From Acidicapsa acidisoli (GTDB lineage Bacteria > Acidobacteriota > Terriglobia > Terriglobales > Acidobacteriaceae), in contig NZ_JAGSYI010000002.1 in the NCBI RefSeq assembly GCF_025685625.1, positions 372,001 to 436,000 of the forward strand: a stretch of DNA of 64,000 nucleotides, read 5' to 3'. Shown here in pieces: positions 1 through 64,000 of this stretch (position 1 is its first letter; the number at the start of each line of letters is the position of its first letter). The notes beneath the pieces were generated by a model, which was given only the letters and a program-made list of their open reading frames with translations, ran no database searches and was not told where the DNA came from. Both the position numbers and the translations under genes were made by a program.

Positions 1-1386
1 GATCTCATCGCAGAGCCCATCCAAAAACGCCATCCACAGTTCAATGCGCTCCATCGAACTGATCGTTGCGAACAGGGTGTTGGAAGGCTGACTCGCAACA
101 CTTAAGACGGAACCATTGCCCTTCCAGGAAGAGATGGTCGAAATTCCCCCTCCCTTACGCAGCAGAACAGTATCGATCTTGCCTTCATTTAGCAACGCGA
201 CACGCTCATCATCGAGCACCGAAGTCAGTCCCACAGGTTGTATGCCGCCTTCCAGCAACTCGAATGACACTCGAGTCCCCGATTCCCGGCAGGAGAGATA
301 GAGAGCGCAGTCATCGCCAACAATGTTATCCCAGGCCCTTCTGAGCGCCCTTAAAGTTGCATCCACGGAACGGCAATGCTTTACCTCGGTCCGTAGTTCC
401 CTGAGCAGCGTCAGTTCAGGACTTGTATTCGGTGTTCTGGAAGCTTCGAACAGCAACTTGCGAACCAGCCCGTTCCGGAACTCAGGTTTGTGAGTATGCA
501 AGGGATCGACACAGATGGCGCCCGCCCTTTGGTACTGGCAAATATCTTCTGTGGCATTGGGGATAGCGACGATTCGATCTTCAAGGAGATTGTCAACCGT
601 GGTCCGGAACTCTTCATCCAGTTGATAGAGTTGAACGGGGCGCAACAAGCAGTGGATATGCGTCGCATCTCTCAAGACGGTACGGACGCTGTCCTCAACC
701 GACGCCTGGGTAATTTCAGCCGGTATGTGGTCTATTAATAGTTTTAGAAACGGCTCTTCTCCTCGGGTCAATTCGCAAAGCAGGCTGACCGTAGCGTCAT
801 CGGCCGTTCTTCCAACATCGCGCAGATAGCCCCGGATAATTGCCGGAACATCCAGCGCCATATCCGGAAGCACATGCAGCGCGAATTGCAGATTGGGCGA
901 ACCATGCTGCCGTCGCAGCTCGTATATGCTTATAATCCCTGCAAGAATCCAGCGCAGCCGCGACCATGCGGGTTGCGACGGTGCATAGGTTTGTATCTCT
1001 CTCAGCGTGGCGACAAGGCTCCGGGCATTTTGGTCACAGAGCTCTTCGGCGTGATCCATTGCGACCAGCACGTTGCCTTTCGATTTGGTAAGGGCTGCCT
1101 TGAGAATCTTAGTGAAATCCAGCCGAGGAGCCCGAGTCTTCCATATACCGAATTGGTGCTGGCGGAACTTTTCAGCAAGCCATTCGTAAAACTCATCTTC
1201 TTTGTAGATCTCGCGAGCGCCTCTCAGATCGATATGGATTGTTTTCCAGCGCCGCTCTTTGGCCTCATCGATCGCGGCTCGAAGCAACTCGGATTTTCCC
1301 GATGCAGCGGGCCCCAGGAGCGCAACGAACAACGGGCGTTCGCGGTTTGTCTTGTACAGGAAGTCTAGTCGCCGCTCGGAAATCAA
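1..1386 (-). CDS. P-loop NTPase, partial (runs off left edge)
   Basis: An open frame of 462 codons on the minus strand reaches the window edge without a stop. The start is inferred as TTG at 1386 because GAGGAGG lies 7 nt upstream and 18 nt separate it from the stop of the preceding gene. Walker A is GPAASGKS at residues 25-32. A Walker B-like hydrophobic strand, VLVAMDHAEE, is near residues 106-115. The rest (about 130-462) is predicted alpha/beta with no family I recognise. The fold suggests an AAA/STAND-type ATPase. It is the third gene of a three-gene operon with another ATPase and an M29-like enzyme, so it probably works with them. Its function is unknown and the C-terminus is not visible. 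Confidence is high that it is a gene and moderate for the NTPase call. Confidence 0.8.
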   Translation of the reverse strand, partial: MISERRLDFLYKTNRERPLFVALLGPAASGKSELLRAAIDEAKERRWKTIHIDLRGAREIYKEDEFYEWLAEKFRQHQFGIWKTRAPRLDFTKILKAALTKSKGNVLVAMDHAEELCDQNARSLVATLREIQTYAPSQPAWSRLRWILAGIISIYELRRQHGSPNLQFALHVLPDMALDVPAIIRGYLRDVGRTADDATVSLLCELTRGEEPFLKLLIDHIPAEITQASVEDSVRTVLRDATHIHCLLRPVQLYQLDEEFRTTVDNLLEDRIVAIPNATEDICQYQRAGAICVDPLHTHKPEFRNGLVRKLLFEASRTPNTSPELTLLRELRTEVKHCRSVDATLRALRRAWDNIVGDDCALYLSCRESGTRVSFELLEGGIQPVGLTSVLDDERVALLNEGKIDTVLLRKGGGISTISSWKGNGSVLSVASQPSNTLFATISSMERIELWMAFLDGLCDEI

Positions 1387-1404
1387 TTGGGGGCCTCCTC
1401 TGGT

Positions 1405-3012
1405 TTACGGTCTGACGGCCGAATATGCAATTCCTGACTCGCGGGCGAGTTCATCCGGTGTAGGCACCCGGGGCCCAAGCTGCTTCTTCGCGCGTGTCAG
1501 TAGCGTGTCGAGGTTCTCTTTCTGGCAAAAGCGTGCTAATTGCGGCGTTGCAAAGCGGTAAACTCCCGATGGACCCTCCTCTACAAACGAGCCGGTGGTC
1601 AGATTCGTGAGTAACAGCTCAATCATCACATTGGAAATACCATATCCATACGCGGACAGTACTTGTTCGATATCGTCTATGCGGAACTCGAAACTCTTGG
1701 GGTCCTGGTGACCAATTCGCTTCATCATCTCCAGGCAAATGATCTGCTCCGTGGGCGTCGAATTGGAAAAGAATGCCTGAAGCACGGTCCTGCGAAACTC
1801 GGGACTGCCGTTGACCGTGTGTAGCAATTCGGCCGGAGACGGTGGCCGCTTCTTCTCCTCAAATGCTTCGATGACCGCTGAACAGTACATCTGGATCAGT
1901 TCCGGCTGACCACGAGTTTCCTTATAGATTGTCCCCTGAAGATCGGGCGGTATATCAATGCCCATGCGCAGCAGGGGCTCCGAGATCATCTCCAGCGATT
2001 CCTTCTGAAGCAGCGGACCTAGTTGCTGCTCGGGGGCGAAGTTGTAGAGCGGGCTCTTATGAAGCGTGCGCTCTCGCATCAAGTAGCGAAAACCGGCGAT
2101 GACCACATAGCACCCGCTTCGTTCGATAACGGTTTCCCGAAGCAGGTGGGTGAATTCGTATCCATTCTCGGCATCACGCGCGAGAAACTCGTCATACTCG
2201 TCGATAAAAATCACGATCTGCACCTGGTTTTGTTTAGCAAAGTTATGCAGTAGCTGCGGCATGCGAAGAACGAACCGGGGCGCAATCGCGCCATACTTTG
2301 CCAGGTTCTTTGGGATTCGCACTCCGATTTGATCGAAGATGGCATAAACCGCGTCCCATGTGCTTCTGCACTTACTGCCGTATAACTCGGCGATGCAAAG
2401 CGTCTTGGCGTCGTAAAGATCGTTCAATCGATCTTTTATTTCCTGCATGCAGGAGGTCTTGCCGATACGGCGATTGCCAACAATCGTGGTATTGCGCAAG
2501 GTTTTACCAGTAAGGATATGACCGAGAATCTTCTCCCGGCCAAAGAAGCCGGATCCCGAGACAGTGCTTCCAGGAAGATAAGGAGACAGCGTTAAATAGC
2601 CTAGGGACTTTGCCAGGGCGCTACCCAGTACACGATATTTGGTCGTGTTGTCTCTTGCTTCAACAAAATCCCGGATTGTTTCGCTATCAAGAATAGCGAT
2701 GGAACGACGCCTGAGCTCATCCGAGGCCAGGTCACTCGAAACTGGTCTGTCGGTCAGATAAGCCATAGGACCGTTTATCCCTTTCGAATACTCGATGAGC
2801 TTCGTGACAAGTTCGGTCGTCGACAGCGAACCCCGCTCCGGAGCTAACTGCAAAAATGGGGTATAGAGTTTCAGATTCAGCTTAAGACGTCTCAGGTCAT
2901 GGGTGTGGACCGAGAATGGAACCTCCGAAGAAGGTTCATTTACGGGGCGATTTCGCCTCAGTTTGGCCTCCTGGAGTGTCTGGAGGAACTCCGCATGTTG
3001 TGAGCTTGCCAT
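1405..3012 (-). CDS. AAA/STAND-like ATPase with C-terminal winged helix
   Basis: About 535 aa. ATG at 3012 is preferred over GTG at 3018 because AAGAGG sits 7 nt before the ATG. Walker A is GNRRIGKT near residue 180, Walker B is IVIFIDEYDEF near 268, and a sensor-like strand VVIAGFR is near 305. A predicted winged-helix region spans about 420-500. FFGRE just before the P-loop is the usual lead-in of STAND/archaeal-type ATPases. The N-terminal 150 residues are not a known domain to me. The stretch AYLTDRP...RRRSIAILDSETIRDFV weakly resembles the last strand and helix of Mrr-like nuclease folds, but this is only inference. The gene starts 11 nt after the M29-like gene ends and is followed 18 nt later by a second P-loop NTPase, so the three are very probably cotranscribed. 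Confidence 0.85.
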   Translation of the reverse strand: MASSQHAEFLQTLQEAKLRRNRPVNEPSSEVPFSVHTHDLRRLKLNLKLYTPFLQLAPERGSLSTTELVTKLIEYSKGINGPMAYLTDRPVSSDLASDELRRRSIAILDSETIRDFVEARDNTTKYRVLGSALAKSLGYLTLSPYLPGSTVSGSGFFGREKILGHILTGKTLRNTTIVGNRRIGKTSCMQEIKDRLNDLYDAKTLCIAELYGSKCRSTWDAVYAIFDQIGVRIPKNLAKYGAIAPRFVLRMPQLLHNFAKQNQVQIVIFIDEYDEFLARDAENGYEFTHLLRETVIERSGCYVVIAGFRYLMRERTLHKSPLYNFAPEQQLGPLLQKESLEMISEPLLRMGIDIPPDLQGTIYKETRGQPELIQMYCSAVIEAFEEKKRPPSPAELLHTVNGSPEFRRTVLQAFFSNSTPTEQIICLEMMKRIGHQDPKSFEFRIDDIEQVLSAYGYGISNVMIELLLTNLTTGSFVEEGPSGVYRFATPQLARFCQKENLDTLLTRAKKQLGPRVPTPDELARESGIAYSAVRP

Positions 3013-3023
3013 GTCCACACCTC

Positions 3024-4427
3024 TTAAATTTTGTCCTCAGCGTCCAAGCATTCCAAGGTACGATGATTCGCCAGAACAGCGATTAGACCTCGAAGCTGCG
3101 ATATATCCGCGAGTCCGGTTCGCGAATGCCACTGTGAATACAGCTCAAGAAGAGAGATCGTATCGGGATAAGGTGGAATCTGCGGCCATAACAGGCATAG
3201 AAGCCTGCCCACATCCGCGTCCCCGATGGTGTAACTGCAAATACGTTGCCAGCCCACGTCCCTCTTCACACGGAAGCGCTTATTCTTTGTGGGAGAGGCA
3301 TGAGCGCTGGATTTCGCGATCCGGAACTCGGCTGGAAGAAGGTCTCCGAGTTTGGGCAGTGAAGCGGTCGACTCCCGCCAATGACTTGGATCGAGAACAA
3401 ATTGTCCCGAGCGCAGGATCGGATATCCGTCGATGGTCAAATCTGGATTCCACGCGACAAGGTCTTCGTGTAGGTTCGATTTCAAGGTCCCGCCGTACAT
3501 CTCGTTCGCGCCCACCGCTATGTGCAGAGTACCGCTCATCTTTTCGTCGAACAATGGATCCCCGGTGAGCTCATGCAGGTCGTCATTCACACCGATTCCT
3601 AATTCCGCCAACTGGATCAGAGGACGCGAGCCGGCAACCTTCTTCCATTGAAGCAATTGAGTCAGGTCTTTCACGCCCTTCTCGGGCCCCTGGATCTCGA
3701 TGAGTTCTCCGGTCTTGAAGGTAAGCAGAAGAGGATCGCTTCGGTCCACAACCGTACCCCGAAAGGCTCCGTTCAGGACGAATTTTCCGTGAGCCCGTTC
3801 TTCGAGGGGAGCAATGAAAGTCTCGCCGCCCGGTATGTTACCCCACGTCCCAAGCTGCAGGATGCCTGTACTTGTGATCGGCGGACGCGAGTAACGACCC
3901 AGAAACACATGGAGCGACTGCCGTCCGCACCACGTGTCCTTATCTCCAGTGACGAGTTCGGCATGGTCGCCGACCATCATGGCGGCAGCAAGATCATTGC
4001 ATCTACGCTCTGCCGCTTTGTAATCGATATTGACGCCATACTCGAGCAGTCGCGGTGTGGCATTGGGTACGACCGCGACATAGCGAGTCATGTCCACGGA
4101 GCATTCGAAGAGGCGGCGGCGGTATGGTGCTGGCGTGGATCGACTACCGAACGACAGGATTACTGCTCGCGAGGCCTCAATCGCTTCTTCATCCTCGTCA
4201 GAAGGGGAGTCGGAATCCTCCGTTTTTGTGTGCATCGTCTTGGAGACAAGACGGCGATCGGCGAGTATGTTAAGCCGTTGCGCAGCGGCGCCAATCGCGT
4301 CTGCGAATTCGAGGGTTTCAGCGTCACAAAATATCGTAAGTCGATCACCAGCGCTAAGTGGGATACATTCCGTCAGTACTCTGTCGGCTCCCTTGCGGAT
4401 CGCCTCACTCTGTTTCTCAGACTTCAA
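3024..4427 (-). CDS. M29 aminopeptidase-like protein, first gene of NTPase operon
   Basis: 467 aa. It starts with TTG at 4427, supported by GGAGGG 5 nt upstream. The core matches the thermophilic aminopeptidase (M29, also NicX) fold: NIPGGETF with Glu202, AELGIGVN with Glu275, GTLHIAVG with His302, Tyr311 in the following MYGG, and NLHED with His320/Asp322. These are the expected metal ligands and catalytic residues, so activity is plausible. Odd features are an acidic insert (DSDSPSDEDEEA) near 70-82 and an extra C-terminal region of about 100 residues (370-467) that looks like a small helical or winged-helix module. Free M29 aminopeptidases normally lack both. The tie to two P-loop NTPases suggests a specialised role such as peptide processing or a conflict system. 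The substrate is unknown. Base composition is lower in GC than in the flanking backbone genes. Confidence 0.75.
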   Translation of the reverse strand: MKSEKQSEAIRKGADRVLTECIPLSAGDRLTIFCDAETLEFADAIGAAAQRLNILADRRLVSKTMHTKTEDSDSPSDEDEEAIEASRAVILSFGSRSTPAPYRRRLFECSVDMTRYVAVVPNATPRLLEYGVNIDYKAAERRCNDLAAAMMVGDHAELVTGDKDTWCGRQSLHVFLGRYSRPPITSTGILQLGTWGNIPGGETFIAPLEERAHGKFVLNGAFRGTVVDRSDPLLLTFKTGELIEIQGPEKGVKDLTQLLQWKKVAGSRPLIQLAELGIGVNDDLHELTGDPLFDEKMSGTLHIAVGANEMYGGTLKSNLHEDLVAWNPDLTIDGYPILRSGQFVLDPSHWRESTASLPKLGDLLPAEFRIAKSSAHASPTKNKRFRVKRDVGWQRICSYTIGDADVGRLLCLLWPQIPPYPDTISLLELYSQWHSRTGLADISQLRGLIAVLANHRTLECLDAEDKI

Positions 4428-4841
4428 AGGTTCCCTCCGCGATACAGACCCTCAAACTTCGCGCTCAATAAGAAGAAAACATACATGGTTCCGCATGGTT
4501 TTGGTAGCAATCAATCTGATCTGCGGTAAGAACACTAGATTGCCATCACAAGACTGTAAAAAACAACAAAAAATCTATCGCCCTCGAATAAGTGATCGCA
4601 TATGTCGGCTCAAATCCAGCAAGCTTCAGCTCTGCTTCCATTTTTTGGCCAACTTTCCCGGGAAATGTTCCCAAGCTTTGAGCTAGATCTCTCGCATTGA
4701 CGACAGTTCCATGTGACTGCTTAAGCGAAGTCCAACGCATATCCACCCCAAGCCCTCATCTTCGCTCGATCGTAGATCACGATGGAGCAGTGCCTTTGAC
4801 TTCCAACACAACTCGATGCTGACCTTAAACCCCACCGCTGG
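4428..4841. other. Low-GC intergenic stretch upstream of the M29/NTPase operon
   Basis: About 410 bases with no convincing gene. It is AT-richer than its surroundings, includes A-rich tracts near 4556-4575, and should contain the promoter of the minus-strand operon that begins at 4427. A 66-codon minus-strand frame at 4546-4746 has no ribosome binding site and no recognisable features, so I do not call it. Confidence 0.5.
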
Positions 4842-4991
4842 TCAGGCAAGCACACCATAAATCCCTATCGCAGCCAGACATAGCGCGAAGATCAAAAACG
4901 TCGATGTCAGGGGAATTGGAACCAGGTCTTCGCGGTTGTTACGCCGACCAGATCCGTCACAGATGCGATTGAAAGAGGCTGTTTCTATCAT
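4842..4991 (-). CDS. Possible small single-pass membrane protein
   Basis: A 49-codon frame from ATG at 4991 to TGA at 4842. It lies 45 nt downstream of the sigma-54 activator on the same strand. The first 25 residues are polar and contain RRNNREDL. The rest is a classic membrane helix followed by an immediate stop (TSTFLIFALCLAAIGIYGVLA). This polar-then-TM architecture is typical of tail-anchored small proteins. There is no clear Shine-Dalgarno sequence, so translation may depend on the upstream gene. I do not recognise the family, and a chance frame remains possible. Confidence 0.4.
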   Translation of the reverse strand: MIETASFNRICDGSGRRNNREDLVPIPLTSTFLIFALCLAAIGIYGVLA

Positions 4992-5036
4992 GCTTGCGAG
5001 GACATCGCGCACTGGCTATCTCACCCGCACGGCTTT

Positions 5037-7139
5037 CTACCGCCGGTCTGGCCGCGCAATTCCCAGCTTGCGCATTCGGAACTGCAGCGTAGGACGCTTG
5101 AGTCCCAGCCTGGCCGCGGCTCCATGTGGACCGGCAAACACCCAGTTTGTCTGTTCCAACACCGCCAGGATATGCCGCCGCTCCATCTCTTCCAACGTCC
5201 CACCGCCGTTCGTGCCGCTGTTCTCCGTGACCCGCGGTTTCAGGTCCGACATCGCCACCCGCAGAGCGTGGCCCGGCGACAGGATCACTGCGCGCTCGAT
5301 CACGTTCTGCAGCTCCCGGATATTTCCCGGCCACGGATAGCGCAACAGCGCCTCCATGGTCTCCGACGAGATCGTCTCGATCGGTTTCTGCATCAGCCGC
5401 CCAAAATGCCGCACAAAGTGCCGGATCAGGAACGGAATATCCTCCGGCCTCTCCCGTAGCGGTGGCACATAGATCGGAAATACATTCAGCCGATAAAACA
5501 GATCGCTGCGGAACTTCTGGCTCTCCACCATGGCGTTAAGATCGCGATTGGTCGCCGCCACCAGCCGCGCATCCGTATGCAGCGTGCGCGAGCTGCCCAG
5601 CCGTTCGAACTCCCGCTCCTGCAGCACACGCAGCAGCTTCGGCTGCAGCTCGAGCGGAATCTCCCCCACTTCATCCAGAAAGATCGTCCCGTCCGAAGCC
5701 AGTTCGAAGCGTCCGATCCGCTGCGCAATCGCTCCCGTAAACGCGCCCTTCTCGTGGCCGAACAGCTCGCTCTCTAAAAGCCCTGTCGGAATCGCCGCGC
5801 AATTCAGCTTCACAAAGGGATGGCGGCAGCGCCCGCTCAGCTTATGCACCGCCCGCGCAATCAACTCCTTCCCGCTACCGGTCTCGCCGTAGATCAGCGC
5901 CGTGGAGTTAGTCGGCGCCACCGCTTCTACCTGGCGCAGCACCCTCCGCAGCACCGCGCTGTTGCCCACAATCTCTTCAAAATTCAGCTCGCTGCGGATC
6001 TCATTTTCCAGATATAGCTTCTCCTGCGCCAGCTTGTGAGAAAGCTCCGAAATCTTGCGGTACGATAGTGCATTATCCATTGCAATCGCCAACTGCCCCG
6101 CGATCTGGACCATGAAATCAACATCCTGCTGAGTAAACGAGTGCTTGCGCAGCCGCCCCACCGCCAGTACACCCAGCACCTGTTCCGAGCGAACCAGCGG
6201 AAGCAGACACAGCGCCGTCAGTCCCTCCTGTAGCGCTAGTTCGCGCCCCAGGTGCTTCTGCGAATCCCAGCGGATATCTCCCACCCAGGGCTTACCGCTG
6301 CGAAACACCTGCGCCGCTAAACCATCCTTCGCTACCCCCGTGCCGGGCCGGATATATCCTTTGCCATCGGGAAAATCCAATGCATACACCTCCGGAGCCC
6401 CGCTGCTTCCCGTCGGCAGTATCAGCGCCACGGCATCGAGCTGCATCACGTCGCGAATATTCGGCGAAATCGCCCGGATCACATCCTTCAGCTCCAGGTT
6501 CGACGCCACGCTGTTGTTCAGGTCCAGAATCAGCCGCAGCTTTGTCCGCTCGTTCTCCAGGGCCACGCGCGCCGTTTCCGAAGCCACGAAGTTCAGCTGC
6601 GCATCCAGCGCCAGTGAGATGCAATGCGCCGCAGTCTCCAACAGTGACACTTCCTCTTCAGAGAAGGCGTCCTCAAACGACCGGCCTACCCCGATCAGCC
6701 CCAGCCGCCGTGCCTTCGTACTCAGTGGAACCATGCATACCGACCGGTCGCCATTCGAACGGAACCAGTCCATCGCATCCGGCGCATCCGGAAACCGGGT
6801 CTCATTCGCAATCGACGGAATCACGAGCGGCCACGAATGCCCGTCCGCCCAGAAATACGCCGACAGCTTCTCCGGTAGAAGCTCGCAAGCCTCCAGCGGC
6901 TTCCACCCCTCGCCGTCCACAAACGCGCCCGACGGCAATGGCAACCCGTAATCGTGAACTACCAGGAAAGTCCGCGCGGAAATCAGATTGCGCAGTGCGA
7001 AAGGAAGATCACGCAGCAAGTTTTCCGCGTTATCGCACTCGTTCAACCAATGCGTAAAACGCAGGAACGACCCGTCGCCCTCTATTAGCGAGCGGCCGCG
7101 ATCCGAAATGGATAGAAGGCTTTCGTGCTGCTGTTCCAT
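5037..7139 (-). CDS. Sigma-54-dependent activator with GAF domains (NtrC/FhlA-like)
   Basis: 700 aa. The N-terminal half holds two GAF-like sensor regions (about 30-190 and 205-355). Next comes a complete sigma-54 AAA+ domain: Walker A GETGSGKE 418-425, the sigma-54-contacting loop GAFTGA 465-470, Walker [10 protein letters not shown] 485-493, and the R-finger region to about 620. A Fis-type helix-turn-helix lies at about 655-690. With GAFTGA intact it should activate RNA polymerase holding sigma-54. It has no receiver domain, so activity is probably set by a small ligand or redox signal bound by GAF, as in FhlA or NorR. It diverges from a radical SAM operon with a near-consensus -24/-12 promoter, so that operon is its likely target. 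Confidence 0.95.
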
Positions 7140-7208
7140 AAGTGATGGAACCCCGCTGAAAAACCAAAGCCCGGGAGTCGAACATCAAATAGATGTTAAT
7201 CACGTCCG

Positions 7209-7223
7209 TTTGGTGGCACCAAA
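7209..7223. promoter_or_regulatory. 15-bp perfect palindrome in the activator/radical SAM intergenic region
   Basis: TTTGGTG-G-CACCAAA is a perfect inverted repeat about 70 bp upstream of the activator start and 182 bp upstream of the -24 element. It could be a distal activator site or an autoregulatory operator. Its sequence differs from the AATGCCA-type palindrome nearby, so if both are used they may bind different proteins. Confidence 0.4.
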
Positions 7224-7266
7224 TCGAGGACCGCTGCTCTTTTCAGCGGCAAACCCTCGATTCACT

Positions 7267-7306
7267 AATGCCAGCATGTTGGCATTTGGTCAATTTGCTG
7301 GCATTT
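7267..7306. promoter_or_regulatory. Candidate upstream activating sequence for the sigma-54 activator
   Basis: AATGCCA-N6-TGGCATT (7267-7286) is a perfect inverted repeat. A third half-site copy, CTGGCATTT, lies at 7298-7306, about one and three-quarter turns further on. The group sits about 85-125 bp upstream of the -24 element, the usual enhancer distance for bacterial enhancer-binding proteins with a Fis-type DNA-binding domain. Assignment to the divergent activator rests on position and symmetry. Confidence 0.55.
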
Positions 7307-7390
7307 CATCGTGATTTACACCTGTTGGCGAGCTTGCACGATCCACAACCAGATCAATCACTTGCCATCTCTTCGCTAGTGTTTCCTGTC

Positions 7391-7406
7391 TGGCAAGCAA
7401 CTTGCA
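7391..7406 (+). promoter_or_regulatory. Sigma-54 (-24/-12) promoter of the radical SAM operon
   Basis: The sequence TGGCAAGCAACTTGCA matches TGGCA-N6-TTGCA with the correct spacing between GG (-24) and GC (-12). The base before it is C, also consensus. The predicted transcript start is near 7417, giving a leader of about 73 nt before ATG 7490. A sigma-54 activator gene lies divergently upstream and candidate enhancer repeats lie between. Confidence 0.85.
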
Positions 7407-7489
7407 TTGGCTATTCCCGTACACGCAGGACAATAACTTGCCTTGCGCGCAAAGTAAAAGTAGAGGGATACAAACTTCAGGAGGGCCGG

Positions 7490-8776
7490 ATGGCTGTCGA
7501 GCAACATTCCGAGCAAACTGCAAATTTCCGTCTCGATGTACCCCTGCATAATCTGCTTACTCACTCTCCCGCGCCGCCCATGGGACTCTATCCCATAGGA
7601 GAGCCACAAACCTTCCCCCAACCCGTCTTTCCGCAACGTCCGGAACTCCTGGGCCCCGTCGAAGAAGATCCCGACTGGCGCCCTCCGGAAAAACGCCATT
7701 GGAGCCCCGGCCAGATCTACCACGGCATGCAGGGCTGGCTTTTTCCTTACGTCCGCTCCCGTATCACTGCGGGCGACTTCCACCCCCTCATCGCCTATCT
7801 CTTCACTGAGTTCAAGTGCAATCTCGACTGTCACTATTGCTGGGCGTTCGACAACAAGGTCAAAGGCATGACCGAAGATACCGCCAGACGCTCCGTTGAC
7901 TGGCTGCATGGCACCGGCTGCCGCGTCCTAGCTTTCATGGGCGGCGAGCCGCTTCTCCGCCCTGACTTTATCCATAAGATCACTTACTACGCAGCCAAAA
8001 ATAATTTCTGGATCTATCTTCCGACCAATGCGCGCCTCCTGCGCACCGATGTTATCGACAAACTCGCCGACGCCGGCCTCTCCACCTTCAACATCGCCGT
8101 CGACGCCGTAGATCTCAAGCCCGGCCTTCCCAAAGCTCTGGCCCCGATTCGCGAGCAGTTCGACTATCTCATCCGCAAGCAATACGGCTACGGCTACTCC
8201 GTCTTTCTCAACATCAATATCTGCCGTAACAATCTCGACGACGTGCGCCAACTTACTGAAATCGCACACGACTGCGGCATCGCTACCGACTACCACATCA
8301 ACGAATCGCCCCTCCTCGAACAGGACGAGCACTTCAAGCATGCCGCCCAGAACGTCACTTACATCACTCCGGACGACTGGCCGGCTGTGGAAGAAACCAT
8401 TCAATGGTTGACGGAAAAGCAGGACTCAGGCTATAAAATGGTCAATTCGAATACTCGGCTGTGGCAGATGGTCAGCTTCATGAAAGGCAACCATTTCCCG
8501 TGGAATTGCCGCGCCGGGCAGAACTCGATGATCATTCGCGTAGACGGTACGCTTGCGCCTTGTTTTCCCATGTACACGGCAAGCTATGACTGGGGCGTTG
8601 TCGGCGATCATAAGTTCGATACCAAACAGCTCGATCACCAGAAAGAAACCTGTCAGACGCACTGTTTTTCGACGCTGAATCACATCCTCGGCTGGTGCTA
8701 CAACGACCAGCGAGTAATTAAGTACTTCTTCAAACAGCTCGCCCACGGTTTTCAAGGTATGCAGGGCCAGATGTAA
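7490..8776 (+). CDS. Radical SAM protein with C-terminal cysteine-rich (SPASM-like) region
   Basis: 428 aa from ATG 7490, chosen because CAGGAGGG lies 4 nt upstream. The open frame extends further 5' but would cover the promoter. The radical SAM cluster motif is CX3CX2C at Cys110, Cys114 and Cys117 (FKCNLDCHYCW), followed by GGEPLLRPDF (about 151-160), the SAM-binding strand. The C-terminal part has more cysteines (NCRAGQ, APCFPMY, ETCQTHCF, WCYN), consistent with auxiliary Fe-S clusters of SPASM/twitch type. It is the first gene after a sigma-54 promoter and precedes a dehydratase-like protein and its activase. A maturation role for that Fe-S enzyme, or a radical step in the same pathway, is inference. 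The substrate is unknown. Confidence 0.9.
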   Translation: MAVEQHSEQTANFRLDVPLHNLLTHSPAPPMGLYPIGEPQTFPQPVFPQRPELLGPVEEDPDWRPPEKRHWSPGQIYHGMQGWLFPYVRSRITAGDFHPLIAYLFTEFKCNLDCHYCWAFDNKVKGMTEDTARRSVDWLHGTGCRVLAFMGGEPLLRPDFIHKITYYAAKNNFWIYLPTNARLLRTDVIDKLADAGLSTFNIAVDAVDLKPGLPKALAPIREQFDYLIRKQYGYGYSVFLNINICRNNLDDVRQLTEIAHDCGIATDYHINESPLLEQDEHFKHAAQNVTYITPDDWPAVEETIQWLTEKQDSGYKMVNSNTRLWQMVSFMKGNHFPWNCRAGQNSMIIRVDGTLAPCFPMYTASYDWGVVGDHKFDTKQLDHQKETCQTHCFSTLNHILGWCYNDQRVIKYFFKQLAHGFQGMQGQM

Positions 8777-8954
8777 CAGGCTGCGGAAAGACTATTTCCG
8801 GAAGAAGACGCGCTTGATCACGCGGCGATTCCACACTCGGGCCCGCTCCGCAACCTGGATGTAAGTGACATTTTTCCCCGGATGTTCAGGCGGGATCTGT
8901 CTGTCGCTTCCCCTCTGAAGATCCTCATCACTGTTCGAAACCAAGGAGAGTTCG

Positions 8955-10727
8955 ATGCCAGTAGAGGAAGTCGTTCAAAAAGACTTTGAAGTTGAGATAC
9001 AGGCACGCATTGACGCGGAGCGCTCACGTCTGCGCGCCGAGGCTGGCCTGGCCCGCATGCGCGAGTTCAAAAAGCCGGTGGAGCGCACCTTTACCGGCGC
9101 CGAACGGGATTATGTCACCATCCTCTTCGGAGGCCTCACCTGGAAGCACGAGGAGATGATCAAGGCTGTCTTCCATGGCAGCGGCTACCGTTGCGAGAAC
9201 ATCCCCACGCCCGTCGTCGCCGACTTCCAGGCGGGCAAGGAGTTCGGCAACAACGGACAGTGCAACCCCACTTACTTCACCGTCGGCAATCTTGTCCGTT
9301 ACCTGCAAAGCCTTGAAGCTCAGGGCCTCACCCGCAAGCAGATCATCGATAACTACGTCTTCTTCACTGCCGGTTCCTGCGGCCCCTGCCGCTTCGGCAT
9401 GTACGAAGCCGAGTATCGTTTCGCGCTGCAGAATGCGGGCTTTGACGGCTTCCGCGTCCTGCTCTTTCAGCAGACCGACGGCATCAAGGCGGCCAGCGGC
9501 GAGCCTGGCCTCAAGTTCTCCGTCGACTTCGGCATGGGCATGTTGAACGCCCTCAATCTCGGCGATGTCATCAACGAGCTTGTCTATCAGATCCGTCCCT
9601 TCGAAGTCACCAAGGGCGAAACCGACCGCGTCATCCAGAGCGCCGTCAAGACCCTCACTGACACGCTGCGCGGGCGTAAGCGCTGGCACATCCTGGAAGC
9701 CGCTCCAAAGTGGGCGCGCCCCTATATCGAAAAGAACAAGAAAATTGAAGGCATCGGCTGCACCTTGGGCAAGATCGTCCACAATGTCTATGGCAAGGAA
9801 TATGTCGGCGCGCTCCATGCCTGCCGCGATCGCATCGACGCCATCGAAGTCGATCGCCTGCGTGTCAAGCCCGTCATCAAGATCACCGGCGAGTTCTGGG
9901 CGCAGACCACGGAAGGCGATGGCAACTTCAACATGTTCGCTTTCCTCGAGCGCGAAGGCGCTCAAGTACTCGTCGAGCCCATCGCTACCTGGATCGCTTA
10001 CATGATGTATGTGGCCAAGGAAGGCGCCAAGGCTCGCGCCTACGCCGAAGCTCTTTATCAAGACCCTAAGTGGTACGAGATCAAGAAGCGTATGGCCAAC
10101 GAGCTCAAGCTGTTCAAGAAGACCGGTGGTTTAAGCGCCGGCAGCGCCATGTGGACTTACTTCTATCACCGCACCATTCGCCATATGGGCGACACCGCGC
10201 ATCACCTGATCCCTCAGAAAGAGCTCTCGCGTCTAGCGCATCCCTTCTATCATCAGCTCGCTCGCGGCGGCGAAGGCTACATGGAAGTCGGCAAGAACGT
10301 CTACTACACCGTCAACCATCTTTGCCACATGGTGCTTGCTCTAAAGCCCTTCGGCTGCATGCCTTCGACCCAGTCCGACGGCGTTCAGTCACGCGTTGTC
10401 AACAAGTTCAAGGACATGATCTTCCTTCCCATCGAGACCTCAGGGGAAGGCGAAGTCAATGCTCACAGCCGCGTGCAGATGGCCCTCGCCGAAGCCAAGG
10501 CCAAGGCCCGCGCCGAGTTCGACAGTGTCCTCGCTCAAACCGGGAAGTCTCTGGACGATCTGCGCGAATATGTCGATGCGCATCCGGAGCTCAAGCACGC
10601 GCTCTACAAAGTGCCGCATCGTGAAGGTGTCGCAGGCACGGCGGCCCAGTTCGCCGCTCACGTCAGCGACCTTATGAATCGCGATCGCAAATATCATCCG
10701 CGTTCCGCCAAAACCCAGGCTGCCTAG
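8955..10727 (+). CDS. 2-hydroxyacyl-CoA dehydratase-like protein (COG3581/HgdB-related)
   Basis: 590 aa from ATG 8955 with AAGGAGAG upstream. It resembles the component that elsewhere is fused to, or encoded beside, BadF/HgdC-type activases (COG3581 group). Cysteines likely to hold an Fe-S cluster are seen in GQCNPTYFTVGN (Cys103) and AGSCGPCRFGMYEAE (Cys142, Cys145). HgdB-type proteins reduce substrates with low-potential electrons delivered by the ATP-driven activase. Some relatives carry a double-cubane [8Fe-9S] cluster. The activase follows 262 nt downstream on the same strand. The exact substrate (acyl-CoA or small molecule) cannot be read from the sequence. The last 60 residues are charged and helical, without a known domain. 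Confidence 0.85.
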   Translation: MPVEEVVQKDFEVEIQARIDAERSRLRAEAGLARMREFKKPVERTFTGAERDYVTILFGGLTWKHEEMIKAVFHGSGYRCENIPTPVVADFQAGKEFGNNGQCNPTYFTVGNLVRYLQSLEAQGLTRKQIIDNYVFFTAGSCGPCRFGMYEAEYRFALQNAGFDGFRVLLFQQTDGIKAASGEPGLKFSVDFGMGMLNALNLGDVINELVYQIRPFEVTKGETDRVIQSAVKTLTDTLRGRKRWHILEAAPKWARPYIEKNKKIEGIGCTLGKIVHNVYGKEYVGALHACRDRIDAIEVDRLRVKPVIKITGEFWAQTTEGDGNFNMFAFLEREGAQVLVEPIATWIAYMMYVAKEGAKARAYAEALYQDPKWYEIKKRMANELKLFKKTGGLSAGSAMWTYFYHRTIRHMGDTAHHLIPQKELSRLAHPFYHQLARGGEGYMEVGKNVYYTVNHLCHMVLALKPFGCMPSTQSDGVQSRVVNKFKDMIFLPIETSGEGEVNAHSRVQMALAEAKAKARAEFDSVLAQTGKSLDDLREYVDAHPELKHALYKVPHREGVAGTAAQFAAHVSDLMNRDRKYHPRSAKTQAA

Positions 10728-10737
10728 CGAGTTGCCG

Positions 10738-10986
10738 ATGTTCCCGATGTCCTTTGTCACGCGCATTGCTTTCGGGGTTTCCTTCGGGCTTCTAGTGCTC
10801 AGCGCTTTGGCCGTCGTTGCAGTCGCCGTGCAGCGCGGCAGGCGCTGCGCTCTAGTCGCCCCCAGGAGATCCCCGAAGCAAGCCGCGCGAGAGAACATCC
10901 ACGTACTCGCCGCATTCGAGCGTCAGAACCACATTAAACGGCCGCCCTTTCTTTCTCATTCAGGCGGCTCATTCTTGAGGGACTAA
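10738..10986 (+). CDS. Doubtful small membrane ORF between dehydratase and activase
   Basis: An open frame of 82 codons fills the gap and stops 3 nt before the activase start. Residues 6-30 form a plausible membrane helix (FVTRIAFGVSFGLLVLSALA...). The remainder is basic and rich in Arg and Pro with no fold I recognise. Without a ribosome binding site it may be untranslated leader. I list it because its position and helix could matter for an activase complex. Confidence 0.2.
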   Translation: MFPMSFVTRIAFGVSFGLLVLSALAVVAVAVQRGRRCALVAPRRSPKQAARENIHVLAAFERQNHIKRPPFLSHSGGSFLRD

Positions 10987-10989
10987 GCG

Positions 10990-13900
10990 ATGCAGCAATT
11001 CTTCGTTGGTTTGGATGTCGGTTCGACCACCGTGAAAGCAATCGTCGTGGACGCCGCCACAGATATCACCATCTGGCAGGACTATCAGCGCCATGAAACG
11101 CGTCAGCCTGAGAAGGTGCTTGAGTTTCTGCGCCGCATGGAAGCGGAAACTGGCATCTCGCCCGCCAACACCCGCATCTTCGTCACAGGCTCAGGCGGCG
11201 GCACCATCGCCGAGATGATCGGGGCCAAGTTCGTGCAGGAAGTCCACGCCGTTTCCCTAGCCGTAGAAAAGCTTCATCCCGAGGTCTATTCGGTCATCGA
11301 GCTGGGCGGTCAAGACGCCAAAATCATCGTCTTCAAAGATGACGAAGAGACTGGCCGCAAGAAGAAGATTCCTTCGATGAACGACAAATGCGCGGGAGGC
11401 ACCGGCGCTGTCATCGACAAGATCAACGCCAAGCTCAAAATTCCCGTTGCCGAGCTTTCCAATCAGGGTTATCAGGGCATCAAGCTGCATAAAGTCGCCG
11501 GCAAATGCGGCGTCTTCGCCGAGACCGATATCAACGGCCTGCAAAAAACCGGCACCCCGCCCAGCGAGCTCATGGCCTCGCTCTTTGAAGCCATCGTCCT
11601 GCAAAACCTGAGCGTCCTCACCCGCGGCCATACGCTGCGTCCGCACGTGCTGCTCCTCGGCGGCCCCAACGGCTTCATCCGCGGGATGCGCGAAGCGTGG
11701 CAGGCCAACATCCCGCGCATGTGGAAGGAGCGCAAAGTCGAAATCCCCGAAGGCTCCAAGCCGGAAGACCTCATCAAAGTCCCGCAGAACGCGCAGTACT
11801 TCGCCGCCCTCGGTTCGGTCGAGTTCGGCAAGGATGAAGACCCTGGCGTAGGCCGTTATCTCGGCACGGAAAAGCTCGTCTACTACATCGACTTCGGCCG
11901 CGCCGAAGAGAAAGCGTCAGCCGGCGGCAAAGGCCTCGTCGCCGAAGAGACGGAGTTCGAATCCTTTAAGTCCGCGTACAAGCCCAAGAAATTCATCCCC
12001 TTTGACTTCGTCTCGGGCAGCACCGTCTCCGGCTTCGTCGGCATTGACGGCGGTTCCACATCCACCAAGGCCGTTCTCCTCGGAACGGACGGAACGATTC
12101 TTTGCAAGGCCTACCAGCTCTCCAACGGCAATCCCATCCAGGACACCATCGAGATGTTCGAGAAGCTGCGGGAACAGGTCGAGGGCAAAGGCGCCGCGAT
12201 CGAAGTCCTCGGCGTCGGCACCACCGGCTATGCGAAAGACATTCTCAGAGACGTGCTCAACGCCGACGTCGCACTCGTCGAGACCGTCGCCCATACCGAG
12301 TCCGCCCTCAAGTTCTACGACGACCCTCACGTCATCGTCGATGTTGGTGGTCAGGACATCAAGCTCATCGTTCTGAAAGATGGCCGCGTCAAAGACTTCA
12401 AGCTCAACACACAGTGCTCGGCCGGCAATGGATACTTCCTTCAGTCCACCGCTGAAGGTTTTGGCATGAAGGTCGAAGAGTTCGCCGACATCGCTTTCGC
12501 GGCCAAGTCCATGCCCTCTTTCGGCTATGGCTGCGCCGTCTTCATGCAGTCGGATATCGTCAATTTCCAGCGTCAGGGCTGGCGCTCGGAAGAGATCCTC
12601 GCCGGTCTCGCTGACGTGTTGCCGAAGAACGTCTTCCTCTACGTCGCCAGCATTCCTAACTTAGCGGCGCTCGGCTCACGCTTCGTCTTGCAGGGTGGCA
12701 CACAGAACAACCTCGCCGTCGTCAAAGCCGAGGTCGACTTCATCAAATCCAGCTTCCGCGCCAACGGCAAAGTGCCCGAGATCATCGTCCACGAACACTG
12801 TGGCGAGTCCGGAGCTATCGGCGCGGCGCAGGAGGCCCTGCGTCTCTGGACCAACGGCAAGAAGACCACATTCATCGGCATCGAAGCCGTCGCCAACATC
12901 CGTTACCACACCACCCGCAACGAAGACACGCGCTGCTACTTCTGCAAGAACAACTGCCTGCGCACCTTCATCGATGTGGACGTGAGCGGAGCACAAGACT
13001 CCGCCGCAGCCCACGAAGACCGCGCTGCCACACAACAAGAGGTCGCAGCCGTCGCCGCGCAGCTTCCCAGCCTCGAATCCATTCAGGCCAATCTGCCCGC
13101 AGCACCTGAAGCTCACGGCTCCTCCTGCAGCACCGGAGGCGGCTGCAGTTCGCACGCGCCCGCCACTTTCAAAGCCAAGGCCGAGCCTCTCGTGCAGATC
13201 CAGCTCTCGCCCGGCTCCAGCAAGTCCATAGAACTTCCTAAGCCCGTCGAATTTCAGCCGCGCAAGACCAAAGTTCCGTTGCGCATGGGCGAGCAGCGCC
13301 TCATCATAGCCACCTGCGAAAAAGGCGCTGTCGAAGATCTGGACGAGATGAAAGATATCAAGGCCGACATCGACAAGATGAAGGAAGCCAATCCCAACTT
13401 TGTCGACATCGCCGCCCGCGATTTCTTTCGCCACCGGCAGGTCGACATCGTGGCCGACCCCATCCCCAGCAGCAAAGGCTTCTTCGTGGCAAAGAGCATC
13501 AAAGAGCGCGTGCCGCTCATGGAGCGCCGCAAAGACTTCCGCATCGGCATTCCGCGCCTGCTCAACACCTACAGCTACGCGCCGCTCTTCAATGCCTACT
13601 TCGCCAGTCTCGGCCTCAAGTCGGAGAACATCCTCTACTCCGACTACACCACCCCCGAACTCTATCGCGCCGGCGCGAGCCGTGGCGCTATCGACCCCTG
13701 CTACCCTTCCAAAATCGGCATAGCCCACGTCTACAACCTGCTGGCCACCAAGCACAACAAAAAGCCCCTCAATGCCATCTGGTTCCCCATGTATGACGTG
13801 CTGCACACCCACCTGAGCAACCTCACTGGCTCAAACGCCTGCCCCACCGTCACCGCCACACCCGAAACTGTCAAAGCCGCCTTCACCAAGGAAACCGATA

Positions 13901-14697
13901 TCTTCGCCGAGAACAACATCCTCTATCTCGATCCCATCCTCAACCTACGCGACCGCAAGATCTGCGCCGACCAGATGTACAAAGCATGGGCTCCCATCCT
14001 CGGCCTCAGCCGCGAAGAAAATGACCGCGCCCTCGACGTCGGCTTCCTCGCCCTCCAGGCCTGCGAGTCAGAAATCCGCAGCAAGGCTCGCGAGACCCTC
14101 GATCAGCTTGAGCGCGAAGATCGCATCGGCATTGTCATGCTCGGCCGTGTCTATCACCACGATCCCGGCCTCAATCACGAGATCATGGAAGAGTTCCAGA
14201 AGCTCGGCTATCCCGTCTTCTCGCAAAGCACCTTGCCTCTCGATGAAGACCTGCTCGATCGCCTCTTCGGCGACGAAGTCCGCGCCGGCCTCATCCAGGA
14301 TCCGCTCGATATCGCCGACGTCTGGAAGAACCGCTACTCCACCAGCACGAACCACAAGGTATGGGCAGCCAAGTTCACCGCGCGCCATCCAAACCTCGTA
14401 GCTCTTGAGGTTTCCAGCTTTAAGTGCGGCCACGACGCGCCTATCTACGGCGTCATCGAGGGCATCATCGAACAGTCCGGCACGCCTTACTTCTCCTTTA
14501 AAGACCTCGACGAGAACAAGCCTACCGGCTCCATCCGCATTCGCGTTGAGACCATCGACTACTTTCTCCGCCGCTATCGCGAAGACATCATCAAGCGCCG
14601 CCGGATCGAAGGCGACATCGAAGCCCAGCTTGCAACCTTCGAACAATCTCTCCGCAGTCAGAGCGAAGAAAACCTCTCGCCCGTAGCCGCCGACTGA
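10990..14697 (+). CDS. Fused double BadF/HgdC-type activase with DUF2229 domain
   Basis: 1235 aa. ATG 10990 has GAGGGAC upstream. There are two ASKHA ATPase domains. The first (1-290) has DVGSTTVKA, ELGGQDAK and the Fe-S ligands Cys134 (NDKCAGGTG) and Cys173 (AGKCGVF). The second (345-635) has GIDGGSTSTKA, DVGGQDIK, Cys476 (QCSAGNG) and Cys515 (GYGCAVF). Next comes a CX2CX3C motif at 649-656, then a low-complexity linker with Cys713/Cys719, then a DUF2229/COG3580 region (about 770-1235). Activases of this type hydrolyse ATP to push an electron onto a partner dehydratase. Two ATPase copies in one chain may mimic the usual homodimer. The HgdB-like partner is encoded upstream and an FtsX permease starts 6 nt downstream. 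Confidence 0.92.
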   Translation: MQQFFVGLDVGSTTVKAIVVDAATDITIWQDYQRHETRQPEKVLEFLRRMEAETGISPANTRIFVTGSGGGTIAEMIGAKFVQEVHAVSLAVEKLHPEVYSVIELGGQDAKIIVFKDDEETGRKKKIPSMNDKCAGGTGAVIDKINAKLKIPVAELSNQGYQGIKLHKVAGKCGVFAETDINGLQKTGTPPSELMASLFEAIVLQNLSVLTRGHTLRPHVLLLGGPNGFIRGMREAWQANIPRMWKERKVEIPEGSKPEDLIKVPQNAQYFAALGSVEFGKDEDPGVGRYLGTEKLVYYIDFGRAEEKASAGGKGLVAEETEFESFKSAYKPKKFIPFDFVSGSTVSGFVGIDGGSTSTKAVLLGTDGTILCKAYQLSNGNPIQDTIEMFEKLREQVEGKGAAIEVLGVGTTGYAKDILRDVLNADVALVETVAHTESALKFYDDPHVIVDVGGQDIKLIVLKDGRVKDFKLNTQCSAGNGYFLQSTAEGFGMKVEEFADIAFAAKSMPSFGYGCAVFMQSDIVNFQRQGWRSEEILAGLADVLPKNVFLYVASIPNLAALGSRFVLQGGTQNNLAVVKAEVDFIKSSFRANGKVPEIIVHEHCGESGAIGAAQEALRLWTNGKKTTFIGIEAVANIRYHTTRNEDTRCYFCKNNCLRTFIDVDVSGAQDSAAAHEDRAATQQEVAAVAAQLPSLESIQANLPAAPEAHGSSCSTGGGCSSHAPATFKAKAEPLVQIQLSPGSSKSIELPKPVEFQPRKTKVPLRMGEQRLIIATCEKGAVEDLDEMKDIKADIDKMKEANPNFVDIAARDFFRHRQVDIVADPIPSSKGFFVAKSIKERVPLMERRKDFRIGIPRLLNTYSYAPLFNAYFASLGLKSENILYSDYTTPELYRAGASRGAIDPCYPSKIGIAHVYNLLATKHNKKPLNAIWFPMYDVLHTHLSNLTGSNACPTVTATPETVKAAFTKETDIFAENNILYLDPILNLRDRKICADQMYKAWAPILGLSREENDRALDVGFLALQACESEIRSKARETLDQLEREDRIGIVMLGRVYHHDPGLNHEIMEEFQKLGYPVFSQSTLPLDEDLLDRLFGDEVRAGLIQDPLDIADVWKNRYSTSTNHKVWAAKFTARHPNLVALEVSSFKCGHDAPIYGVIEGIIEQSGTPYFSFKDLDENKPTGSIRIRVETIDYFLRRYREDIIKRRRIEGDIEAQLATFEQSLRSQSEENLSPVAAD

Positions 14698-14703
14698 CCC
14701 GGT

Positions 14704-15816
14704 ATGCGTCTACGCCTGAACTCGCTCAACACCTTTGTGCTGGCTAACGTGGCGCATCGGCCGGTCCGCACCATCCTCAGCGTCCTCGCCATCGCAGTCG
14801 AAGTCACCATGATCCTCACCCTCGTCGGCGTCAGCTACGGCACTCTCGACGCCACTGCGCGCCGAGCCCGCGGAGTCGGCGCGGATATCATGATCCGCCC
14901 ACCCGGCTCCTCCATCATCGGGCTCAGCACTGCTCCCATGTCCGATCATTTCATCCCATTTCTGCAGAAGCAGCCTTACGTCGTCCTCGCCATGGGCACC
15001 GGCGTGCAGCCTCTCGAAGGCTTTGACACCATCACCGGCCTCGACCTCGACGTCTTCACCAAAATGAGCGGCGGCTTCCACTTTCTGGAAGGCGGCCCGT
15101 TCAAAAGCGATGACGACATCCTCGTCGACGAGTACTACGCCCGCGAGAAACACCTCCACGTCGGCGACCCCATCCACCTCATCAATCACGACTGGCATCT
15201 GGCCGGCATTTTCGAATCCGGCAAGCTGACCCGCATTGCCGTCAAGCTCTCCGTCCTGCAAGACCTCACCGGGAACCCTGGCCGCCTCAGCCAGATCTAC
15301 CTCAAAGTCGACAATCCCGATCAAGCCTCGCAAGTCGTGGAGGAGTTGAAGAAGCTCATGCCCGGCTATCCCATCTACACCATGGAAGAGTTCACCTCGC
15401 TGCTCACCGTCAACAGCGTAGGCCTGCTGCGCAACTTCATCGCTGTAGTCATCGGAGTGGCCGTCATCGTCGGCTTCATCGTCGTCTATATGGCCATGTA
15501 CACCGCCGTGCTCGAACGCACCCGCGAGATCGGAATCCTCAAGGCCATGGGCGCTTCTTCCGGCCTCATCCTCAGCCTGCTCCTGAAAGAGATCCTCGCC
15601 TTAGCCTGCTCCGGAGTCGTCGCTGGCATCCTGCTCACCTACGGTACGCAATGGACGATGAAGCACCTCGTCCCATCCAGCCTCAATCAGGAAACCGTCT
15701 ACGTCTGGTGGCCCATCGCCGCACTCATCGCCATCGCAGGAGCGATGCTCGGCGCTATCGTCCCAGTTCTCAAAGCCGTCCGCCAGGACGTAACCGAGGC
15801 CCTCTCCTACGAATAA
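14704..15816 (+). CDS. FtsX/MacB-type ABC transporter permease
   Basis: 370 aa with the standard FtsX layout: an N-terminal membrane helix (about 18-40), a periplasmic MacB-PCD-like domain (about 45-230), and three C-terminal helices (about 240-265, 290-315, 335-360). The C-terminal region has ERTREIGILKAMGAS, the cytoplasmic coupling motif of the family. It lies 6 nt after the activase gene, so it is almost surely cotranscribed. No ABC ATPase or membrane-fusion gene is adjacent, so it either recruits an ATPase encoded elsewhere or has another role. The link between a mechanotransmitting permease and an Fe-S reductase operon is unexplained. Confidence 0.9.
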   Translation: MRLRLNSLNTFVLANVAHRPVRTILSVLAIAVEVTMILTLVGVSYGTLDATARRARGVGADIMIRPPGSSIIGLSTAPMSDHFIPFLQKQPYVVLAMGTGVQPLEGFDTITGLDLDVFTKMSGGFHFLEGGPFKSDDDILVDEYYAREKHLHVGDPIHLINHDWHLAGIFESGKLTRIAVKLSVLQDLTGNPGRLSQIYLKVDNPDQASQVVEELKKLMPGYPIYTMEEFTSLLTVNSVGLLRNFIAVVIGVAVIVGFIVVYMAMYTAVLERTREIGILKAMGASSGLILSLLLKEILALACSGVVAGILLTYGTQWTMKHLVPSSLNQETVYVWWPIAALIAIAGAMLGAIVPVLKAVRQDVTEALSYE

Positions 15817-16331
15817 AAGGACAGCGCCAGCATACTTCAAGAACTCGCGGGCACCATTGAACTAACCCTTCATGGGGACGCCCCCTTGATATGGCACTCG
15901 CTACATCTCAACACGAGATATGAGGTGCTTCTCATACTTCCGGGCGTGGTGTGTTCTCTTGACCATCCTGCATAATCCGGCCTGAACAATCAGCTTCCCT
16001 CTTGTGTCTCCAATTGATAGATCGTCCGAGGAAGACCTACATGCTAGACCTGAACACTCTCTGTGCCCTTGCATGCCTACAGTTCGCGCCCCAAATTCTT
16101 GCGCTGGTACGTCGTCCCGGTGGGCTGCAATTTCTTTCGTCGCTCTTGCTTGTGGCCTTGGTTATCCGCCTAGGCGGGAGACACAACTGTCGTCTCTCAA
16201 ACGTCAACCCTTGAGATGCCTGCACGATGCAGGATGGCCCCTTCAATAAGCGACTGGGGCTGTTCTTGCCAATTGATCGGCTCGCTGAATTACTGGACAC
16301 GAAACCTCCAGCACTCCAGGGAGAGAGGCTC
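15817..16331. other. Intergenic region without a convincing gene
   Basis: About 515 bases between the permease and the 3' end of the LysR gene, which point toward each other. Short frames exist on the plus strand (16002-16249), but they lack ribosome binding sites and read like random translation. I saw no strong terminator hairpin, tRNA or repeat. Confidence 0.5.
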
Positions 16332-17249
16332 TTACTTCCGGCTGAGTCCGGGTCTTTTCCGCATCTTAAGGGCCAGTTCAAGAAACGAACGAAGCACAGG
16401 ATTCTCGCGCTGTGGTGACCAGGCAATCACGAGGTCGATGAATGCCGTGCGATCGGCGAGGGGAACTAGCGCCAGTTCATTATGATGCAAGATGGTCGAA
16501 CTGCGCACCAATATGGCCACGCCCTCCCCAGCCTCAACGAGCGCGGCCATGCCGGAGCCGACCATCGTTGTAGCCCCTATCCGCGGAGAAAAGCCCGCAT
16601 CCGCGCAAAGAGAAATCACTTTGTCAAAGGCGAATGGCGAATAATTGCGGTCAGGCAGAATGAATCGTTCGTTAGCAAGTTCGCGTATAAGAATGCTGCG
16701 CTTCTTTGCAAGAGGATGACTTTTGAGTATCAGCGCATTCAGCCGGTCCGAATGGAGATGTTCGAAGTGTAAAGTAGCCGCGTCTGATGGTGGCATGGGC
16801 CGAGTAAACGCCACATCAATCGTTCCGGCTTGCAAGGCCTTGTAATGCATCGCGGTCGTCATCTCCACCAGTGAAACTTGCACGTCCTGAAAGCGGCGCT
16901 TGAATTCTTTGATGATTGCCGGAAAGCATGTCCCAGTACCTCCAGCGAAAAAACCTATGGTCAGAGTCCCGACTTCACCGCGAAGAGACCGCTGCACATT
17001 GGCGACAGCACCGTCGGCGAAGGCTAGCACAGTCTTCGCATCCTGCAGGAAGAGCTCGCCGTGGTAGGTAAGACGGATTTTGTGCTTCTCTCGATCAAAA
17101 AGAGATGCTCCAAGTTCCTCTTCAAGATCGCGTATCTGTACGCTAATAGCGGACTGGGACACGTGGAGAAGACGAGCCGCTCGCGCAAACCCTCCGTTTT
17201 CTGCGACGGCGATGAAATAGCGCAGGTGTCTAAGTTCCATGTGTGACAT
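16332..17249 (-). CDS. LysR-family transcriptional regulator
   Basis: 305 aa. The N-terminal winged helix-turn-helix (about 5-62) has the typical LRYFIAVAENGGFARAA...LHVSQSAISVQI pattern followed by DLEEELGASLF. A periplasmic-binding-protein-like co-inducer domain follows (about 90-295). ATG 17249 is preceded by GGTGAG. It diverges from a SnoaL / isochorismatase-like / FUSC-like operon that begins at 17782, a common arrangement for a LysR regulator and its target. A palindromic operator lies just upstream of its own start, so autoregulation is likely. The inducer is unknown. The isochorismatase-like and FUSC-like targets suggest an aromatic or quinone-like compound, but this is inference. Confidence 0.95.
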   Translation of the reverse strand: MSHMELRHLRYFIAVAENGGFARAARLLHVSQSAISVQIRDLEEELGASLFDREKHKIRLTYHGELFLQDAKTVLAFADGAVANVQRSLRGEVGTLTIGFFAGGTGTCFPAIIKEFKRRFQDVQVSLVEMTTAMHYKALQAGTIDVAFTRPMPPSDAATLHFEHLHSDRLNALILKSHPLAKKRSILIRELANERFILPDRNYSPFAFDKVISLCADAGFSPRIGATTMVGSGMAALVEAGEGVAILVRSSTILHHNELALVPLADRTAFIDLVIAWSPQRENPVLRSFLELALKMRKRPGLSRK

Positions 17250-17262
17250 TCTATCTCACCGC

Positions 17263-17285
17263 GGTTATCGGTTTTTCCGATAACC
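17263..17285. promoter_or_regulatory. LysR-type operator palindrome
   Basis: GGTTATCGG-TTTTT-CCGATAACC is a perfect 9-bp inverted repeat with a 5-nt centre, 13 nt upstream of the LysR start. It contains the T-N11-A geometry (TTATCGG...CCGATAA) typical of LysR-type binding sites. The position fits autorepression and may also serve the divergent operon. Confidence 0.65.
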
Positions 17286-17781
17286 CTGCGCGGAACAAAG
17301 CGCGATTCTTCTCCATACCGACCCGAATCCATATTGCAATGACGTTTTTCACCGGTGTGTCACTCGGAGAGAGGTAGCTAAGAGGCATTACGAAACAACC
17401 GGTTGAGCTTCATGTTCGCAATCGTTAACGAAGTATGGAGGTTCTCCTCCATAAGAATGAAAATAAGCTTCTTAAGCTAACACAAGATTGGGTAGTGGAG
17501 ATTGATGCCTCAACGATCACTTCCGTATAGCCAATCATCCGCCCAGACCTCTAAGCCAGAGCCTTTCCGCCGGCGCTGCACGCTGAGGGTGTTGGTGGCT
17601 TGTTACCAGGTGAAAATACGGTGATGCGTTTTCCTCTTTATATCCGCTGCGATCTAATCCGGAAGGCAATTGGCCCGCCGACGCTGCAACCGTTGCTTCA
17701 TTTATCGGTGAGCAGCCGCAACTTGGGCGCGTAATCGAAAACGCCCGCAACAAAAATTTCAAAAACAAAGGAGAAACTCTG
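17286..17781. promoter_or_regulatory. Regulatory region of the SnoaL operon with a 20-bp palindrome
   Basis: About 500 bases without a gene. At 17434-17453 lies a perfect palindrome, TATGGAGG-TTCT-CCTCCATA, followed at about 17464-17480 by a second imperfect one (TAAGCTT-CTTAAGCTAA). Both are AT-rich and lie some 300-350 bp before the SnoaL start, so a long leader or a second regulator is possible. The SnoaL gene has a clear AAAGGAG 8 nt before its ATG. Confidence 0.4.
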
Positions 17782-18186
17782 ATGGCAATTACACACGAAC
17801 GTGTTCGCGAAATCTTCAAAGGGCTGGAGAACGGCGAAGGCTCTGCCTTCTTCCAACACGTTGCTGAAAACGTCGACTGGACAGTAATGGGAACGCACCC
17901 TCTGGGCGGTCACTACCTCAGCAAGAAGGCCTTCGTCGCAGGCACCTTCGCAAAGCTGGGGCAGGTTCTTCCTCACGGCGCTCAGCTGCATACCGAGAGC
18001 GTGATCGTCGAAGGCGATCAGGCCGTGATCGAGCTTCATTCGCTTGCGACAGCCAAGAATGGCATGCGTTTCGATAATCGCTACTGCTGGGTGGTCGCTT
18101 TTCAGGACGAATTGATCGTTCGGGTTCGCGCCTACCTCGACTCGGCCCTCGTCGCGCGCCTGTTCGAGGAGAATCCGATTGCATAA
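17782..18186 (+). CDS. SnoaL/NTF2-like protein
   Basis: 134 aa. The size and pattern fit the NTF2-like cone fold: an N-terminal helix (HERVREIFKGLENGEGSAFF), VAENVDWTVMGTHPLGGHY, and a C-terminal sheet (YCWVVAFQDELIVRVRAYLDS). SnoaL-like proteins act as small-molecule isomerases, cyclases, hydrolases or ligand carriers, and the sequence does not say which. The start is supported by AAAGGAG at 17768-17774. It is first in an operon with an isochorismatase-like protein and a FUSC-like membrane protein, divergent from a LysR gene. A role in modifying or binding a toxic aromatic molecule is plausible but unproven. Confidence 0.85.
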   Translation: MAITHERVREIFKGLENGEGSAFFQHVAENVDWTVMGTHPLGGHYLSKKAFVAGTFAKLGQVLPHGAQLHTESVIVEGDQAVIELHSLATAKNGMRFDNRYCWVVAFQDELIVRVRAYLDSALVARLFEENPIA

Positions 18187-18303
18187 TCGGTGAGAACTTT
18201 CGTTTCTACGGCGTTCCCGCGTCACGATTCCCGATATCGTGTGGACCGGATCGCGCCTGTCCGCGAGCGCAACTTGCGCTCAATCAATCTGAAAGGAACA
18301 GAG

Positions 18304-18879
18304 ATGGCAACAGCATTTATTGGTTTGGATTTCATCAAGGACATCGTTCATCCGGAGGGCAAGATCTCACACACTTCTGCCCCCGCCGCAGAACGCGGCG
18401 TAATCGAGAAGGTGAATCGCGCTTTGTCGACCGGGCGCAAAAAAGGATGGTTCACAGTTCTGGTAAAGGTTGGCTTTGCCAAAGGTTATACGGATCAGCC
18501 AAAGCACTCGCCGTTCTTTGGACGTCTCCACGAGATTGGGGCGCTCGAGGCGGAATCTTCAGGTATGGAATTTCACCCGGAACTCAAGGCAGAGCTTGCG
18601 GATCTGGTGATTGTGAAACCTCGCATCAGCGCCTTTTATGGCACACAACTGGATGCGGCATTGCGGGCACGCAAGATTGACCGGCTGATTGTTGCGGGTG
18701 TGAGCACTGCATGGGCGGTGCAGAGCACGGTACGCGACGCGCACGACCGCGATTACGAGGTGTATGTGTTGGAAGACGCCTGCGCCGCTGCGACGGAGCC
18801 GGTACATCAGTCTTCCATGGAGCTGCTGGGGTCGATAGCCAGGGTGATCCGGGTGACGGATCTGGTGGAGATTTCGTGA
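18304..18879 (+). CDS. Isochorismatase-like hydrolase fold lacking the usual catalytic Cys
   Basis: 191 aa from ATG 18304, with AAAGGAA upstream. The frame opens earlier but has no better start. The fold pattern is the isochorismatase/cysteine-hydrolase family. The Asp is in GLDFIKD, the Lys in IVKPRISAF, and the nucleophile-loop motif is GVSTAWAVQSTVRDA. In amidohydrolases of this family the motif is GVxTxxCV, with Cys as nucleophile; here that position is Ala. True isochorismatases such as PhzD and EntB also lack the Cys, so the protein may be an ether-cleaving isochorismatase type rather than an amidase, or it may be inactive. The next gene overlaps by 4 nt. Confidence 0.85.
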   Translation: MATAFIGLDFIKDIVHPEGKISHTSAPAAERGVIEKVNRALSTGRKKGWFTVLVKVGFAKGYTDQPKHSPFFGRLHEIGALEAESSGMEFHPELKAELADLVIVKPRISAFYGTQLDAALRARKIDRLIVAGVSTAWAVQSTVRDAHDRDYEVYVLEDACAAATEPVHQSSMELLGSIARVIRVTDLVEIS

Positions 18880-19913
18880 TCTCCGCCTGGCGTGATGCGA
18901 TCGATCTCGATCACGTCGCAGCAACCCGTGCCGTGATCGTACTCACGCCGCTGATTCTGCTGGCTTGGATCTCAGGGGAGGGCATCTGGTTGCGCGCGGC
19001 GCTGGTTACCGTATCGGCCTTTATCGCCATGGAGCGTTCCGGACTGGCGCCGATCGGAACTATCCTGCATGGTGCAGCGATCATCGTCTGCTATCTGGCG
19101 CTGGTGGCGGCGCAGACTACTGAGCTCTTGTTTATCCTGGGCTGCGTTTTGTTCGCAGCGGCTTCCATCCTCTTAACGGGATGGGATGCTAGGTTACGGT
19201 CACTGGGTAACTTCACGTTTATCCCGGCACTCTACCTTGCCTGCGAGACCAAGGAGTGGGAAGGGCCGGGCAATCCGTTGCATCGCGGCATTCTTTTTCT
19301 CCCCGCCATAATGCTGGCCATCCTTCCGGTTCTGGTGATGTCGGCATTGGAGCATCGGAAAACTCGTCCGTTGAATGTCAGCCGGCTCTGGCATTTCAGA
19401 GCGGTGCTGAGCTGGGCTGAACGTAAAGAACCTTCGCCGTACTTCGAGGCGATGGTCGCGACTGCACTGGCGGTTGGCCTTGCCGCGCACACGGTGATGG
19501 TGTGGCGGCTGGATCAAGGGCAATGGATGATCTGGTCAGCCGCGAGTGTAATTACCGGCGAACTCGCCAGCGGACACCTAAAGCTGCGGGATCGGATGGT
19601 CGGCGCGCTCGTGGGTGTTCCGGCCGGAATTGGCGCAGGGCTAATACTTCCACACGGCGTCTTCGCGCATGAACTCGCCATCCTCGCAGCGGCTCTGACT
19701 TTGGTTGCACTGCGTCCCTATGTGATCGCCTTCGGTCTGCGTTGCGCTTGTGTCACGCTTGCACTGATGCTTGCAGGGTGGTCGCCCATAATGGCCGCGG
19801 AGCGTGCTTCTCACGTAATTCTCGGGGGACTGATCGGAATTGCAGTTGTGCACTGCGTGCGAGTTGCTGCAGTACTGGGAAGGCAAGCGACAAGTGGTGT
19901 CGAGATAAAATGA
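18876..19913 (+). CDS. FUSC-like inner-membrane protein
   Basis: 345 aa from GTG 18876, which overlaps the previous stop (GTGA) and has GGTGGAG upstream. The chain is highly hydrophobic. Two groups of membrane helices (about 18-125 and 225-330) surround a central polar segment (about 165-210), the layout of FUSC/aromatic-acid-exporter proteins. These proteins help bacteria resist fusaric acid or export aromatic acids. Full-length FUSC transporters are near 600-700 aa, so this is a half-size form. Coupling to SnoaL-like and isochorismatase-like proteins under a LysR regulator suggests detoxification and efflux of one compound, by inference. Confidence 0.7.
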   Translation: MISAWRDAIDLDHVAATRAVIVLTPLILLAWISGEGIWLRAALVTVSAFIAMERSGLAPIGTILHGAAIIVCYLALVAAQTTELLFILGCVLFAAASILLTGWDARLRSLGNFTFIPALYLACETKEWEGPGNPLHRGILFLPAIMLAILPVLVMSALEHRKTRPLNVSRLWHFRAVLSWAERKEPSPYFEAMVATALAVGLAAHTVMVWRLDQGQWMIWSAASVITGELASGHLKLRDRMVGALVGVPAGIGAGLILPHGVFAHELAILAAALTLVALRPYVIAFGLRCACVTLALMLAGWSPIMAAERASHVILGGLIGIAVVHCVRVAAVLGRQATSGVEIK

Positions 19914-20051
19914 CGGGGGTTTCGTGGCTACGGCGTGGTTGCACACGACGGGCGTGGACACGGCCGTTCAGGATCGCTGCGTTGCCGTAGGCAATCAGCG
20001 ATCTCGCGCGAGCCAGCAAGTTAAAAGATTTGCGCGCGTTATCGGCGTTGG

Positions 20052-20082
20052 AAAAAATGCCAGGATGGAGCCATCCTGGCAT
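20052..20082 (-). terminator. Rho-independent terminator of the tRNA-Leu gene
   Basis: On the minus strand a perfect 12-bp stem (ATGCCAGGATGG paired with CCATCCTGGCAT, 2-nt loop) is followed directly by a run of T. It starts 17 nt past the CCA end of the tRNA. This is one of the clearest terminators in the window. Confidence 0.9.
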
Positions 20083-20098
20083 ACTGAGAAACCAAGTA

Positions 20099-20395
20099 TG
20101 GTGCGGGCGGAGGGAATTGAACCCTCACGGCCTTGCGGCCTGCGGATTTTCATACCACTTCGGCTTTCGCCGCCCCGCTGGCGGGTTCGTGGTCTGGACT
20201 ATACCTTCACCATTCCCCTCACGAGGTTTAGGTGCTGCCCGTCTAGTCTCTACACCTTCCCGGAAGTGCTTCCGGGCTTGGCTCGGGATTGCCATTTCAG
20301 GTTTCCCCGACTTTGAGCAGTTCTACGCCGTCGGTTTCCCGATGGGCACTCATGCTTGCTTAAGTCCGCTGCGTCTGCCATTTCGCCACGCCCGC
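20099..20395 (-). tRNA. tRNA-Leu(UAA), interrupted by a group I intron
   Basis: The minus strand encodes two tRNA halves. The 5' exon (20395-20362) has acceptor strand GCGGGCG, a D-arm with GGCGAAATGGCAGACGC, and the anticodon stem GCGGA followed by CTT. The 3' exon (20150-20099) resumes with AAAA and TCCGC, has a long variable arm with stem GGCC-GCAA-GGCC, a T-arm stem GAGGG/CCCTC, acceptor strand CGCCCGC, discriminator A and an encoded CCA. Joined, the anticodon loop reads CUUAAAA, giving anticodon UAA. The long variable arm confirms leucine type. A Rho-independent terminator follows. Confidence 0.93.
20151..20361 (-). ncRNA. Group I intron in the anticodon loop of tRNA-Leu(UAA)
   Basis: 211 nt inserted between U34 and A35 of the anticodon, the same site as the well-known cyanobacterial and plastid tRNA-Leu(UAA) introns. 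It ends with G, as group I introns do. Conserved core elements are visible in the expected order: AATCCCGAGCC (Q-like), GTAGAGACTAGACGG (R/P7-like) and AAGGTATAGTCCAGACC (S/P7-like). The length and core suggest subgroup IC3. It encodes no homing endonuclease. Self-splicing is expected from the family, not shown here. Confidence 0.88.
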
Positions 20396-20507
20396 GGGAA
20401 ATTGGCCACAGCCTCATCATAATGCAAGCAGCGACGAATCTACATTTCGCCAGCCCATTCCTTATGCTGTCGACGAGTGCCCACTGGTTCGCAGCTCCAG
20501 CTTGCGA

Positions 20508-20771
20508 TTATTGCGTTGCCCGATAGCGAATATTGTCCCCGTCGAACCCGAACTCCGCGGAGCATTCCTCTCCTCCACAGATCATCGTTTCAAATCCATG
20601 AAGCTGTCGGCGCGTGATCAACCCGACTGTACCGCATCCTGGACACGCCAATACCGCTACGAAGGGATTGTTGCCGTGTCCCAGCGAATTCGGTCCTTCC
20701 AACAGAAAGACCGTACCTGGTTCCATCTTTTCGGGGATCCATGCTTCGAGGAACTGCAACTCTGCTGTCAT
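20508..20771 (-). CDS. Small protein with a C4 zinc-ribbon-like motif
   Basis: 87 aa from ATG 20771, chosen because GGAGGG lies 4 nt upstream; the longer frame has no such site. The centre has CPGCG and, 22 residues later, CGGEEC, together a CX2C...CX4C arrangement that may bind zinc. The rest is acidic and mixed helix/strand (EAWIPEKMEPGTVFLLEGP). I do not recognise the family. It stands alone between the tRNA gene and the lytic transglycosylase gene. Confidence 0.65.
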   Translation of the reverse strand: MTAELQFLEAWIPEKMEPGTVFLLEGPNSLGHGNNPFVAVLACPGCGTVGLITRRQLHGFETMICGGEECSAEFGFDGDNIRYRATQ

Positions 20772-21011
20772 TCTGCCCTCCAATGGGGGAATTCGACAGG
20801 GTTGCGGCCAAAACGTGAGCCGCAACCGTGCGTGGTTCGCAGCAAGCCGTGAAGTGGAACTTTGATGCTTAACGATTTTTCGAAACGTTTTTCTTGATGA
20901 CAGTGTTTCGCGGTCTGCCAAATCCGTCAACCGGAATCTGGCCATTGCACAGGTATCGATGAGGATTCCCTGTTCACACATAGTTGGATGCATGCTCCAT
21001 CCCGCAGGTTT

Positions 21012-23492
21012 CTACTGTGCCTGTCCGCGCCCTGCTAGAGGTTGCGTAGCGGCAGCCGTGGAACTAGCTGTGGGACTAGCCCCAGATCCAGCATCGGCTC
21101 GCTGCGTAGCCTGTGCGCTCTGCGCATATTGGTCGATTCCGCGATAAATATCCTCATTGCGCAATATGGCCTGCACGTATTCCCGCGTCTCCGTAAACGG
21201 GATCGACTCAACAAATTCGTCGACTCCGTGGTAAGGACCAGCCGCTTCCCAGTCGGTCACACGGTTTTCGCCGGCATTGTAGGCCGCCAGCGCGTATTCC
21301 GAGACTCCACCAAAACGATCCAGCGTCTGCCGCAGATAGCGCGTACCCAGACGAATGTTGAGCACCGGGTCCAGCAGTTGCCGCGTTTCGATGGAGCCCA
21401 GTCCCTCCTCGCGCGCCATCTGCCGCCCAACAGCAGGCAACAACTGCATCAGCCCATAAGCATTGGCATGCGAAATCGCCGAAGGATTGAATTCCGACTC
21501 CTGGCGAATCAACGAGGCTACAAGGTACGGATTGAGTCCGTTCTTCGCCGACTCGGACTGAATCGTATCCCAGTAAACCTCAGGAAAAAGAATCCGCCAG
21601 TACGCCAACGGGATCGACTTGATCGACGCGGACATTGCATAGGGAAGAGCGCGCTTCAGCACACGCATCGCGCGGAAGTTATCGCCAAACGAGCTATAGA
21701 TTTGAGCCTCCGCAAATCCACTCCACGAAGAACTCTCCGGCGCTGCCGCAATCTCCTGCGGAACATATTCGCCTAGTCCCGCGTTCACCAGCAGATGAGC
21801 CTTGACCAAATGAGGATCGCCCACCGGGACCGTCACCGCCAGCTTGGGAATCGTCTCCGGTACATACTTTTCGAGCGCAGGAACCGAAACAGCCGGTGCG
21901 TCCCCCAAGGCCACCAGCCGTTCGCGAGCCATCTGCGCGTAGAAATAGTGGGAATAAGTCCGAATCAGCGTGCGGTAGTGCGCCGCGGCCATCGCTGGCT
22001 CATGATCCTGTTGCTCGTAGAGGCGAGCCCGCCAGTAGAGCGCGCTGACCGTCTCTTTCGCTCCCGGATACAACCGGATCTGCTCTTCGAATATCTTCGC
22101 AGCCTGGTCGTAAAGCCCTTGCCGATACGACCACCATCCCGCGCGCCAATGGGCAGCCGCTGCGTTCGTGCCCTGCGGGAAACGCTCCGCCACCTCAGAA
22201 TAGTACTCGACAGCGCGAGGATAGTCCTTCCGCAGCAGATACATATTCCCGCTTGAGTAAAGCGCATCCGCGAGCCACTGACTGTGCGGGAAACCCGTGC
22301 GCAGCATATCCACAGACGTCGACTGTGCCGTCAGATCGTCTCGATTGCGTGCCAGTTCCATCAGTAGATACAGCCTGCGCGCACCGTTCTCATCGTTCGT
22401 CGCCGCTAAAGCCTCCGCTTCTTCCCGCGTCAGCCGTTTCAGTTTCAGATCGCAAGCCGCTGCGGCCACGGCAAAGCCATTGCGCAACGCCGGATCAACG
22501 CCGCCTCCACGCGCGAGGGCATGATACTGCTCCGCAGCCTCCTCATAACGTCCGGCATTGTAGTAGGCATCCGCCAGGCTCCGAACCTCCGCCTCGGTCA
22601 GCGTAGATTCCATCCCAAGCGCCGTCAGACGCGTCCGCGCCGTCTGCGCTTCAAAAGCCAGAGGCCACGTCAGCAATACATGCTTGTAGACACTTCCCGC
22701 CTCAGCCGTCCGCCCTTGCGCCTGATCTACCTCACCCAGCGCAAGCTGGTATCCCGCACGGCCCGCGGACTCCGGCGCATCCTCCAGCGCTTTCCGGGCG
22801 CCGGCGAAGTCATTCAGCCCAAGCAGAATCTGCGCCTCCAGCTCCGGCACCTGAGCCAGGAAAATGCTGTCGGGATTGCGCTCCGCAAAGTCTTTCAGAA
22901 GAGCCTCCGCAGCAGCATTGTTGCCGCCGTCGTGCTCCGCCTTCGCGCCCAGGAATTCGTCATAGTCGGCCAGTGCGTCACCCGCCGCACGCGCCTGGCG
23001 CAGGTTTGCCGCCGCCTCAGAGAAGCGGTTGTCAAGCAGATAGGCGTGGCCCAGTGCCAGATACGCTGCTGCAGCCGCTTCACCAGTATGCTGATGCGCA
23101 TACGCCGTCACTCCGGCAAACGCCGCAGCCGTGCGAATCGCCACCAATTGTTGCGCCATCGGCCGAAGTTCCTTCGAAGCAACGAAAGCCAGCTTCAGCT
23201 TCGCCGACCGGGCAGCCCTGTTGGCAGTGCGCCGCGCGCCGCGACCGCCCTTCCTCGCTTTGGTGCCAGCCTTCACCGAAGTCTTTGCGTGAGCAGTGGT
23301 TTTCGCCGCCGACGCTTTGGGCGCCGCCGTTTTGGACTTGGTATGCTGCTTCACCGTCGTCGCAGAATCAACCCCTAGCGCCAGGCTTCCCGGAGCAAAC
23401 ATGGAAGCGACCACGGAAGCGAAGATGGACACGCCCAGCACCGCCGCCAGAACGGACCTGCGGTCTTGAAGAATCTGTAAGAGCTGCCCCAT
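21012..23492 (-). CDS. Soluble lytic murein transglycosylase with TPR-like superhelix
   Basis: 826 aa. An N-terminal membrane or signal segment (about 14-36) is followed by a Lys/Ala-rich basic stretch (about 45-100). Then a long alpha-superhelical region of TPR-like repeats follows (about 130-610), as in Slt70. The catalytic SLT domain is C-terminal, with the acid Glu665 in IRQESEF and the motifs AYGLMQLLP and ALAAYNAGENRV. It cleaves the MurNAc-GlcNAc bond with formation of 1,6-anhydro-MurNAc. That product is the substrate of the NagZ/AnmK pathway also encoded in this window. The C-terminal 40 residues are a Ser/Ala/Gln-rich tail. Confidence 0.93.
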   Translation of the reverse strand: MGQLLQILQDRRSVLAAVLGVSIFASVVASMFAPGSLALGVDSATTVKQHTKSKTAAPKASAAKTTAHAKTSVKAGTKARKGGRGARRTANRAARSAKLKLAFVASKELRPMAQQLVAIRTAAAFAGVTAYAHQHTGEAAAAAYLALGHAYLLDNRFSEAAANLRQARAAGDALADYDEFLGAKAEHDGGNNAAAEALLKDFAERNPDSIFLAQVPELEAQILLGLNDFAGARKALEDAPESAGRAGYQLALGEVDQAQGRTAEAGSVYKHVLLTWPLAFEAQTARTRLTALGMESTLTEAEVRSLADAYYNAGRYEEAAEQYHALARGGGVDPALRNGFAVAAAACDLKLKRLTREEAEALAATNDENGARRLYLLMELARNRDDLTAQSTSVDMLRTGFPHSQWLADALYSSGNMYLLRKDYPRAVEYYSEVAERFPQGTNAAAAHWRAGWWSYRQGLYDQAAKIFEEQIRLYPGAKETVSALYWRARLYEQQDHEPAMAAAHYRTLIRTYSHYFYAQMARERLVALGDAPAVSVPALEKYVPETIPKLAVTVPVGDPHLVKAHLLVNAGLGEYVPQEIAAAPESSSWSGFAEAQIYSSFGDNFRAMRVLKRALPYAMSASIKSIPLAYWRILFPEVYWDTIQSESAKNGLNPYLVASLIRQESEFNPSAISHANAYGLMQLLPAVGRQMAREEGLGSIETRQLLDPVLNIRLGTRYLRQTLDRFGGVSEYALAAYNAGENRVTDWEAAGPYHGVDEFVESIPFTETREYVQAILRNEDIYRGIDQYAQSAQATQRADAGSGASPTASSTAAATQPLAGRGQAQ

Positions 23493-23681
23493 ATCATCAC
23501 TGTAAGCGGATTTGCGGAATTTTGCGCACTCAGCTTTATTCGCGAACCACTCCCGTAACCTGATTGGATCTAATGACTGCGGCTTGGAGAGCGGCCTTGC
23601 CGTCCTTTACACTAGAGATTCGAAGGTGGGCTGGCGACCCCCTGAGTAGGAAAGGCAGCGGATTTTTCGCATCCAACCTGA

Positions 23682-24302
23682 ATGGCAACCATCCAAATAG
23701 GTGAGAACGAGCAACATCCCGACTTAGCACTGGTCGCCAGTGCTCGTACGGGAGACGTTCAGGCCTTTGAAACGCTCGTCAGCAAGTACGACCGGCAAAT
23801 CTTCCGCATTGCGCAACACATCACGCAAAACCGGGAAGATGCGCAGGACGTAGTACAAGACGCGTTCTTAAAGGCTTACGAGAAGCTGGATCAGTTCCAG
23901 GGCAACAGCAAGTTTTACACCTGGCTGGTCCGAATCGCGGTGAACGAATCTCTCATGCGGCTGCGCAAGCGGCGCACCGGGAAGATGGTCTCGATCGATG
24001 ATGATATTGAGACTGAGGAAGGCAGCGTCCCTCGCGACCTTGCCGACTGGAGTCCCAATCCAGAGCAGAACTACGGCCAGGCAGAACTCGCCGAAATTTT
24101 GCGTAAGACTATCCAGGGATTGCCGCACGGATTCCGGATCGTGTTTGTGTTGCGTGACGTGGATGGACTTTCCACGGAAGAGACAGCCGAAACGCTGGGA
24201 TTAAGCGTTCCCGCTGTGAAATCGCGGTTGTTGCGAGCGCGGCTTCAACTGCGCGAACGACTAAGCCGCTACTTCCGTAAAAAGAAGGCTGGTGAGAAGT
24301 GA
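23682..24302 (+). CDS. ECF-type RNA polymerase sigma factor (RpoE-like)
   Basis: 206 aa. Region 2 (about 25-100) has the core-binding and -10 elements (DAQDVVQDAFLKAYEKLDQF, FYTWLVRIAVNE). Region 4 (about 140-200) has the helix-turn-helix GLSTEETAETLGLSVPAVKSRL. It is cotranscribed with a small zf-HC2 anti-sigma factor whose start overlaps its stop by 4 nt, the classic ECF arrangement. It probably directs an envelope or oxidative-stress regulon, but the regulon cannot be read from the sequence. There is a possible promoter upstream (TTGGAG-N18-TACACT, 23584-23613). Confidence 0.95.
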   Translation: MATIQIGENEQHPDLALVASARTGDVQAFETLVSKYDRQIFRIAQHITQNREDAQDVVQDAFLKAYEKLDQFQGNSKFYTWLVRIAVNESLMRLRKRRTGKMVSIDDDIETEEGSVPRDLADWSPNPEQNYGQAELAEILRKTIQGLPHGFRIVFVLRDVDGLSTEETAETLGLSVPAVKSRLLRARLQLRERLSRYFRKKKAGEK

Positions 24303-24535
24303 CCTGCACTGAGTTTCTGGCGATGCTCGACGAGCTGATTGACGACGCAGTAACACCGCAGACCCGCGCCCAATTGCAAAAGCACCTAGAGGGCTGCGAA
24401 CACTGTGAAGTGACGCTCAACACCACCCGCAAGACGATAGAAATCTATCGCTCGCACGAGGTTTACGAACTTCCCAATTCGGTACGGCAGCGTCTTCATG
24501 ACGCCATCATGGCTCGTTGCAAGAACGGCTGCTAG
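24299..24535 (+). CDS. Anti-sigma factor, zf-HC2 type
   Basis: 78 aa from GTG 24299, overlapping the sigma-factor stop by 4 nt. The ZAS motif is visible as HLEGCEHCEV (HX3CX2C) with an upstream Cys in MTCTEF, giving the Zn-binding set seen in RsrA/ChrR-type anti-sigma factors. There is no membrane helix, so it acts in the cytoplasm, sequestering the ECF factor until a redox or metal signal releases it (known for the family). The C-terminus ends in CKNGC, two more cysteines that could be redox-active. Confidence 0.88.
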   Translation: MTCTEFLAMLDELIDDAVTPQTRAQLQKHLEGCEHCEVTLNTTRKTIEIYRSHEVYELPNSVRQRLHDAIMARCKNGC

Positions 24536-24620
24536 CAGAAGTAAACCATTACTGACGAGCTTAGTTCATCCTGCGCGAAGCGGAGAGATTGCTTCTTCAA
24601 CAAAATCGGCTCGGACGTCG

Positions 24621-24935
24621 CTACATCGCCTTGCGCCACCATGCCGTTTTTTCAAAGCCCAGAAAATGCGTCTTAGCCCCACGCGACAGATAGAAATCCT
24701 GCACCTGATTTCCCTGGAACGACCCGCAATCCGGCCAGCTCTCATCCTTGTCCAGCCTAGTCGCCGTCTGATGCGGATCCACCAGGACAATTTCATTCGC
24801 GGAGCAGGCGACTACCTTTTGCGCTTTGAGACTGAATGCGGTGCCCGGCTCACCATCGACAGGAACTCGATTCGCTAGATTTGTCAGCACAACGATAAAT
24901 AAAAACACTGCAGCGATCGTCAATATCTTTTTCAT
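24621..24935 (-). CDS. Small exported or membrane-anchored protein, unknown
   Basis: 104 aa. It begins with a strong signal/anchor segment (KKILTIAAVFLFIVVLTNL) and then has about 80 extracytoplasmic residues with two cysteines (VACSANEI, WPDCGSF) that could form a disulfide. I do not recognise the family. A 65-codon frame on the same strand ends in an ATGA overlap with its start, so it may be coupled to upstream translation from the M48 gene; no other ribosome binding site is visible. It converges on the anti-sigma gene. Confidence 0.55.
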   Translation of the reverse strand: MKKILTIAAVFLFIVVLTNLANRVPVDGEPGTAFSLKAQKVVACSANEIVLVDPHQTATRLDKDESWPDCGSFQGNQVQDFYLSRGAKTHFLGFEKTAWWRKAM

Positions 24936-25132
24936 GAGGAGCAGTCATCGCGACTGAAATTTCCGCTGAGACGGCTACCCGCCTGCACTGCTTGTCGCAG
25001 GCTTGTCACAACAGATTGGGCACGATTCCCACTCAGTATACTCTCGACAAATTCGCCCGCAAACCGACCCCGGAGCGAGGTCGACAGGGCCTTCCCCACT
25101 CCGCCCGCGCGTAAACCCTTTGAATACAAACC

Positions 25133-26485
25133 TTAGTTGTTGTCTTCGCGGCGATGCAGGGTCGGCTGATCGCTAGTGTTCGAGTTGGGATCGGTCGACT
25201 GAGCAGTCGAGTCATCCTTGGAGGAGCTGGCCTTGCGCAGCGACGGCTTCTTGCCATCCTTGTTGTCCGTCAGCCTGCGCTTGTTCTCAATGCGCGCCAG
25301 CCGCGCCTTGATGTCATCGAACTCGGAGGTCGTAACCGTGTACTCATCCTTGGCGGGCAGGATATGCGCAATCTCCTGCTGCGAATGCTCAATCCGATCC
25401 GGCGTCTGCGGATGGTCGGAGAAGGTCTTTGCCACCAGTCCCGGCTTGCGCTTCTCCAGCGCCTGAACTTTTTCAAAGAAACTGATAAATGCCTGCGGAT
25501 CGTACCCTGCCCGGTACATGTACTGAACACCCAGATAGTCCGCCTGCGCCTCAAACTCGCGCGAGAAGTGCAGGAAAGTGATCGGCACGCCAATCGAAGC
25601 CGCCTCGTAGATTCCGTATCCCGTCCAGCCTCCGATGAAAATCAGCGGAATCGTCCCCAGCTGCGCATAGTTGGCTCTCGTCATCTCCCGCGCCGCATGG
25701 TGCGCGCATACATGGGCCGTCTCATGCGCCATCACGCCAGCCATCTCGGCTTCCTCGTCCGCATTCAAGATCAGCCCGGAATTGACATAGAAGAAACCAC
25801 CCGGCAGCGCCATCGCGTTGATCTCGTCCGAGTCGATCACCTTGATCGTGAACGGCACCTTGCAATCCGAGTTTTTGACGATATTCTGACCAATCCGATT
25901 CACATACTCCGTAATCACCGGATCAGTAATAAATTTGGTGCTCTTTTCAATCTCAGCGGCGTACTGGCGGCCCATGCGAATCTCGGAGTCCGTCGAATAC
26001 CAGTTCCCCATGCCGCGACCGCCGATATCCCGGTTCCCTACCGCGCTCACATCGTCAATGCTGCCGGCCTTGATCTTCTCCATCTGGCTCCCCGGCTCAA
26101 CGAGCACCACGGGAGTCGGACTGGCCGCGGCAGCCTTGGAGGAATCCTTCGCCTTGTCGCTGCCCTTCGGCGCGCCGCAAGGATTCTTGTGCGTCTCCGG
26201 ATCGTCCACGCATGCTTTTGCAGACGCAGAGCTATCCGAACCAGAGTTGTCGCTGGCGGTCTTGTCACTGGCTGTTTTGTCGCTCGCCGGAGCGGAGGTC
26301 CCCGCCGAACTTCCGGAGTTCGCCGGTTGCTGCGCCCCTGTGTCGGCTGGCTGCGCAGTGCCAGTTGGTTGTGTGGTGCCGGCTGGGCTAGCCTGACCGT
26401 AGCCAGGGCTCGTAAAAGCCAGCGGCAGAGCCAGCAGAACCCCTGCCAGCGTGATCTGTGAGCGTATCTGACCCAGCGTGACCAT
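25133..26485 (-). CDS. M48-family zinc metalloprotease (BepA/Oma1-like)
   Basis: 450 aa. A signal peptide (about 1-30) is followed by a Ser/Thr/Ala/Asp-rich low-complexity linker (30-130), then the M48 catalytic domain. The zinc motif is HETAH at 254-258 within MAHETAHVCAHH, with the third ligand Glu expected in FSREFEAQADYLG. ALPGGFFYVNSGLI upstream of HEXXH is typical of the family. It is probably a periplasmic protease in outer-membrane quality control. The C-terminus (about 395-450) is a charged, disordered tail. It diverges from the SpoIIE-type phosphatase gene. Confidence 0.92.
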   Translation of the reverse strand: MVTLGQIRSQITLAGVLLALPLAFTSPGYGQASPAGTTQPTGTAQPADTGAQQPANSGSSAGTSAPASDKTASDKTASDNSGSDSSASAKACVDDPETHKNPCGAPKGSDKAKDSSKAAAASPTPVVLVEPGSQMEKIKAGSIDDVSAVGNRDIGGRGMGNWYSTDSEIRMGRQYAAEIEKSTKFITDPVITEYVNRIGQNIVKNSDCKVPFTIKVIDSDEINAMALPGGFFYVNSGLILNADEEAEMAGVMAHETAHVCAHHAAREMTRANYAQLGTIPLIFIGGWTGYGIYEAASIGVPITFLHFSREFEAQADYLGVQYMYRAGYDPQAFISFFEKVQALEKRKPGLVAKTFSDHPQTPDRIEHSQQEIAHILPAKDEYTVTTSEFDDIKARLARIENKRRLTDNKDGKKPSLRKASSSKDDSTAQSTDPNSNTSDQPTLHRREDNN

Positions 26486-26766
26486 ACCAGACGCCTCCCG
26501 GCAGCCGCACCACTTCTGACTTCTGGATGCAGTTCTACCGCGTTAGACGTCAGTATGCGCTCTTTGGTGACCGAAATGCGACCGGATTTTGACACCGCAC
26601 AAAATTGTTGAACCGGCGCTACGTAACCTCGCGCTGCCACCAGGCTCCGGAACTCGGCAGACCTCCTAGCCCAACACATTCGCCGCCCTTCTCGCGCAAG
26701 ATCCCACCCCAGTTCAATCCTTTGGCATTGGAAGCACACCCCTTCTGCGATAAAGTGAAGGGCACG

Positions 26767-29070
26767 ATGCAAGCCACGCAATTGCCGTGCCAGACAAGCC
26801 CTAAGCCGATCTCTGAGCCAGTCTCTGGGCCCGTCTCTGAACCAATCGATCCCCGCAGACGACGGACCATTTCCGTTCTACCCATCCTCGCGTCAATTCT
26901 CGTCCTCGTGCTCTTTTCAGCGGCCTCGTCGATCCTCGCCCAGCAGCCCTCCAGCGCCGCTTCCAGCCAGGCTTCTCAGCCGCCATTCGATCACCCACAT
27001 GGCCCACCGGGCTTGCCGTTTCCCCATCCCCATCCCAACATTCGTCCGCCGAAAGGCAAAATACCCGACGCCGGAACCCCCGTAGTCTTCGACGCCGCCG
27101 GCATGGGTTCGCCACTGGTACTGGATCACAACTGGCGCCTCGGTATCGCCTCCGGCTCCGACCCGGCCAAACCCGACTTCGACGACTCAACATGGCCGAC
27201 CCGCGACGCCAAAGAAGCCGTCGCCGAAGTTGACGACTCCGCAGCCGAGGACGACAGCGATCACCCGCCCGACCACGATCACGACGACCCCTCCTCGAAT
27301 CACCATCCCCACGGCCATCCCTTCGCATGGTTTCGCATCCACATCCATCTACCCGTTCATCACGGGCCCCTGGTTGTCCTTGTCCGAGTACCTGTAAGCC
27401 GAAACGCCCAGGTCACATTCAACGAAACCGTCGGCATGGATATGTTTGCCAACGGAAAATTGATCGTACCCGAGGGCCCGAACGGCCCAACCCAGCAATC
27501 CTACGAGTACCAGCAGATTTCTCGAATCTATCCAATCGATATCCCGCAGGATCAGGCAAACCTCACGCTGGCGGTCCGAATCCCCTTCGTCGCCCTCGGC
27601 ATGGACGCTTACACAGGATTCTTCGCGCATCGCACTTTTTATCTCGGCGAACGTGACGACCTCGTTTCTCATCTCGACCTTTGGGACCACGCCATGCTCT
27701 TCGAGCGCATCCCCGCACTCGTCGACGGCGGGCTCAAGTTCCTCATCGCCCTGTTTCTTCTCGCGCTCTTCTGGACACAGCGGGACCATCCCGAATACCT
27801 CTGGCTGGGCCTGCAAATGCTCCTGGTTGCGCCCCTCGCTTACATCGGTTTCGTGGGTAGTATGGGCCGGATCGACAAACTGTGGACGGCCGCATCCGAA
27901 TTCCAACTGCTTCTCATCTCCGCCTATCTCTATTTCGAATTCCTTATCGCCTTTCTCTCCCTGCGCAGACGCTGGTACATCATCGCCATGCGCTACAGCT
28001 CCCCGCTCCTGCTCACCCTCGGACCGTTCCTGCTCTTCGTGCGCGACAGCAAAGCCGTCGCCATCGGCTTCGTGCTTTCCATCCTCTTCGCGCTCCTATG
28101 GATGCTCGCATGGGTTCTCTTCGTAGGCCTGACGCTTACCATTGCAGCTTTCAAGCGCAACTACGAGGCCGCGCTGCTGCTCCTGCCCCTGCTTCTGAGC
28201 GTCGTGGGCATGGTAGAGCTCGCATCGACCGCCGGCTCGTCAAGCTGGCTTGGAACCCCCATGCAGTCCCCTCTGACATTCCAGGCCGGTCCCGTCCCGA
28301 TCCATTTCTCGGATGTTGCGGACTTCGTCGGCATCTTCGTCATCATCCTCATCATCTTTGTCCGCTTCCTCCGCATCCATCGCGAACGCGAACGCGCCTC
28401 CAGCGAACTCGCCGCCGCCCGCAGCGTGCAGGAGTTGATGATTCCCCGCGAATCTCCGCAAACACCCGGCTTCCACGTCGACACCGTCTACAAACCGGCA
28501 ACCGAAGTTGGCGGCGATTTCTTCCACATCCAGGCCACAGGTGACGGAGGCCTGCTCATCGTCATCGGCGACGTAGCCGGCCACGGCCTCCAGGCCGCCA
28601 TGAACGTCTCCATGCTCATGGGCGCACTGCGCCGTTCCCCCATCACCTCACCCGCCCAGATTCTCGCCGACCTCAACCAGGTTCTGGTCGGAAGCTCCAG
28701 CTTCACCACATGTGAAGCCGCCTATTTCTCCGCAGACGGAGAAGTCGTGATTGCCAGCGCCGGACATCCACCGCCATATCTGAACAGCCAGGAAATCATC
28801 CTGCCCGGCGGCCTCCCGCTCGGCGTCGTGCCCGGCATCGAATACGACGAAACCCGCCTCTACCTGCACCCCGGCGACCGCCTCCTACTCATGTCTGACG
28901 GAGTAGCAGAAGCACGCAAGCCCAACGGCGAACTCTTCGGCTTCGATCGCGTCCGCAATCTCAGCGGCCAGTCCGCCTTCTTCATCGCAGACGCCGCCAA
29001 GGAATTCGGCCAGGAAGACGACATCACCGTCCTCACCATCCGCCGCCTCGCGCAAGCCGCAGCGGCGTAA
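26767..29070 (+). CDS. Membrane SpoIIE/PP2C-type serine phosphatase
   Basis: 767 aa from ATG 26767. The frame extends 162 nt upstream, but the internal ATG with GAAGGG before it gives the more normal signal sequence. Order: cytoplasmic tail and membrane helix (about 30-55), His/Pro/Asp-rich linker (70-185), a jelly-roll-like extracytoplasmic domain (about 190-300), seven predicted membrane helices (about 320-540), then a PPM domain (about 565-767). The phosphatase metal sites are seen in EVGGDFF, GDVAGHGLQAA and LLMSDGVAEA. The layout resembles 7TMR-DISM signalling proteins. It probably controls an anti-anti-sigma or partner-switch pathway in response to an outside ligand. The next gene starts 8 nt later. 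Confidence 0.9.
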   Translation: MQATQLPCQTSPKPISEPVSGPVSEPIDPRRRRTISVLPILASILVLVLFSAASSILAQQPSSAASSQASQPPFDHPHGPPGLPFPHPHPNIRPPKGKIPDAGTPVVFDAAGMGSPLVLDHNWRLGIASGSDPAKPDFDDSTWPTRDAKEAVAEVDDSAAEDDSDHPPDHDHDDPSSNHHPHGHPFAWFRIHIHLPVHHGPLVVLVRVPVSRNAQVTFNETVGMDMFANGKLIVPEGPNGPTQQSYEYQQISRIYPIDIPQDQANLTLAVRIPFVALGMDAYTGFFAHRTFYLGERDDLVSHLDLWDHAMLFERIPALVDGGLKFLIALFLLALFWTQRDHPEYLWLGLQMLLVAPLAYIGFVGSMGRIDKLWTAASEFQLLLISAYLYFEFLIAFLSLRRRWYIIAMRYSSPLLLTLGPFLLFVRDSKAVAIGFVLSILFALLWMLAWVLFVGLTLTIAAFKRNYEAALLLLPLLLSVVGMVELASTAGSSSWLGTPMQSPLTFQAGPVPIHFSDVADFVGIFVIILIIFVRFLRIHRERERASSELAAARSVQELMIPRESPQTPGFHVDTVYKPATEVGGDFFHIQATGDGGLLIVIGDVAGHGLQAAMNVSMLMGALRRSPITSPAQILADLNQVLVGSSSFTTCEAAYFSADGEVVIASAGHPPPYLNSQEIILPGGLPLGVVPGIEYDETRLYLHPGDRLLLMSDGVAEARKPNGELFGFDRVRNLSGQSAFFIADAAKEFGQEDDITVLTIRRLAQAAAA

Positions 29071-29078
29071 GTTCCAAC

Positions 29079-29498
29079 ATGCCAACCGATCAGGAGCTAT
29101 ACGACCAACTATCGTTCTACACGCTCAGTCATGGCGACCCTGCATTCCTTCATCAGCACATCGTAGACGCCTTCGCCGCGCAGCACTCCGACGAACAAAC
29201 AAAGCCCATCCGCACCGTCTTCGCGCTCATCGGCCTCTACCTCTATCTGGAAAAGGGATTCACTGGCCGTCAGGTCCAGCAGATGCACACGAAACTGGCT
29301 AGGCAGCGCAAGCAATGGCCAACAATCCTGCCACCCGCGGCCACCGCGACCCTGACCGTAGCAGACGTATTAGCCGCAGCCCCCGGCTCGCAACGAGACA
29401 AGACAATTCGCGACTGGTGCATCGCCGTTTGGGAAAAATGGCAGCCGCAACGCCATCAAATCGTCGAACTGGCGAGAAAGGAACTCAACATTCAATAA
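29079..29498 (+). CDS. DUF5946-like small protein
   Basis: 139 aa, mostly helical. DQLSFYTLSHGDPAFLHQHIVDAFAAQ and the RTVFALIGLYLYLEKGFTGRQVQQMH segment fit the DUF5946 family as I remember it; the family has no known function. HXXXDA-type histidines (His18, His25, His26) could be metal ligands. It begins 8 nt after the phosphatase stop, so it is cotranscribed, but its start lacks a strong Shine-Dalgarno sequence. Confidence 0.75.
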   Translation: MPTDQELYDQLSFYTLSHGDPAFLHQHIVDAFAAQHSDEQTKPIRTVFALIGLYLYLEKGFTGRQVQQMHTKLARQRKQWPTILPPAATATLTVADVLAAAPGSQRDKTIRDWCIAVWEKWQPQRHQIVELARKELNIQ

Positions 29499-29553
29499 GC
29501 CCACAAAAAAGCCCCACCCAAAACGGATGAAGCTCTTTTTGCTTTTGTATTTG

Positions 29554-29573
29554 CCCTTTGGCCGACCAAAGGG
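29554..29573. repeat. Short hairpin between convergent genes
   Basis: CCCTTTGG-CCGA-CCAAAGGG is a perfect 8-bp stem with a 4-nt loop between the DUF5946-like gene and the 3' end of the inositol-phosphate synthase gene. There is no T-run on either side, so it is at best a weak or factor-assisted terminator. Confidence 0.4.
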
Positions 29574-29598
29574 AGGCAGCCGCCCCGACGGCCAGCCC

Positions 29599-30936
29599 TT
29601 AGTCGTAGTATTCGAGGCCGAGGTGCGTGATCAGATCCTCGCCCATGATGTGACGCAGCGTGTTCTTCAGCTTCATCGACTGAATAAACAGATCATGCTC
29701 CGGATAGAGGTCAGGCGCCGTCTGCGGAGATTTCCAGTAGAAGCTGAGCCATTCCTGAATACCGATATTCGCCAACTGCGGCGTCCGCTGAGCCAGATCC
29801 AAAAACAGCACCAGGTCCAGAGCAATCGGAGCGGCCAGAATCGAATCGCGACAAAGGAAATCCACCTTGATCTGCATCGGATAACCCAGCCAGCCAAAGA
29901 TATCGATGTTATCCCAGCCTTCCTTGTTATCCCCGCGCGGCGGATAGTAGTTAATCCGAACCTTGTGGTAGAGATCCTTGTATAAGTCGGGATATAACTC
30001 CGGCTGCAGAATGTAATCCAGCACGCCGAGCTTCGACTCTTCCTTGGTCTTGAACGACTCAGGATCGTCCAGCACCTCGCCATCCCGATTGCCAAGGATG
30101 TTCGTCGAATACCACCCCGAAACACCCAGCATGCGAGCCTTAAACGCCGGCGCCAGCACGGTCTTGATAAACGTCTGCCCGGTCTTGAAGTCCTTGCCCG
30201 TAATCGGCGCGCCATACAGCTTCGACAGCTCCACCATCACCGGCAGATCGACCGTCAGATTCGGCGCGCCATTCGCGAACGGAACGCCTTCCTTCAACGC
30301 GGCATAGGCATAAATCTGTGAGGGAGCAATCGACGGATCGTTGTCCACAAGGCCCTTTTCAAAGGCAGCGATGGATTGATGCACCGCAGTCGGTTCCAGG
30401 AAAATCTCCGTCGATCCTGCCCAAAGCACAACGACGCGATCCACCGTCTTCTTGAAGGTCTGGATATCCGCAATCACCTGCATAGCCAGATCGCACTTGT
30501 GCTTTCCCTTCTTGACATGCGTTCCATGCAGCCGCTTCACATAGTGCTGGTCAAAGACCGCCGGCATGGGTTTGATCGCTTCCAGAAACGGCTTGATCTG
30601 GGCCAAATGGTCACTGTCCAGCACCTTCGCGTGAGCGGCAGCTTCGTAAACATTGTCCTCAAAAATATCCCAGCCCGTGAAGACAATATCGTCAAGGTCG
30701 GCAAGCGGAACGAAATCCTTGATGAGCGGTGATTTCGCGTCCGTTCGTTTGCCAAGACGAATCGTGCCCATCTGCGTCAGCGAGCCAATCGGCTTCGCCA
30801 ATCCCTTGCGAACCGCCTCAACACCCGCGATCAGCGTAGTGGCCACGGCTCCCATGCCGACCACCATCACTCCAAGCTTGCCCTTCGCGGGCGCAATATC
30901 AGCGGTCTTGTGGCCGCCTTCCCGATGTACTGACAT
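29599..30936 (-). CDS. ino1: Inositol-3-phosphate synthase
   Basis: 445 aa, full length for the bacterial/archaeal type. The N-terminal Rossmann motif is GVMVVGMGAVATTLIAG. Later family landmarks are FTGWDIFEDN, VVVLWAGSTEIF, GVPFANGAPNLTVDLP and the catalytic-domain lysines in GKDFKTGQTFIKT. It converts glucose-6-phosphate to inositol-3-phosphate using NAD+, in the cytoplasm. In acidobacteria the product may feed phosphatidylinositol-type lipids or compatible solutes; that use is inference. A palindromic repeat lies upstream (30997-31040), between it and the DedA gene. Confidence 0.95.
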   Translation of the reverse strand: MSVHREGGHKTADIAPAKGKLGVMVVGMGAVATTLIAGVEAVRKGLAKPIGSLTQMGTIRLGKRTDAKSPLIKDFVPLADLDDIVFTGWDIFEDNVYEAAAHAKVLDSDHLAQIKPFLEAIKPMPAVFDQHYVKRLHGTHVKKGKHKCDLAMQVIADIQTFKKTVDRVVVLWAGSTEIFLEPTAVHQSIAAFEKGLVDNDPSIAPSQIYAYAALKEGVPFANGAPNLTVDLPVMVELSKLYGAPITGKDFKTGQTFIKTVLAPAFKARMLGVSGWYSTNILGNRDGEVLDDPESFKTKEESKLGVLDYILQPELYPDLYKDLYHKVRINYYPPRGDNKEGWDNIDIFGWLGYPMQIKVDFLCRDSILAAPIALDLVLFLDLAQRTPQLANIGIQEWLSFYWKSPQTAPDLYPEHDLFIQSMKLKNTLRHIMGEDLITHLGLEYYD

Positions 30937-30996
30937 GTATTTCTGAACCTTCCCTTCTATTGTTCCGTCTCAACGCTGAGACCATCTCCAGATGCG

Positions 30997-31040
30997 GGTG
31001 TCCCATCCTTGCCGTGCTTTTGCGGCAAGGGTGGGATACC
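30997..31040. repeat. Palindromic repeat, copy 1
   Basis: An 18-nt arm GGTGTCCCATCCTTGCCG and its near-perfect complement CGGCAAGGGTGGGATACC surround an 8-nt loop. It sits 3 nt beyond the DedA stop codon. The outer part (GGTGxCCCATCC/GGGTGGGAxACC) is shared with copies at 33227 and 38229. The inner stem TTGCCG/CGGCAA is unique to this copy but still fully paired. Confidence 0.85.
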
Positions 31041-31042
31041 AC

Positions 31043-31705
31043 TTACGCTGCATTCAATTCCCGGCCGCGTTTCTTCCAGTGCGTCCAGACAAACCATAGG
31101 ATTCCGGCGACCAGCAAAAGTTCCACAACCAGGTGGAACCGGTGAAACCACTCATGAAACCTGGGATCGGTATTCCATCGGTCGCCAAGCTGCTTGCCCA
31201 CATAAGCCAGCGCAAAACACCACGGCCACGACCCAACAAACGTGTAAATGTGAAATCGAAGCTGCGGCATCCGCGCTATGCCCGCCGGAAAGGCAATAAA
31301 CGTCCGCACCACCGGCAACAACCGGCCCAGCAGCACCGTGATCGATCCGTATTTCTCGAAGAACAAATGCATCCGGTCCAGGTCATGCGCGCTCATCAAA
31401 ACATACTTGCCATAGCGCAAAACCAGCGGCCTGCCGCCCCACGCGCCAATCCAGTAAGCGACAACCGACCCAAGGTTGCAGCCAATCGCGCCGGCCGTAG
31501 CAACCCAGATCAGGCCCATCCACGCATCACCCCCGCCAAATCGCCCGGTTGAAACCAGGTACCCGGCAAACGGCATGATGATCTCCGATGGAAGGGGAAT
31601 GCACGCGGACTCAATCCCCATCAGCAGGGCCACACCCGCGTACCCGGTGGAAGAGATCGTCCAGATGACGAACTGCACAATGCTGGCAAGGATGTGTTCT
31701 GTCAC
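31043..31705 (-). CDS. DedA-family membrane protein
   Basis: 220 aa with the DedA/VTT domain: amphipathic and re-entrant segments with GIESACIPLPSEIIMPFAGYL, and the conserved arginines in LLGRLLPVVRTFIAFPAGIARM, needed for function in known members. Four to five membrane helices, the last ending in a Lys/Arg-rich tail. DedA proteins act as lipid scramblases or flippases, for example for undecaprenyl phosphate, or in proton-dependent homeostasis. The start is GTG 31705. A TATACT box ends 8 nt before it, so the transcript may be leaderless. A palindromic repeat follows the stop. Confidence 0.93.
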   Translation of the reverse strand: MTEHILASIVQFVIWTISSTGYAGVALLMGIESACIPLPSEIIMPFAGYLVSTGRFGGGDAWMGLIWVATAGAIGCNLGSVVAYWIGAWGGRPLVLRYGKYVLMSAHDLDRMHLFFEKYGSITVLLGRLLPVVRTFIAFPAGIARMPQLRFHIYTFVGSWPWCFALAYVGKQLGDRWNTDPRFHEWFHRFHLVVELLLVAGILWFVWTHWKKRGRELNAA

Positions 31706-31826
31706 AGAGCATCAGTATAAATGCCCACACCGGGCCAGCCGCGTTTGACCAAAACCAGTGCATCGGGAATAGAATGCACGGCAACTTCCCCATCGATCAA
31801 AACTATTTCTCGAAAGGGGGCATCGC

Positions 31827-32159
31827 ATGCCCAGTTACCTCTTGCAACTCGCCTACACCGCTGAAGCAATGGCCGTCATGGTCAAACGCCCGCAAAACCG
31901 CGCCGAAGCGGTGAAAAAGCCGCTTGAGAAACTCGGCGGTTCCATGACCGGATTCTGGCTCGCATTCGGCGAATACGACGCCGTAGGCATCATCGAAATG
32001 CCGGACAACCTGAGTGCCGCGGCCTTCGCCATGGCCCTATCGGCGGGCGGAGCTTGCAGGAGTCTGAAAACCACCCCTCTCATCGGCATTGAAGAGGGAC
32101 TGGCCGCGATGGAGAAGGCCGGAACCAGCGGCTACAAACCCGCTACCGCAAAAAAATAA
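31827..32159 (+). CDS. GYD-domain protein
   Basis: 110 aa. The family signature is visible: the opening YLLQLAYTAEAM, the central GFWLAFGEYDAVGIIEMPD (G-x-Y/F-D core) and ALSAGGACRSLKTTPLI. GYD proteins are small ferredoxin-like-fold cytoplasmic proteins of unknown biochemical role. The start has AAAGGGGG at the right spacing. It stands alone, upstream of hemQ but separated by about 170 nt. The C-terminal 15 residues are basic. Confidence 0.88.
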   Translation: MPSYLLQLAYTAEAMAVMVKRPQNRAEAVKKPLEKLGGSMTGFWLAFGEYDAVGIIEMPDNLSAAAFAMALSAGGACRSLKTTPLIGIEEGLAAMEKAGTSGYKPATAKK

Positions 32160-32327
32160 CCCCGCATTTACGAAATGCCCCCACAAATGCGCTTCAATGG
32201 AAACGCAACGAGACGTTCTGCGCCCCGAGATTTCCGATCCTCTCTCTCGCTACCCGGCCCGAACCCTGAACCCTGAATACTGTTCCCTGCTTCTAACAGT
32301 AAGCTAGTAACAGAAAGGGCATCTACC

Positions 32328-33158
32328 TTGGCTGAATCTCCCGCAGTTCCCCTCACTCTCGAAGGCTCTAGCCTGTTGCATCAGGTATTCCGCTTCAACT
32401 GGAAGGGCTGGCGTGCGCTCTCCGCCGCCGAAAAGGAGCGGATCAGTGCCGCCGCCATCAACTCACTCAAGAATCTGGCGCAAGGCCCCGGAGAAGGCTC
32501 TCAGACCGCGCTATTTTCACTCGTCGGTCACAAAGGCGACCTGATGCTGATACACGTGCGCGACTCCGTCGAAGCGCTGAACCGCGTGGAATTGCAGCTT
32601 GCCCATACCGAACTCTGCGACTACCTGGAACAAACCTATTCCTACCTATCCGTCGTCGAGCTGGGACTGTACGAATCCTCCGCGAAAACCTACAGCGCCC
32701 TCGCGGCGCGCGACATCCAGCCCCACTCGCCGGAATGGAACGCCGCGATCAAGGAAACCCTCGACCGGCAGGCCGCAGCCATGACCTCGCGCCTGCACCC
32801 GGCAATTCCGGAAACCACCTACGCCTGCTTCTACCCCATGGACCGCAAGCGCGATGAAGAGGTGAACTGGTACACCGAGCCCATGGCCGAGCGCCAGCGC
32901 ATGATGCACGAGCACGGCATGATCGGCAGACGCTACGCGGACGAAGTCCGCCAGATCATCACCGGATCAATCGGACTGGATGATTGGGAATGGGGCGTAG
33001 ACCTCTTCGCCAACGACCCCGTCGTCTTCAAGAAACTTATCTACGAGATGCGCTTCGACGAAGTCAGCGCCAAATACGCACTATTCGGCAGCTTCTACGT
33101 AGGCACCCGCCTTCCCGCCGAAAAGCTAACCAACTGGCTCTCCGGAACCCACGCGTAG
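32328..33158 (+). CDS. hemQ: HemQ-type coproheme decarboxylase / chlorite dismutase family
   Basis: 276 aa from TTG 32328, AAAGGG upstream. Family landmarks: FRFNWKGWRALS at the start, GDLMLIHVRDSVEALNRVE, SYLSVVELGLY, the Y-P-M-D/R-K-R motif (ACFYPMDRKRDEEVNWY) whose Tyr is the radical-forming residue in coproheme decarboxylases, and MMHEHGMIGRRY with the likely proximal His. There is no sign of the Arg that defines true chlorite dismutases in its usual context, so decarboxylation of coproheme to heme b is favoured. Four further heme-related genes lie a few kb away, supporting the call. A palindromic repeat follows. Confidence 0.85.
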   Translation: MAESPAVPLTLEGSSLLHQVFRFNWKGWRALSAAEKERISAAAINSLKNLAQGPGEGSQTALFSLVGHKGDLMLIHVRDSVEALNRVELQLAHTELCDYLEQTYSYLSVVELGLYESSAKTYSALAARDIQPHSPEWNAAIKETLDRQAAAMTSRLHPAIPETTYACFYPMDRKRDEEVNWYTEPMAERQRMMHEHGMIGRRYADEVRQIITGSIGLDDWEWGVDLFANDPVVFKKLIYEMRFDEVSAKYALFGSFYVGTRLPAEKLTNWLSGTHA

Positions 33159-33226
33159 CGTCAACAACAGCTTGTCGTCCTCAGCGAAAGATCTGCTTCT
33201 CAAACGATCGCACCACCACGAATCTG

Positions 33227-33273
33227 GGTGCCCCATCCATGACACAGCTTCATCGTGTCATGGGTGGGACACC
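33227..33273. repeat. Palindromic repeat, copy 2
   Basis: Arm GGTGCCCCATCCATGACAC and complement GTGTCATGGGTGGGACACC enclose a 9-nt loop. It lies 35 nt before the nth start. The outer arms match copies 1 and 3; the inner stem ATGACAC/GTGTCAT is different but perfectly compensated. Confidence 0.85.
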
Positions 33274-33307
33274 ACAAATGCCCACCGAACATGGCACAAT
33301 AAACCCC

Positions 33308-34063
33308 ATGCCGCCGACTCCCGCCAAGAAAAAGCCCGCAAAATCCCCAGCAAAGAAATCCCCCAGCAAAAAGCGCTCCGCAGCCGCTGAACTACCCAAG
33401 CGCAAACCCGCCCGCCGCGATCTCGACCCCGAGCGCATTGAATCCATCCTGACCATCCTCCGCGACACCTACCCCGACGTAGAATGCGCCCTGGTCCATG
33501 CCTCGCCCTGGCAGCTTCTGGTGGCCACCATCCTCTCCGCGCAATGCACCGACGTCCGTGTGAATATGGTCACGCCAAAGCTTTTCCAGACCTACCCCAC
33601 CCCGCAAGCGATGGCCGACGCTCCCATCGAATCCATCGAAGAACTCATCCGCACCACAGGCTTCTACCACAACAAAGCCAAGTCCATTCAGGGAGCAGGT
33701 CGCGTCATCCATGAGCAGTTCGGCGACAAAGTGCCTCAGACCATGGCCGAACTCCTCACCGTCCCCGGCGCCGCCCGTAAAACCGCCAATGTCGTCCTCG
33801 GCGTAGCCTACGGCAAAGCCGAAGGCGTCGTCGTCGACACCCACGTCTTCCGCCTCGCCCGCCGCCTCGGCCTCACCCGCAGCGAAACCCCGCAAAAAGT
33901 CGAACAGGACCTGATGAAAGTAATCCCCCGCGACCGCTGGATTCAGCTCTCCCACGAACTCATCCACCATGGCCGCCAGATCTGCGAAGCCCGCAAACCC
34001 AAGTGTGCCGCCTGCCCACTCGAAACCCTCTGCCACGCCCCCGACAAAACCTGGAGTTCCTAG
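33308..34063 (+). CDS. nth: Endonuclease III
   Basis: 251 aa from ATG 33308; the longer frame would run through the palindromic repeat and hemQ. A basic Lys/Pro/Ser-rich N-terminal tail (1-38) precedes the glycosylase. The helix-hairpin-helix LLTVPGAARKTANVVLG has the catalytic Lys. The Asp is in VVDTHVFRLARRL. The Fe-S loop CX6CX2CX5C (CEARKPKCAACPLETLC) is intact near the C-terminus. It removes oxidised pyrimidines and cuts the abasic site. The GVG of the classical hairpin is GAA here, a mild variation. Confidence 0.95.
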   Translation: MPPTPAKKKPAKSPAKKSPSKKRSAAAELPKRKPARRDLDPERIESILTILRDTYPDVECALVHASPWQLLVATILSAQCTDVRVNMVTPKLFQTYPTPQAMADAPIESIEELIRTTGFYHNKAKSIQGAGRVIHEQFGDKVPQTMAELLTVPGAARKTANVVLGVAYGKAEGVVVDTHVFRLARRLGLTRSETPQKVEQDLMKVIPRDRWIQLSHELIHHGRQICEARKPKCAACPLETLCHAPDKTWSS

Positions 34064-34232
34064 CCAAGCAATCGCCCACAGGTGGCGATCCACCGCAAAT
34101 CCACCCGATCGGCAGAACTTCCAGCGCCAACGGCGCGCCGTTATCCCAGCCCAGACCAACGGCCTGGGTGCGGGGTCCAGATGAGAAAACCGAGGGCTGA
34201 AGGCCCGAACCATTCCTCAGGATGAATCCACC

Positions 34233-34727
34233 ATGCCCCAGCAATCCGCAACAGAACAGGATCTGGCCTTCCTAAGACAAGCCATCGAACTCGCCCACGC
34301 AGCCAGAGCCCACGGCGCTCACCCCTTCGGCGCACTGATCGTAGACTCCAACGGTCAGATCCTAGTCACCGCCCGCAACAACGCCGTCCCGCCCAAAGGC
34401 GACCCCACGCAGCACGCCGAACGCCTCGCCTGCTCCCTCGTCGGACGCCAGTTCACCGCAGCTCAGCTCTCCCGCTGCACTCTCTACACCAGCACCGAGC
34501 CCTGCGCCATGTGTGCCGGAGCCATCTACTGGACCGGCATCGGCCGCGTAGTCTACGCCTTGTCCCAAAAGGGTCTGGAACGCTACACCGGCAGCCATGA
34601 GGAAAACCCACCCCTCAAGCTGCCCTGCCGCGAAGTCTTCGCCCGAGGCCAAAAGCCGATCCAAGTCACCGGTCCGCTCCTCGAAGAAGAAGCAGGCGAA
34701 GCCCACGAAGGCTTCTGGACCAAATAG
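34233..34727 (+). CDS. Nucleoside/nucleobase deaminase (CMP/dCMP deaminase fold)
   Basis: 164 aa. The zinc motifs are HAE (DPTQHAERLAC) and PCXXC (TEPCAMCAGAIYW). GAHPFGALIVDSNGQILVTARN is typical of the guanine-deaminase/TadA branch. The C-terminal YTGSHEENPPLKLPCREV fits nucleoside deaminases that act on free bases or nucleosides rather than the shorter TadA. It converts guanine, cytosine or adenosine-like substrates; which one cannot be decided here. It is a single gene converging on hemD with a 25-nt gap. Confidence 0.85.
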   Translation: MPQQSATEQDLAFLRQAIELAHAARAHGAHPFGALIVDSNGQILVTARNNAVPPKGDPTQHAERLACSLVGRQFTAAQLSRCTLYTSTEPCAMCAGAIYWTGIGRVVYALSQKGLERYTGSHEENPPLKLPCREVFARGQKPIQVTGPLLEEEAGEAHEGFWTK

Positions 34728-34752
34728 GTAACAGCGCCGCAGGCGCAATTCC

Positions 34753-35580
34753 CTATTCCATAGTCCCGAGTCCGAGCGTCACTAGCTCAACCGCCGCAAT
34801 CAACCCCGGAATATCCGAAGGTCGAGCCTCTCCCGCCGGCTCCCATCCGTGCTCTCGAAGTGTCGCCGAAGTCACCGGCCCAATCGAAACAGCGGCCACG
34901 CCTGCAAACGGGAACGCAATCCCAGCCTCTCGCGCCACCTCCGCCAGATTCCGCACACTCGAAGAACTCGTAAACGTCGCCACATCCACGCCCGCCTTCA
35001 GCGCCCCAACCAGCAACTCGCCCGCGCCCTCCGGCAAAGCCGTCTGGTAAGCGTCTACCACCGTCATCAACGCCCCAACCGCAGTCAGCGCATCCGGAAT
35101 CACATCCCGCGCCACCTTCGCCCGAGCCAGCAGCACCCGCTTGCCCAGCACGGAACTCCCCAGCGCCGCCACCAGCCCCTCGGAGTGGTAGCTGTCCGGC
35201 ACCACCGTCACCCGAAAGCCCACCTTACGCGCAGCTTCCGCCGTGGCGCTGCCCACCGCAGCCACCCGAAGTGCCCTGATTTCCGCGAAATCAATATCCA
35301 GCAGCCTGCATCGAGCCGCAACAGTCTCGACCGTGTTCACGCTGGTCAGGATCAACCAGTCAAATACCTGGGAAAGCTTGCCGGGTTCGAGCCTGCGCAG
35401 CGCCGCGTCCAGAGGATCATACGAATCCGGCGGCCGTATCTCCAGCACCGGAACCTCAACAGGCTCAGCTCCCAGCACCTTCAACCCATCGCTCAGCTTT
35501 CCAGCCTGCTGCAACGCCCTCGTTACTAGAACCCGCCGCCCAGCAAGCGGTAACGCATCTGCCGAATGAATCTCATTCAA
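34753..35580 (-). CDS. hemD: Uroporphyrinogen-III synthase
   Basis: 275 aa. HemD-type patterns: GRRVLVTRALQQAGKLSDGL at the N-terminus, DWLILTSVNTVETV, AVGSATAEAARKVGF, and the C-terminal DVATFTSSSSVRNLAEV, VSIGPVTSATLREHGW. It cyclises hydroxymethylbilane with D-ring inversion. The ATG overlaps the hemC stop (ATGA), so it is translationally coupled. It is the last gene of the ccsA-hemA-hemC-hemD operon. Confidence 0.93.
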   Translation of the reverse strand: MNEIHSADALPLAGRRVLVTRALQQAGKLSDGLKVLGAEPVEVPVLEIRPPDSYDPLDAALRRLEPGKLSQVFDWLILTSVNTVETVAARCRLLDIDFAEIRALRVAAVGSATAEAARKVGFRVTVVPDSYHSEGLVAALGSSVLGKRVLLARAKVARDVIPDALTAVGALMTVVDAYQTALPEGAGELLVGALKAGVDVATFTSSSSVRNLAEVAREAGIAFPFAGVAAVSIGPVTSATLREHGWEPAGEARPSDIPGLIAAVELVTLGLGTME

Positions 35581-36500
35581 TGTGTCCCAATTCCTTGAAA
35601 CAGTTCGCCTGCGCCTTGGTGCAACAGGTCCGTCGCAACCGCGCGGCCCAACTTTTCTGCATCGCCGCCCATCGCCGAACTCCGCACCACGCGGCTCCCA
35701 TCCGGATCGGCCACCACCCCAAGCATCTCATAGCCGCCGCTGGAAAACGGCCGGCAGTGCACCCCAATCGGCACCTGGCACCCGCCGCCCAAAGCAGCCA
35801 GCGCAATCCGCTCCGCCGTAACCGCAAACCGCGTCGCCGGATCGTCCAGAAACGCCACAACCTCCGTCATGCGCGGGTCATTCGCGCGAATCTCAATCCC
35901 CAGCGCGCCCTGTCCAGCGGACGGACAAACCACCTCCGGCTCCAGACGCTCCCGAATCCACTCGGTCTTTTCCAGCCGGTCCAACCCTGCCGCCGCCAGC
36001 AAAATCGCAGCCGCCTGTCCCTCGCCAAGCTTCCGCAACCGCGTATCCACATTGCCGCGAAACTCAACATACTCAAGATCGGGTCGCAAATAACGCAGCT
36101 GCGCCCGCCGCCGCAAGCTGCTCGTCCCAACCCTTGCGCCAGAAGGCAAATCCCGAAACCTGGCAAAATCTTTTGAAACAACGACATCCCGGGGATCAAC
36201 CCGGACCGGCGTAGCCCCCAGCACAAACTGCTTCGGCAGCTCCGTCGGCAGATCCTTCAGGCTGTGCACCGCGAGATCGATTCGCCCAGCGGCAAGCGCC
36301 TCCTCGATCTCAAGCGTAAACATCCCCTTCGAACCAACCTCGGCAAACGTAACCTCCTGCAAGCGGTCACCGGTCGTCTTGATAATCTCGATTTCGACCG
36401 CATGCCCCTGCCCGCGCAGCAGAGCAGCTATGTGGTTCGCCTGCCAGAGCGCCAGTTGCGACCCCCGCGATCCAATCCGAACCATCCCGGCCCGCATCAC
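35577..36500 (-). CDS. hemC: Hydroxymethylbilane synthase (porphobilinogen deaminase)
   Basis: 307 aa. It starts at GTG 36500 or the adjoining ATG 36497; the hemA stop lies between them (GTGATG). Family landmarks: RIGSRGSQLALWQANH, DLAVHSLKDLPTELP, RRRAQL, GQGALGIE, and the dipyrromethane-cofactor Cys in LGGGCQVPIG. It joins four porphobilinogen units. Its place between hemA and hemD is the standard order. Confidence 0.96.
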   Translation of the reverse strand: MMRAGMVRIGSRGSQLALWQANHIAALLRGQGHAVEIEIIKTTGDRLQEVTFAEVGSKGMFTLEIEEALAAGRIDLAVHSLKDLPTELPKQFVLGATPVRVDPRDVVVSKDFARFRDLPSGARVGTSSLRRRAQLRYLRPDLEYVEFRGNVDTRLRKLGEGQAAAILLAAAGLDRLEKTEWIRERLEPEVVCPSAGQGALGIEIRANDPRMTEVVAFLDDPATRFAVTAERIALAALGGGCQVPIGVHCRPFSSGGYEMLGVVADPDGSRVVRSSAMGGDAEKLGRAVATDLLHQGAGELFQGIGTH

Positions 36501-37897
36501 AACCCGACCTTTTCAATTACCGGCTCATCCTGATCGGCAGCAGGCGCACGCTCCTCGACTCGATCATTTGCCGGACGCGCAGCACCAATCACAGCCCCAA
36601 CCGAAGCCTCTTCGGCACCGGCAACTCCCGTCTCTGTCCCCAGCGAATACGTCTCCCGAATCGTCTCAATCCGCGCCACATCCCCCTCGCGCGCAGCCTG
36701 CTTCAGCGCCTGCATGGGAGGATGCAGAAACTTGTTCACCAGCCCCCGGCTCAGCGCCTCAACCGCCGCAAACTGCTCCGCCGTCAATCCGCCCAGCCGC
36801 GCCTGCACCCGCTTCAACTCGGCCAGCCGCAACTCTTCCGCTTTCTGCTGCAACCCAACAATCGCCGGAGCCACATTCACCGCCTTCAGCTTCAGATGGT
36901 ATCGCTCGACCTCCGCCGCAATCATCGCCTCGGCATCCGCGGCCTCGCGAGTCCGCTCCGCCAGGTGCGCCGCGGCCACCGACTGCAAATCGTCAATATC
37001 GTAAAGAAAAATGCCTTCCAGCCGGTTCATCTCCGGATCAACATCGCGCGGCACCGCAATATCGATAAAGAACATCGGCCGATTCTTCCGCTTATGCAGA
37101 AAAGCCTGCCCATCCTCTTTCCGGAAGATCGGCTCCGCAGCACCCGTAGAGGTAATCACAATATCCGCCGAACTTGCCGCCTCCCGCATCTGTTCCCACG
37201 GAACCACCTGCGGCGCAACCGCCCCTGAAAACCGGCCCGCCATCTGCACCGCACGCTCCGGTGTTCGATTGCTCACAAACATCTTCCCTGCCCCATGCCG
37301 GATCAAGTGCCGCGCCGCCAGTTCGCTCATCTTGCCCGCGCCCACCAGAAAGACCTTCTTGCCCCCCAGCGATCCAAAGATCTTCTGCGCCAGATCCACC
37401 GCAACCGAAGCAATCGATACCGTGGTGCTGCCAATCTCCGTCTCCGACCGCACCTTTTTCGCCGCCGCAAACGCCGATTGCAGTAGCGGCTCAAGCTGCG
37501 CCGCAACCGTTCCCGCCTCGCGTGCCACCGTGTACGCTTCCTTCACCTGTCCCAGAATCTGCGGCTCGCCCACCACCATCGAATCCAGGCTCGCAGCCAC
37601 GCGAAACAGATGCCGAATCGCCTCCCGGTCCCGGTAGACATACAAATGCGGCTTCAGCAGAGCCGGATCTACGCCCAAATGCCGGTGCAGAAACCCTGCT
37701 ATATCCACATCCGAAGACTCAGCCGCTGTCAAAATCTCAACCCGGTTGCAAGTCGAAAGAATCATCGCCTCCGACACGCCCGAAACTCCCATCAGGGAAG
37801 TTGCCGAGGCGGCCAGCGACTCGCGGGGAATCGCCACGCGCTCACGTAGCTCAATCGGCGCCGTCTTGTGATTGATGCCCAGCAGTATGAGACTCAT
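36497..37897 (-). CDS. hemA: Glutamyl-tRNA reductase
   Basis: 466 aa from ATG 37897, where it overlaps the ccsA stop (ATGA); the longer frame up to 38047 lies inside ccsA. Landmarks: GINHKTAPIELRER, the catalytic Cys in ILSTCNRVEIL, GEPQILGQVKEAY, the NADPH site VFLVGAGKMSELAARHL, and FFIDIAVPRDVDP. It makes glutamate-1-semialdehyde, the first committed step of the C5 heme pathway, so this organism uses C5 rather than ALA synthase. The C-terminus has an extra acidic tail of about 45 residues. Confidence 0.96.
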   Translation of the reverse strand: MSLILLGINHKTAPIELRERVAIPRESLAASATSLMGVSGVSEAMILSTCNRVEILTAAESSDVDIAGFLHRHLGVDPALLKPHLYVYRDREAIRHLFRVAASLDSMVVGEPQILGQVKEAYTVAREAGTVAAQLEPLLQSAFAAAKKVRSETEIGSTTVSIASVAVDLAQKIFGSLGGKKVFLVGAGKMSELAARHLIRHGAGKMFVSNRTPERAVQMAGRFSGAVAPQVVPWEQMREAASSADIVITSTGAAEPIFRKEDGQAFLHKRKNRPMFFIDIAVPRDVDPEMNRLEGIFLYDIDDLQSVAAAHLAERTREAADAEAMIAAEVERYHLKLKAVNVAPAIVGLQQKAEELRLAELKRVQARLGGLTAEQFAAVEALSRGLVNKFLHPPMQALKQAAREGDVARIETIRETYSLGTETGVAGAEEASVGAVIGAARPANDRVEERAPAADQDEPVIEKVGL

Positions 37898-38772
37898 GGC
37901 GCGGGAAACCTGTGTACCTGACTTAGTTGATTCGCGGCCCACACAAGAAGCATCACGACAAATACGCCGCTCGAAAGATAAGCCGCCCTGCGCCCCCGCA
38001 GCCCGGCGCTGCGCCGGATGTAAAGCAGCACCACGTAGAGAATCCACATCCCAAAGGAAAGAAGCACTTTAGGATCAAAAAAGTAGGCAGGGCCAACGCT
38101 TTCCTGCGCCAGTAGAGAGCCGACAAACAGGCCCAGAGTCATGCACGGAAAGCCAAACAGCAGCGTAGCGTGGGCGATTCTTTCCAGCGTATCCAGCGGC
38201 GGCAGAAACTCACCCGAGAAACCGATCGGGTGCCCCATCCTTCGCGTCGTTTGCGAAGGGTGGGATAGCGAATGACCGTGCCCTCCTACCAGGTGCCTCT
38301 TCAGCCGCCGCTCCTGCACCAGGTAAAGGAAGCTCGCCACCATGCTGAACGCCAGAGAAGCATACGCCGCCAGCAGGAACGCAATGTGCACCACCAGCCA
38401 GCCCAATCGCACTCCGCTGGACGGAAAAGTGTACCGATGCGCTCCAAGCGCAGGCACAAACACCAGCAGAAACGACGCCGGCAGAGCGAACACCCCAAAG
38501 GAAACCGTCCCGTAAATCCAGCCGATCGCAAGAAAAATAGCAGCAATCAAAAGGCCCAGGATCGATTCAATCTCGCCATAGCCCACCGGAACCCAGTGAT
38601 GCGCAAGCCCCAGCATCTCTGTCGCCGAAACCACATGGAACAGGAACGCAAGCGCAGCCGCCGGCAGACAAACCTTGCGCCATCGCGGAAACGAATACAG
38701 TACCGCCGGCAACGCCGTAAGGCTCGCCACCGCATACAACACCGCCGCCACCCTGAGCCAAAGGAGATACAT
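37894..38772 (-). CDS. CcsA/HemX-type membrane protein, first gene of heme operon
   Basis: 292 aa with eight predicted membrane helices. ALPAVLYSF, WVPVGYGEIESILGLL, HIAFLLAAYASLAFSMVASFLYLVQERRLK and LLFGFPCMTLGLFVGSLLA match the CcsA/HemX fold. Such proteins handle heme for cytochrome c assembly or stabilise glutamyl-tRNA reductase (HemX). Its 4-nt overlap with hemA favours the HemX role. The stretch from about residue 168 to 180 (HPSQTTRRMGHP) is encoded by an inserted palindromic repeat that keeps the frame. ATG 38772 lies about 30 nt from a TATACT box. Confidence 0.88.
   Translation of the reverse strand: MYLLWLRVAAVLYAVASLTALPAVLYSFPRWRKVCLPAAALAFLFHVVSATEMLGLAHHWVPVGYGEIESILGLLIAAIFLAIGWIYGTVSFGVFALPASFLLVFVPALGAHRYTFPSSGVRLGWLVVHIAFLLAAYASLAFSMVASFLYLVQERRLKRHLVGGHGHSLSHPSQTTRRMGHPIGFSGEFLPPLDTLERIAHATLLFGFPCMTLGLFVGSLLAQESVGPAYFFDPKVLLSFGMWILYVVLLYIRRSAGLRGRRAAYLSSGVFVVMLLVWAANQLSQVHRFPAP
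38229..38269. repeat. Palindromic repeat, copy 3, inside a coding sequence
   Basis: Arm GGTGCCCCATCCTTCGC and complement GCGAAGGGTGGGATAGC enclose a 7-nt loop. It has the same outer arms as copies 1 and 2 and a different but paired inner stem (TTCGC/GCGAA). It lies wholly within the CcsA/HemX-like gene, in frame, in a loop between membrane helices. Confidence 0.8.
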
Positions 38773-38801
38773 CGCAATCCCAACCTACGGTCTAGTCTCA
38801 A

Positions 38802-38809
38802 AGTATACT
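38802..38809. promoter_or_regulatory. Shared palindromic -10 box of divergent heme and Abi-alpha genes
   Basis: AGTATACT is its own reverse complement, so both strands read TATACT. It lies about 30 nt upstream of the ccsA start (minus) and 95 nt upstream of the Abi-alpha start (plus). No clear -35 is seen on either side, so the call is tentative. Confidence 0.35.
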
Positions 38810-38904
38810 GTGATGCTCGTCATTCCGATCCAGCGTCAACCTATACCAGGAATAGACCTCTGCTATCCACTTACGGGCATGTGGGCAGGAGGCTCGCCTT
38901 TCGT

Positions 38905-39756
38905 ATGTGGCGATCGACGATCGACAGATTACAGACGGAGTTGACTGATTGGAGCGTGCTGATTTCGGAGTTCTTTCCGAGGCTGCCGACGATGACTACT
39001 TTGGTGAATGATCCGGCCACGGATTTCGCTTCCGGCTGGGTTGATTTGCTACCCTCGTGTCGAGGGAAAGAAGTGGACCAGGACACGATAGGTAAAGTGG
39101 CAGATGCCGCGGGCGAAATTGCAAAAACTACGGATACGGCGCTGAAACTCGCCGAAAGATTCAGCTTGTTCTTCAGGGGCACATTGGACACGGCTGGGAA
39201 AATGATCGAGAACGAGGTGAAGTTCATCGCGGCCAGACGCGGCCTCAGGCTGTCGGACAAGTGGGAAAGGCTTATGGACGCTCGCGGTTTGAGCGCACCT
39301 ACGCGCCCGATACCTCCGAACTTTGCCCTACCTCTGCTCACTGCGGCCGTCCTCGAGGAAGACGACGAACTACAGGACACTTGGACCCGGCTTCTTGTGA
39401 ACGCTGGCGATGCTGCGACCGAAATGGAGCTACGGAGCGCGTATGTCGAAATCTTGCGAGGCATGTCAGCCTTCGATGTGAAGAACCTAGCCGTGATGGC
39501 AGGAGCATCGCTATCGTTCCGAGGCAAGGTCGATGTACCAATTTTAGAGACCTGGAATCTGCCGAAGCTCGCCATAGCCCATAATGAGGCGTCCGGCGCT
39601 GGGGAGCCGCTGTCCGAGCCCGTTAGGATTTCGATCAATAATCTTAATCGGCTCGGGTGCATAGCCTCTGCATCATCGACGTTTGGCGGTCGACCTGTTT
39701 TCGCGTTCGCCACGATGACCAGCCTTGGGATTGCGTTATATAAGGCATGCTCCTGA
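38905..39756 (+). CDS. Abi-alpha (DUF4393) abortive-infection family protein
   Basis: 283 aa from ATG 38905, with AGGAGG 12 nt upstream; ATG 38992 is an alternative. The family core is seen in PPNFALPLLTAAVLEEDDELQDTWTRLLVNA...SAYVEILRGMSAFDVKNLAVMA. The N-terminal half is helical (DTIGKVADAAGEIAKTTDTALKLAERF). Members of this family are linked to abortive phage infection in some phage-resistance settings, but most are untested. It is separate from the heme operon and lies close to a toxin-antitoxin pair. Lower GC and an isolated position suggest recent gain. Confidence 0.75.
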   Translation: MWRSTIDRLQTELTDWSVLISEFFPRLPTMTTLVNDPATDFASGWVDLLPSCRGKEVDQDTIGKVADAAGEIAKTTDTALKLAERFSLFFRGTLDTAGKMIENEVKFIAARRGLRLSDKWERLMDARGLSAPTRPIPPNFALPLLTAAVLEEDDELQDTWTRLLVNAGDAATEMELRSAYVEILRGMSAFDVKNLAVMAGASLSFRGKVDVPILETWNLPKLAIAHNEASGAGEPLSEPVRISINNLNRLGCIASASSTFGGRPVFAFATMTSLGIALYKACS

Positions 39757-39857
39757 ATTCAGGGGCGTTGTAGCCGGGTGGAACGCCGCCGTCTCGCCTG
39801 GCGCGCTCACACATCACCTTTTGTTGAGATTTCTGACATGGGTCACTGCGGGGTGCA

Positions 39858-39899
39858 GGTGCCCCACATCTCGCTTTGTCAAGTTCCATAAGATGTGGG
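39858..39899. repeat. Palindromic repeat, copy 4 (diverged)
   Basis: It begins with the same GGTGCCCCA as copies 2 and 3, but the stem is CCCACATCT/AGATGTGGG with a 19-nt loop. The outer complement is degenerate (GGGTTTCT instead of GGGTGGGAxACC). It lies about 100 bases after the Abi-alpha gene. Confidence 0.6.
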
Positions 39900-39987
39900 T
39901 TTCTCAAAGCCTGACGAAACCCTCGCAGGAGCGATCATAGTGTCTCTCCGCCGACCAACCATTCGAGCAAAACTGCAATCTTGCGCC

Positions 39988-40008
39988 GTGTAGTGCAATG
40001 CACTACAC
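39988..40008. promoter_or_regulatory. Toxin-antitoxin operator/promoter
   Basis: GTGTAGTGCA-A-TGCACTACAC is a perfect 21-bp palindrome. It covers the gap between a possible -35 (TTGCGC, 39981-39986) and -10 (TACACT, 40003-40008; spacing 16). Binding by the HTH antitoxin would block transcription, the usual conditional autoregulation. The transcript start would be about 40015, at the toxin start codon. Confidence 0.75.
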
Positions 40009-40014
40009 TCAAGT

Positions 40015-40377
40015 TTGACGCGAACGATACCAATCACAGTCGTCGAAACCCCGGAGTTCCTCGCCACGACTCGCAAGTTGCTGGACGAAGCAGAGCGAGC
40101 AGCGCTCGTGGATCATCTGGCGTACAACCCGTCCGCTGGGACGGTCATTCCCGGCACCGGCGGGATTCGTAAACTGCGCTGGGGGCTTGAAGGTCGCGGC
40201 AAGCGAAGCGGTGCAAGGGTGATCTACTTCTTCCACAACCTGGAAATGCCGCTATTCCTGCTGACAGCCTACGCCAAGAACGAGCGAGACGACCTGAATC
40301 ACGCCGATTACGCCAGTTTCCAACAGTTGACCAAAATGCTCGTCGAATCCTACCGAATACGGAGGCTCAAGCCATGA
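40015..40377 (+). CDS. RelE/HigB-family type II toxin
   Basis: 120 aa from TTG 40015. The RelE/HigB core is visible: VETPEFLATTRKLLDEAERAAL, the central GTGGIRKLRWGLEGRGKRSGARVIYFFH (substrate-binding basic strand) and LFLLTAYAKNERDDL. Members are ribosome-associated or mRNA-cleaving toxins. The start codon is TTG without a Shine-Dalgarno sequence and sits where transcription should begin, so the message is probably leaderless. The toxin precedes the antitoxin, the HigBA order. The antitoxin ATG overlaps the stop by 4 nt. Confidence 0.85.
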   Translation: MTRTIPITVVETPEFLATTRKLLDEAERAALVDHLAYNPSAGTVIPGTGGIRKLRWGLEGRGKRSGARVIYFFHNLEMPLFLLTAYAKNERDDLNHADYASFQQLTKMLVESYRIRRLKP

Positions 40378-40682
40378 CCGCATCCTCTTCCTCGATCGCC
40401 GACAGCATCCGGCGCGGCCTTGAAGAAGCCTTGGTCTACGCCAAAGGCGCGGCAGATGAGAGCCTCTACAAGGCGCACATTCCAGCAAAGCTCGACGTAA
40501 AGGCCATTCGCACTCGCCTGAAAATGACACAGCAGGAGTTCGCCGCGCGTTTCGGCTTTAACATCACCACGCTGCGCCACTGGGAGCAAGGCCGACGCGC
40601 ACCGGAAGGCCCAACTCGCGCTTATCTACTGGTCATCGACCGCGATCCCGATGCAGTACAGAAGGCGCTCCGCATCGCCTGA
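40374..40682 (+). CDS. XRE/NadS-type HigA-like antitoxin
   Basis: 102 aa. The helix-turn-helix is LKMTQQEFAARFGFNITTLRHWEQGRRAP (about 54-82), followed by the short DPDAVQKAL helix usual in COG2944/NadS antitoxins. It should neutralise the preceding toxin and bind the palindrome at 39988-40008. The ATGA overlap with the toxin ties their synthesis ratio. Confidence 0.88.
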   Translation: MTASSSSIADSIRRGLEEALVYAKGAADESLYKAHIPAKLDVKAIRTRLKMTQQEFAARFGFNITTLRHWEQGRRAPEGPTRAYLLVIDRDPDAVQKALRIA

Positions 40683-41062
40683 TCCGCTGCCAGCTACCCA
40701 ACACCTCGCGGCTGGGCGCAAGTCCAACTTAGCGTACACTTCAGCCTTGCGTAGAATTTCCTTTCCGAAGTGCATAATCAAAAGGCGGAGTTGTCTTTGT
40801 TCTTGCCCTTGCCTTTCTGGTCTGTTCTTCGGCAGGAAATTTGGGCAGCAAAAGCGCACAAAAACCGTCTAAAAACAGCGCTTTAGCGACCTAATTTCAA
40901 CCGCAACCAACTCCTTTTCAATGACTTACAGCCACAAACAGGGGTGCCCCTACCCCCCACCCAAATTCGTTCCCTGTCTCTTCGCCCCTCAACCCGCACC
41001 AAGGCCCACAACAGGCCAAACTAGGATGCAGCCAGCCGTTCAATTTACTCTGAACAGAAGCC
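40683..41062. other. Intergenic region between antitoxin and mutS
   Basis: 380 bases without a convincing gene. It includes AAAGCGC...GCGCTTT arms (about 40850-40885) with a 20-nt loop and a C-rich tract near 40940-40970. The promoter of the mutS operon should be here, but no clear -35/-10 pair was found. Confidence 0.45.
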
Positions 41063-43789
41063 GTGGCCCATCCAGCAAACAACCTCGAATCTCCGCCCGC
41101 CTCCGCGTCCCCCGCATCCGGTGCTGACTCGCTCACCCCTTTCATGCGCCAATGGACCGTGGCCAAGAACGAGCATCCCGACACGCTGCTCTTCTTCCGC
41201 ATGGGCGACTTCTATGAACTCTTTTACGACGACGCCATCGTCGCCGCCCGGGAGCTTCAGATCACCCTCACCGCCCGCGACCGCGAACGCGCCATCCCCA
41301 TGTGCGGCGTCCCCTATCACTCTGCCGAAGGCTACCTTCAGCGGCTTCTGCGCAAAGGCTTCCGCATCGCCATCTGCGAACAGATGGAGGACCCCAAGCT
41401 CACCAAAAAGATCGTCCGGCGCGAAGTCACGCGCGTCCTCACCCCCGGCACCGCCTTCGACACCAGCCTGGGCCAGGAACAAAATAATTTTCTCGCCGCA
41501 CTGCACGAAGACGGCGCAACCTCGGCGCTGGCGCTACTCGATCTCTCAACCGGCGAATTCCGCACCGCCGAATTCACCGGCCCAACAGCCCACAGCCAGG
41601 CAATCGACGAACTCCTGAAAGCGCAACCAAGCGAAGTGCTGCTTCCCGTCTCCGTGCCTGACGGCTTCGCCACCGAAATGGACCGCAGCGGCGAGAGAGT
41701 CGCAGCGCGAACCAGGGTAGATGACTGGGTCTGGACCCGCGATTACGCCGTTCCGCTGGTCGAACGCAAGCTCGGCGTCCGTTCGCTGGAAGGCTTCGGA
41801 CTTTCCGGCCATCCAACAGCCGCCATCGCCGCAGGCGTGGTGCTGCACTATGTGCAATCCACGCAGAAACTCGACGCACTGCACCTCGATTCGCTGCGTT
41901 TCGTCGAACGCTCCAACGAGCTGCAGCTCGATCCCGTAACCGTCCGCAATCTCGAACTGGTCGAACCGCTGGTCTCCGGAACCGATACCCGATCCACGCT
42001 CTTCCACACCCTCGACGCCAGCCAGACACCGATGGGCAAGCGGCTGTTGCGCGCAACCATTCTGCGCCCGCTCTACGACGCGGACGCCATCAACAAACGC
42101 TACGAAGCAGTCGCCGAGGCTCACAGCGACCTCGTCCGCCGCGAAGAAATCCGCAAGGCATTCACTGGAATCCTTGATCTGGAGCGCCTGCTCGCGAGGC
42201 TATCGCTCGACAGCGCCGGTCCACGCGACGTAGCCGCGCTCGCCGCCAGCCTCGCAAGGCTACCTGCACTCCACAACTCGATGAAGGCCATGACTGCGCC
42301 CTTATGGCGCGATCTAACCACTCGGCTCGACACACTCATCGATATCGCAACGCTGGTCGAAAAAACACTCGCCGTCGAGCCGCCAGTCACTCTGGTCGAT
42401 GGCGGAGTCATCGCTCCAGGTGTCTCCGCGGAATTAGACGAACTCCGCAGCATCAGCAGCAGCGGTCGCCAGTCCATCGCCGCGATTGAAGAGCGCGAGC
42501 GCGCCCGCACCGGCATCGCATCGCTCAAAGTGCGCTATAACTCCGTCTTCGGTTATTACATCGAGATCAGCAAGTCAAACCTCGCCAACGCGCCAGCCGA
42601 CTACGAACGCAAGCAGACACTGGTCAACGCCGAGCGCTTTACCACTCCGGAATTGAAGGACTACGAAACCCGCGTCCTGACCGCGCACGACCGGGCCATC
42701 GAAATCGAGAAGCTGCTATTCGCGCAGTTGCGCCGCAGCGTTCTTGAAGCCGCAAGCCGAATCCGCCGCGCCTCGGCTGTGGTCGCCGAGGCTGATCTGC
42801 TTGCCGGCTTTGCGCACCTTGCTTCTGTGCGCGGCTACACGCGGCCCGAACTGGTGGACGAGCCGGTTCTCGAAGCCGTTGCGGCTCGTCATCCGGTGAT
42901 CGAGAACTGGATGAGCGAATCCGGTACGACACGCTTCATCCCCAACAGTCTGTATCTCCACGGCCACAATCCGGAAGATGCCGAGCCGGGCAACACTGAC
43001 CCCAGTCTGCTGCTCATAACCGGCCCCAACATGGGCGGCAAGAGCACCTATCTTCGCCAGGCCGCGATGTTGATTCTCATGGCGCAGATGGGCTGTTACG
43101 TTCCCGCCGCCAAAATGCGCTATGGCCTCGTCGACCGCATTTACACACGCATCGGCGCCAGCGACAATGTCGCGCGCGGACGCTCAACCTTCATGGTTGA
43201 GATGACCGAGACAGCGACGATTCTCAATACAGCAACCAGCAAGTCGCTGGTCCTGCTCGACGAGATGGGACGCGGCACAGCCACATTTGACGGCCTATCG
43301 CTGGCCTGGGCCACAGTTGAATTCCTGCACGCGGAAATTGGTGCGCGCACGCTCTTCGCCACTCACTATCATGAGTTGACGATGCTGGCTGAAAAGCTTC
43401 CCCGCGTCCTCAACCTGCGCGTAGCAGTCAAGGAATCCTCGTCTGGAATCGTCTTCCTGCACTCCATCGAACCAGGCGCAGCTTCGAAGAGCTACGGCAT
43501 TGAAGTAGCCAGACTCGCCGGGCTGCCCAAGGCCGTCCTCGAACGTGCGCGCCATGTCCTTCGCCAACACGAAAAGCAGGAGCGCCGCAGCGTTCAGGTG
43601 GAGACTGCTGAGCCGGTGCAAATGACCATCTTCACCCCGCTTTCGCAACGCATCGTCGACCGGATCGCGGAAACCGATATCAACTCGCTGACTCCGCTGC
43701 AGGCGCTCAATCTGCTGGAGGAACTCAAGCAGGAGTTGGGCGAAACCGCTGCTCCGGCAGGCGGAAATCATCCCCGGAGCGCGCGATGA
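41063..43789 (+). CDS. mutS: DNA mismatch repair protein MutS
   Basis: 908 aa from GTG 41063. The N-terminal mismatch-binding domain has the FFRMGDFYELFYDDA motif with the Phe-X-Glu wedge. The ATPase domain has GPNMGGKSTYLRQ, the Walker B LLDEMGRGTATFDG and the composite-site THYHEL. The C-terminal tail (about 830-908) includes the tetramer-type segment LNLLEELKQELG. It recognises mismatches and recruits MutL. The downstream nagZ starts within its stop (overlap 4 nt), so the two are cotranscribed. Confidence 0.96.
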   Translation: MAHPANNLESPPASASPASGADSLTPFMRQWTVAKNEHPDTLLFFRMGDFYELFYDDAIVAARELQITLTARDRERAIPMCGVPYHSAEGYLQRLLRKGFRIAICEQMEDPKLTKKIVRREVTRVLTPGTAFDTSLGQEQNNFLAALHEDGATSALALLDLSTGEFRTAEFTGPTAHSQAIDELLKAQPSEVLLPVSVPDGFATEMDRSGERVAARTRVDDWVWTRDYAVPLVERKLGVRSLEGFGLSGHPTAAIAAGVVLHYVQSTQKLDALHLDSLRFVERSNELQLDPVTVRNLELVEPLVSGTDTRSTLFHTLDASQTPMGKRLLRATILRPLYDADAINKRYEAVAEAHSDLVRREEIRKAFTGILDLERLLARLSLDSAGPRDVAALAASLARLPALHNSMKAMTAPLWRDLTTRLDTLIDIATLVEKTLAVEPPVTLVDGGVIAPGVSAELDELRSISSSGRQSIAAIEERERARTGIASLKVRYNSVFGYYIEISKSNLANAPADYERKQTLVNAERFTTPELKDYETRVLTAHDRAIEIEKLLFAQLRRSVLEAASRIRRASAVVAEADLLAGFAHLASVRGYTRPELVDEPVLEAVAARHPVIENWMSESGTTRFIPNSLYLHGHNPEDAEPGNTDPSLLLITGPNMGGKSTYLRQAAMLILMAQMGCYVPAAKMRYGLVDRIYTRIGASDNVARGRSTFMVEMTETATILNTATSKSLVLLDEMGRGTATFDGLSLAWATVEFLHAEIGARTLFATHYHELTMLAEKLPRVLNLRVAVKESSSGIVFLHSIEPGAASKSYGIEVARLAGLPKAVLERARHVLRQHEKQERRSVQVETAEPVQMTIFTPLSQRIVDRIAETDINSLTPLQALNLLEELKQELGETAAPAGGNHPRSAR

Positions 43790-44898
43790 CCCAGAACATT
43801 CGCCATGCGGCTGGCAGCCTGCTCGTCGTCGGTTTGTCCGGGACGGAATTGACGCGGCTGGAACGCGCCTGGCTCAAGCTGATTCAGCCCTCGGGAATCA
43901 TCCTTTTTCGCCGCAATATTATCGATGCCGCGCAGACCCGCGCGTTACTTGCCGAATCGACCACTTACTGCAATCCGCACAGCCTGCGCTGCGTGGATAT
44001 CGAAGGCGGAACGGTGGACCGTCTACGCGATGCCATCGCGCCCATGCCTTCCGCGCAGGCAGTGGCGCAGGCCGCACTCCGGAGCGGCGCAACCTCGCTT
44101 ATGCTCCGGCATGGAGAACTGATTGCGCGGGAGACGCTGGCCTTCGGGTTCAACACGACACTGGCCCCGGTTCTCGACCTGGCGCTGCCGGAGTCCGCAG
44201 CCGTAATGGGCACGCGTTCCGCCGATGCGACTTCCGCCGGAGTAATCGCATACGCCCGCGCATTCCTGTCGGGTCTCGCGGCGCAAGGGGTGGTCGGGTG
44301 CGGCAAGCATTTTCCCGGACTTGGCGGGGGCAACCTCGATACTCACCTGGAGACACCGGCGATCGACCGCACCTTGCAGCAAATCTGGCAGGAGGATCTA
44401 GTGCCCTACCGGGAGCTTGCGGCGGAGCTGCCCATGGTAATGGTCAACCACGCTACGTACCCGGCAACGCGCAGCGGAGAGCGTCCCGCTACCGCCTCGG
44501 CCTACTGGGTGACTGCGATCTTGTTGCGGAAGATCGGCTACCGAGGGCTGGTATTCAGCGACGATATGGAGATGGGTGGCATCCTCAAGTATGCGCCCAT
44601 GGAGGAAGCCGCAGTCTGCGCAATTCGCGCAGGGATTCATCTGATGGAGATCTGCCACAGTCCGGAATTGATCCTGCGCGCCTATGAGTCGCTGATTCAT
44701 GAGGCTGAGCAATCGGCTGCCTTCCATAGATTGTTACTGGAGCGCGCCGCTGTTGCGCGACGATTGCGAAGATCTCGTTTCAACAAGCCTCTTTTGCGTG
44801 CTCTTTCCTCTGTGCAATTGGCCACGCTGAGGGAAGCAATATCGCAGTTCCGTCAGGAAATCGAGCAGGAGATCAAGCAGGAGAGGAAGGCGCGATGA
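43786..44898 (+). CDS. nagZ: Beta-N-acetylhexosaminidase (NagZ), GH3
   Basis: 370 aa. GH3 signatures: GIILFRRNI, CVDIEGGTVDRLRD, ARAFLSGLAAQGVVGCGKHFPGLGGGNLDTH and the nucleophile Asp in LVFSDDMEMGG. It removes GlcNAc from anhydro-muropeptides in the cytoplasm. One oddity is the loop KHFPGLG...DTH, where most NagZ proteins have KHFPGHG; the second conserved His (DTH) is kept, so activity is still likely. It is tightly coupled to anmK downstream and mutS upstream. Confidence 0.88.
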   Translation: MTQNIRHAAGSLLVVGLSGTELTRLERAWLKLIQPSGIILFRRNIIDAAQTRALLAESTTYCNPHSLRCVDIEGGTVDRLRDAIAPMPSAQAVAQAALRSGATSLMLRHGELIARETLAFGFNTTLAPVLDLALPESAAVMGTRSADATSAGVIAYARAFLSGLAAQGVVGCGKHFPGLGGGNLDTHLETPAIDRTLQQIWQEDLVPYRELAAELPMVMVNHATYPATRSGERPATASAYWVTAILLRKIGYRGLVFSDDMEMGGILKYAPMEEAAVCAIRAGIHLMEICHSPELILRAYESLIHEAEQSAAFHRLLLERAAVARRLRRSRFNKPLLRALSSVQLATLREAISQFRQEIEQEIKQERKAR

Positions 44899-46052
44899 TC
44901 GTCGCTGGAATTATGAGCGGAACATCGGCCGACGGCATCGACATAGCTCTCGTCGACATTCGAGGGACTGGGAACGCTCTGCCGAAACTTCGTCTACTGG
45001 CTCACGAGGGATTTCCCTACCCCGCCGCACTGCGCAGATCCGTACTCGCTGCGATGAATGCTCAGTCGACTTCGACGGCAGAGCTGGCGCGGCTGAACTG
45101 GAGACTGGGGCTTGCTTACTCCGAAGCAGTTCGAGCCACGTTGGAACGCAATCCGATGAAATTGGCGCTGATCGGCTGCCACGGACAGACGCTGTATCAC
45201 CAGCCCGTCGCGCAGGCTTACGCGGGAGCAAGATTCACCTGCACCTGGCAGGCAGGCGAGGCTTCCATTCTGGCTGGAGAGCTGGGTGTTCCGGTCGTTT
45301 CAAATTTTCGTCCTGCGGATATGGCCGCCGGTGGCCAGGGCGCGCCGCTGGTGCCATTGCTGGATTTTGTTCTCTTCCGCCATGCGAAGCGAGGCAGAGT
45401 TTTGCAGAACATCGGCGGCATTGCGAACCTCACAGCGATCCCGCCCGGCGCATCCGAAGACGAAACGCAGGCTTACGATTCCGGACCCGGAAACATGCTG
45501 ATCGACGCGCTCATGATGGAGCTTTACCGCAAACCGATGGATGCAGGCGGCGCAGTGGCCGCTACTGGCGCTGTGCTCCAGGCGGTGCTGCAAAAGGCTC
45601 TGCGTCATCCTTTTCTGCGCAAAGATCCCCCGAAGACGGCTGGGCGGGAGCAGTTCGGGCGCGAATATGCCGCATGGTTTCTTGCGGAGTGCCACAAGAT
45701 CAGCAAACGCAAGCAGGATGCAGTCGCCACAGCCACGGCGTTCACTTCGGCTTCCATCGTCGAGGCGTATCTGCGCTTTGCCGCAGCCTCGATGGGCACA
45801 GCGCCAGTCGACTACATCGTTTCGGGTGGAGGCGCGCGGAATGCAACGCTGATGAACCAGCTCGTCGCGTTGCTCAAGCCGCACAACTGCAGGATCACAA
45901 CCATCGACGCTTTCGGAATGCCTGCGGAGGCGAAAGAGGCCGCGGCCTTTGCGCTGCTGGCCTGGCAGACATGGCATCGCCGCCCCGGCAACGTGCCCTC
46001 GGCTACCGGTGCAAACCGTCCGGCGATTCTTGGCCAGGTGACGTATGCATAG
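44895..46052 (+). CDS. anmK: Anhydro-N-acetylmuramic acid kinase
   Basis: 385 aa from ATG 44895, overlapping nagZ by 4 nt. Landmarks: GIMSGTSADGIDIALVDI at the start, IGCHGQTLYHQP, ADMAAGGQGAPLVPLLDF, NIGGIANLTAIP, DSGPGNMLIDALM and the ATP site VSGGGARNATLM. It phosphorylates 1,6-anhydro-MurNAc to MurNAc-6-phosphate in peptidoglycan recycling. No murQ etherase is in the window. Confidence 0.95.
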   Translation: MIVAGIMSGTSADGIDIALVDIRGTGNALPKLRLLAHEGFPYPAALRRSVLAAMNAQSTSTAELARLNWRLGLAYSEAVRATLERNPMKLALIGCHGQTLYHQPVAQAYAGARFTCTWQAGEASILAGELGVPVVSNFRPADMAAGGQGAPLVPLLDFVLFRHAKRGRVLQNIGGIANLTAIPPGASEDETQAYDSGPGNMLIDALMMELYRKPMDAGGAVAATGAVLQAVLQKALRHPFLRKDPPKTAGREQFGREYAAWFLAECHKISKRKQDAVATATAFTSASIVEAYLRFAAASMGTAPVDYIVSGGGARNATLMNQLVALLKPHNCRITTIDAFGMPAEAKEAAAFALLAWQTWHRRPGNVPSATGANRPAILGQVTYA

Positions 46053-47577
46053 GTTTGCTGCCCTTGCCGCGATGCTGGGACTACTTTTTCTCACCGCGTG
46101 TCACAGTCCAAAAGTGGACCGCAACACGGTGGTTTTTCTCATCGAGAGCAGTCCTACGAATCTCGACCCGAGGATCGGGACGGATGCGCAATCCGAGCAC
46201 ATCGATGAACTGATATTCGATGGTCTGGTGGTGCGGGATGCGAGCTTCCGCGTCGCGCCTGGACTTGCGGAGCGATGGGACCAGCCCGATCCTCTCACGC
46301 TGATCTTCCATCTGCACCCAAATGTGCACTTCAGCGATGGCCGGCCGCTGACCTCGCGTGATGTTGTGTGGACGCTCAACTCGATGCGCAATGGAGCCAT
46401 CATCACTCCGAAGGCAGCCAGCTACCTCTCGGTCGCAAGTATCGATGCTCCCGATCCGATGACGGTCGTGCTGCATCTCAAATTTCCCGACAACTTTCTT
46501 CTGACCAACCTATCGGCGGGCGCGATGGGCATTGTGCCGTACGGCAGCGGCCGCGACTTCTGGCAGCATCCCGTCGGCTCTGGTCCGTTCCGGTTTGTGA
46601 GCCAGGAGATCGACAAGGAAGTGGTGATCGAGCGCAATCCATTGAGTTGGCGGGGAGACGCATCGCAAGGCAATATCCAGCGGGTGCGCTTCGCAGTCGT
46701 GCCCGATCCGATTACACGCGCCCTCGAACTGCGCAAAGGCTCGGCAGATCTGGAGAGCAATTCCCTGCTGCCGGATATGTTTCCGGTGTTGGAGGCTGAG
46801 AAGCATCTGGCGGTGGAAAGCGTGAGCGGAACGCAGGTGCAGTACATCGCATTCAACACCATCGATCCAATTCTTCGCGATGTGCGCGTACGGCAGGCGA
46901 TTGCCTGTGCCATCGACATTCCCCTCATTCTGAAGACGCTCCAGGCTGGCCGCGCCAAAGCTGCCGTAAGCCTGCTGCCGGAGAAGCACTGGGCATGGAC
47001 GGGCGACGTGGCGCGTTACGAATACAACCCAGCGCGCGCCCAACAACTGCTCGACGAAGCCGGGTACCGGCGAGGCTCCAGCGGGATGCGTCTACACCTG
47101 ACGATGAAGACCAGTACCGACGAAGGCACGCGCCTGCTGGCCGCGACTTTGCAGCAGCAGTTGGCGGCAGTGGGAATCAATCTCGATATCCGGAGTTACG
47201 AATCGGCGACTTATCTTCAGGATCTGATGCGGGGTTCGTTCCAGATATATGCGCTGCGCTGGATAGGAGGCAACGAGCAGCCGGATATCTTCGGCTATGC
47301 CTTCAGCACGGCGCGGATACCGCCCAAAGGTGCTAACCGCGGCCGCTATCACAATGTGGAACTCGATGCCCTGCTTGACGATGCGGGTAAATCGACCAAT
47401 CAGGACAGGCGGCGTGCCGACTATGTGCGGATACAGCAGATTCTGGCCCGCGATCTGCCCGCATTCAATCTCTGGTACAAGGATTCGATCGTCGTACACA
47501 ACCGGCGGCTGAGCGGGATCGCGATAAGTCCCTCGGGCAGCTTCGAATTTCTGACCACAGCGAAGGTGCGAATGTAA
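46045..47577 (+). CDS. Peptide/muropeptide-binding lipoprotein of ABC transporter (DppA/OppA-like)
   Basis: 510 aa. A lipobox LTAC gives the acylated Cys at residue 19. The SBP_bac_5 body shows TNLDPRIGTDAQSEHIDELIFDGLV, GLAERWDQPDPLTLIFHLHPNVHFSDG and DVVWTLNSM. It starts 8 nt inside anmK. The tie with nagZ and anmK suggests it captures muropeptides (compare MppA), but the ligand is inference. Permease and ATPase genes are not adjacent. Confidence 0.9.
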   Translation: MHRFAALAAMLGLLFLTACHSPKVDRNTVVFLIESSPTNLDPRIGTDAQSEHIDELIFDGLVVRDASFRVAPGLAERWDQPDPLTLIFHLHPNVHFSDGRPLTSRDVVWTLNSMRNGAIITPKAASYLSVASIDAPDPMTVVLHLKFPDNFLLTNLSAGAMGIVPYGSGRDFWQHPVGSGPFRFVSQEIDKEVVIERNPLSWRGDASQGNIQRVRFAVVPDPITRALELRKGSADLESNSLLPDMFPVLEAEKHLAVESVSGTQVQYIAFNTIDPILRDVRVRQAIACAIDIPLILKTLQAGRAKAAVSLLPEKHWAWTGDVARYEYNPARAQQLLDEAGYRRGSSGMRLHLTMKTSTDEGTRLLAATLQQQLAAVGINLDIRSYESATYLQDLMRGSFQIYALRWIGGNEQPDIFGYAFSTARIPPKGANRGRYHNVELDALLDDAGKSTNQDRRRADYVRIQQILARDLPAFNLWYKDSIVVHNRRLSGIAISPSGSFEFLTTAKVRM

Positions 47578-47784
47578 CGGGTCGTTACAATCGAAGCAAG
47601 AATTCGTTACATGCCAATCGGTAAACTTTCCTTCCTACCACCTCGTCTACTTGGGCAGGAAAAGCGCCAGTCCAGGTTTCAATTTCATATTTTTCACCGG
47701 TCGATTTCCTGGTTCTGGTACGGCGCAATTGGTCCTGCTGGCCAGACCTGGACTAGCGAAGTTTGCGGGTTGTTGGGAGAAGAT

Positions 47785-49089
47785 ATGCAAGCGAATATCA
47801 AGAGATCCAATGTCAGTTTCGCCCTGCGAAGCGCGGCTCTGCTGCTGAGTATTTCGTGGCTTCCGGCGATGGCTTTGCCGCTAGCCGATGGCGTGACCGG
47901 CGGTATCGCCGGCCAGACGCCGGCTCCGGCAGCCAACCGGTTTCTCGGCACAATCACTGCTGTTGGATCTGGAATGCTGACGGTAAAGACCGACGCCGGC
48001 GCGGAACACAAGGTCACGGTTCCGGACGGCGTTCGAATCCAGCGCATTGCACCTGGCGCCAAGGATCTGAGCAACGCGGCGACCATCCAGTTCAGCGATC
48101 TCGCGGTCGGAGACAGGGTGCTTGTTCGGCTATCTCCGGACTCGACGACCGACCCGGTGACTGCAATTTCAATCGTAGCGATTCCTCAGGCCGACCTGGC
48201 CCAGAAACAGCAGCAGGATCGTGAGGACTGGCAGCGCAACGGAGTCGGCGGTTTGGTGAAGAGCGTCGACGCCGGAACGGGCGTGGTGGTGATCGTATCC
48301 GGAGCGGGAGCGACGCAGAAGACGATTACGCTGCACACCACTCCGACGACGGTGCTCCGGCGATACGCAGAGAATTCGGTCAGCTTCGATCAGGCCAAGC
48401 CCGCGCCGATTGAAACGATCCAGGCTGGCGACCAGTTGCGCGCCCGCGGCGCCAAAAATGCCGATGGGACTGAGTTGGCGGCGGTTGAGGTGGTTTCCGG
48501 CAGCTTTCGCAATATATCCGGAACGATCAGCTCAATTAACGCATCGGCCATGACGATTGCGCTCAAGGATCTGCTCACCAAGCAGAACGTTACGGTGCAC
48601 ATCGGTCCGGAGGCCCAGATGCGAAAGCTGCCGGACATGATGGCGAAGGCGCTCGCGGCGATGACCAAGCCGGGTGAAGGGAATGGCGCGGGCGCCGGAT
48701 CTGGTTCGGGTCAAGGTTCAGGTCAAAATTCAGCTCAGGGTTCCTCTCAAGGTGGTCAGCAACCGGCTGGAAATGTTGCTACTGGAGGACAAGCCGGTGG
48801 CGCGCGTCCGGCTTACGGAGCACAAGGTGGCGCGGGAGGCGAATCCAACCAGGGCAGACGCGGAGGCGGCGATTTGCAACAAATGCTGAACCGCGCCCCC
48901 GCCATTCACCTCGCGGATTTGCAAAAGGGCGACGCTGTCATGCTGGTTTCAACGCAGGGCTCAGCCGAAGTGACTGCGGTCACGCTGCTGGCTGGCGTCG
49001 AACCTTTGCTTCAGGCTCCTGCTTCGACACAGAACATGCTGCTCTCCAACTGGAACATGAGTTCCGGTGGGGCTGAAGCGGCTCAATAA
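47785..49089 (+). CDS. Exported DUF5666-like protein with glycine-rich tail region
   Basis: 434 aa from ATG 47785, with GGGAG upstream; the longer frame has no site. The signal segment is near 10-35. There follow repeated beta modules of the DUF5666 type (NRFLGTITAVGSGMLTVKTDAG; GGLVKSVDAGTGVVVIVSG; ISGTISSINASAMTIALKD). A low-complexity stretch rich in Gly/Ser/Gln (about 297-375) precedes a short C-terminal module. It probably works outside the cytoplasm. The next gene, the Oar-type receptor, has its own Gly-rich stretch. Confidence 0.75.
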   Translation: MQANIKRSNVSFALRSAALLLSISWLPAMALPLADGVTGGIAGQTPAPAANRFLGTITAVGSGMLTVKTDAGAEHKVTVPDGVRIQRIAPGAKDLSNAATIQFSDLAVGDRVLVRLSPDSTTDPVTAISIVAIPQADLAQKQQQDREDWQRNGVGGLVKSVDAGTGVVVIVSGAGATQKTITLHTTPTTVLRRYAENSVSFDQAKPAPIETIQAGDQLRARGAKNADGTELAAVEVVSGSFRNISGTISSINASAMTIALKDLLTKQNVTVHIGPEAQMRKLPDMMAKALAAMTKPGEGNGAGAGSGSGQGSGQNSAQGSSQGGQQPAGNVATGGQAGGARPAYGAQGGAGGESNQGRRGGGDLQQMLNRAPAIHLADLQKGDAVMLVSTQGSAEVTAVTLLAGVEPLLQAPASTQNMLLSNWNMSSGGAEAAQ

Positions 49090-49128
49090 CTGAAAGTTCA
49101 TTTGGATTTATACGACATTGGGGGATAA

Positions 49129-52101
49129 GTGTACGCAAAACTAACATCTCTAACTCACGCCGTGCTCGCCATTTCCTTTGCGGTGCTTTTGAGCGCAACG
49201 GCTGGCTTCGCGCAGGCGCCTTCGCAATCTCCGCCGCAGACAGGGTCGAAGACGGCGGCGCAAGCGACATTTCACGGCAAGATCTCTGACCCAACGGGAG
49301 CTTTGATACCGGGCACAACCGTCACCATCAGCAACTCCCAGGGTCAAACGGTCGCATCAGCCACTGCGGACGCGGCGGGCAGCTATGAAGCGCGCGTTCC
49401 GGCTCCGGGCATCTATACGGTGACAGCAACATATCAAAACTTTGCGCCATTTGTCTCCCAGGGAATCGTAGTTGCGGCGGGGCAAGCGAAGCACGTCGAC
49501 ATTACAATGGCGATCCAGACTGCGCAACAGACGGTCACGGTGACGGATGACAGTCCAACCGTGAGCGTGGAGGCCGATCAAAATTCCACCAGTATCGTGA
49601 TCAAGGGCAAGGATCTGGAGGCTCTGTCGGACGATCCGGATGAGCTTTCGAACGAGCTTTCTGCACTTGCGGGGCCATCGGCCGGGCCGAACGGCGGGCA
49701 GATCTACATCGACGGCTTTACGGGCGGCCAACTTCCGCCGAAGTCGTCCATCCGCGAGATTCGCGTGAACCAGAATCCTTATTCCGCCGAATTCGACCGG
49801 CTCGGATTCGGTCGCATCGAGATCCTCACCAAGCCCGGTACCGACCATTTACACGGTCAGTTCATGGTGCAGGGGAATGACAGCAATTTCAATACCGGCG
49901 ACCCGTTTACCCCGAATGTTCCGGGGTACTACAACTACCAATACAACGGCACATTGAATGGTTCGCTCAACAAGAGCACATCGTTCTTTATCTCCGCGGA
50001 ACATCGTTCGATCAACAACGAGAATATCTTCGATACGCCGTGCGACGCCCTTGGAAACTGCCCTGGCGATATCAATGGCGCAATCGCGAACCCGCATTCA
50101 CGAACGAATGTCTCACCGCGCATCGACTTCCAGATCGGACAGAAGAACACCCTGACGATGCGCTACCAGTACTACCACGACTCTGAATCCGGGGACATCA
50201 GCGCGACTCAGTTGCCGACGCTCTCGAACAGCGTAACAACCAACGATAACAGTATTCAGATCAGTGACACCGAAGTGATCAGCGATCACATCGTCAACGA
50301 GACGCGCTTCCAATACGACCGCGCGCTCGCGTATACGACCCCCGTCAGTACTGCTCCGACGATCCAGGTGCAGGAATCGACATTTACGGCGGGGGGAAAC
50401 CCGTCGCAGAATGTGCACGACCATACGGATCGATGGGAGTTTCAGAACCTCACTACGATGTCGCTGGGAAAACACGCGGTCAAGTTTGGGACGCGGCTTC
50501 GCGACAGCCGGGACGCCAACTTTGCCGACTCGGGCTTCAACGGCACGTTCACCTTCGCTTCCCCTTCGGACTATTCGAGCGCGGTCCAGAGCGCGCTGAA
50601 TGGCACGACCGCAACTATCGCGCCCAGTCAATTGACCTACGCCACCGGCGTTCAGAGCGCAGTGGGGAATGTCTTCGATGGTGCGGCTTTTATTCAGGAT
50701 GACTGGAGATTCAATTCGCGCCTGACGCTATCGGGAGGGCTGCGCTGGGAATCGCAAAACCATGTTGCCGATCATGACGACTGGGCGCCGAGGTTTTCGA
50801 TGGCCTATGCGCTGGACGGCATGAAGGGCAAGCAGGCCAAGACCGTCCTGCGCGCCGGGTATGGCATCTTTTACGATCGCCTTCCGATTGCCAACTTCCT
50901 GACGATCAATCGCTCCATCCTGCAACAACAGTACACGCTTGGCCAGACGAACCCTGTGAGCCCAGATTGCTTTACTAAGAGCTTCACGGCCTTTGACTCG
51001 ACTGCCTGCGGGACGGGCACGACTGGGAAGCGATCGCTGTACCAGGTAGATCCCACATATCACTCGCCGTATACGCAGCAGTTTGGAGCGAGCATCGAGC
51101 GCCAGCTTACCAAGGCACAGACGGTGACGGTGACCTATCTCCACTCGCAGGGCGTGCATCAGTTGGTCGAGATCAACGCCAATGCGCCTTACAGTCCAAC
51201 CTACAACGCAGCGCTGGGCAACGTGTATCAGTACTTTCCCGAGGGCATTTACAAGCAGGATCAGATGATCGTGAATACGAATGCCCGCTTCAGTCCCAAC
51301 TTCAATATATTCGGCTTCTATACGTTGAGCTTCGCGCATACGGATGGAGCGGGCGGGTCGATTGCGTCGAACTCGAACAATCTCAGCCAGGATTACGGGC
51401 GGGCAAGCTTTGTCTCGCGCAATCAAGTCTTCCTGATAGCCAACTATCTCGGGCCAAAGGGGATCCGCTTCAACCCGTTCCTGATTGCGCAAGCAGGCAG
51501 GCCTTTCAACATTGTCACCGCAAGCGACAACAATGGCGACTCCTTCTTTAACGACCGGCCATACGTAGCGAATAGCTCGGAATGTTCTGCGGGTGCGAAC
51601 GATTTTTATCAGACTTCCTATGGATGCTTCGATACCAACGCGACTCCTCTGGCGGGCGAAACGCTGCTGGCCAATAATGCCGGGCATGGACCTGCGGCTG
51701 TGGCTTTGAATCTGCGCATCAGCCGCGCGTTTGGAGTCGGGCCAAAGCTGGAGAAAGCTGACGCGAACGCCAACCAGGGCGGGCCTCCGGGAGATGGCGG
51801 ACCTCGAGGCGGACGCGGGGGCGGCGGACCGGGCGGTGGATTTGGACCGGGCGGTTTCGGTGGGGGCGGTGGTGGTCGCGGCGGACCCGGCGGCATGTTT
51901 GCACCAACAGCCACAGGGCGGAAGTACACCCTGACATTCAGTGCTCAGGCGCTGAACCTCTTCAACGATATCGACTACGGCACACCGATTGGAACCGTCG
52001 GGAACAGCGAATTCGGAAAATCACGAAGCCTGCAGGGCGGTATCTTCTCACAAGGCGCGGCGGCTCGGCGGATCTTCTTTCAGACGGTCTTCAGCTTCTA
52101 A
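49129..52101 (+). CDS. Oar-type TonB-dependent outer-membrane protein
   Basis: 990 aa from GTG 49129, GGGGGAT upstream. Signal peptide (about 1-28), then a carboxypeptidase-regulatory (Ig-like) domain (about 45-130: FHGKISDPTGALIPGTTVTISN), plug-like region (SIREIRVNQNPYSAEFDRLGFGRIEI) and a long beta-barrel to the C-terminal Phe. A Gly/Pro/Arg-rich block (about 885-925) sits in a late extracellular loop. Oar-like receptors are abundant in acidobacteria and import or export large molecules; the ligand is unknown. The stop overlaps that of the convergent glycosyltransferase. Confidence 0.9.
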   Translation: MYAKLTSLTHAVLAISFAVLLSATAGFAQAPSQSPPQTGSKTAAQATFHGKISDPTGALIPGTTVTISNSQGQTVASATADAAGSYEARVPAPGIYTVTATYQNFAPFVSQGIVVAAGQAKHVDITMAIQTAQQTVTVTDDSPTVSVEADQNSTSIVIKGKDLEALSDDPDELSNELSALAGPSAGPNGGQIYIDGFTGGQLPPKSSIREIRVNQNPYSAEFDRLGFGRIEILTKPGTDHLHGQFMVQGNDSNFNTGDPFTPNVPGYYNYQYNGTLNGSLNKSTSFFISAEHRSINNENIFDTPCDALGNCPGDINGAIANPHSRTNVSPRIDFQIGQKNTLTMRYQYYHDSESGDISATQLPTLSNSVTTNDNSIQISDTEVISDHIVNETRFQYDRALAYTTPVSTAPTIQVQESTFTAGGNPSQNVHDHTDRWEFQNLTTMSLGKHAVKFGTRLRDSRDANFADSGFNGTFTFASPSDYSSAVQSALNGTTATIAPSQLTYATGVQSAVGNVFDGAAFIQDDWRFNSRLTLSGGLRWESQNHVADHDDWAPRFSMAYALDGMKGKQAKTVLRAGYGIFYDRLPIANFLTINRSILQQQYTLGQTNPVSPDCFTKSFTAFDSTACGTGTTGKRSLYQVDPTYHSPYTQQFGASIERQLTKAQTVTVTYLHSQGVHQLVEINANAPYSPTYNAALGNVYQYFPEGIYKQDQMIVNTNARFSPNFNIFGFYTLSFAHTDGAGGSIASNSNNLSQDYGRASFVSRNQVFLIANYLGPKGIRFNPFLIAQAGRPFNIVTASDNNGDSFFNDRPYVANSSECSAGANDFYQTSYGCFDTNATPLAGETLLANNAGHGPAAVALNLRISRAFGVGPKLEKADANANQGGPPGDGGPRGGRGGGGPGGGFGPGGFGGGGGGRGGPGGMFAPTATGRKYTLTFSAQALNLFNDIDYGTPIGTVGNSEFGKSRSLQGGIFSQGAAARRIFFQTVFSF

Positions 52102-53522
52102 CTCATGCTGTGAATTTCAAGCGTGGGGCTACTATGGCCCCGCGCTTTTCTGTTCCATAAATGAACCGTTCCTTCTGCAGCGAATACGCACAACAATGGC
52201 ATAATCGGCGCGCGGTAGCGCCCTACGGCCTGCGCTCCGCCGGAAATGAGCAGGAAATACAGCGCGATCCCCACGACTGTCAGGGCGGCAGGAGTTGTGC
52301 GATCGGCACTCGCGAAACCGTACATTGCAAGGCAATAAATCAAAAGCAGAAAGCCTTCGAGCAGAACCATCGCAATGGTCACGCCGGGATGAGTTGAGTA
52401 GATTCGCAAAGCCGATGCCATAACGCCTTCGTTCACGATGCGGCGCGGCATCGAGCAAGGCGAAGGGTACGCACCCAGCAGTTGAAGCAACTCTGCCGCG
52501 CCGGGCGTGAATGCTACCAATCCGACGCCTGCGATGTGCGTCTTCAGGTACAGTACAGGGTGTTGCGCCAGTACACTGATTGCCTGTTCGCGCATGAAGT
52601 GAAGCCGCTGGGCCTGGCTCCATTGACGCTGCTCAGGATGCATGGTGATATAAGCGGATTCGTCAGGATAGCCTAGCTTGTCCTGCTCCGCGCCAAGAGT
52701 CGTATGTTCCAACTCTGCAGTAACTTCGGCTGACTGAAAGAAATATAGATTCTGTTCGACGATGCTGGAGAAACCGCTGTAGCCTGTTTCGATGGAATTG
52801 CGTATTTGCCATGCTGCCAGCCATGGTAAGGAACTTACAAGCAAAACTGCGGGTGCCTTCCACCACAGGTCACGTTGTTTCCCGGCTGTAAGAGCGATGC
52901 CAATGGCGAGCGCTATTACAAGATAGTAGCTGACCGGACGCACAAAGGTTGCTGCCGCCAGGAATACGCCGGCGAGGGCCAACGGCGCCACCTTGCCTGA
53001 CTTCTGCCACGCTGTCAGCCGCTCGATAACGACGAGAACAAGAAAGACAAACAGCGTCTCCGGCATTACCCGAATGGTTGAGGCGATCGATAGCGGCTCG
53101 CAGGCATACAGCCACGCAGCCTTTGTTCCCGCGTTGCGATGGGGAAAGATCCGTTCGGCGATCTTCCGCACCAGAAGCAGGGATGCCAGCGAGACGAGGA
53201 TCTGCGCCACGAGGGTCAACAATACATTCCCGAAGAGCGTGCCGGTGAGCAGGGCAAAGAGGGGAAACCCGGGTGTTCGATCTGTCTCCGGCAACCCGGA
53301 GGTCGTGAACGCGCCATGCAAGATAAGATTCCGGCCAGGCTCAAGATAGCTGGGGGTATCGCCCTGCGTCATCACACTGGTTCCGGTAAGAAGGAACGCC
53401 GCGAACATAAGACCGAGCCGCAACGCGGCGGCGACCACCAGTGGCGCCAATGTTGCTTTGTCTAATTCCGAATTGAGTTCTAGATTGATCCTTCGTTGAA
53501 GGCTGTGAAGCCGGTTTTTCAT
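52098..53522 (-). CDS. GT39/ArnT-like membrane glycosyltransferase
   Basis: 474 aa from ATG 53522, which overlaps the stop of the upstream GT4 gene (ATGA). About ten membrane helices. The first extracytoplasmic loop has GDTPSYLEPGRNLILHG, with the acidic residue expected to be catalytic in the GT-C fold, and TDRTPGFPLF. Such enzymes move a sugar from a polyprenyl carrier to lipid or protein outside the inner membrane. It is coupled to a cytoplasmic GT4, hinting at an exported glycan. Confidence 0.8.
   Translation of the reverse strand: MKNRLHSLQRRINLELNSELDKATLAPLVVAAALRLGLMFAAFLLTGTSVMTQGDTPSYLEPGRNLILHGAFTTSGLPETDRTPGFPLFALLTGTLFGNVLLTLVAQILVSLASLLLVRKIAERIFPHRNAGTKAAWLYACEPLSIASTIRVMPETLFVFLVLVVIERLTAWQKSGKVAPLALAGVFLAAATFVRPVSYYLVIALAIGIALTAGKQRDLWWKAPAVLLVSSLPWLAAWQIRNSIETGYSGFSSIVEQNLYFFQSAEVTAELEHTTLGAEQDKLGYPDESAYITMHPEQRQWSQAQRLHFMREQAISVLAQHPVLYLKTHIAGVGLVAFTPGAAELLQLLGAYPSPCSMPRRIVNEGVMASALRIYSTHPGVTIAMVLLEGFLLLIYCLAMYGFASADRTTPAALTVVGIALYFLLISGGAQAVGRYRAPIMPLLCVFAAEGTVHLWNRKARGHSSPTLEIHSMS
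52119..52154 (+). terminator. Terminator of the Oar gene, inside the convergent gene
   Basis: AAGCGTGGGGC and GCCCCGCGCTT form an 11-bp stem (one G-U pair) with a 7-nt loop, followed by TTCTGTT. It lies just after the Oar stop and within the last codons of the opposing glycosyltransferase gene. Confidence 0.7.
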
Positions 53523-54649
53523 GCGGTTTTCCCGTTGAGGGTTTGTAAGTAGAGTTCTTCCCATTGCACGGCTATTGCGTTCATCGAAAACTGCTTAACG
53601 ATTCGCTCGCGGCCATCTCTTCCGAGTACTCTTCGTTCCTTCTCGGTCAATGTCATTACTTCCAGCATCGCTGCCGCAAGCGCGTTGCTGTCCTTTGCAG
53701 GAACGACGAATCCTGCATTCCCAACCAACTCGCGAACTCCGCCCACGTCGGTCGCAACGATAGGCTTTTCCATCGCCATTGCCTCGCCGATCGCCAGTGG
53801 CAAGCCCTCCCATGCCGATGAGAGTACGAAGCCATCGGCGGCATCGAGCAGATCGACAATGTCCCGACGGAGGCCGAGCAGCCTGACTCCATCGGCTGAT
53901 CCGACATGAGGTGTGCCAGGTTCTACATGCGAGCGATCTCCTTCGCCGGCGATCCATAAAGACGTGCCTGGACGCTCTGGACGGGCGGCGCGCAGTTGGG
54001 CAAAAGCGCGCAGGAGATTGGGAAAATCCTTGGCCGGAGCGAGGCGGCCCACAGCGAGCCAGAGGAAGTCGTCGCCCGCGAGCATCTCCGCGCGCATCTT
54101 CTTGCGGCGGCTGCGATCGGGCGTGAACGCGTCTGTATCGATGCCGTTGGTGAGCACGCGCATCTTGATAGCAGGCACTGCACGCAGCTCCACGAAGCGC
54201 TGCGCGGCAGCGGCGCTCACTGCCGTAACCTGATCCACAAGAGGATCGGTGCAACGGTAAAGGAACATCCGATGCCAGCCGCCTTCATAGACATTGTGAA
54301 TCGTGTTGATGACGCGCGGTGCGGAGGCTGAGCCTGAGCTTTTGCCTTGCAGCATCCATCGCAGCGTGCGAGTGAACAGGTTTGCCGGAAATGTGTGGCT
54401 GTGGAGGATATCGGGACGGAAGAGAGTGACAAAGTTCTTCGCGAAACGTAAGCCACGAAGAATACCCATCGGTGTCTTGCGCAGGTTCAAACGCAAGACC
54501 GGAATTTTCACGGGCCATTCCTCGTCCGCATGTTTCAAGACAATGAGCGCAACGGTATGGCCTCTTGCGGCCATGCGCTCCGCGAGTGCGACCACCTGCT
54601 TCTCTGCTCCGCCTATTCCAAGGGAAGTTAATATATAGAGGATTCGCAC
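53519..54649 (-). CDS. GT4-family glycosyltransferase
   Basis: 376 aa from GTG 54649. GT-B fold: N-terminal RILYILTSLGIGGAEKQVVALAERM with the Gly-rich loop, DILHSHTFPANLF, and the C-terminal donor-site motif SSAWEGLPLAIGEAMAMEKPIVATDVGG with Glu-X7-Glu. It transfers a sugar from an NDP donor in the cytoplasm. It is cotranscribed with the GT39-like gene downstream. Confidence 0.93.
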   Translation of the reverse strand: MRILYILTSLGIGGAEKQVVALAERMAARGHTVALIVLKHADEEWPVKIPVLRLNLRKTPMGILRGLRFAKNFVTLFRPDILHSHTFPANLFTRTLRWMLQGKSSGSASAPRVINTIHNVYEGGWHRMFLYRCTDPLVDQVTAVSAAAAQRFVELRAVPAIKMRVLTNGIDTDAFTPDRSRRKKMRAEMLAGDDFLWLAVGRLAPAKDFPNLLRAFAQLRAARPERPGTSLWIAGEGDRSHVEPGTPHVGSADGVRLLGLRRDIVDLLDAADGFVLSSAWEGLPLAIGEAMAMEKPIVATDVGGVRELVGNAGFVVPAKDSNALAAAMLEVMTLTEKERRVLGRDGRERIVKQFSMNAIAVQWEELYLQTLNGKTA

Positions 54650-54706
54650 GATTCCCGCATCCGCAGTGATGTGGAAATCATACCCTGTCCAGTTGAGTTC
54701 CGCGGA

Positions 54707-55177
54707 CTAGGTCTCTGTCTTTCGGAATAGATGCCTTAAAAAGGTATCGACAGCCAGATAACCCGGACCAAGAATCAGGATGAGCAGGGTAGCGAACCAA
54801 TCGTTATAGGCCGATGCCGCGGTGAACTTGTCAGGGTCGCTGAGGATCGCCGCAAAGGCCTCCGGCTCAGCCGCCAGATAAGCCACAGTCATGTTGACAA
54901 AAAGCATCAAGGCGATCAGCCGGGTGCCGATGCCGAGCGCGAAAAGTGCGCCTCCCACAAGCTCCAGCAGCGACACCCCGATCGCGGTCACGTGAGGCTG
55001 GGGAAGATTCAGCGAGGTGAAGAAGTCTGTGACTTTATCCAGATGATGCAGTTTTCCCCATCCGTCCTGGACTAACTCCCAGCCCCAGTAGAGGCGTATC
55101 GCCAACAATAACGGGCTTTTCAGGTAATTCAACAGTGCGACAGCCGAATCATACAGTTTTACAAGACGTCGAATCAT
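54707..55177 (-). CDS. DoxX-family membrane protein of metallophore operon
   Basis: 156 aa with four membrane helices. DoxX signs: LAIRLYWGWELVQDGWGKL, ELVGGALFALGIGTRLIALML and LILGPGYLAVD. It follows the DUF2063 gene by 44 nt in the same direction, the position of hvfD/bufD-type DoxX genes in bufferin and HvfA-type operons. Its role there is not settled; redox or membrane partner functions have been suggested. Confidence 0.88.
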   Translation of the reverse strand: MIRRLVKLYDSAVALLNYLKSPLLLAIRLYWGWELVQDGWGKLHHLDKVTDFFTSLNLPQPHVTAIGVSLLELVGGALFALGIGTRLIALMLFVNMTVAYLAAEPEAFAAILSDPDKFTAASAYNDWFATLLILILGPGYLAVDTFLRHLFRKTET

Positions 55178-55221
55178 TCTCAGTTCTCTTCCGATCTCTT
55201 TCCTGACTTTTCCATGAGTGC

Positions 55222-56151
55222 TTATAGATTTGCGGGGGTATCAGCTGGTTTGCAGATCCAACCCAGCTCTGCCCATTGAGCGAACCACGCTCTCACTTGA
55301 TTGATCTGTGTTCCTATGGCCATATGTGAGCCGGCGAAGCCAGCTTCCAAAGCTTCGGACAGAGTGCGGCCTTCACGGAGTGCAGTGAGAGTGCGGTACT
55401 CGGCGTGAGTGAGGCGCTTGTAGTAGAGAGAAAAGTCGGCGCGATGCACTGCCAGCCATGTGGCTCGCTTGCGCAGGCGCAACGGTGCGTAGTGTTCTTC
55501 TTCCTGCGCCTCGGGCCTAGCGCCCGCTTCACTGGATTCCCTCTTTTGACGGCGATGCATGTCAAGAACGATGTCGTCCGCTGGATACTGAAGCGCAAGC
55601 AACTGGACATAAGGCTGCAATGCGAAGCGCGACTCGGCATGGACGGCTGCGACCTCCGCAGGGCTTAAGGGCGCGAGTTCGGCATTGTCGAACGCCTCGA
55701 TGCAGGCCCACTCGACGCTTACGACATCCAGGGCCAACGCCAGCCTGCGTCCCGCGTACTCCGAATTTTGAGATAGCCATGCATAAAGTTTAGATCCCAG
55801 GTTTCTGAGCGTGAAAGATCGGCTCGGATGGGCCGCCAGATAGGCGTTCATCAGCGCGTCAAATCGCTCGGCGCCTACGACTGACCTGAGAGCAGGAAAA
55901 TCCTCGGTGAAGGCGCTTTGCAGCCGAAACCAATACTGCCGGTTGTATATCTCAAGACGCTCGAAGGCGGTCAGTCTATTATTCGGCGCAATAAACTGTT
56001 CGGCGACCTCCGCCATGGCCCGGCCATTCCAACGCCCGGTGACGTCGTGCGATTGCATCTCTTCGTCTGCCGTCAGTGGCTGCATGACTGCGGCGCACAT
56101 GGTTCGCTGCAAGTCCTCAAGCTTCATCGGCACATTCATGATCTGGCTCAT
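55222..56151 (-). CDS. DUF2063 partner protein (BufC/HvfC-like)
   Basis: 309 aa from ATG 56151, overlapping the previous stop (ATGA); the longer frame lies in the upstream gene. DUF2063 landmarks: LEDLQRTMCAAVMQPL, NNRLTAFERLEIYNRQYWFRLQSAFTEDFPALRSVVG and AYLAAHPSRSFTLRNLG. It binds the precursor leader and presents it to the DUF692 enzyme. It is encoded directly after that enzyme. Confidence 0.9.
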   Translation of the reverse strand: MSQIMNVPMKLEDLQRTMCAAVMQPLTADEEMQSHDVTGRWNGRAMAEVAEQFIAPNNRLTAFERLEIYNRQYWFRLQSAFTEDFPALRSVVGAERFDALMNAYLAAHPSRSFTLRNLGSKLYAWLSQNSEYAGRRLALALDVVSVEWACIEAFDNAELAPLSPAEVAAVHAESRFALQPYVQLLALQYPADDIVLDMHRRQKRESSEAGARPEAQEEEHYAPLRLRKRATWLAVHRADFSLYYKRLTHAEYRTLTALREGRTLSEALEAGFAGSHMAIGTQINQVRAWFAQWAELGWICKPADTPANL

Positions 56152-57023
56152 CGCGCCGCTCCTGCCAACTCGGCTTCGTCCGCCTGAGCCTTCGCCGGAA
56201 GAAGATAGCGCTCTGCCTTGCGAGCCTCGTTCCAGACCTCTTCGAAAGACGGTATCCGATCGTCCCATTCGAGCAGCGTTGGCGTCGGACCACAGCGCTC
56301 GATGGCACGTGCGTAGAGTTCCCAGACAGGGTCGATCACTGGATGGTCGTGGGTGTCCAGAATGTACTTCTCGTAACGGGTGTGCCCAGCGATGTGAATC
56401 TGCGCGACGCGTTCAGCTGGAATCGCGTTCACGTAATCCATGGGCGCGAAATCATGGTTGACCGAGGAGACGTAGATGTTATTCACATCGAGAAGAATGC
56501 CGCAATCGGCGCGCTCGACGACTTCGTTCAGAAACTCCCACTCGGTCATTTCCGAAGCGACAAATTCCGCATAGCTACTGACGTTTTCAACGGCTACCGG
56601 AATCTCAAGAAAGTCCTGCACTTCGCGAATGCGGGCCGCTGTTTTCTCGACGGCCTCCCACGTGTATGGCAAAGGCAACAAATCATGCGAGTAGGTTCCG
56701 TCGATGCTGCCCCAACACAGATGGTCGGAGAGCCACGGCGTTTTCGTGCGCTTCGTCAGGCTCTTGAGGCGGCGCATGTGTTCCGGATCGGAGCCTTGTG
56801 CGCCGCCGAAATACATGGACACGCCGTGCTGAACTACCTTGTATCGTTCCATGATGCGGTCGAGCATGTGAAGCGGCCGACCGCCGTCGATCATGTAGTT
56901 CTCGGAGATGATTTCGAACCAGTCCACCGCAGGCTGGTGAGCAAAGATATGTTCGTAGTGGGGAATGCGCAAACCGATGCCGACACCGTGATTCTGGAAT
57001 GCATTGAACCGGTTTCCGGCCAT
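56148..57023 (-). CDS. DUF692 multinuclear iron oxidase (MNIO; BufB/HvfB-like)
   Basis: 291 aa. TIM-barrel with the DUF692 metal ligands visible: ISENYM, VQHGVSMYFGG, LSDHLCWGS, PVAVENVSSY, ILLDVNNIYVSSVNHDF and QIHIAGH. These enzymes modify Cys residues of a precursor peptide (oxazolone-thioamide or 5-thiooxazole). AAGAGG lies before the ATG. The Cys-rich precursor gene is 148 nt upstream. Confidence 0.95.
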   Translation of the reverse strand: MAGNRFNAFQNHGVGIGLRIPHYEHIFAHQPAVDWFEIISENYMIDGGRPLHMLDRIMERYKVVQHGVSMYFGGAQGSDPEHMRRLKSLTKRTKTPWLSDHLCWGSIDGTYSHDLLPLPYTWEAVEKTAARIREVQDFLEIPVAVENVSSYAEFVASEMTEWEFLNEVVERADCGILLDVNNIYVSSVNHDFAPMDYVNAIPAERVAQIHIAGHTRYEKYILDTHDHPVIDPVWELYARAIERCGPTPTLLEWDDRIPSFEEVWNEARKAERYLLPAKAQADEAELAGAAR

Positions 57024-57171
57024 AAATTACCTCTTAATAGGTGGATGAAAAAAGAATTGCAAGGCAACACAATGTTGTATGCCAAGACGGGGGAGAGCCA
57101 GGCGGCCCATCCCCGTCATCGCTTTATCTCATCGAAAAGTTGAGAGTGTGGAACAGAATCAAGGTTAGTGG

Positions 57172-57474
57172 TTAGGCAGCCTTCGGCGGCTTGGAACCGT
57201 CAGTGGCGCAACCGCCCTTGCCCTTGCAGCTGTTCTTGCCCTTGCAGCCGTTGTCGCTGGACTTGCAACCACCCTTGCCCTTGCAATCGTTCTTGCCTTT
57301 GCAAGAGTGCTTGTCGGTGGTCGTGTCCTGACCGACGAGGCGAACGCCTGCCGTGGAAGACTTCACGCTGTTCTGGCCAGCGCCGTTGGTTACAGGCTGC
57401 GCTGCGGCCATCGTGCCGCCAACGAGACCAGTGAGAGCGGCGCTGAGCAGAAGTGCATTGAGAGAAGTTTTCAT
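57172..57474 (-). CDS. BufA-like RiPP metallophore precursor
   Basis: 100 aa. A signal peptide (about 1-25, ending AAA) is followed by a Ser/Thr-rich spacer and a Cys-rich core with two copies of CKGKN-x-CKGKGGC (six Cys). The layout matches periplasmic bufferin-type (BufA2-like) precursors that bind copper or other metals after modification by DUF692. GAGGAA precedes the ATG. It leads the operon with the MNIO, DUF2063 and DoxX genes. Confidence 0.88.
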   Translation of the reverse strand: MKTSLNALLLSAALTGLVGGTMAAAQPVTNGAGQNSVKSSTAGVRLVGQDTTTDKHSCKGKNDCKGKGGCKSSDNGCKGKNSCKGKGGCATDGSKPPKAA

Positions 57475-57985
57475 CTTGGGTTTCCTCGCTTGGGTTTGTT
57501 GGCGGAGTGACTCCGCGCGTGAGTGCCGAAGCAGAGGCGATCAGCGTTCCGTTTGCCTCTGCAGGGAGGGTGAATCGACCCGTAGGAGTGACGCTACGAG
57601 CCAAAGGTTACAACGCGCAAGAAGAAAATGCACAAGTGATCAATTTGAAACCTTAAATTCATTTGGTAACTTAGTTCCCCTCAGATACCAAAATTCGAAA
57701 CGAATGGAGACCGGCTGGACTAGCCGGTGGTTTTGGAAAAAGGACGGCCGCCATTGCCCTCAGGAAAATCCTTCTGGCTGATGCGACTCCGATCATCCCT
57801 GCTCCTTGCCCGAAGTACGCTTGGCGAGGCCGGTCGGATTTACTCTCGTAATTCGATAAAAGCCAAAATACTTCTGCAAATTTCTCGCCGCTGCAATCGT
57901 GTTAGCAGGCCCTAATCCCCGATCACCAGCCGGAGAGTCTAAATCCTGGTGAACCCCTGCCGGTAAACTAAGAGTGAGGTATTAC
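57475..57985. other. Divergent intergenic region upstream of the metallophore operon
   Basis: About 510 bases without a convincing gene. A short inverted repeat CGTAG-N8-CTACG lies at 57581-57598. It is AT-rich around 57640-57680, where the promoter of the minus-strand operon is likely. Short plus-strand frames overlap the precursor gene and look like shadows. Confidence 0.45.
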
Positions 57986-59329
57986 GTGCGTCGGTTGCTT
58001 TTCGTCCTATTGGTCTATTCGGTAACGCTTGCTTGGTCAGACGTCAAAGCGCAGGAAGCGTCCTCTGCCCAGTCAACGCCTGGGGCCCAGCGGGATTCCG
58101 CCCCCATGGAGCAGGATGCGGTGTCGCCTGAGGTCGCGAAAGCGGAAGCCGCTATCGTCAAGAGCGATTGGACGACCGCCGAACCAATCCTGGACTCTTG
58201 GCTGGCTTCGCATCCCGCCGATGCCCGAGCGCTTTTCGATGCCGGATACATCGCAGACGCCCAGGCTCGCAATGATGACGCAGCGACGCTCTACCGCAAA
58301 GCCATCGCAGCCAACCCGAAAAGCTTTGAGGCGCAAATCTCTCTTGGGCTCCTGCTCGCACGAACTGGCAAGCCCTCCGAGGCACGGCCCGTATTGTGGA
58401 CCGCGACCACGCTGGACCCCGGCGCAGCCGAACCTTCCTCCAAAGCGAAAGCCTGGCGTGCTCTGGCGCGCATCGATATAGCCGGTATCGACGGAAAGCC
58501 CGACCCGGCGCAGGCCTCCATCGATCTGCTCGAGGCGCTGAAGCTGACTCCTGAAACTCCGGAAGACACCCTGATGGCCGCAAATCTGGCCGATGCCAAC
58601 GGCGATGCGGCAGGCGCTGAGGCCGCCTATCGAAGAGTGCTCAAGTCGATCCCTGATTCAATCGCCGCTGTATCGGGGCTGGCCCACCTGTTGATTGCGC
58701 AGAAGAAATATCCGGAAGCGGAAGAGATTCTCCAGCCCGCGCTGAAGAAAACCCCGGACGATCCCGCGATGACAGCGCAATTGGCAGCCGTCTACGTCGC
58801 CGAGGACAAGGCTGACGCGCTTCCCATGCTGCAGCAATTCCACGAAAAGCACCCCAAAGATGTTGCGATTACCCGAATGCTGGCACAGGTCGAGGCAGAC
58901 GCCGGGGAATACGCCGACTCGGATCAGCTCTACGTAACCCTCTTGGCAGCCAGTCCCCGGGATTCCGATCTATTGGCCGGTCATGGGCAAAATCTCATCC
59001 GTTTGCGCCGCTACCCCGAGGCGCTCAAGGCATTTCAGACGGCGACCGAGATCGACGAAACCAACGGAGAAGCCTGGAACGGGCTTGCATTTGCAGCATT
59101 TGAGACCCATCAACCCACTATCACACTACACGCTCTTACAGCGCGATCAAAATATCTGCCGGATAGTACCTTTATATACTTCCTATGGGCGACTGCATAC
59201 GATACTCTTCACGACAAGAAGCAGGCCGTCGCCTACTATCACCGCTTTTTGGATTCGGCAACAGGAAAATTCCCCGATCAGGAGTGGCAGGCGCGACAAA
59301 GATTGGCAATTTTGGAGAAAACTCCGTAA
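57986..59329 (+). CDS. Exported TPR protein
   Basis: 447 aa. GTG 57986 is chosen over 57974 because TGAGGT lies 5 nt before it and the product then begins with a clean signal peptide (MRRLLFVLLVYSVTLA). About ten TPR-like repeats fill residues 45-440 (for example ALFDAGYIADAQARNDDAATLYRKAI). It probably acts as an envelope scaffold. A second exported protein follows 36 nt later. Confidence 0.85.
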   Translation: MRRLLFVLLVYSVTLAWSDVKAQEASSAQSTPGAQRDSAPMEQDAVSPEVAKAEAAIVKSDWTTAEPILDSWLASHPADARALFDAGYIADAQARNDDAATLYRKAIAANPKSFEAQISLGLLLARTGKPSEARPVLWTATTLDPGAAEPSSKAKAWRALARIDIAGIDGKPDPAQASIDLLEALKLTPETPEDTLMAANLADANGDAAGAEAAYRRVLKSIPDSIAAVSGLAHLLIAQKKYPEAEEILQPALKKTPDDPAMTAQLAAVYVAEDKADALPMLQQFHEKHPKDVAITRMLAQVEADAGEYADSDQLYVTLLAASPRDSDLLAGHGQNLIRLRRYPEALKAFQTATEIDETNGEAWNGLAFAAFETHQPTITLHALTARSKYLPDSTFIYFLWATAYDTLHDKKQAVAYYHRFLDSATGKFPDQEWQARQRLAILEKTP

Positions 59330-59365
59330 ACAGCCGATGAACTGGATTAACCGTGGGGTGTCACC

Positions 59366-59827
59366 ATGCGTTACGCTCTTCCCGTCGCCGTTGTTACCCT
59401 CCTGTTCGTGGCTTCCCCGACTCGCTCGTTTTCTGCATCCTTCGACGAAAAGCAGCCTGACCCACAAAGCATCGCCGCTCTGGAGTTGAAGGCCAGCACA
59501 GCACCGCCCAAAGAGCAGTGCTTTCTATATGCCGAGCTTGTCCACGAAATGATCGAATATTCGTCCGCGCAGTATGCAGCCGGAGAAAACAACAAAGCCG
59601 CCGACACCTTAAAGCATGTCAATTTTGTCGCGCAAAAAATTCACATGATGGTAGCGAACGACGAAAAGCGGCTTAAAAGCGCCCAAATCCTGCTCCGCCA
59701 CACGGCCTTTCGCCTCAACGAATTGCTTCACGCCAGCTCGATCGAAGACCGTCCCCTAATGGAGCAGGCTCTGGCCCAGGTGAATCAGGTTCAGACTGAG
59801 ACGATGTTGCAGGTCTTTCGCAAATAG
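59366..59827 (+). CDS. Small exported helical protein
   Basis: 153 aa. Signal peptide (about 1-24), then all-helical with one Cys (KEQCFLYAELVHEMI). The repeat-like helices suggest a partner for the TPR protein just upstream. I do not recognise the family. Confidence 0.75.
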   Translation: MRYALPVAVVTLLFVASPTRSFSASFDEKQPDPQSIAALELKASTAPPKEQCFLYAELVHEMIEYSSAQYAAGENNKAADTLKHVNFVAQKIHMMVANDEKRLKSAQILLRHTAFRLNELLHASSIEDRPLMEQALAQVNQVQTETMLQVFRK

Positions 59828-59856
59828 GCAAAGTTCCTTGCAAATCTGCCTCGCGG

Positions 59857-60600
59857 TCAAACGCGACGCCACTGCGGGTCGACAAACAACCCGTCAATCT
59901 CGGCAAGTGGCGAATAATGCGAGCCATGATGCAGTTGTTTGTAGAAAGCCATGGGTAGAAACCCGAGGCTCTTTAGAAAGCCATAAACCTCTTCGAACTG
60001 AGGCGCTCCCACATACGATTCAAGAAATTGCAGCTCTATCAAGAGAAAGTGTATTCGGTGTTCCTGAAGCATCCCGATGGCACCCTTCAGAACTTCATAA
60101 TCGAACCCCTGTGTATCAGACTTGAGAACATCAATCCTCGTGATGCCCGCCCGGTGGCAATAGCTATCAATTGTATTGATGTCGACCATTACCTGCCCCG
60201 TCAATTCCCGGCTTCCGCCATCCTTGCCAGTCGGCAAAAAAGAGCTGAAAGTTGGATGCACATTCTCAAATAACAACCGCTGGTCGGGATGAGCCCCGAC
60301 GGCAAAATTATTCAGGATCAGATTGGGTATCCCGTTCGTCCTCTGTTTCAGTTTCTCGAAGGTTGCAGGACTTGGTTCGAATGCATGAATAACGGGAGAA
60401 TTAAATCGCTCGTGAATCGAGGCTACGGTTTGGCCGACGTTCGCCCCCACGTCGAACAAGATAGGGTTCGTTGCAACATCGAGTAAATAACTCAGATCTC
60501 TGTACGGATCATGGCCCATCTCATCGGGCTGCCGGCGGCGAAAGTCGAAGCCGCGCTGCAATAAGGCTTCCTTGATGCGTTTCTTCAAGGTCATTGGCAT
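59857..60600 (-). CDS. FkbM-family methyltransferase
   Basis: 247 aa from ATG 60600; ATG 60609 abuts the AGAGG ribosome site, so the later start is favoured. SAM site LFDVGANVGQTVASI, then HAFEPSPATFEKL, IDVLKSDTQGFDYEVLKGA and IELQFLESY, all typical of FkbM. It methylates a sugar or polyketide hydroxyl. It stands alone, converging on the exported-protein gene. Confidence 0.92.
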   Translation of the reverse strand: MPMTLKKRIKEALLQRGFDFRRRQPDEMGHDPYRDLSYLLDVATNPILFDVGANVGQTVASIHERFNSPVIHAFEPSPATFEKLKQRTNGIPNLILNNFAVGAHPDQRLLFENVHPTFSSFLPTGKDGGSRELTGQVMVDINTIDSYCHRAGITRIDVLKSDTQGFDYEVLKGAIGMLQEHRIHFLLIELQFLESYVGAPQFEEVYGFLKSLGFLPMAFYKQLHHGSHYSPLAEIDGLFVDPQWRRV

Positions 60601-60814
60601 ACAGGCCATCCTCTACTCACGCTTTAAACGGAACATCTACCAACAGTCTTCTTCACGGTTCTCGGTTTCGACATGATTTATATTTCATGAATTCTGCATC
60701 GAGATTATACCAAGGCCCTCCTGAAATCTTATTGAGATCTGGAGAAAAGCGCGGAGCACAGTGCTGGGCCCTTGCGTGCAGCAGCCGTGCGGCTTTAGGA
60801 TATGCGGCACGGCT

Positions 60815-61381
60815 ATGAAATTGAGAAATTTTCCCGCTGCCGTATCGCTTGCTCTCTTCCTCATGGTGTCTACCTGTTTGCAGGGGCAGCGTGTTCGAAC
60901 CGCTACCCTGACTGAAACTGAGATCGAACAGGTCCGCGAAACTGCCATTTTTCCCAATGAACGGGTCAAACTATACACCAAGTTCCTGGACGACCGAGCT
61001 GACCATATCAAAAGCCTTACCGGACGGCCGAAGTCTGCACAGCGAGTCTTGAAGCTGGATGATTTGCTCCAGGACTTCACGGCTTTGATGGACGAAACCG
61101 GAAGTAATCTCGACCAGTACTCCGATCGCCACTCCGATATTCGCAAAGCCTTGAAGACGCTGACGGACGACACGCCGCGATGGCTTAATATACTGCGGGT
61201 CTTACCCGGCGAGAGCGGCTTCGACCTCGCTCGCAAGGAGGCGATCGAGAGCGGCGAGGAGCTAGCCGATCAGGCAACGCGGCTTCTGCACGAGCAGAAT
61301 GACTATTTCGCGATCCATAAGGATGAGAAGGATCAGGAGCGGAACGACGATCAGGTCAAACCAGACGCGCCGAAAAATTGA
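60815..61381 (+). CDS. Exported helical protein next to squalene genes
   Basis: 188 aa from ATG 60815, giving a signal peptide (LRNFPAAVSLALFLMVSTC). A Cys near the cleavage site could be lipidated, but the motif is not a clear lipobox. The body is helical and charged (LDDLLQDFTALMDETGSNLDQY). No family recognised. It ends 3 nt before the convergent hpnE stop. Confidence 0.75.
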   Translation: MKLRNFPAAVSLALFLMVSTCLQGQRVRTATLTETEIEQVRETAIFPNERVKLYTKFLDDRADHIKSLTGRPKSAQRVLKLDDLLQDFTALMDETGSNLDQYSDRHSDIRKALKTLTDDTPRWLNILRVLPGESGFDLARKEAIESGEELADQATRLLHEQNDYFAIHKDEKDQERNDDQVKPDAPKN

Positions 61382-61384
61382 TCG

Positions 61385-62866
61385 CTATCCCAATAGCTTC
61401 ATCAAGCCAGTCGGCGGCAGATCCGGGACCAGAAACTTCCTCCGGTCGCCAAGACTGCTGCACAACGCTTCAGCGGCCAGGAAGCCGCTCCGCGCGGCAG
61501 ATTCCATCGTCGAGGGCCATCCGGTAGCCGTCCAATCCCCGGCCAGAAAGCAGTTCGGCCACGGCGAGATCGCGCTTGGCCTTGCACCGTCAACACCTGG
61601 TGGAACTCCAAAAGTCGCCCGCATCTCTTTGATGAGCGCGGATTTGACAAGTCTGGCCCTAGCAGCCTCCGGAAAGAACTCTGCAAGCTGGCTGGTCGCC
61701 CGACTCAGAGCCTGCTCCCGGCTAAGCGCGGCAAATTCTGTCGAAGCGCTGACCACAAGCTCGATGTAGCTGGCCTTGGAGTCACGCAAAGGCTGCCATC
61801 GTGACTTGTGGTACATCCAGTGAATGTCACGGTCGAGCAACACCGCGTGGTCAAGTTCTGTAATTTCGCGGTCGTACCAGAGATGCATGCTGCAAATTGG
61901 CCAATGCGCCAGAGTCTTCATGCTCGTGGCAAGTTCCGCAGCCGCGGGGTTGGCAGGCAGATGAGGCAGCAGCTTCGCCGTCGCCTCGAATGGCAGCGCC
62001 AGCACCAGCATCTCGGACCGGAACTCGCCGCCCTGCGTCTGAATCGTCCAGGTTCCATTCGCAGCATCCCAGTTGGCAGACTCGACATTTGCGTTGAATT
62101 CGATCCGGCCACGACGGGCTTCAAGATACTTCTGCGCGCCCAGGTAGAGTTCGCTCAATGGAACGATACTCATTCCCATGCTTCCCGCCGCAGGCGAATT
62201 GAGAAACAGCTCCCGGATGACCTTCGTCGCATACGGCAGGCTGATCTGGTCCAGATCGGCATTCAATGCGCTGGCAATCACCAGCCGCCAGAAGCGATCG
62301 AGGGCTCCGCGGGACTGCATGTGCGTCTCAAGCCAATCGTAGAGGCTCCGGTTGGGGTCGGACTTCAGGCCAAACACTTTCCCGGCCATCACCGAGGAGA
62401 AGGCGAAGATGAGCGAGAGCTTGTCCGCGAACGAAAAGCATTTTGAGCTGAGAATCGCGGGCAGACCATGCATCGGCGCAGGCAAACCGGATGGTTGCAG
62501 CACCGAGCGCCGCCCTCCTGGCTCGATCAGCGTCATCCGGCTGTCCCAGAAAATCCTGTCGGCAACGCCAATCCGCTCGTAAAAGCTGACGAGATTGGTG
62601 CAGCACCCGAAGAGCACGTGCTGACAATTATCGATCACTTCACCAGTGCCGGGATGCAGATACGACGAGGCACGGCCGCCCAGATACCCTCGACGTTCCA
62701 GTACCGTCACCTGAAATCCGGCATCCGCCAGAGCGCACGCTGCCGAGAGGCCTGCAACGCCGCCGCCGACCACGGTAACGGTGCTCGCGGTTTTCTGCGT
62801 TGGCTTTGGAGGCTCCGCGGAGTGAAATGCGTTCAGGCTGAATGGGCGATTCGGGAGACTGGCCAT
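61385..62866 (-). CDS. hpnE: Squalene-associated FAD-dependent desaturase HpnE
   Basis: 493 aa from ATG 62866; the longer frame covers hpnD. FAD Rossmann motif VVGGGVAGLSAACALADAGF, ERRGYLGGRASSY, and the C-terminal FAD motif FLAGDWTATGWPSTMESAARSG. HpnE converts hydroxysqualene to squalene in the HpnCDE route. It starts 5 nt after the hpnD stop. Confidence 0.92.
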   Translation of the reverse strand: MASLPNRPFSLNAFHSAEPPKPTQKTASTVTVVGGGVAGLSAACALADAGFQVTVLERRGYLGGRASSYLHPGTGEVIDNCQHVLFGCCTNLVSFYERIGVADRIFWDSRMTLIEPGGRRSVLQPSGLPAPMHGLPAILSSKCFSFADKLSLIFAFSSVMAGKVFGLKSDPNRSLYDWLETHMQSRGALDRFWRLVIASALNADLDQISLPYATKVIRELFLNSPAAGSMGMSIVPLSELYLGAQKYLEARRGRIEFNANVESANWDAANGTWTIQTQGGEFRSEMLVLALPFEATAKLLPHLPANPAAAELATSMKTLAHWPICSMHLWYDREITELDHAVLLDRDIHWMYHKSRWQPLRDSKASYIELVVSASTEFAALSREQALSRATSQLAEFFPEAARARLVKSALIKEMRATFGVPPGVDGARPSAISPWPNCFLAGDWTATGWPSTMESAARSGFLAAEALCSSLGDRRKFLVPDLPPTGLMKLLG

Positions 62867-62871
62867 AGTTA

Positions 62872-63828
62872 CTACTTCGAGAATAACGGCCCAAAGAGCC
62901 GAATTGCTCCCATCCGGAACATGCCTGCAGTGAGAATCCCGATTTTGTGCACTGTGGGAACGCTGGCCCGTTTCGAGAAGACATCGTAATCGGCCTTTTC
63001 GATGCGCTTGAGCAACTGGTGATAGATGGAAACCAGCACCCACAATGCCGGACGGCTCTCCGCATCGATCAATGGAAGCAGTTCCTGCGCCGAGCGGTAA
63101 TAGCTCTCCGCGCGATCAGCGATCTCCCTGAGAAGCGCGCGTTCTTCCGCTGTAATAGTACTCTTTCTATGAATAAGCTGGTCGACCGTCACGCCATGCC
63201 GAGCCAGATCTTCGAGCGGCAGATAGATGCGGTTGCGCTCGGCGTCCTCGGCCACATCGCGCAGAATGTTGGTTAGTTGAAACGCAATGCCCGTCTCCTC
63301 GGCCAGCTTCTCGGCACGCGGGTCCGAATAGCCGAAGATCCGAATGCACACCAGGCCAACCACCGATGCAACCAGGTAGCAGTAGCGATAGAGGTCCGCG
63401 AAAGTGGCGTAGGTGTCCGGAGTATCGGAGGAAGCCGCGTCGAGATCCATCGTCGTTCCGGCAACAAGCTCGTCAAGAAGGCTGAATGGGATTTGGAATC
63501 TCGCAGAGGCGTCGCGAACAGCCATAAACACGGGGTCGTCCGTCCTTCCTCCGCTCCGCGCCACATGCCACAACTTCAGCCACTGACCAAGCTGTATACG
63601 CCGCTCTTCGCGGGAAAAACTCTCATCGTCCGAAAGATCGTCGGCCTTGCGCATGAAGGCGTAGATGGCGCAGATTGCATTTCGCCGCGCAGGCGGCAGC
63701 GCGACGAAGGAATAGTAGAAATTCTTGGCCTCGCGCTTTGCGATGGCCCTACAGAGTGCGTACGCCTCGTCCAGATTTGTTGAGGTTGCGACCGGCTCAC
63801 CTTGCCGATTCGCTTGCGCCGTTGTCAT
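62872..63828 (-). CDS. hpnD: Presqualene diphosphate synthase HpnD
   Basis: 318 aa. Prenyl synthase aspartates in AFMRKADDLSDDE and the second site NILRDVAEDAERNRIYLP. YRYCYLVASVVGLVCIRIFG is typical. HpnD joins two farnesyl diphosphates to presqualene diphosphate. The ATG overlaps the hpnC stop by 4 nt (ATGA). Confidence 0.93.
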   Translation of the reverse strand: MTTAQANRQGEPVATSTNLDEAYALCRAIAKREAKNFYYSFVALPPARRNAICAIYAFMRKADDLSDDESFSREERRIQLGQWLKLWHVARSGGRTDDPVFMAVRDASARFQIPFSLLDELVAGTTMDLDAASSDTPDTYATFADLYRYCYLVASVVGLVCIRIFGYSDPRAEKLAEETGIAFQLTNILRDVAEDAERNRIYLPLEDLARHGVTVDQLIHRKSTITAEERALLREIADRAESYYRSAQELLPLIDAESRPALWVLVSIYHQLLKRIEKADYDVFSKRASVPTVHKIGILTAGMFRMGAIRLFGPLFSK

Positions 63829-64000
63829 GCTGCTTTACTCTTCAATCGCAGGCCGGGTAGAAACTTGCCGGAGACGGCGCGCAAGGCGAGTCCAATCTTG
63901 GTCGTCTTGGAGATGTCCGGACGAGCGGACAGGACATCATAGTCGCGTTGCTCGATCGCGCGAAGAATCTCCAGTCCGCCGCGACTGAAGAGATCCAGGT
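63825..64000 (-). CDS. hpnC: HpnC, C-terminal fragment (cut by window edge)
   Basis: The last 57 codons are visible, in frame to the edge: DLFSRGGLEILRAIEQRDYDV, RPDISKTTKIGLALRAVSG, then a basic tail. GGLEILRAI...YDVL is the usual end of HpnC/squalene synthase-like proteins. Order hpnC-hpnD-hpnE supports it. HpnC turns presqualene diphosphate into hydroxysqualene. The start is outside the window. Confidence 0.8.
   Translation of the reverse strand, partial: LDLFSRGGLEILRAIEQRDYDVLSARPDISKTTKIGLALRAVSGKFLPGLRLKSKAA

What the first reader, a model, noticed from the sequence alone, without database searches (positions are those of the whole stretch)
20099..20395. tRNA-Leu(UAA) with a group I intron at the cyanobacterial site
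The exons fold into a complete leucine tRNA only if 211 nt are removed between U34 and A35. The intron has P7-like core motifs and ends in G. The same site is used by the classic cyanobacterial/plastid intron, so an acidobacterial copy bears on whether the intron is ancient or was moved.
Basis: partly seen in the sequence, partly recalled or inferred. Interest (0 to 1): 0.75.

Follow-up and report, generated by a model that had tools for sequence, protein, structure and literature searches.

The report
Mobile-element tRNA shielded by self-splicing intron
This soil bacterium's only known gene for one leucine tRNA contains a self-splicing intron and looks like the leftover of a mobile DNA element whose relatives break the host's own copy of that gene and bring a spare, which the intron may protect from being cut in turn.

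Summary
On the minus strand (20395 to 20099) lies a complete tRNA-Leu(UAA) with a 211-nt group I intron between U34 and A35. It is the only UAA leucine tRNA found in this genome.

The larger finding is its origin. In Acidobacteriota and Alphaproteobacteria related genes lie just downstream of a tyrosine-recombinase gene, and upstream of that gene lies the broken 5' half of the host's own tRNA-Leu. The other half was found 7 to 59 kb away on the same contig in six genomes. The break is in the anticodon loop (shared core GACTTAAAA), and the intron sits inside that core (GACTT|AAAA). So the element destroys a tRNA gene that the cell needs and supplies a replacement without an intact attachment core. 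Three elements scanned carry conjugation-type genes.

The window's copy is probably a stranded relic: element-type acceptor stem and about 60 bp of element leader, but no integrase, tRNA halves or cargo found nearby. That the intron shields the replacement is inferred, not shown. A similar idea exists for one archaeal tRNA (PMC3293823). Ten paper searches listed no bacterial description.

The parts
20362..20395 (-). 5' exon of tRNA-Leu(UAA), element-type acceptor GCGGGCG, ends ...GCGGACTT
   Evidence: ARAGORN with introns; alignment of 8 and 20 relatives
20151..20361 (-). 211-nt group I intron, between U34 and A35, last base G
   Evidence: RF00028 40.6 bits; 21-intron alignment with compensated changes in 21 of 58 pairs
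20099..20150 (-). 3' exon of tRNA-Leu(UAA) starting AAAATCCGC, CCA encoded
   Evidence: ARAGORN, coordinates rechecked
20396..20455 (-). Leader like the end of the integrase gene (aligned stop codon TAG at 20440-20442) plus the gap before the tRNA in elements; TATGAT at 20416-20421 as possible -10 box
   Evidence: Local alignment scores 34, 34, 32 to L108, L110, L112 against maxima of 16, 17, 14 in 500 letter shuffles each; coordinates. BLASTX of 1500 nt upstream finds no integrase remnant at 1e-4
20058..20081 (-). Terminator-like hairpin after the tRNA, similar to hairpins after seven integrase-adjacent copies (L105, L108-L112, L117)
   Evidence: coordinates; sub-threshold Rfam Xoo8 hit on it
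20508..20993 (-). 161-aa ORF, conserved just upstream of the native intronless tRNA-Leu in G002, G006 and G033; marks the native tRNA locus
   Evidence: tblastn and tblastx synteny; no Pfam match
21012..23492 (-). Lytic transglycosylase (SLT domain) gene, conserved flank of the native locus
   Evidence: Pfam SLT 3.7e-29; synteny

Best explanation
The gene is an intron-bearing, probably self-splicing tRNA-Leu(UAA) that came in as the replacement tRNA of an integrative element and outlived it. In related genomes the element's tyrosine recombinase recombines at the anticodon loop of the host tRNA-Leu(UAA) (core GACTTAAAA) and leaves the two halves at the element's ends (seen as sequence; the reaction is inferred). 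The codon UUA then needs another reader, and the element carries one: a complete tRNA-Leu(UAA) 18 to 207 bp after the integrase stop (seen). A group I intron splits this copy inside the same core, so at DNA level it is no intact attachment site, while splicing restores the tRNA at RNA level (inferred). In the window's genome integrase, tRNA halves and cargo are gone from the locus, and the former cargo tRNA is the only UUA reader found (inferred from leader, acceptor stem and locus).
For: Broken 5' half - integrase - intact intron tRNA in G014 and G001. Both ends on one contig: 27.7, 29.7, 33.2, 59.0 kb, about 50 kb in AB60 and 7.3 kb in a Caulobacter. Of 107 intron-bearing tRNA-Leu loci, 26 have a recombinase-motif ORF ending just upstream, 25 of them BLASTP homologs of the G014 integrase; of the 20 with room, 17 show the core upstream and 16 a D-arm-to-loop motif, 0 of 359 control windows. 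Integrase-first samples: intron tRNA next to 14 of 15 UAA-type and 1 of 12 CAA-type integrases. Predicted fold of the integrase matches Tn1549 integrase, Cre and lambda integrase, E 3e-8 to 1e-7; PHROG integrase 2.5e-27. Window: element-type acceptor, leader alignment, native locus flank, decayed native 5' halves beside the intron gene at the same locus in G004 and G010.
Against: The window itself has no tRNA half, no integrase remnant by BLASTX and no element ORF in 104 kb; the leader match is only about 60 bp. Of 75 integrase-less intron loci with at least 300 nt upstream, 3 have an integrase remnant and 1 a tRNA-Leu half, so many intron genes may be residents. L130 carries the UAA intron tRNA in a CAA site, L131 sits in a UAA site without one. 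No activity of integrase or intron was measured.
Confidence: 0.75

Rival explanations
1. The intron-bearing tRNA-Leu(UAA) is an old resident gene of bacteria, as in cyanobacteria. Elements captured such a copy as a spare tRNA, and the intron is a passenger with no role in integration.
For: 72 of 75 integrase-less loci show no integrase remnant upstream; on the intron tree the integrase label changes at least 23 times, so element-borne and lone copies are mixed.
Against: None of the 15 UAA-type integrase-first loci has an intronless UAA replacement. In L122 and L126 the intronless CAA tRNA beside the integrase differs from the core at its second base, as if the core were avoided by another route. 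Few loci, related to each other.
Confidence: 0.35
2. The intron homed by itself into the native tRNA-Leu of this genus (intron mobility without the tRNA).
For: Presence and absence of the intron within one genus.
Against: Acceptor stem and leader differ from the native gene; the intron has 211 nt, with no room for an endonuclease gene; G004 and G010 keep a native half beside the intron gene.
Confidence: 0.03
3. A decayed, non-functional tRNA remnant with a dead intron.
For: Rfam score below the curated cut-off; no RNA data.
Against: Full cloverleaf when joined, only UAA reader found, 46 UUA codons in 16010 codons of 31 mechanical ORFs of the window, conserved core.
Confidence: 0.03

Closest known systems
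[quoted passage not shown] PMC4033280, passages)
   Same: Same tRNA, group I intron. The same insertion site (U34|A35) is recalled, not tested here.
   Different: There described as ancestral and resident; here tied to integrases and broken host tRNA genes. No sequence comparison with cyanobacteria was run.
Interrupted tRNA-Leu(TAA) of Beggiatoa BOGUAY and Thiomargarita (PMC4853749, passages)
   Same: tRNA-Leu(UAA) with a putative group I intron outside cyanobacteria
   Different: Passages seen mention no element or integrase next to the tRNA
Genomic islands in tRNA genes (Islander, PMC4383910, passages)
   Same: Tyrosine recombinase; anticodon-centred crossover (2083 islands listed there)
   Different: Those islands restore the target from a tDNA fragment in attP; here the UAA target stays split and a separate intron-bearing gene replaces it
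Caldiarchaeum tRNA-Thr 5' fragment - recombinase - intron-bearing tRNA (Sugahara 2012, PMC3293823, passages)
   Same: Same order of parts, and the proposal that an element-borne tRNA intron prevents further invasion
   Different: Archaeal protein-spliced introns, one population, intron thought to enter through attP; here group I introns, two phyla, intron in a second gene outside the attachment site

Membership tests
Group I intron | Conserved catalytic core and helices (RF00028) | tested here: met
   Whole-model match 40.6 bits, E 1.3e-8, below the 50-bit cut-off; 6 of 20 homologous loci above it; compensated changes in 21 of 58 pairs
Group I intron | Last intron base G | tested here: met
   Intron ends GGTATG before AAAATC; G required by the search in 107 of 107 loci, so only the window and the 20 genes are free tests
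Group I intron | Self-splicing with guanosine | not testable with these tools
   Needs RNA
tRNA-Leu(UAA) intron of cyanobacterial type | Common descent with cyanobacterial introns | not tested
   No cyanobacterial intron was aligned; shared tRNA and site only
Tyrosine recombinase (relatives' integrase) | Fold and family profile | tested here: met
   PHROG integrase 2.5e-27; Foldseek E 2.9e-8 to Tn1549 integrase, low TM (0.31) over the whole chain, model pTM 0.53; Pfam SAM-like domain just below cut-off; no NCBIfam or PDB sequence match
tRNA-restoring genomic island | attP fragment rebuilds the target tRNA at one end | tested here: not met
   In the UAA loci read, both ends hold only half genes; the replacement is a separate gene
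Integrative and mobilizable element (relatives) | Integrase, relaxase and defined ends, no full transfer apparatus | tested here: inconclusive
   TrwC relaxase and TrwB in G383 and G232, TrwB in G224; 10 of 16, 10 of 24 and 10 of 21 ORFs scanned, so a full transfer apparatus is not excluded
Integrative element, window copy | Integrase and element ends at the locus | tested here: not met
   No half, integrase remnant or element ORF found near the window gene: at most a relic

The most novel reading that the evidence does not exclude
Mobile elements in at least two phyla use a self-splicing intron as a DNA-level lock. It hides the attachment core in the replacement tRNA from the element's own and rival integrases, while RNA splicing keeps the tRNA usable. 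Stranded locks like the window's gene are one source of bacterial tRNA-Leu(UAA) introns, and integrase pressure at the anticodon loop may explain why bacterial tRNA introns sit there.
Probability: 0.5. Interest if true: 0.9.

Novelty: new variant of a known kind. Interest (0 to 1): 0.8.

Why it matters
Why group I introns persist in bacterial tRNA genes, and why they sit in the anticodon loop, has lacked a clear selective reason. Here the intron site and the integrase core coincide in loci of two phyla, with an evident need: the element breaks the only reader of UUA. That makes the tRNA-intron-as-shield idea, so far a suggestion for archaea, testable with one integrase, two target plasmids and an intron deletion. 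It also gives a vehicle by which a tRNA-Leu(UAA) intron can move between lineages, which bears on the old view of this intron as ancestral.

Tried and rejected
Intron homing into the native gene: set aside because acceptor stem and leader differ from the native gene. A phage origin: the phage collection gives partial matches in 9 records, none covering 80% of the query; of 26 viral contigs with the intron core, 25 have no recombinase-motif ORF within 4 kb and L293 has a 132-aa one on the other strand. Element cargo around the window: none of the element ORFs of 250 aa or more matches in 104 kb. Integrase remnants upstream of 75 integrase-less intron loci: 3, tRNA halves 1, which weakens any claim that all intron genes are element relics. 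A phylogeny-independent test of the UAA/intron link is too small to decide: 4 pairs, 2 for, 0 against, 2 equal. An earlier run had labelled L130 as UAA from its tRNA although its broken half is CAA; it was redone. The regex for recombinases picked one ORF (L241) that is no BLASTP homolog of the G014 integrase.

Rows dropped before counts: 14 of 121 intron-core hits without readable Leu(UAA) exons (10 other, 4 at contig edges). From the integrase-first loci, those without a visible broken UAA or CAA half (L120, L123-L125, L127-L129, L335, L336, L340-L342, L344-L349) and L126, whose half is CAA but whose integrase is cut short; places of those calls without a locus were not read. In the own genome 5 of 54 tRNA matches (71 to 75 nt, one below cut-off) were not read.

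Full report
What is in the window. The 297-base gene reads on the minus strand. ARAGORN without introns sees no tRNA. With introns allowed it gives tRNA-Leu(taa) with a 211-nt intron at 34-35, and the joined exons form a full cloverleaf. Rfam's group I model matches over its whole length, 40.6 bits, E 1.3e-8, below the curated 50. It is the only group I match in the 7.1-Mb genome. Of 20 homologous loci given to cmscan, 6 pass the cut-off, and 21 aligned introns give 58 consensus pairs, 21 with compensated changes. Other leucine tRNAs found in the genome have anticodons TAG, GAG, CAA and CAG (5 of 54 tRNA matches, 71 to 75 nt long, were not read), and the intronless UAA arm GACTTAAAATC[CG]G is absent from it. 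UUA makes up 46 of 16010 codons in 31 mechanical ORFs of the window. So splicing is probably essential here (inference).

The relatives. Of 61 genomes searched, 8 including the own one hold the intron-bearing gene; ARAGORN calls an intronless tRNA-Leu(taa) in the fetched stretches of 9 others. The 8 intron-bearing genes share the acceptor GCGGGCG; of 5 intronless ones read, 4 have GCCCGGA and 1 GCCTGGA. In G002, G006 and G033 the intronless gene follows the same sigma factor, lytic transglycosylase and 161-aa ORF that precede the window's gene, and synteny stops at the tRNA. So a different tRNA-Leu now occupies the native locus.

The element. In G014 and G001 a recombinase gene lies between a native tRNA-Leu(UAA) 5' half and the intact intron-bearing gene, and in G001 the native 3' half lies 59 kb further on. 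In G001 the recombinase frame is broken into two ORFs. The recombinase matches a PHROG integrase family at 2.5e-27; its predicted structure (mean pLDDT 78, pTM 0.53) finds Tn1549 integrase, Cre, XerH and lambda integrase at E 3e-8 to 1e-7 with low whole-chain TM; Pfam gives only a SAM-like domain just under its cut-off, NCBIfam and PDB sequences nothing. A search with it found homologs in 28 of 399 genomes of the class at E <= 1e-40, and a search with its Caulobacter homolog in 13 of 385 alphaproteobacterial genomes at E <= 1e-60, the centre included. Att cores at both ends bracket 27.7, 29.7, 33.2 and 59.0 kb in G232, G383, G224 and G001 (in G383 the 5' half is itself partly replaced), about 50 kb in Acidobacteria bacterium AB60 and 7.3 kb in a Caulobacter (my script called the AB60 right end INTACT, by eye only the D-arm end is there). 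Pfam finds a TrwC relaxase and TrwB coupling protein in G383 and G232 and TrwB in G224, ParB in G383 and G232, and AbiEii, Mrr, CHAT and FRG domains in one or two elements each (10 of 16, 10 of 24 and 10 of 21 ORFs scanned); G001 has homologs of TrwB and TrwC; defence-library matches are. I read this as a mobilizable element.

Att core and intron site. Broken 5' halves and 3' halves share GACTTAAAA, two bases of the anticodon stem plus the seven-base loop. The intron in the replacement gene lies at GACTT|AAAA. Of 107 intron-bearing loci, 102 have the 5' exon end GACTT and 105 the 3' exon start AAAATC; CTT and AAAA themselves were required by the search. Without the intron most replacements would carry the core; with it the core is split by about 200 bp.

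How regular it is. Hosts are 72 Alphaproteobacteria, 21 Acidobacteriota, 5 Gammaproteobacteria, 6 other Pseudomonadota, 1 Binatota and 2 unplaced. In 26 of 107 an ORF of 80 aa or more with a recombinase motif ends 18 to 207 bp upstream on the same strand; 25 of these are BLASTP homologs of the G014 integrase, some only fragments. Of the 26, 20 have room upstream; 17 of 20 show the core there, and 16 of 20 a D-arm-to-loop motif, against 0 of 359 control windows. That sample was chosen by the intron. The integrase-first sample was not: of 15 loci with a visible UAA core, 14 have the intron tRNA next to the integrase and none an intronless UAA tRNA; of 12 with a CAA half, 1 does. In ten CAA loci I saw no tRNA in the 480 bases after the integrase, which fits UAA reading both UUA and UUG (inference). 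In L122 and L126 an intronless CAA tRNA lies beyond the integrase with the core changed at its second base. A Fisher test gives 1e-5, but related integrases are not independent; 4 independent pairs split 2 for, 0 against, 2 equal. Other relatives of the Caulobacter integrase sit beside tRNA-Met, Arg or Leu(UAG) genes.

Native gene lost. By exact pattern, G001, G014, G224, G232, G285, G383 and G431 have only 3' halves and no intact native gene, while G138, G429 and G011 also hold an intact one. L131 (G429), the UAA site without a replacement, is thus in a genome with an intact copy.

Transfer. Integrase and intron distances over 27 elements correlate (r 0.64, 0 of 5000 permutations as high), although near-copies inflate this. 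On the integrase trees the target needs 12 changes over six labels, UAA at least 5 on well-supported branches (labels as then, L130 not included), and 4 between UAA and CAA. On the intron tree the phylum label needs 4 changes, 2 forced by well-supported branches, and the integrase label 23. That fits movement between lineages with repeated stranding or capture; the direction is open.

The window as relic. The 60 bases before the window's tRNA align to the integrase end, its stop codon and the promoter-like gap of elements L108, L110 and L112 with scores of 32 to 34, against at most 17 in 500 shuffles each, and the hairpin after the gene resembles that after seven integrase-adjacent copies. G004 and G010 keep a decayed native 5' half beside their intron gene at the same locus (scores 29 and 19 against maxima of 12 and 14 in 100 shuffles). 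The window keeps none (12 against 16), BLASTX finds no integrase remnant within 1500 nt, and no element ORF matches in 104 kb. Two integrases of the family lie on contig 1 of the same genome, one beside an intact tRNA-Leu(CAA).

What remains inference. That the intron shields the replacement is a reading of the anatomy. The main rival is that elements captured a resident intron-bearing gene and the intron is a passenger; 75 integrase-less loci with only 3 integrase remnants and 1 tRNA half leave that open. Archaeal precedent: Sugahara and colleagues described a tRNA 5' fragment, a recombinase and an intron-bearing tRNA in a row and proposed that the intron prevents further invasion, citing Randau and Soll (PMC3293823, passages; review PMC8371274, passages). 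Islander states that tRNA islands restore their target (PMC4383910, passages), which these do not. Passages only were seen also of PMC3984707, PMC4853749, PMC8450103, PMC6125680 and PMC4033280. Ten paper searches listed no bacterial element of this kind by title and abstract start; most subscription papers are not in that library, and a gamma-proteobacterial tRNA-Leu(UAA) intron (2002) is recalled, not found there.

Noticed in passing
L299 6001-6257 (plasmid pCTX-M3); 1272 plasmid records: An unannotated homolog of the intron-bearing tRNA-Leu (about 77% identical) matches in 1272 of 72,556 plasmid records, mostly enterobacterial. In the one such record read it lies near a short AAA ATPase gene and aac(3)-IId. 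Described only.
   Followed up: partly
L300 5722-6291 (Bradyrhizobium sp. ISRA443 plasmid): An intron-bearing tRNA-Leu follows a short ORF whose start is 79% identical over 34 aa to the integrase C-terminus.
   Followed up: partly
Viral contigs L273-L298: The same intron core occurs in coding genes of many of these contigs (capsid-like by eye, not searched) and in tRNA clusters of large phage-like contigs (L282, L292, L297); L282 has two further group I matches at 3551-3741 and 4161-4359.
   Followed up: no
L209 (Acidobacteria RBC012): Two intron-core copies 3.1 kb apart on one contig, each called as an interrupted tRNA.
   Followed up: no
G000 C1:348756-351528 (L132) and C1:361797-363080: Own genome: intact tRNA-Leu(CAA), integrase right behind it, a gene 78% like one of the G224 element, then a fragment like the 3' end of the element-type tRNA; a second integrase 12 kb on.
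   Followed up: partly
L130 (G138 contig 9): An element with the UAA intron tRNA sits in a tRNA-Leu(CAA) gene, so the target seems flexible.
   Followed up: no
L336, L341, L342, L344, L345, L347: Alphaproteobacterial relatives of the integrase lie behind an intact tRNA-Met; L347 has a second tRNA-Met beyond the integrase.
   Followed up: no
window 18190-18879 and 18711-19913: Isochorismatase-domain and FUSC-like ORFs overlap by 169 bases in different frames on the + strand; the FUSC start is probably further in.
   Followed up: no
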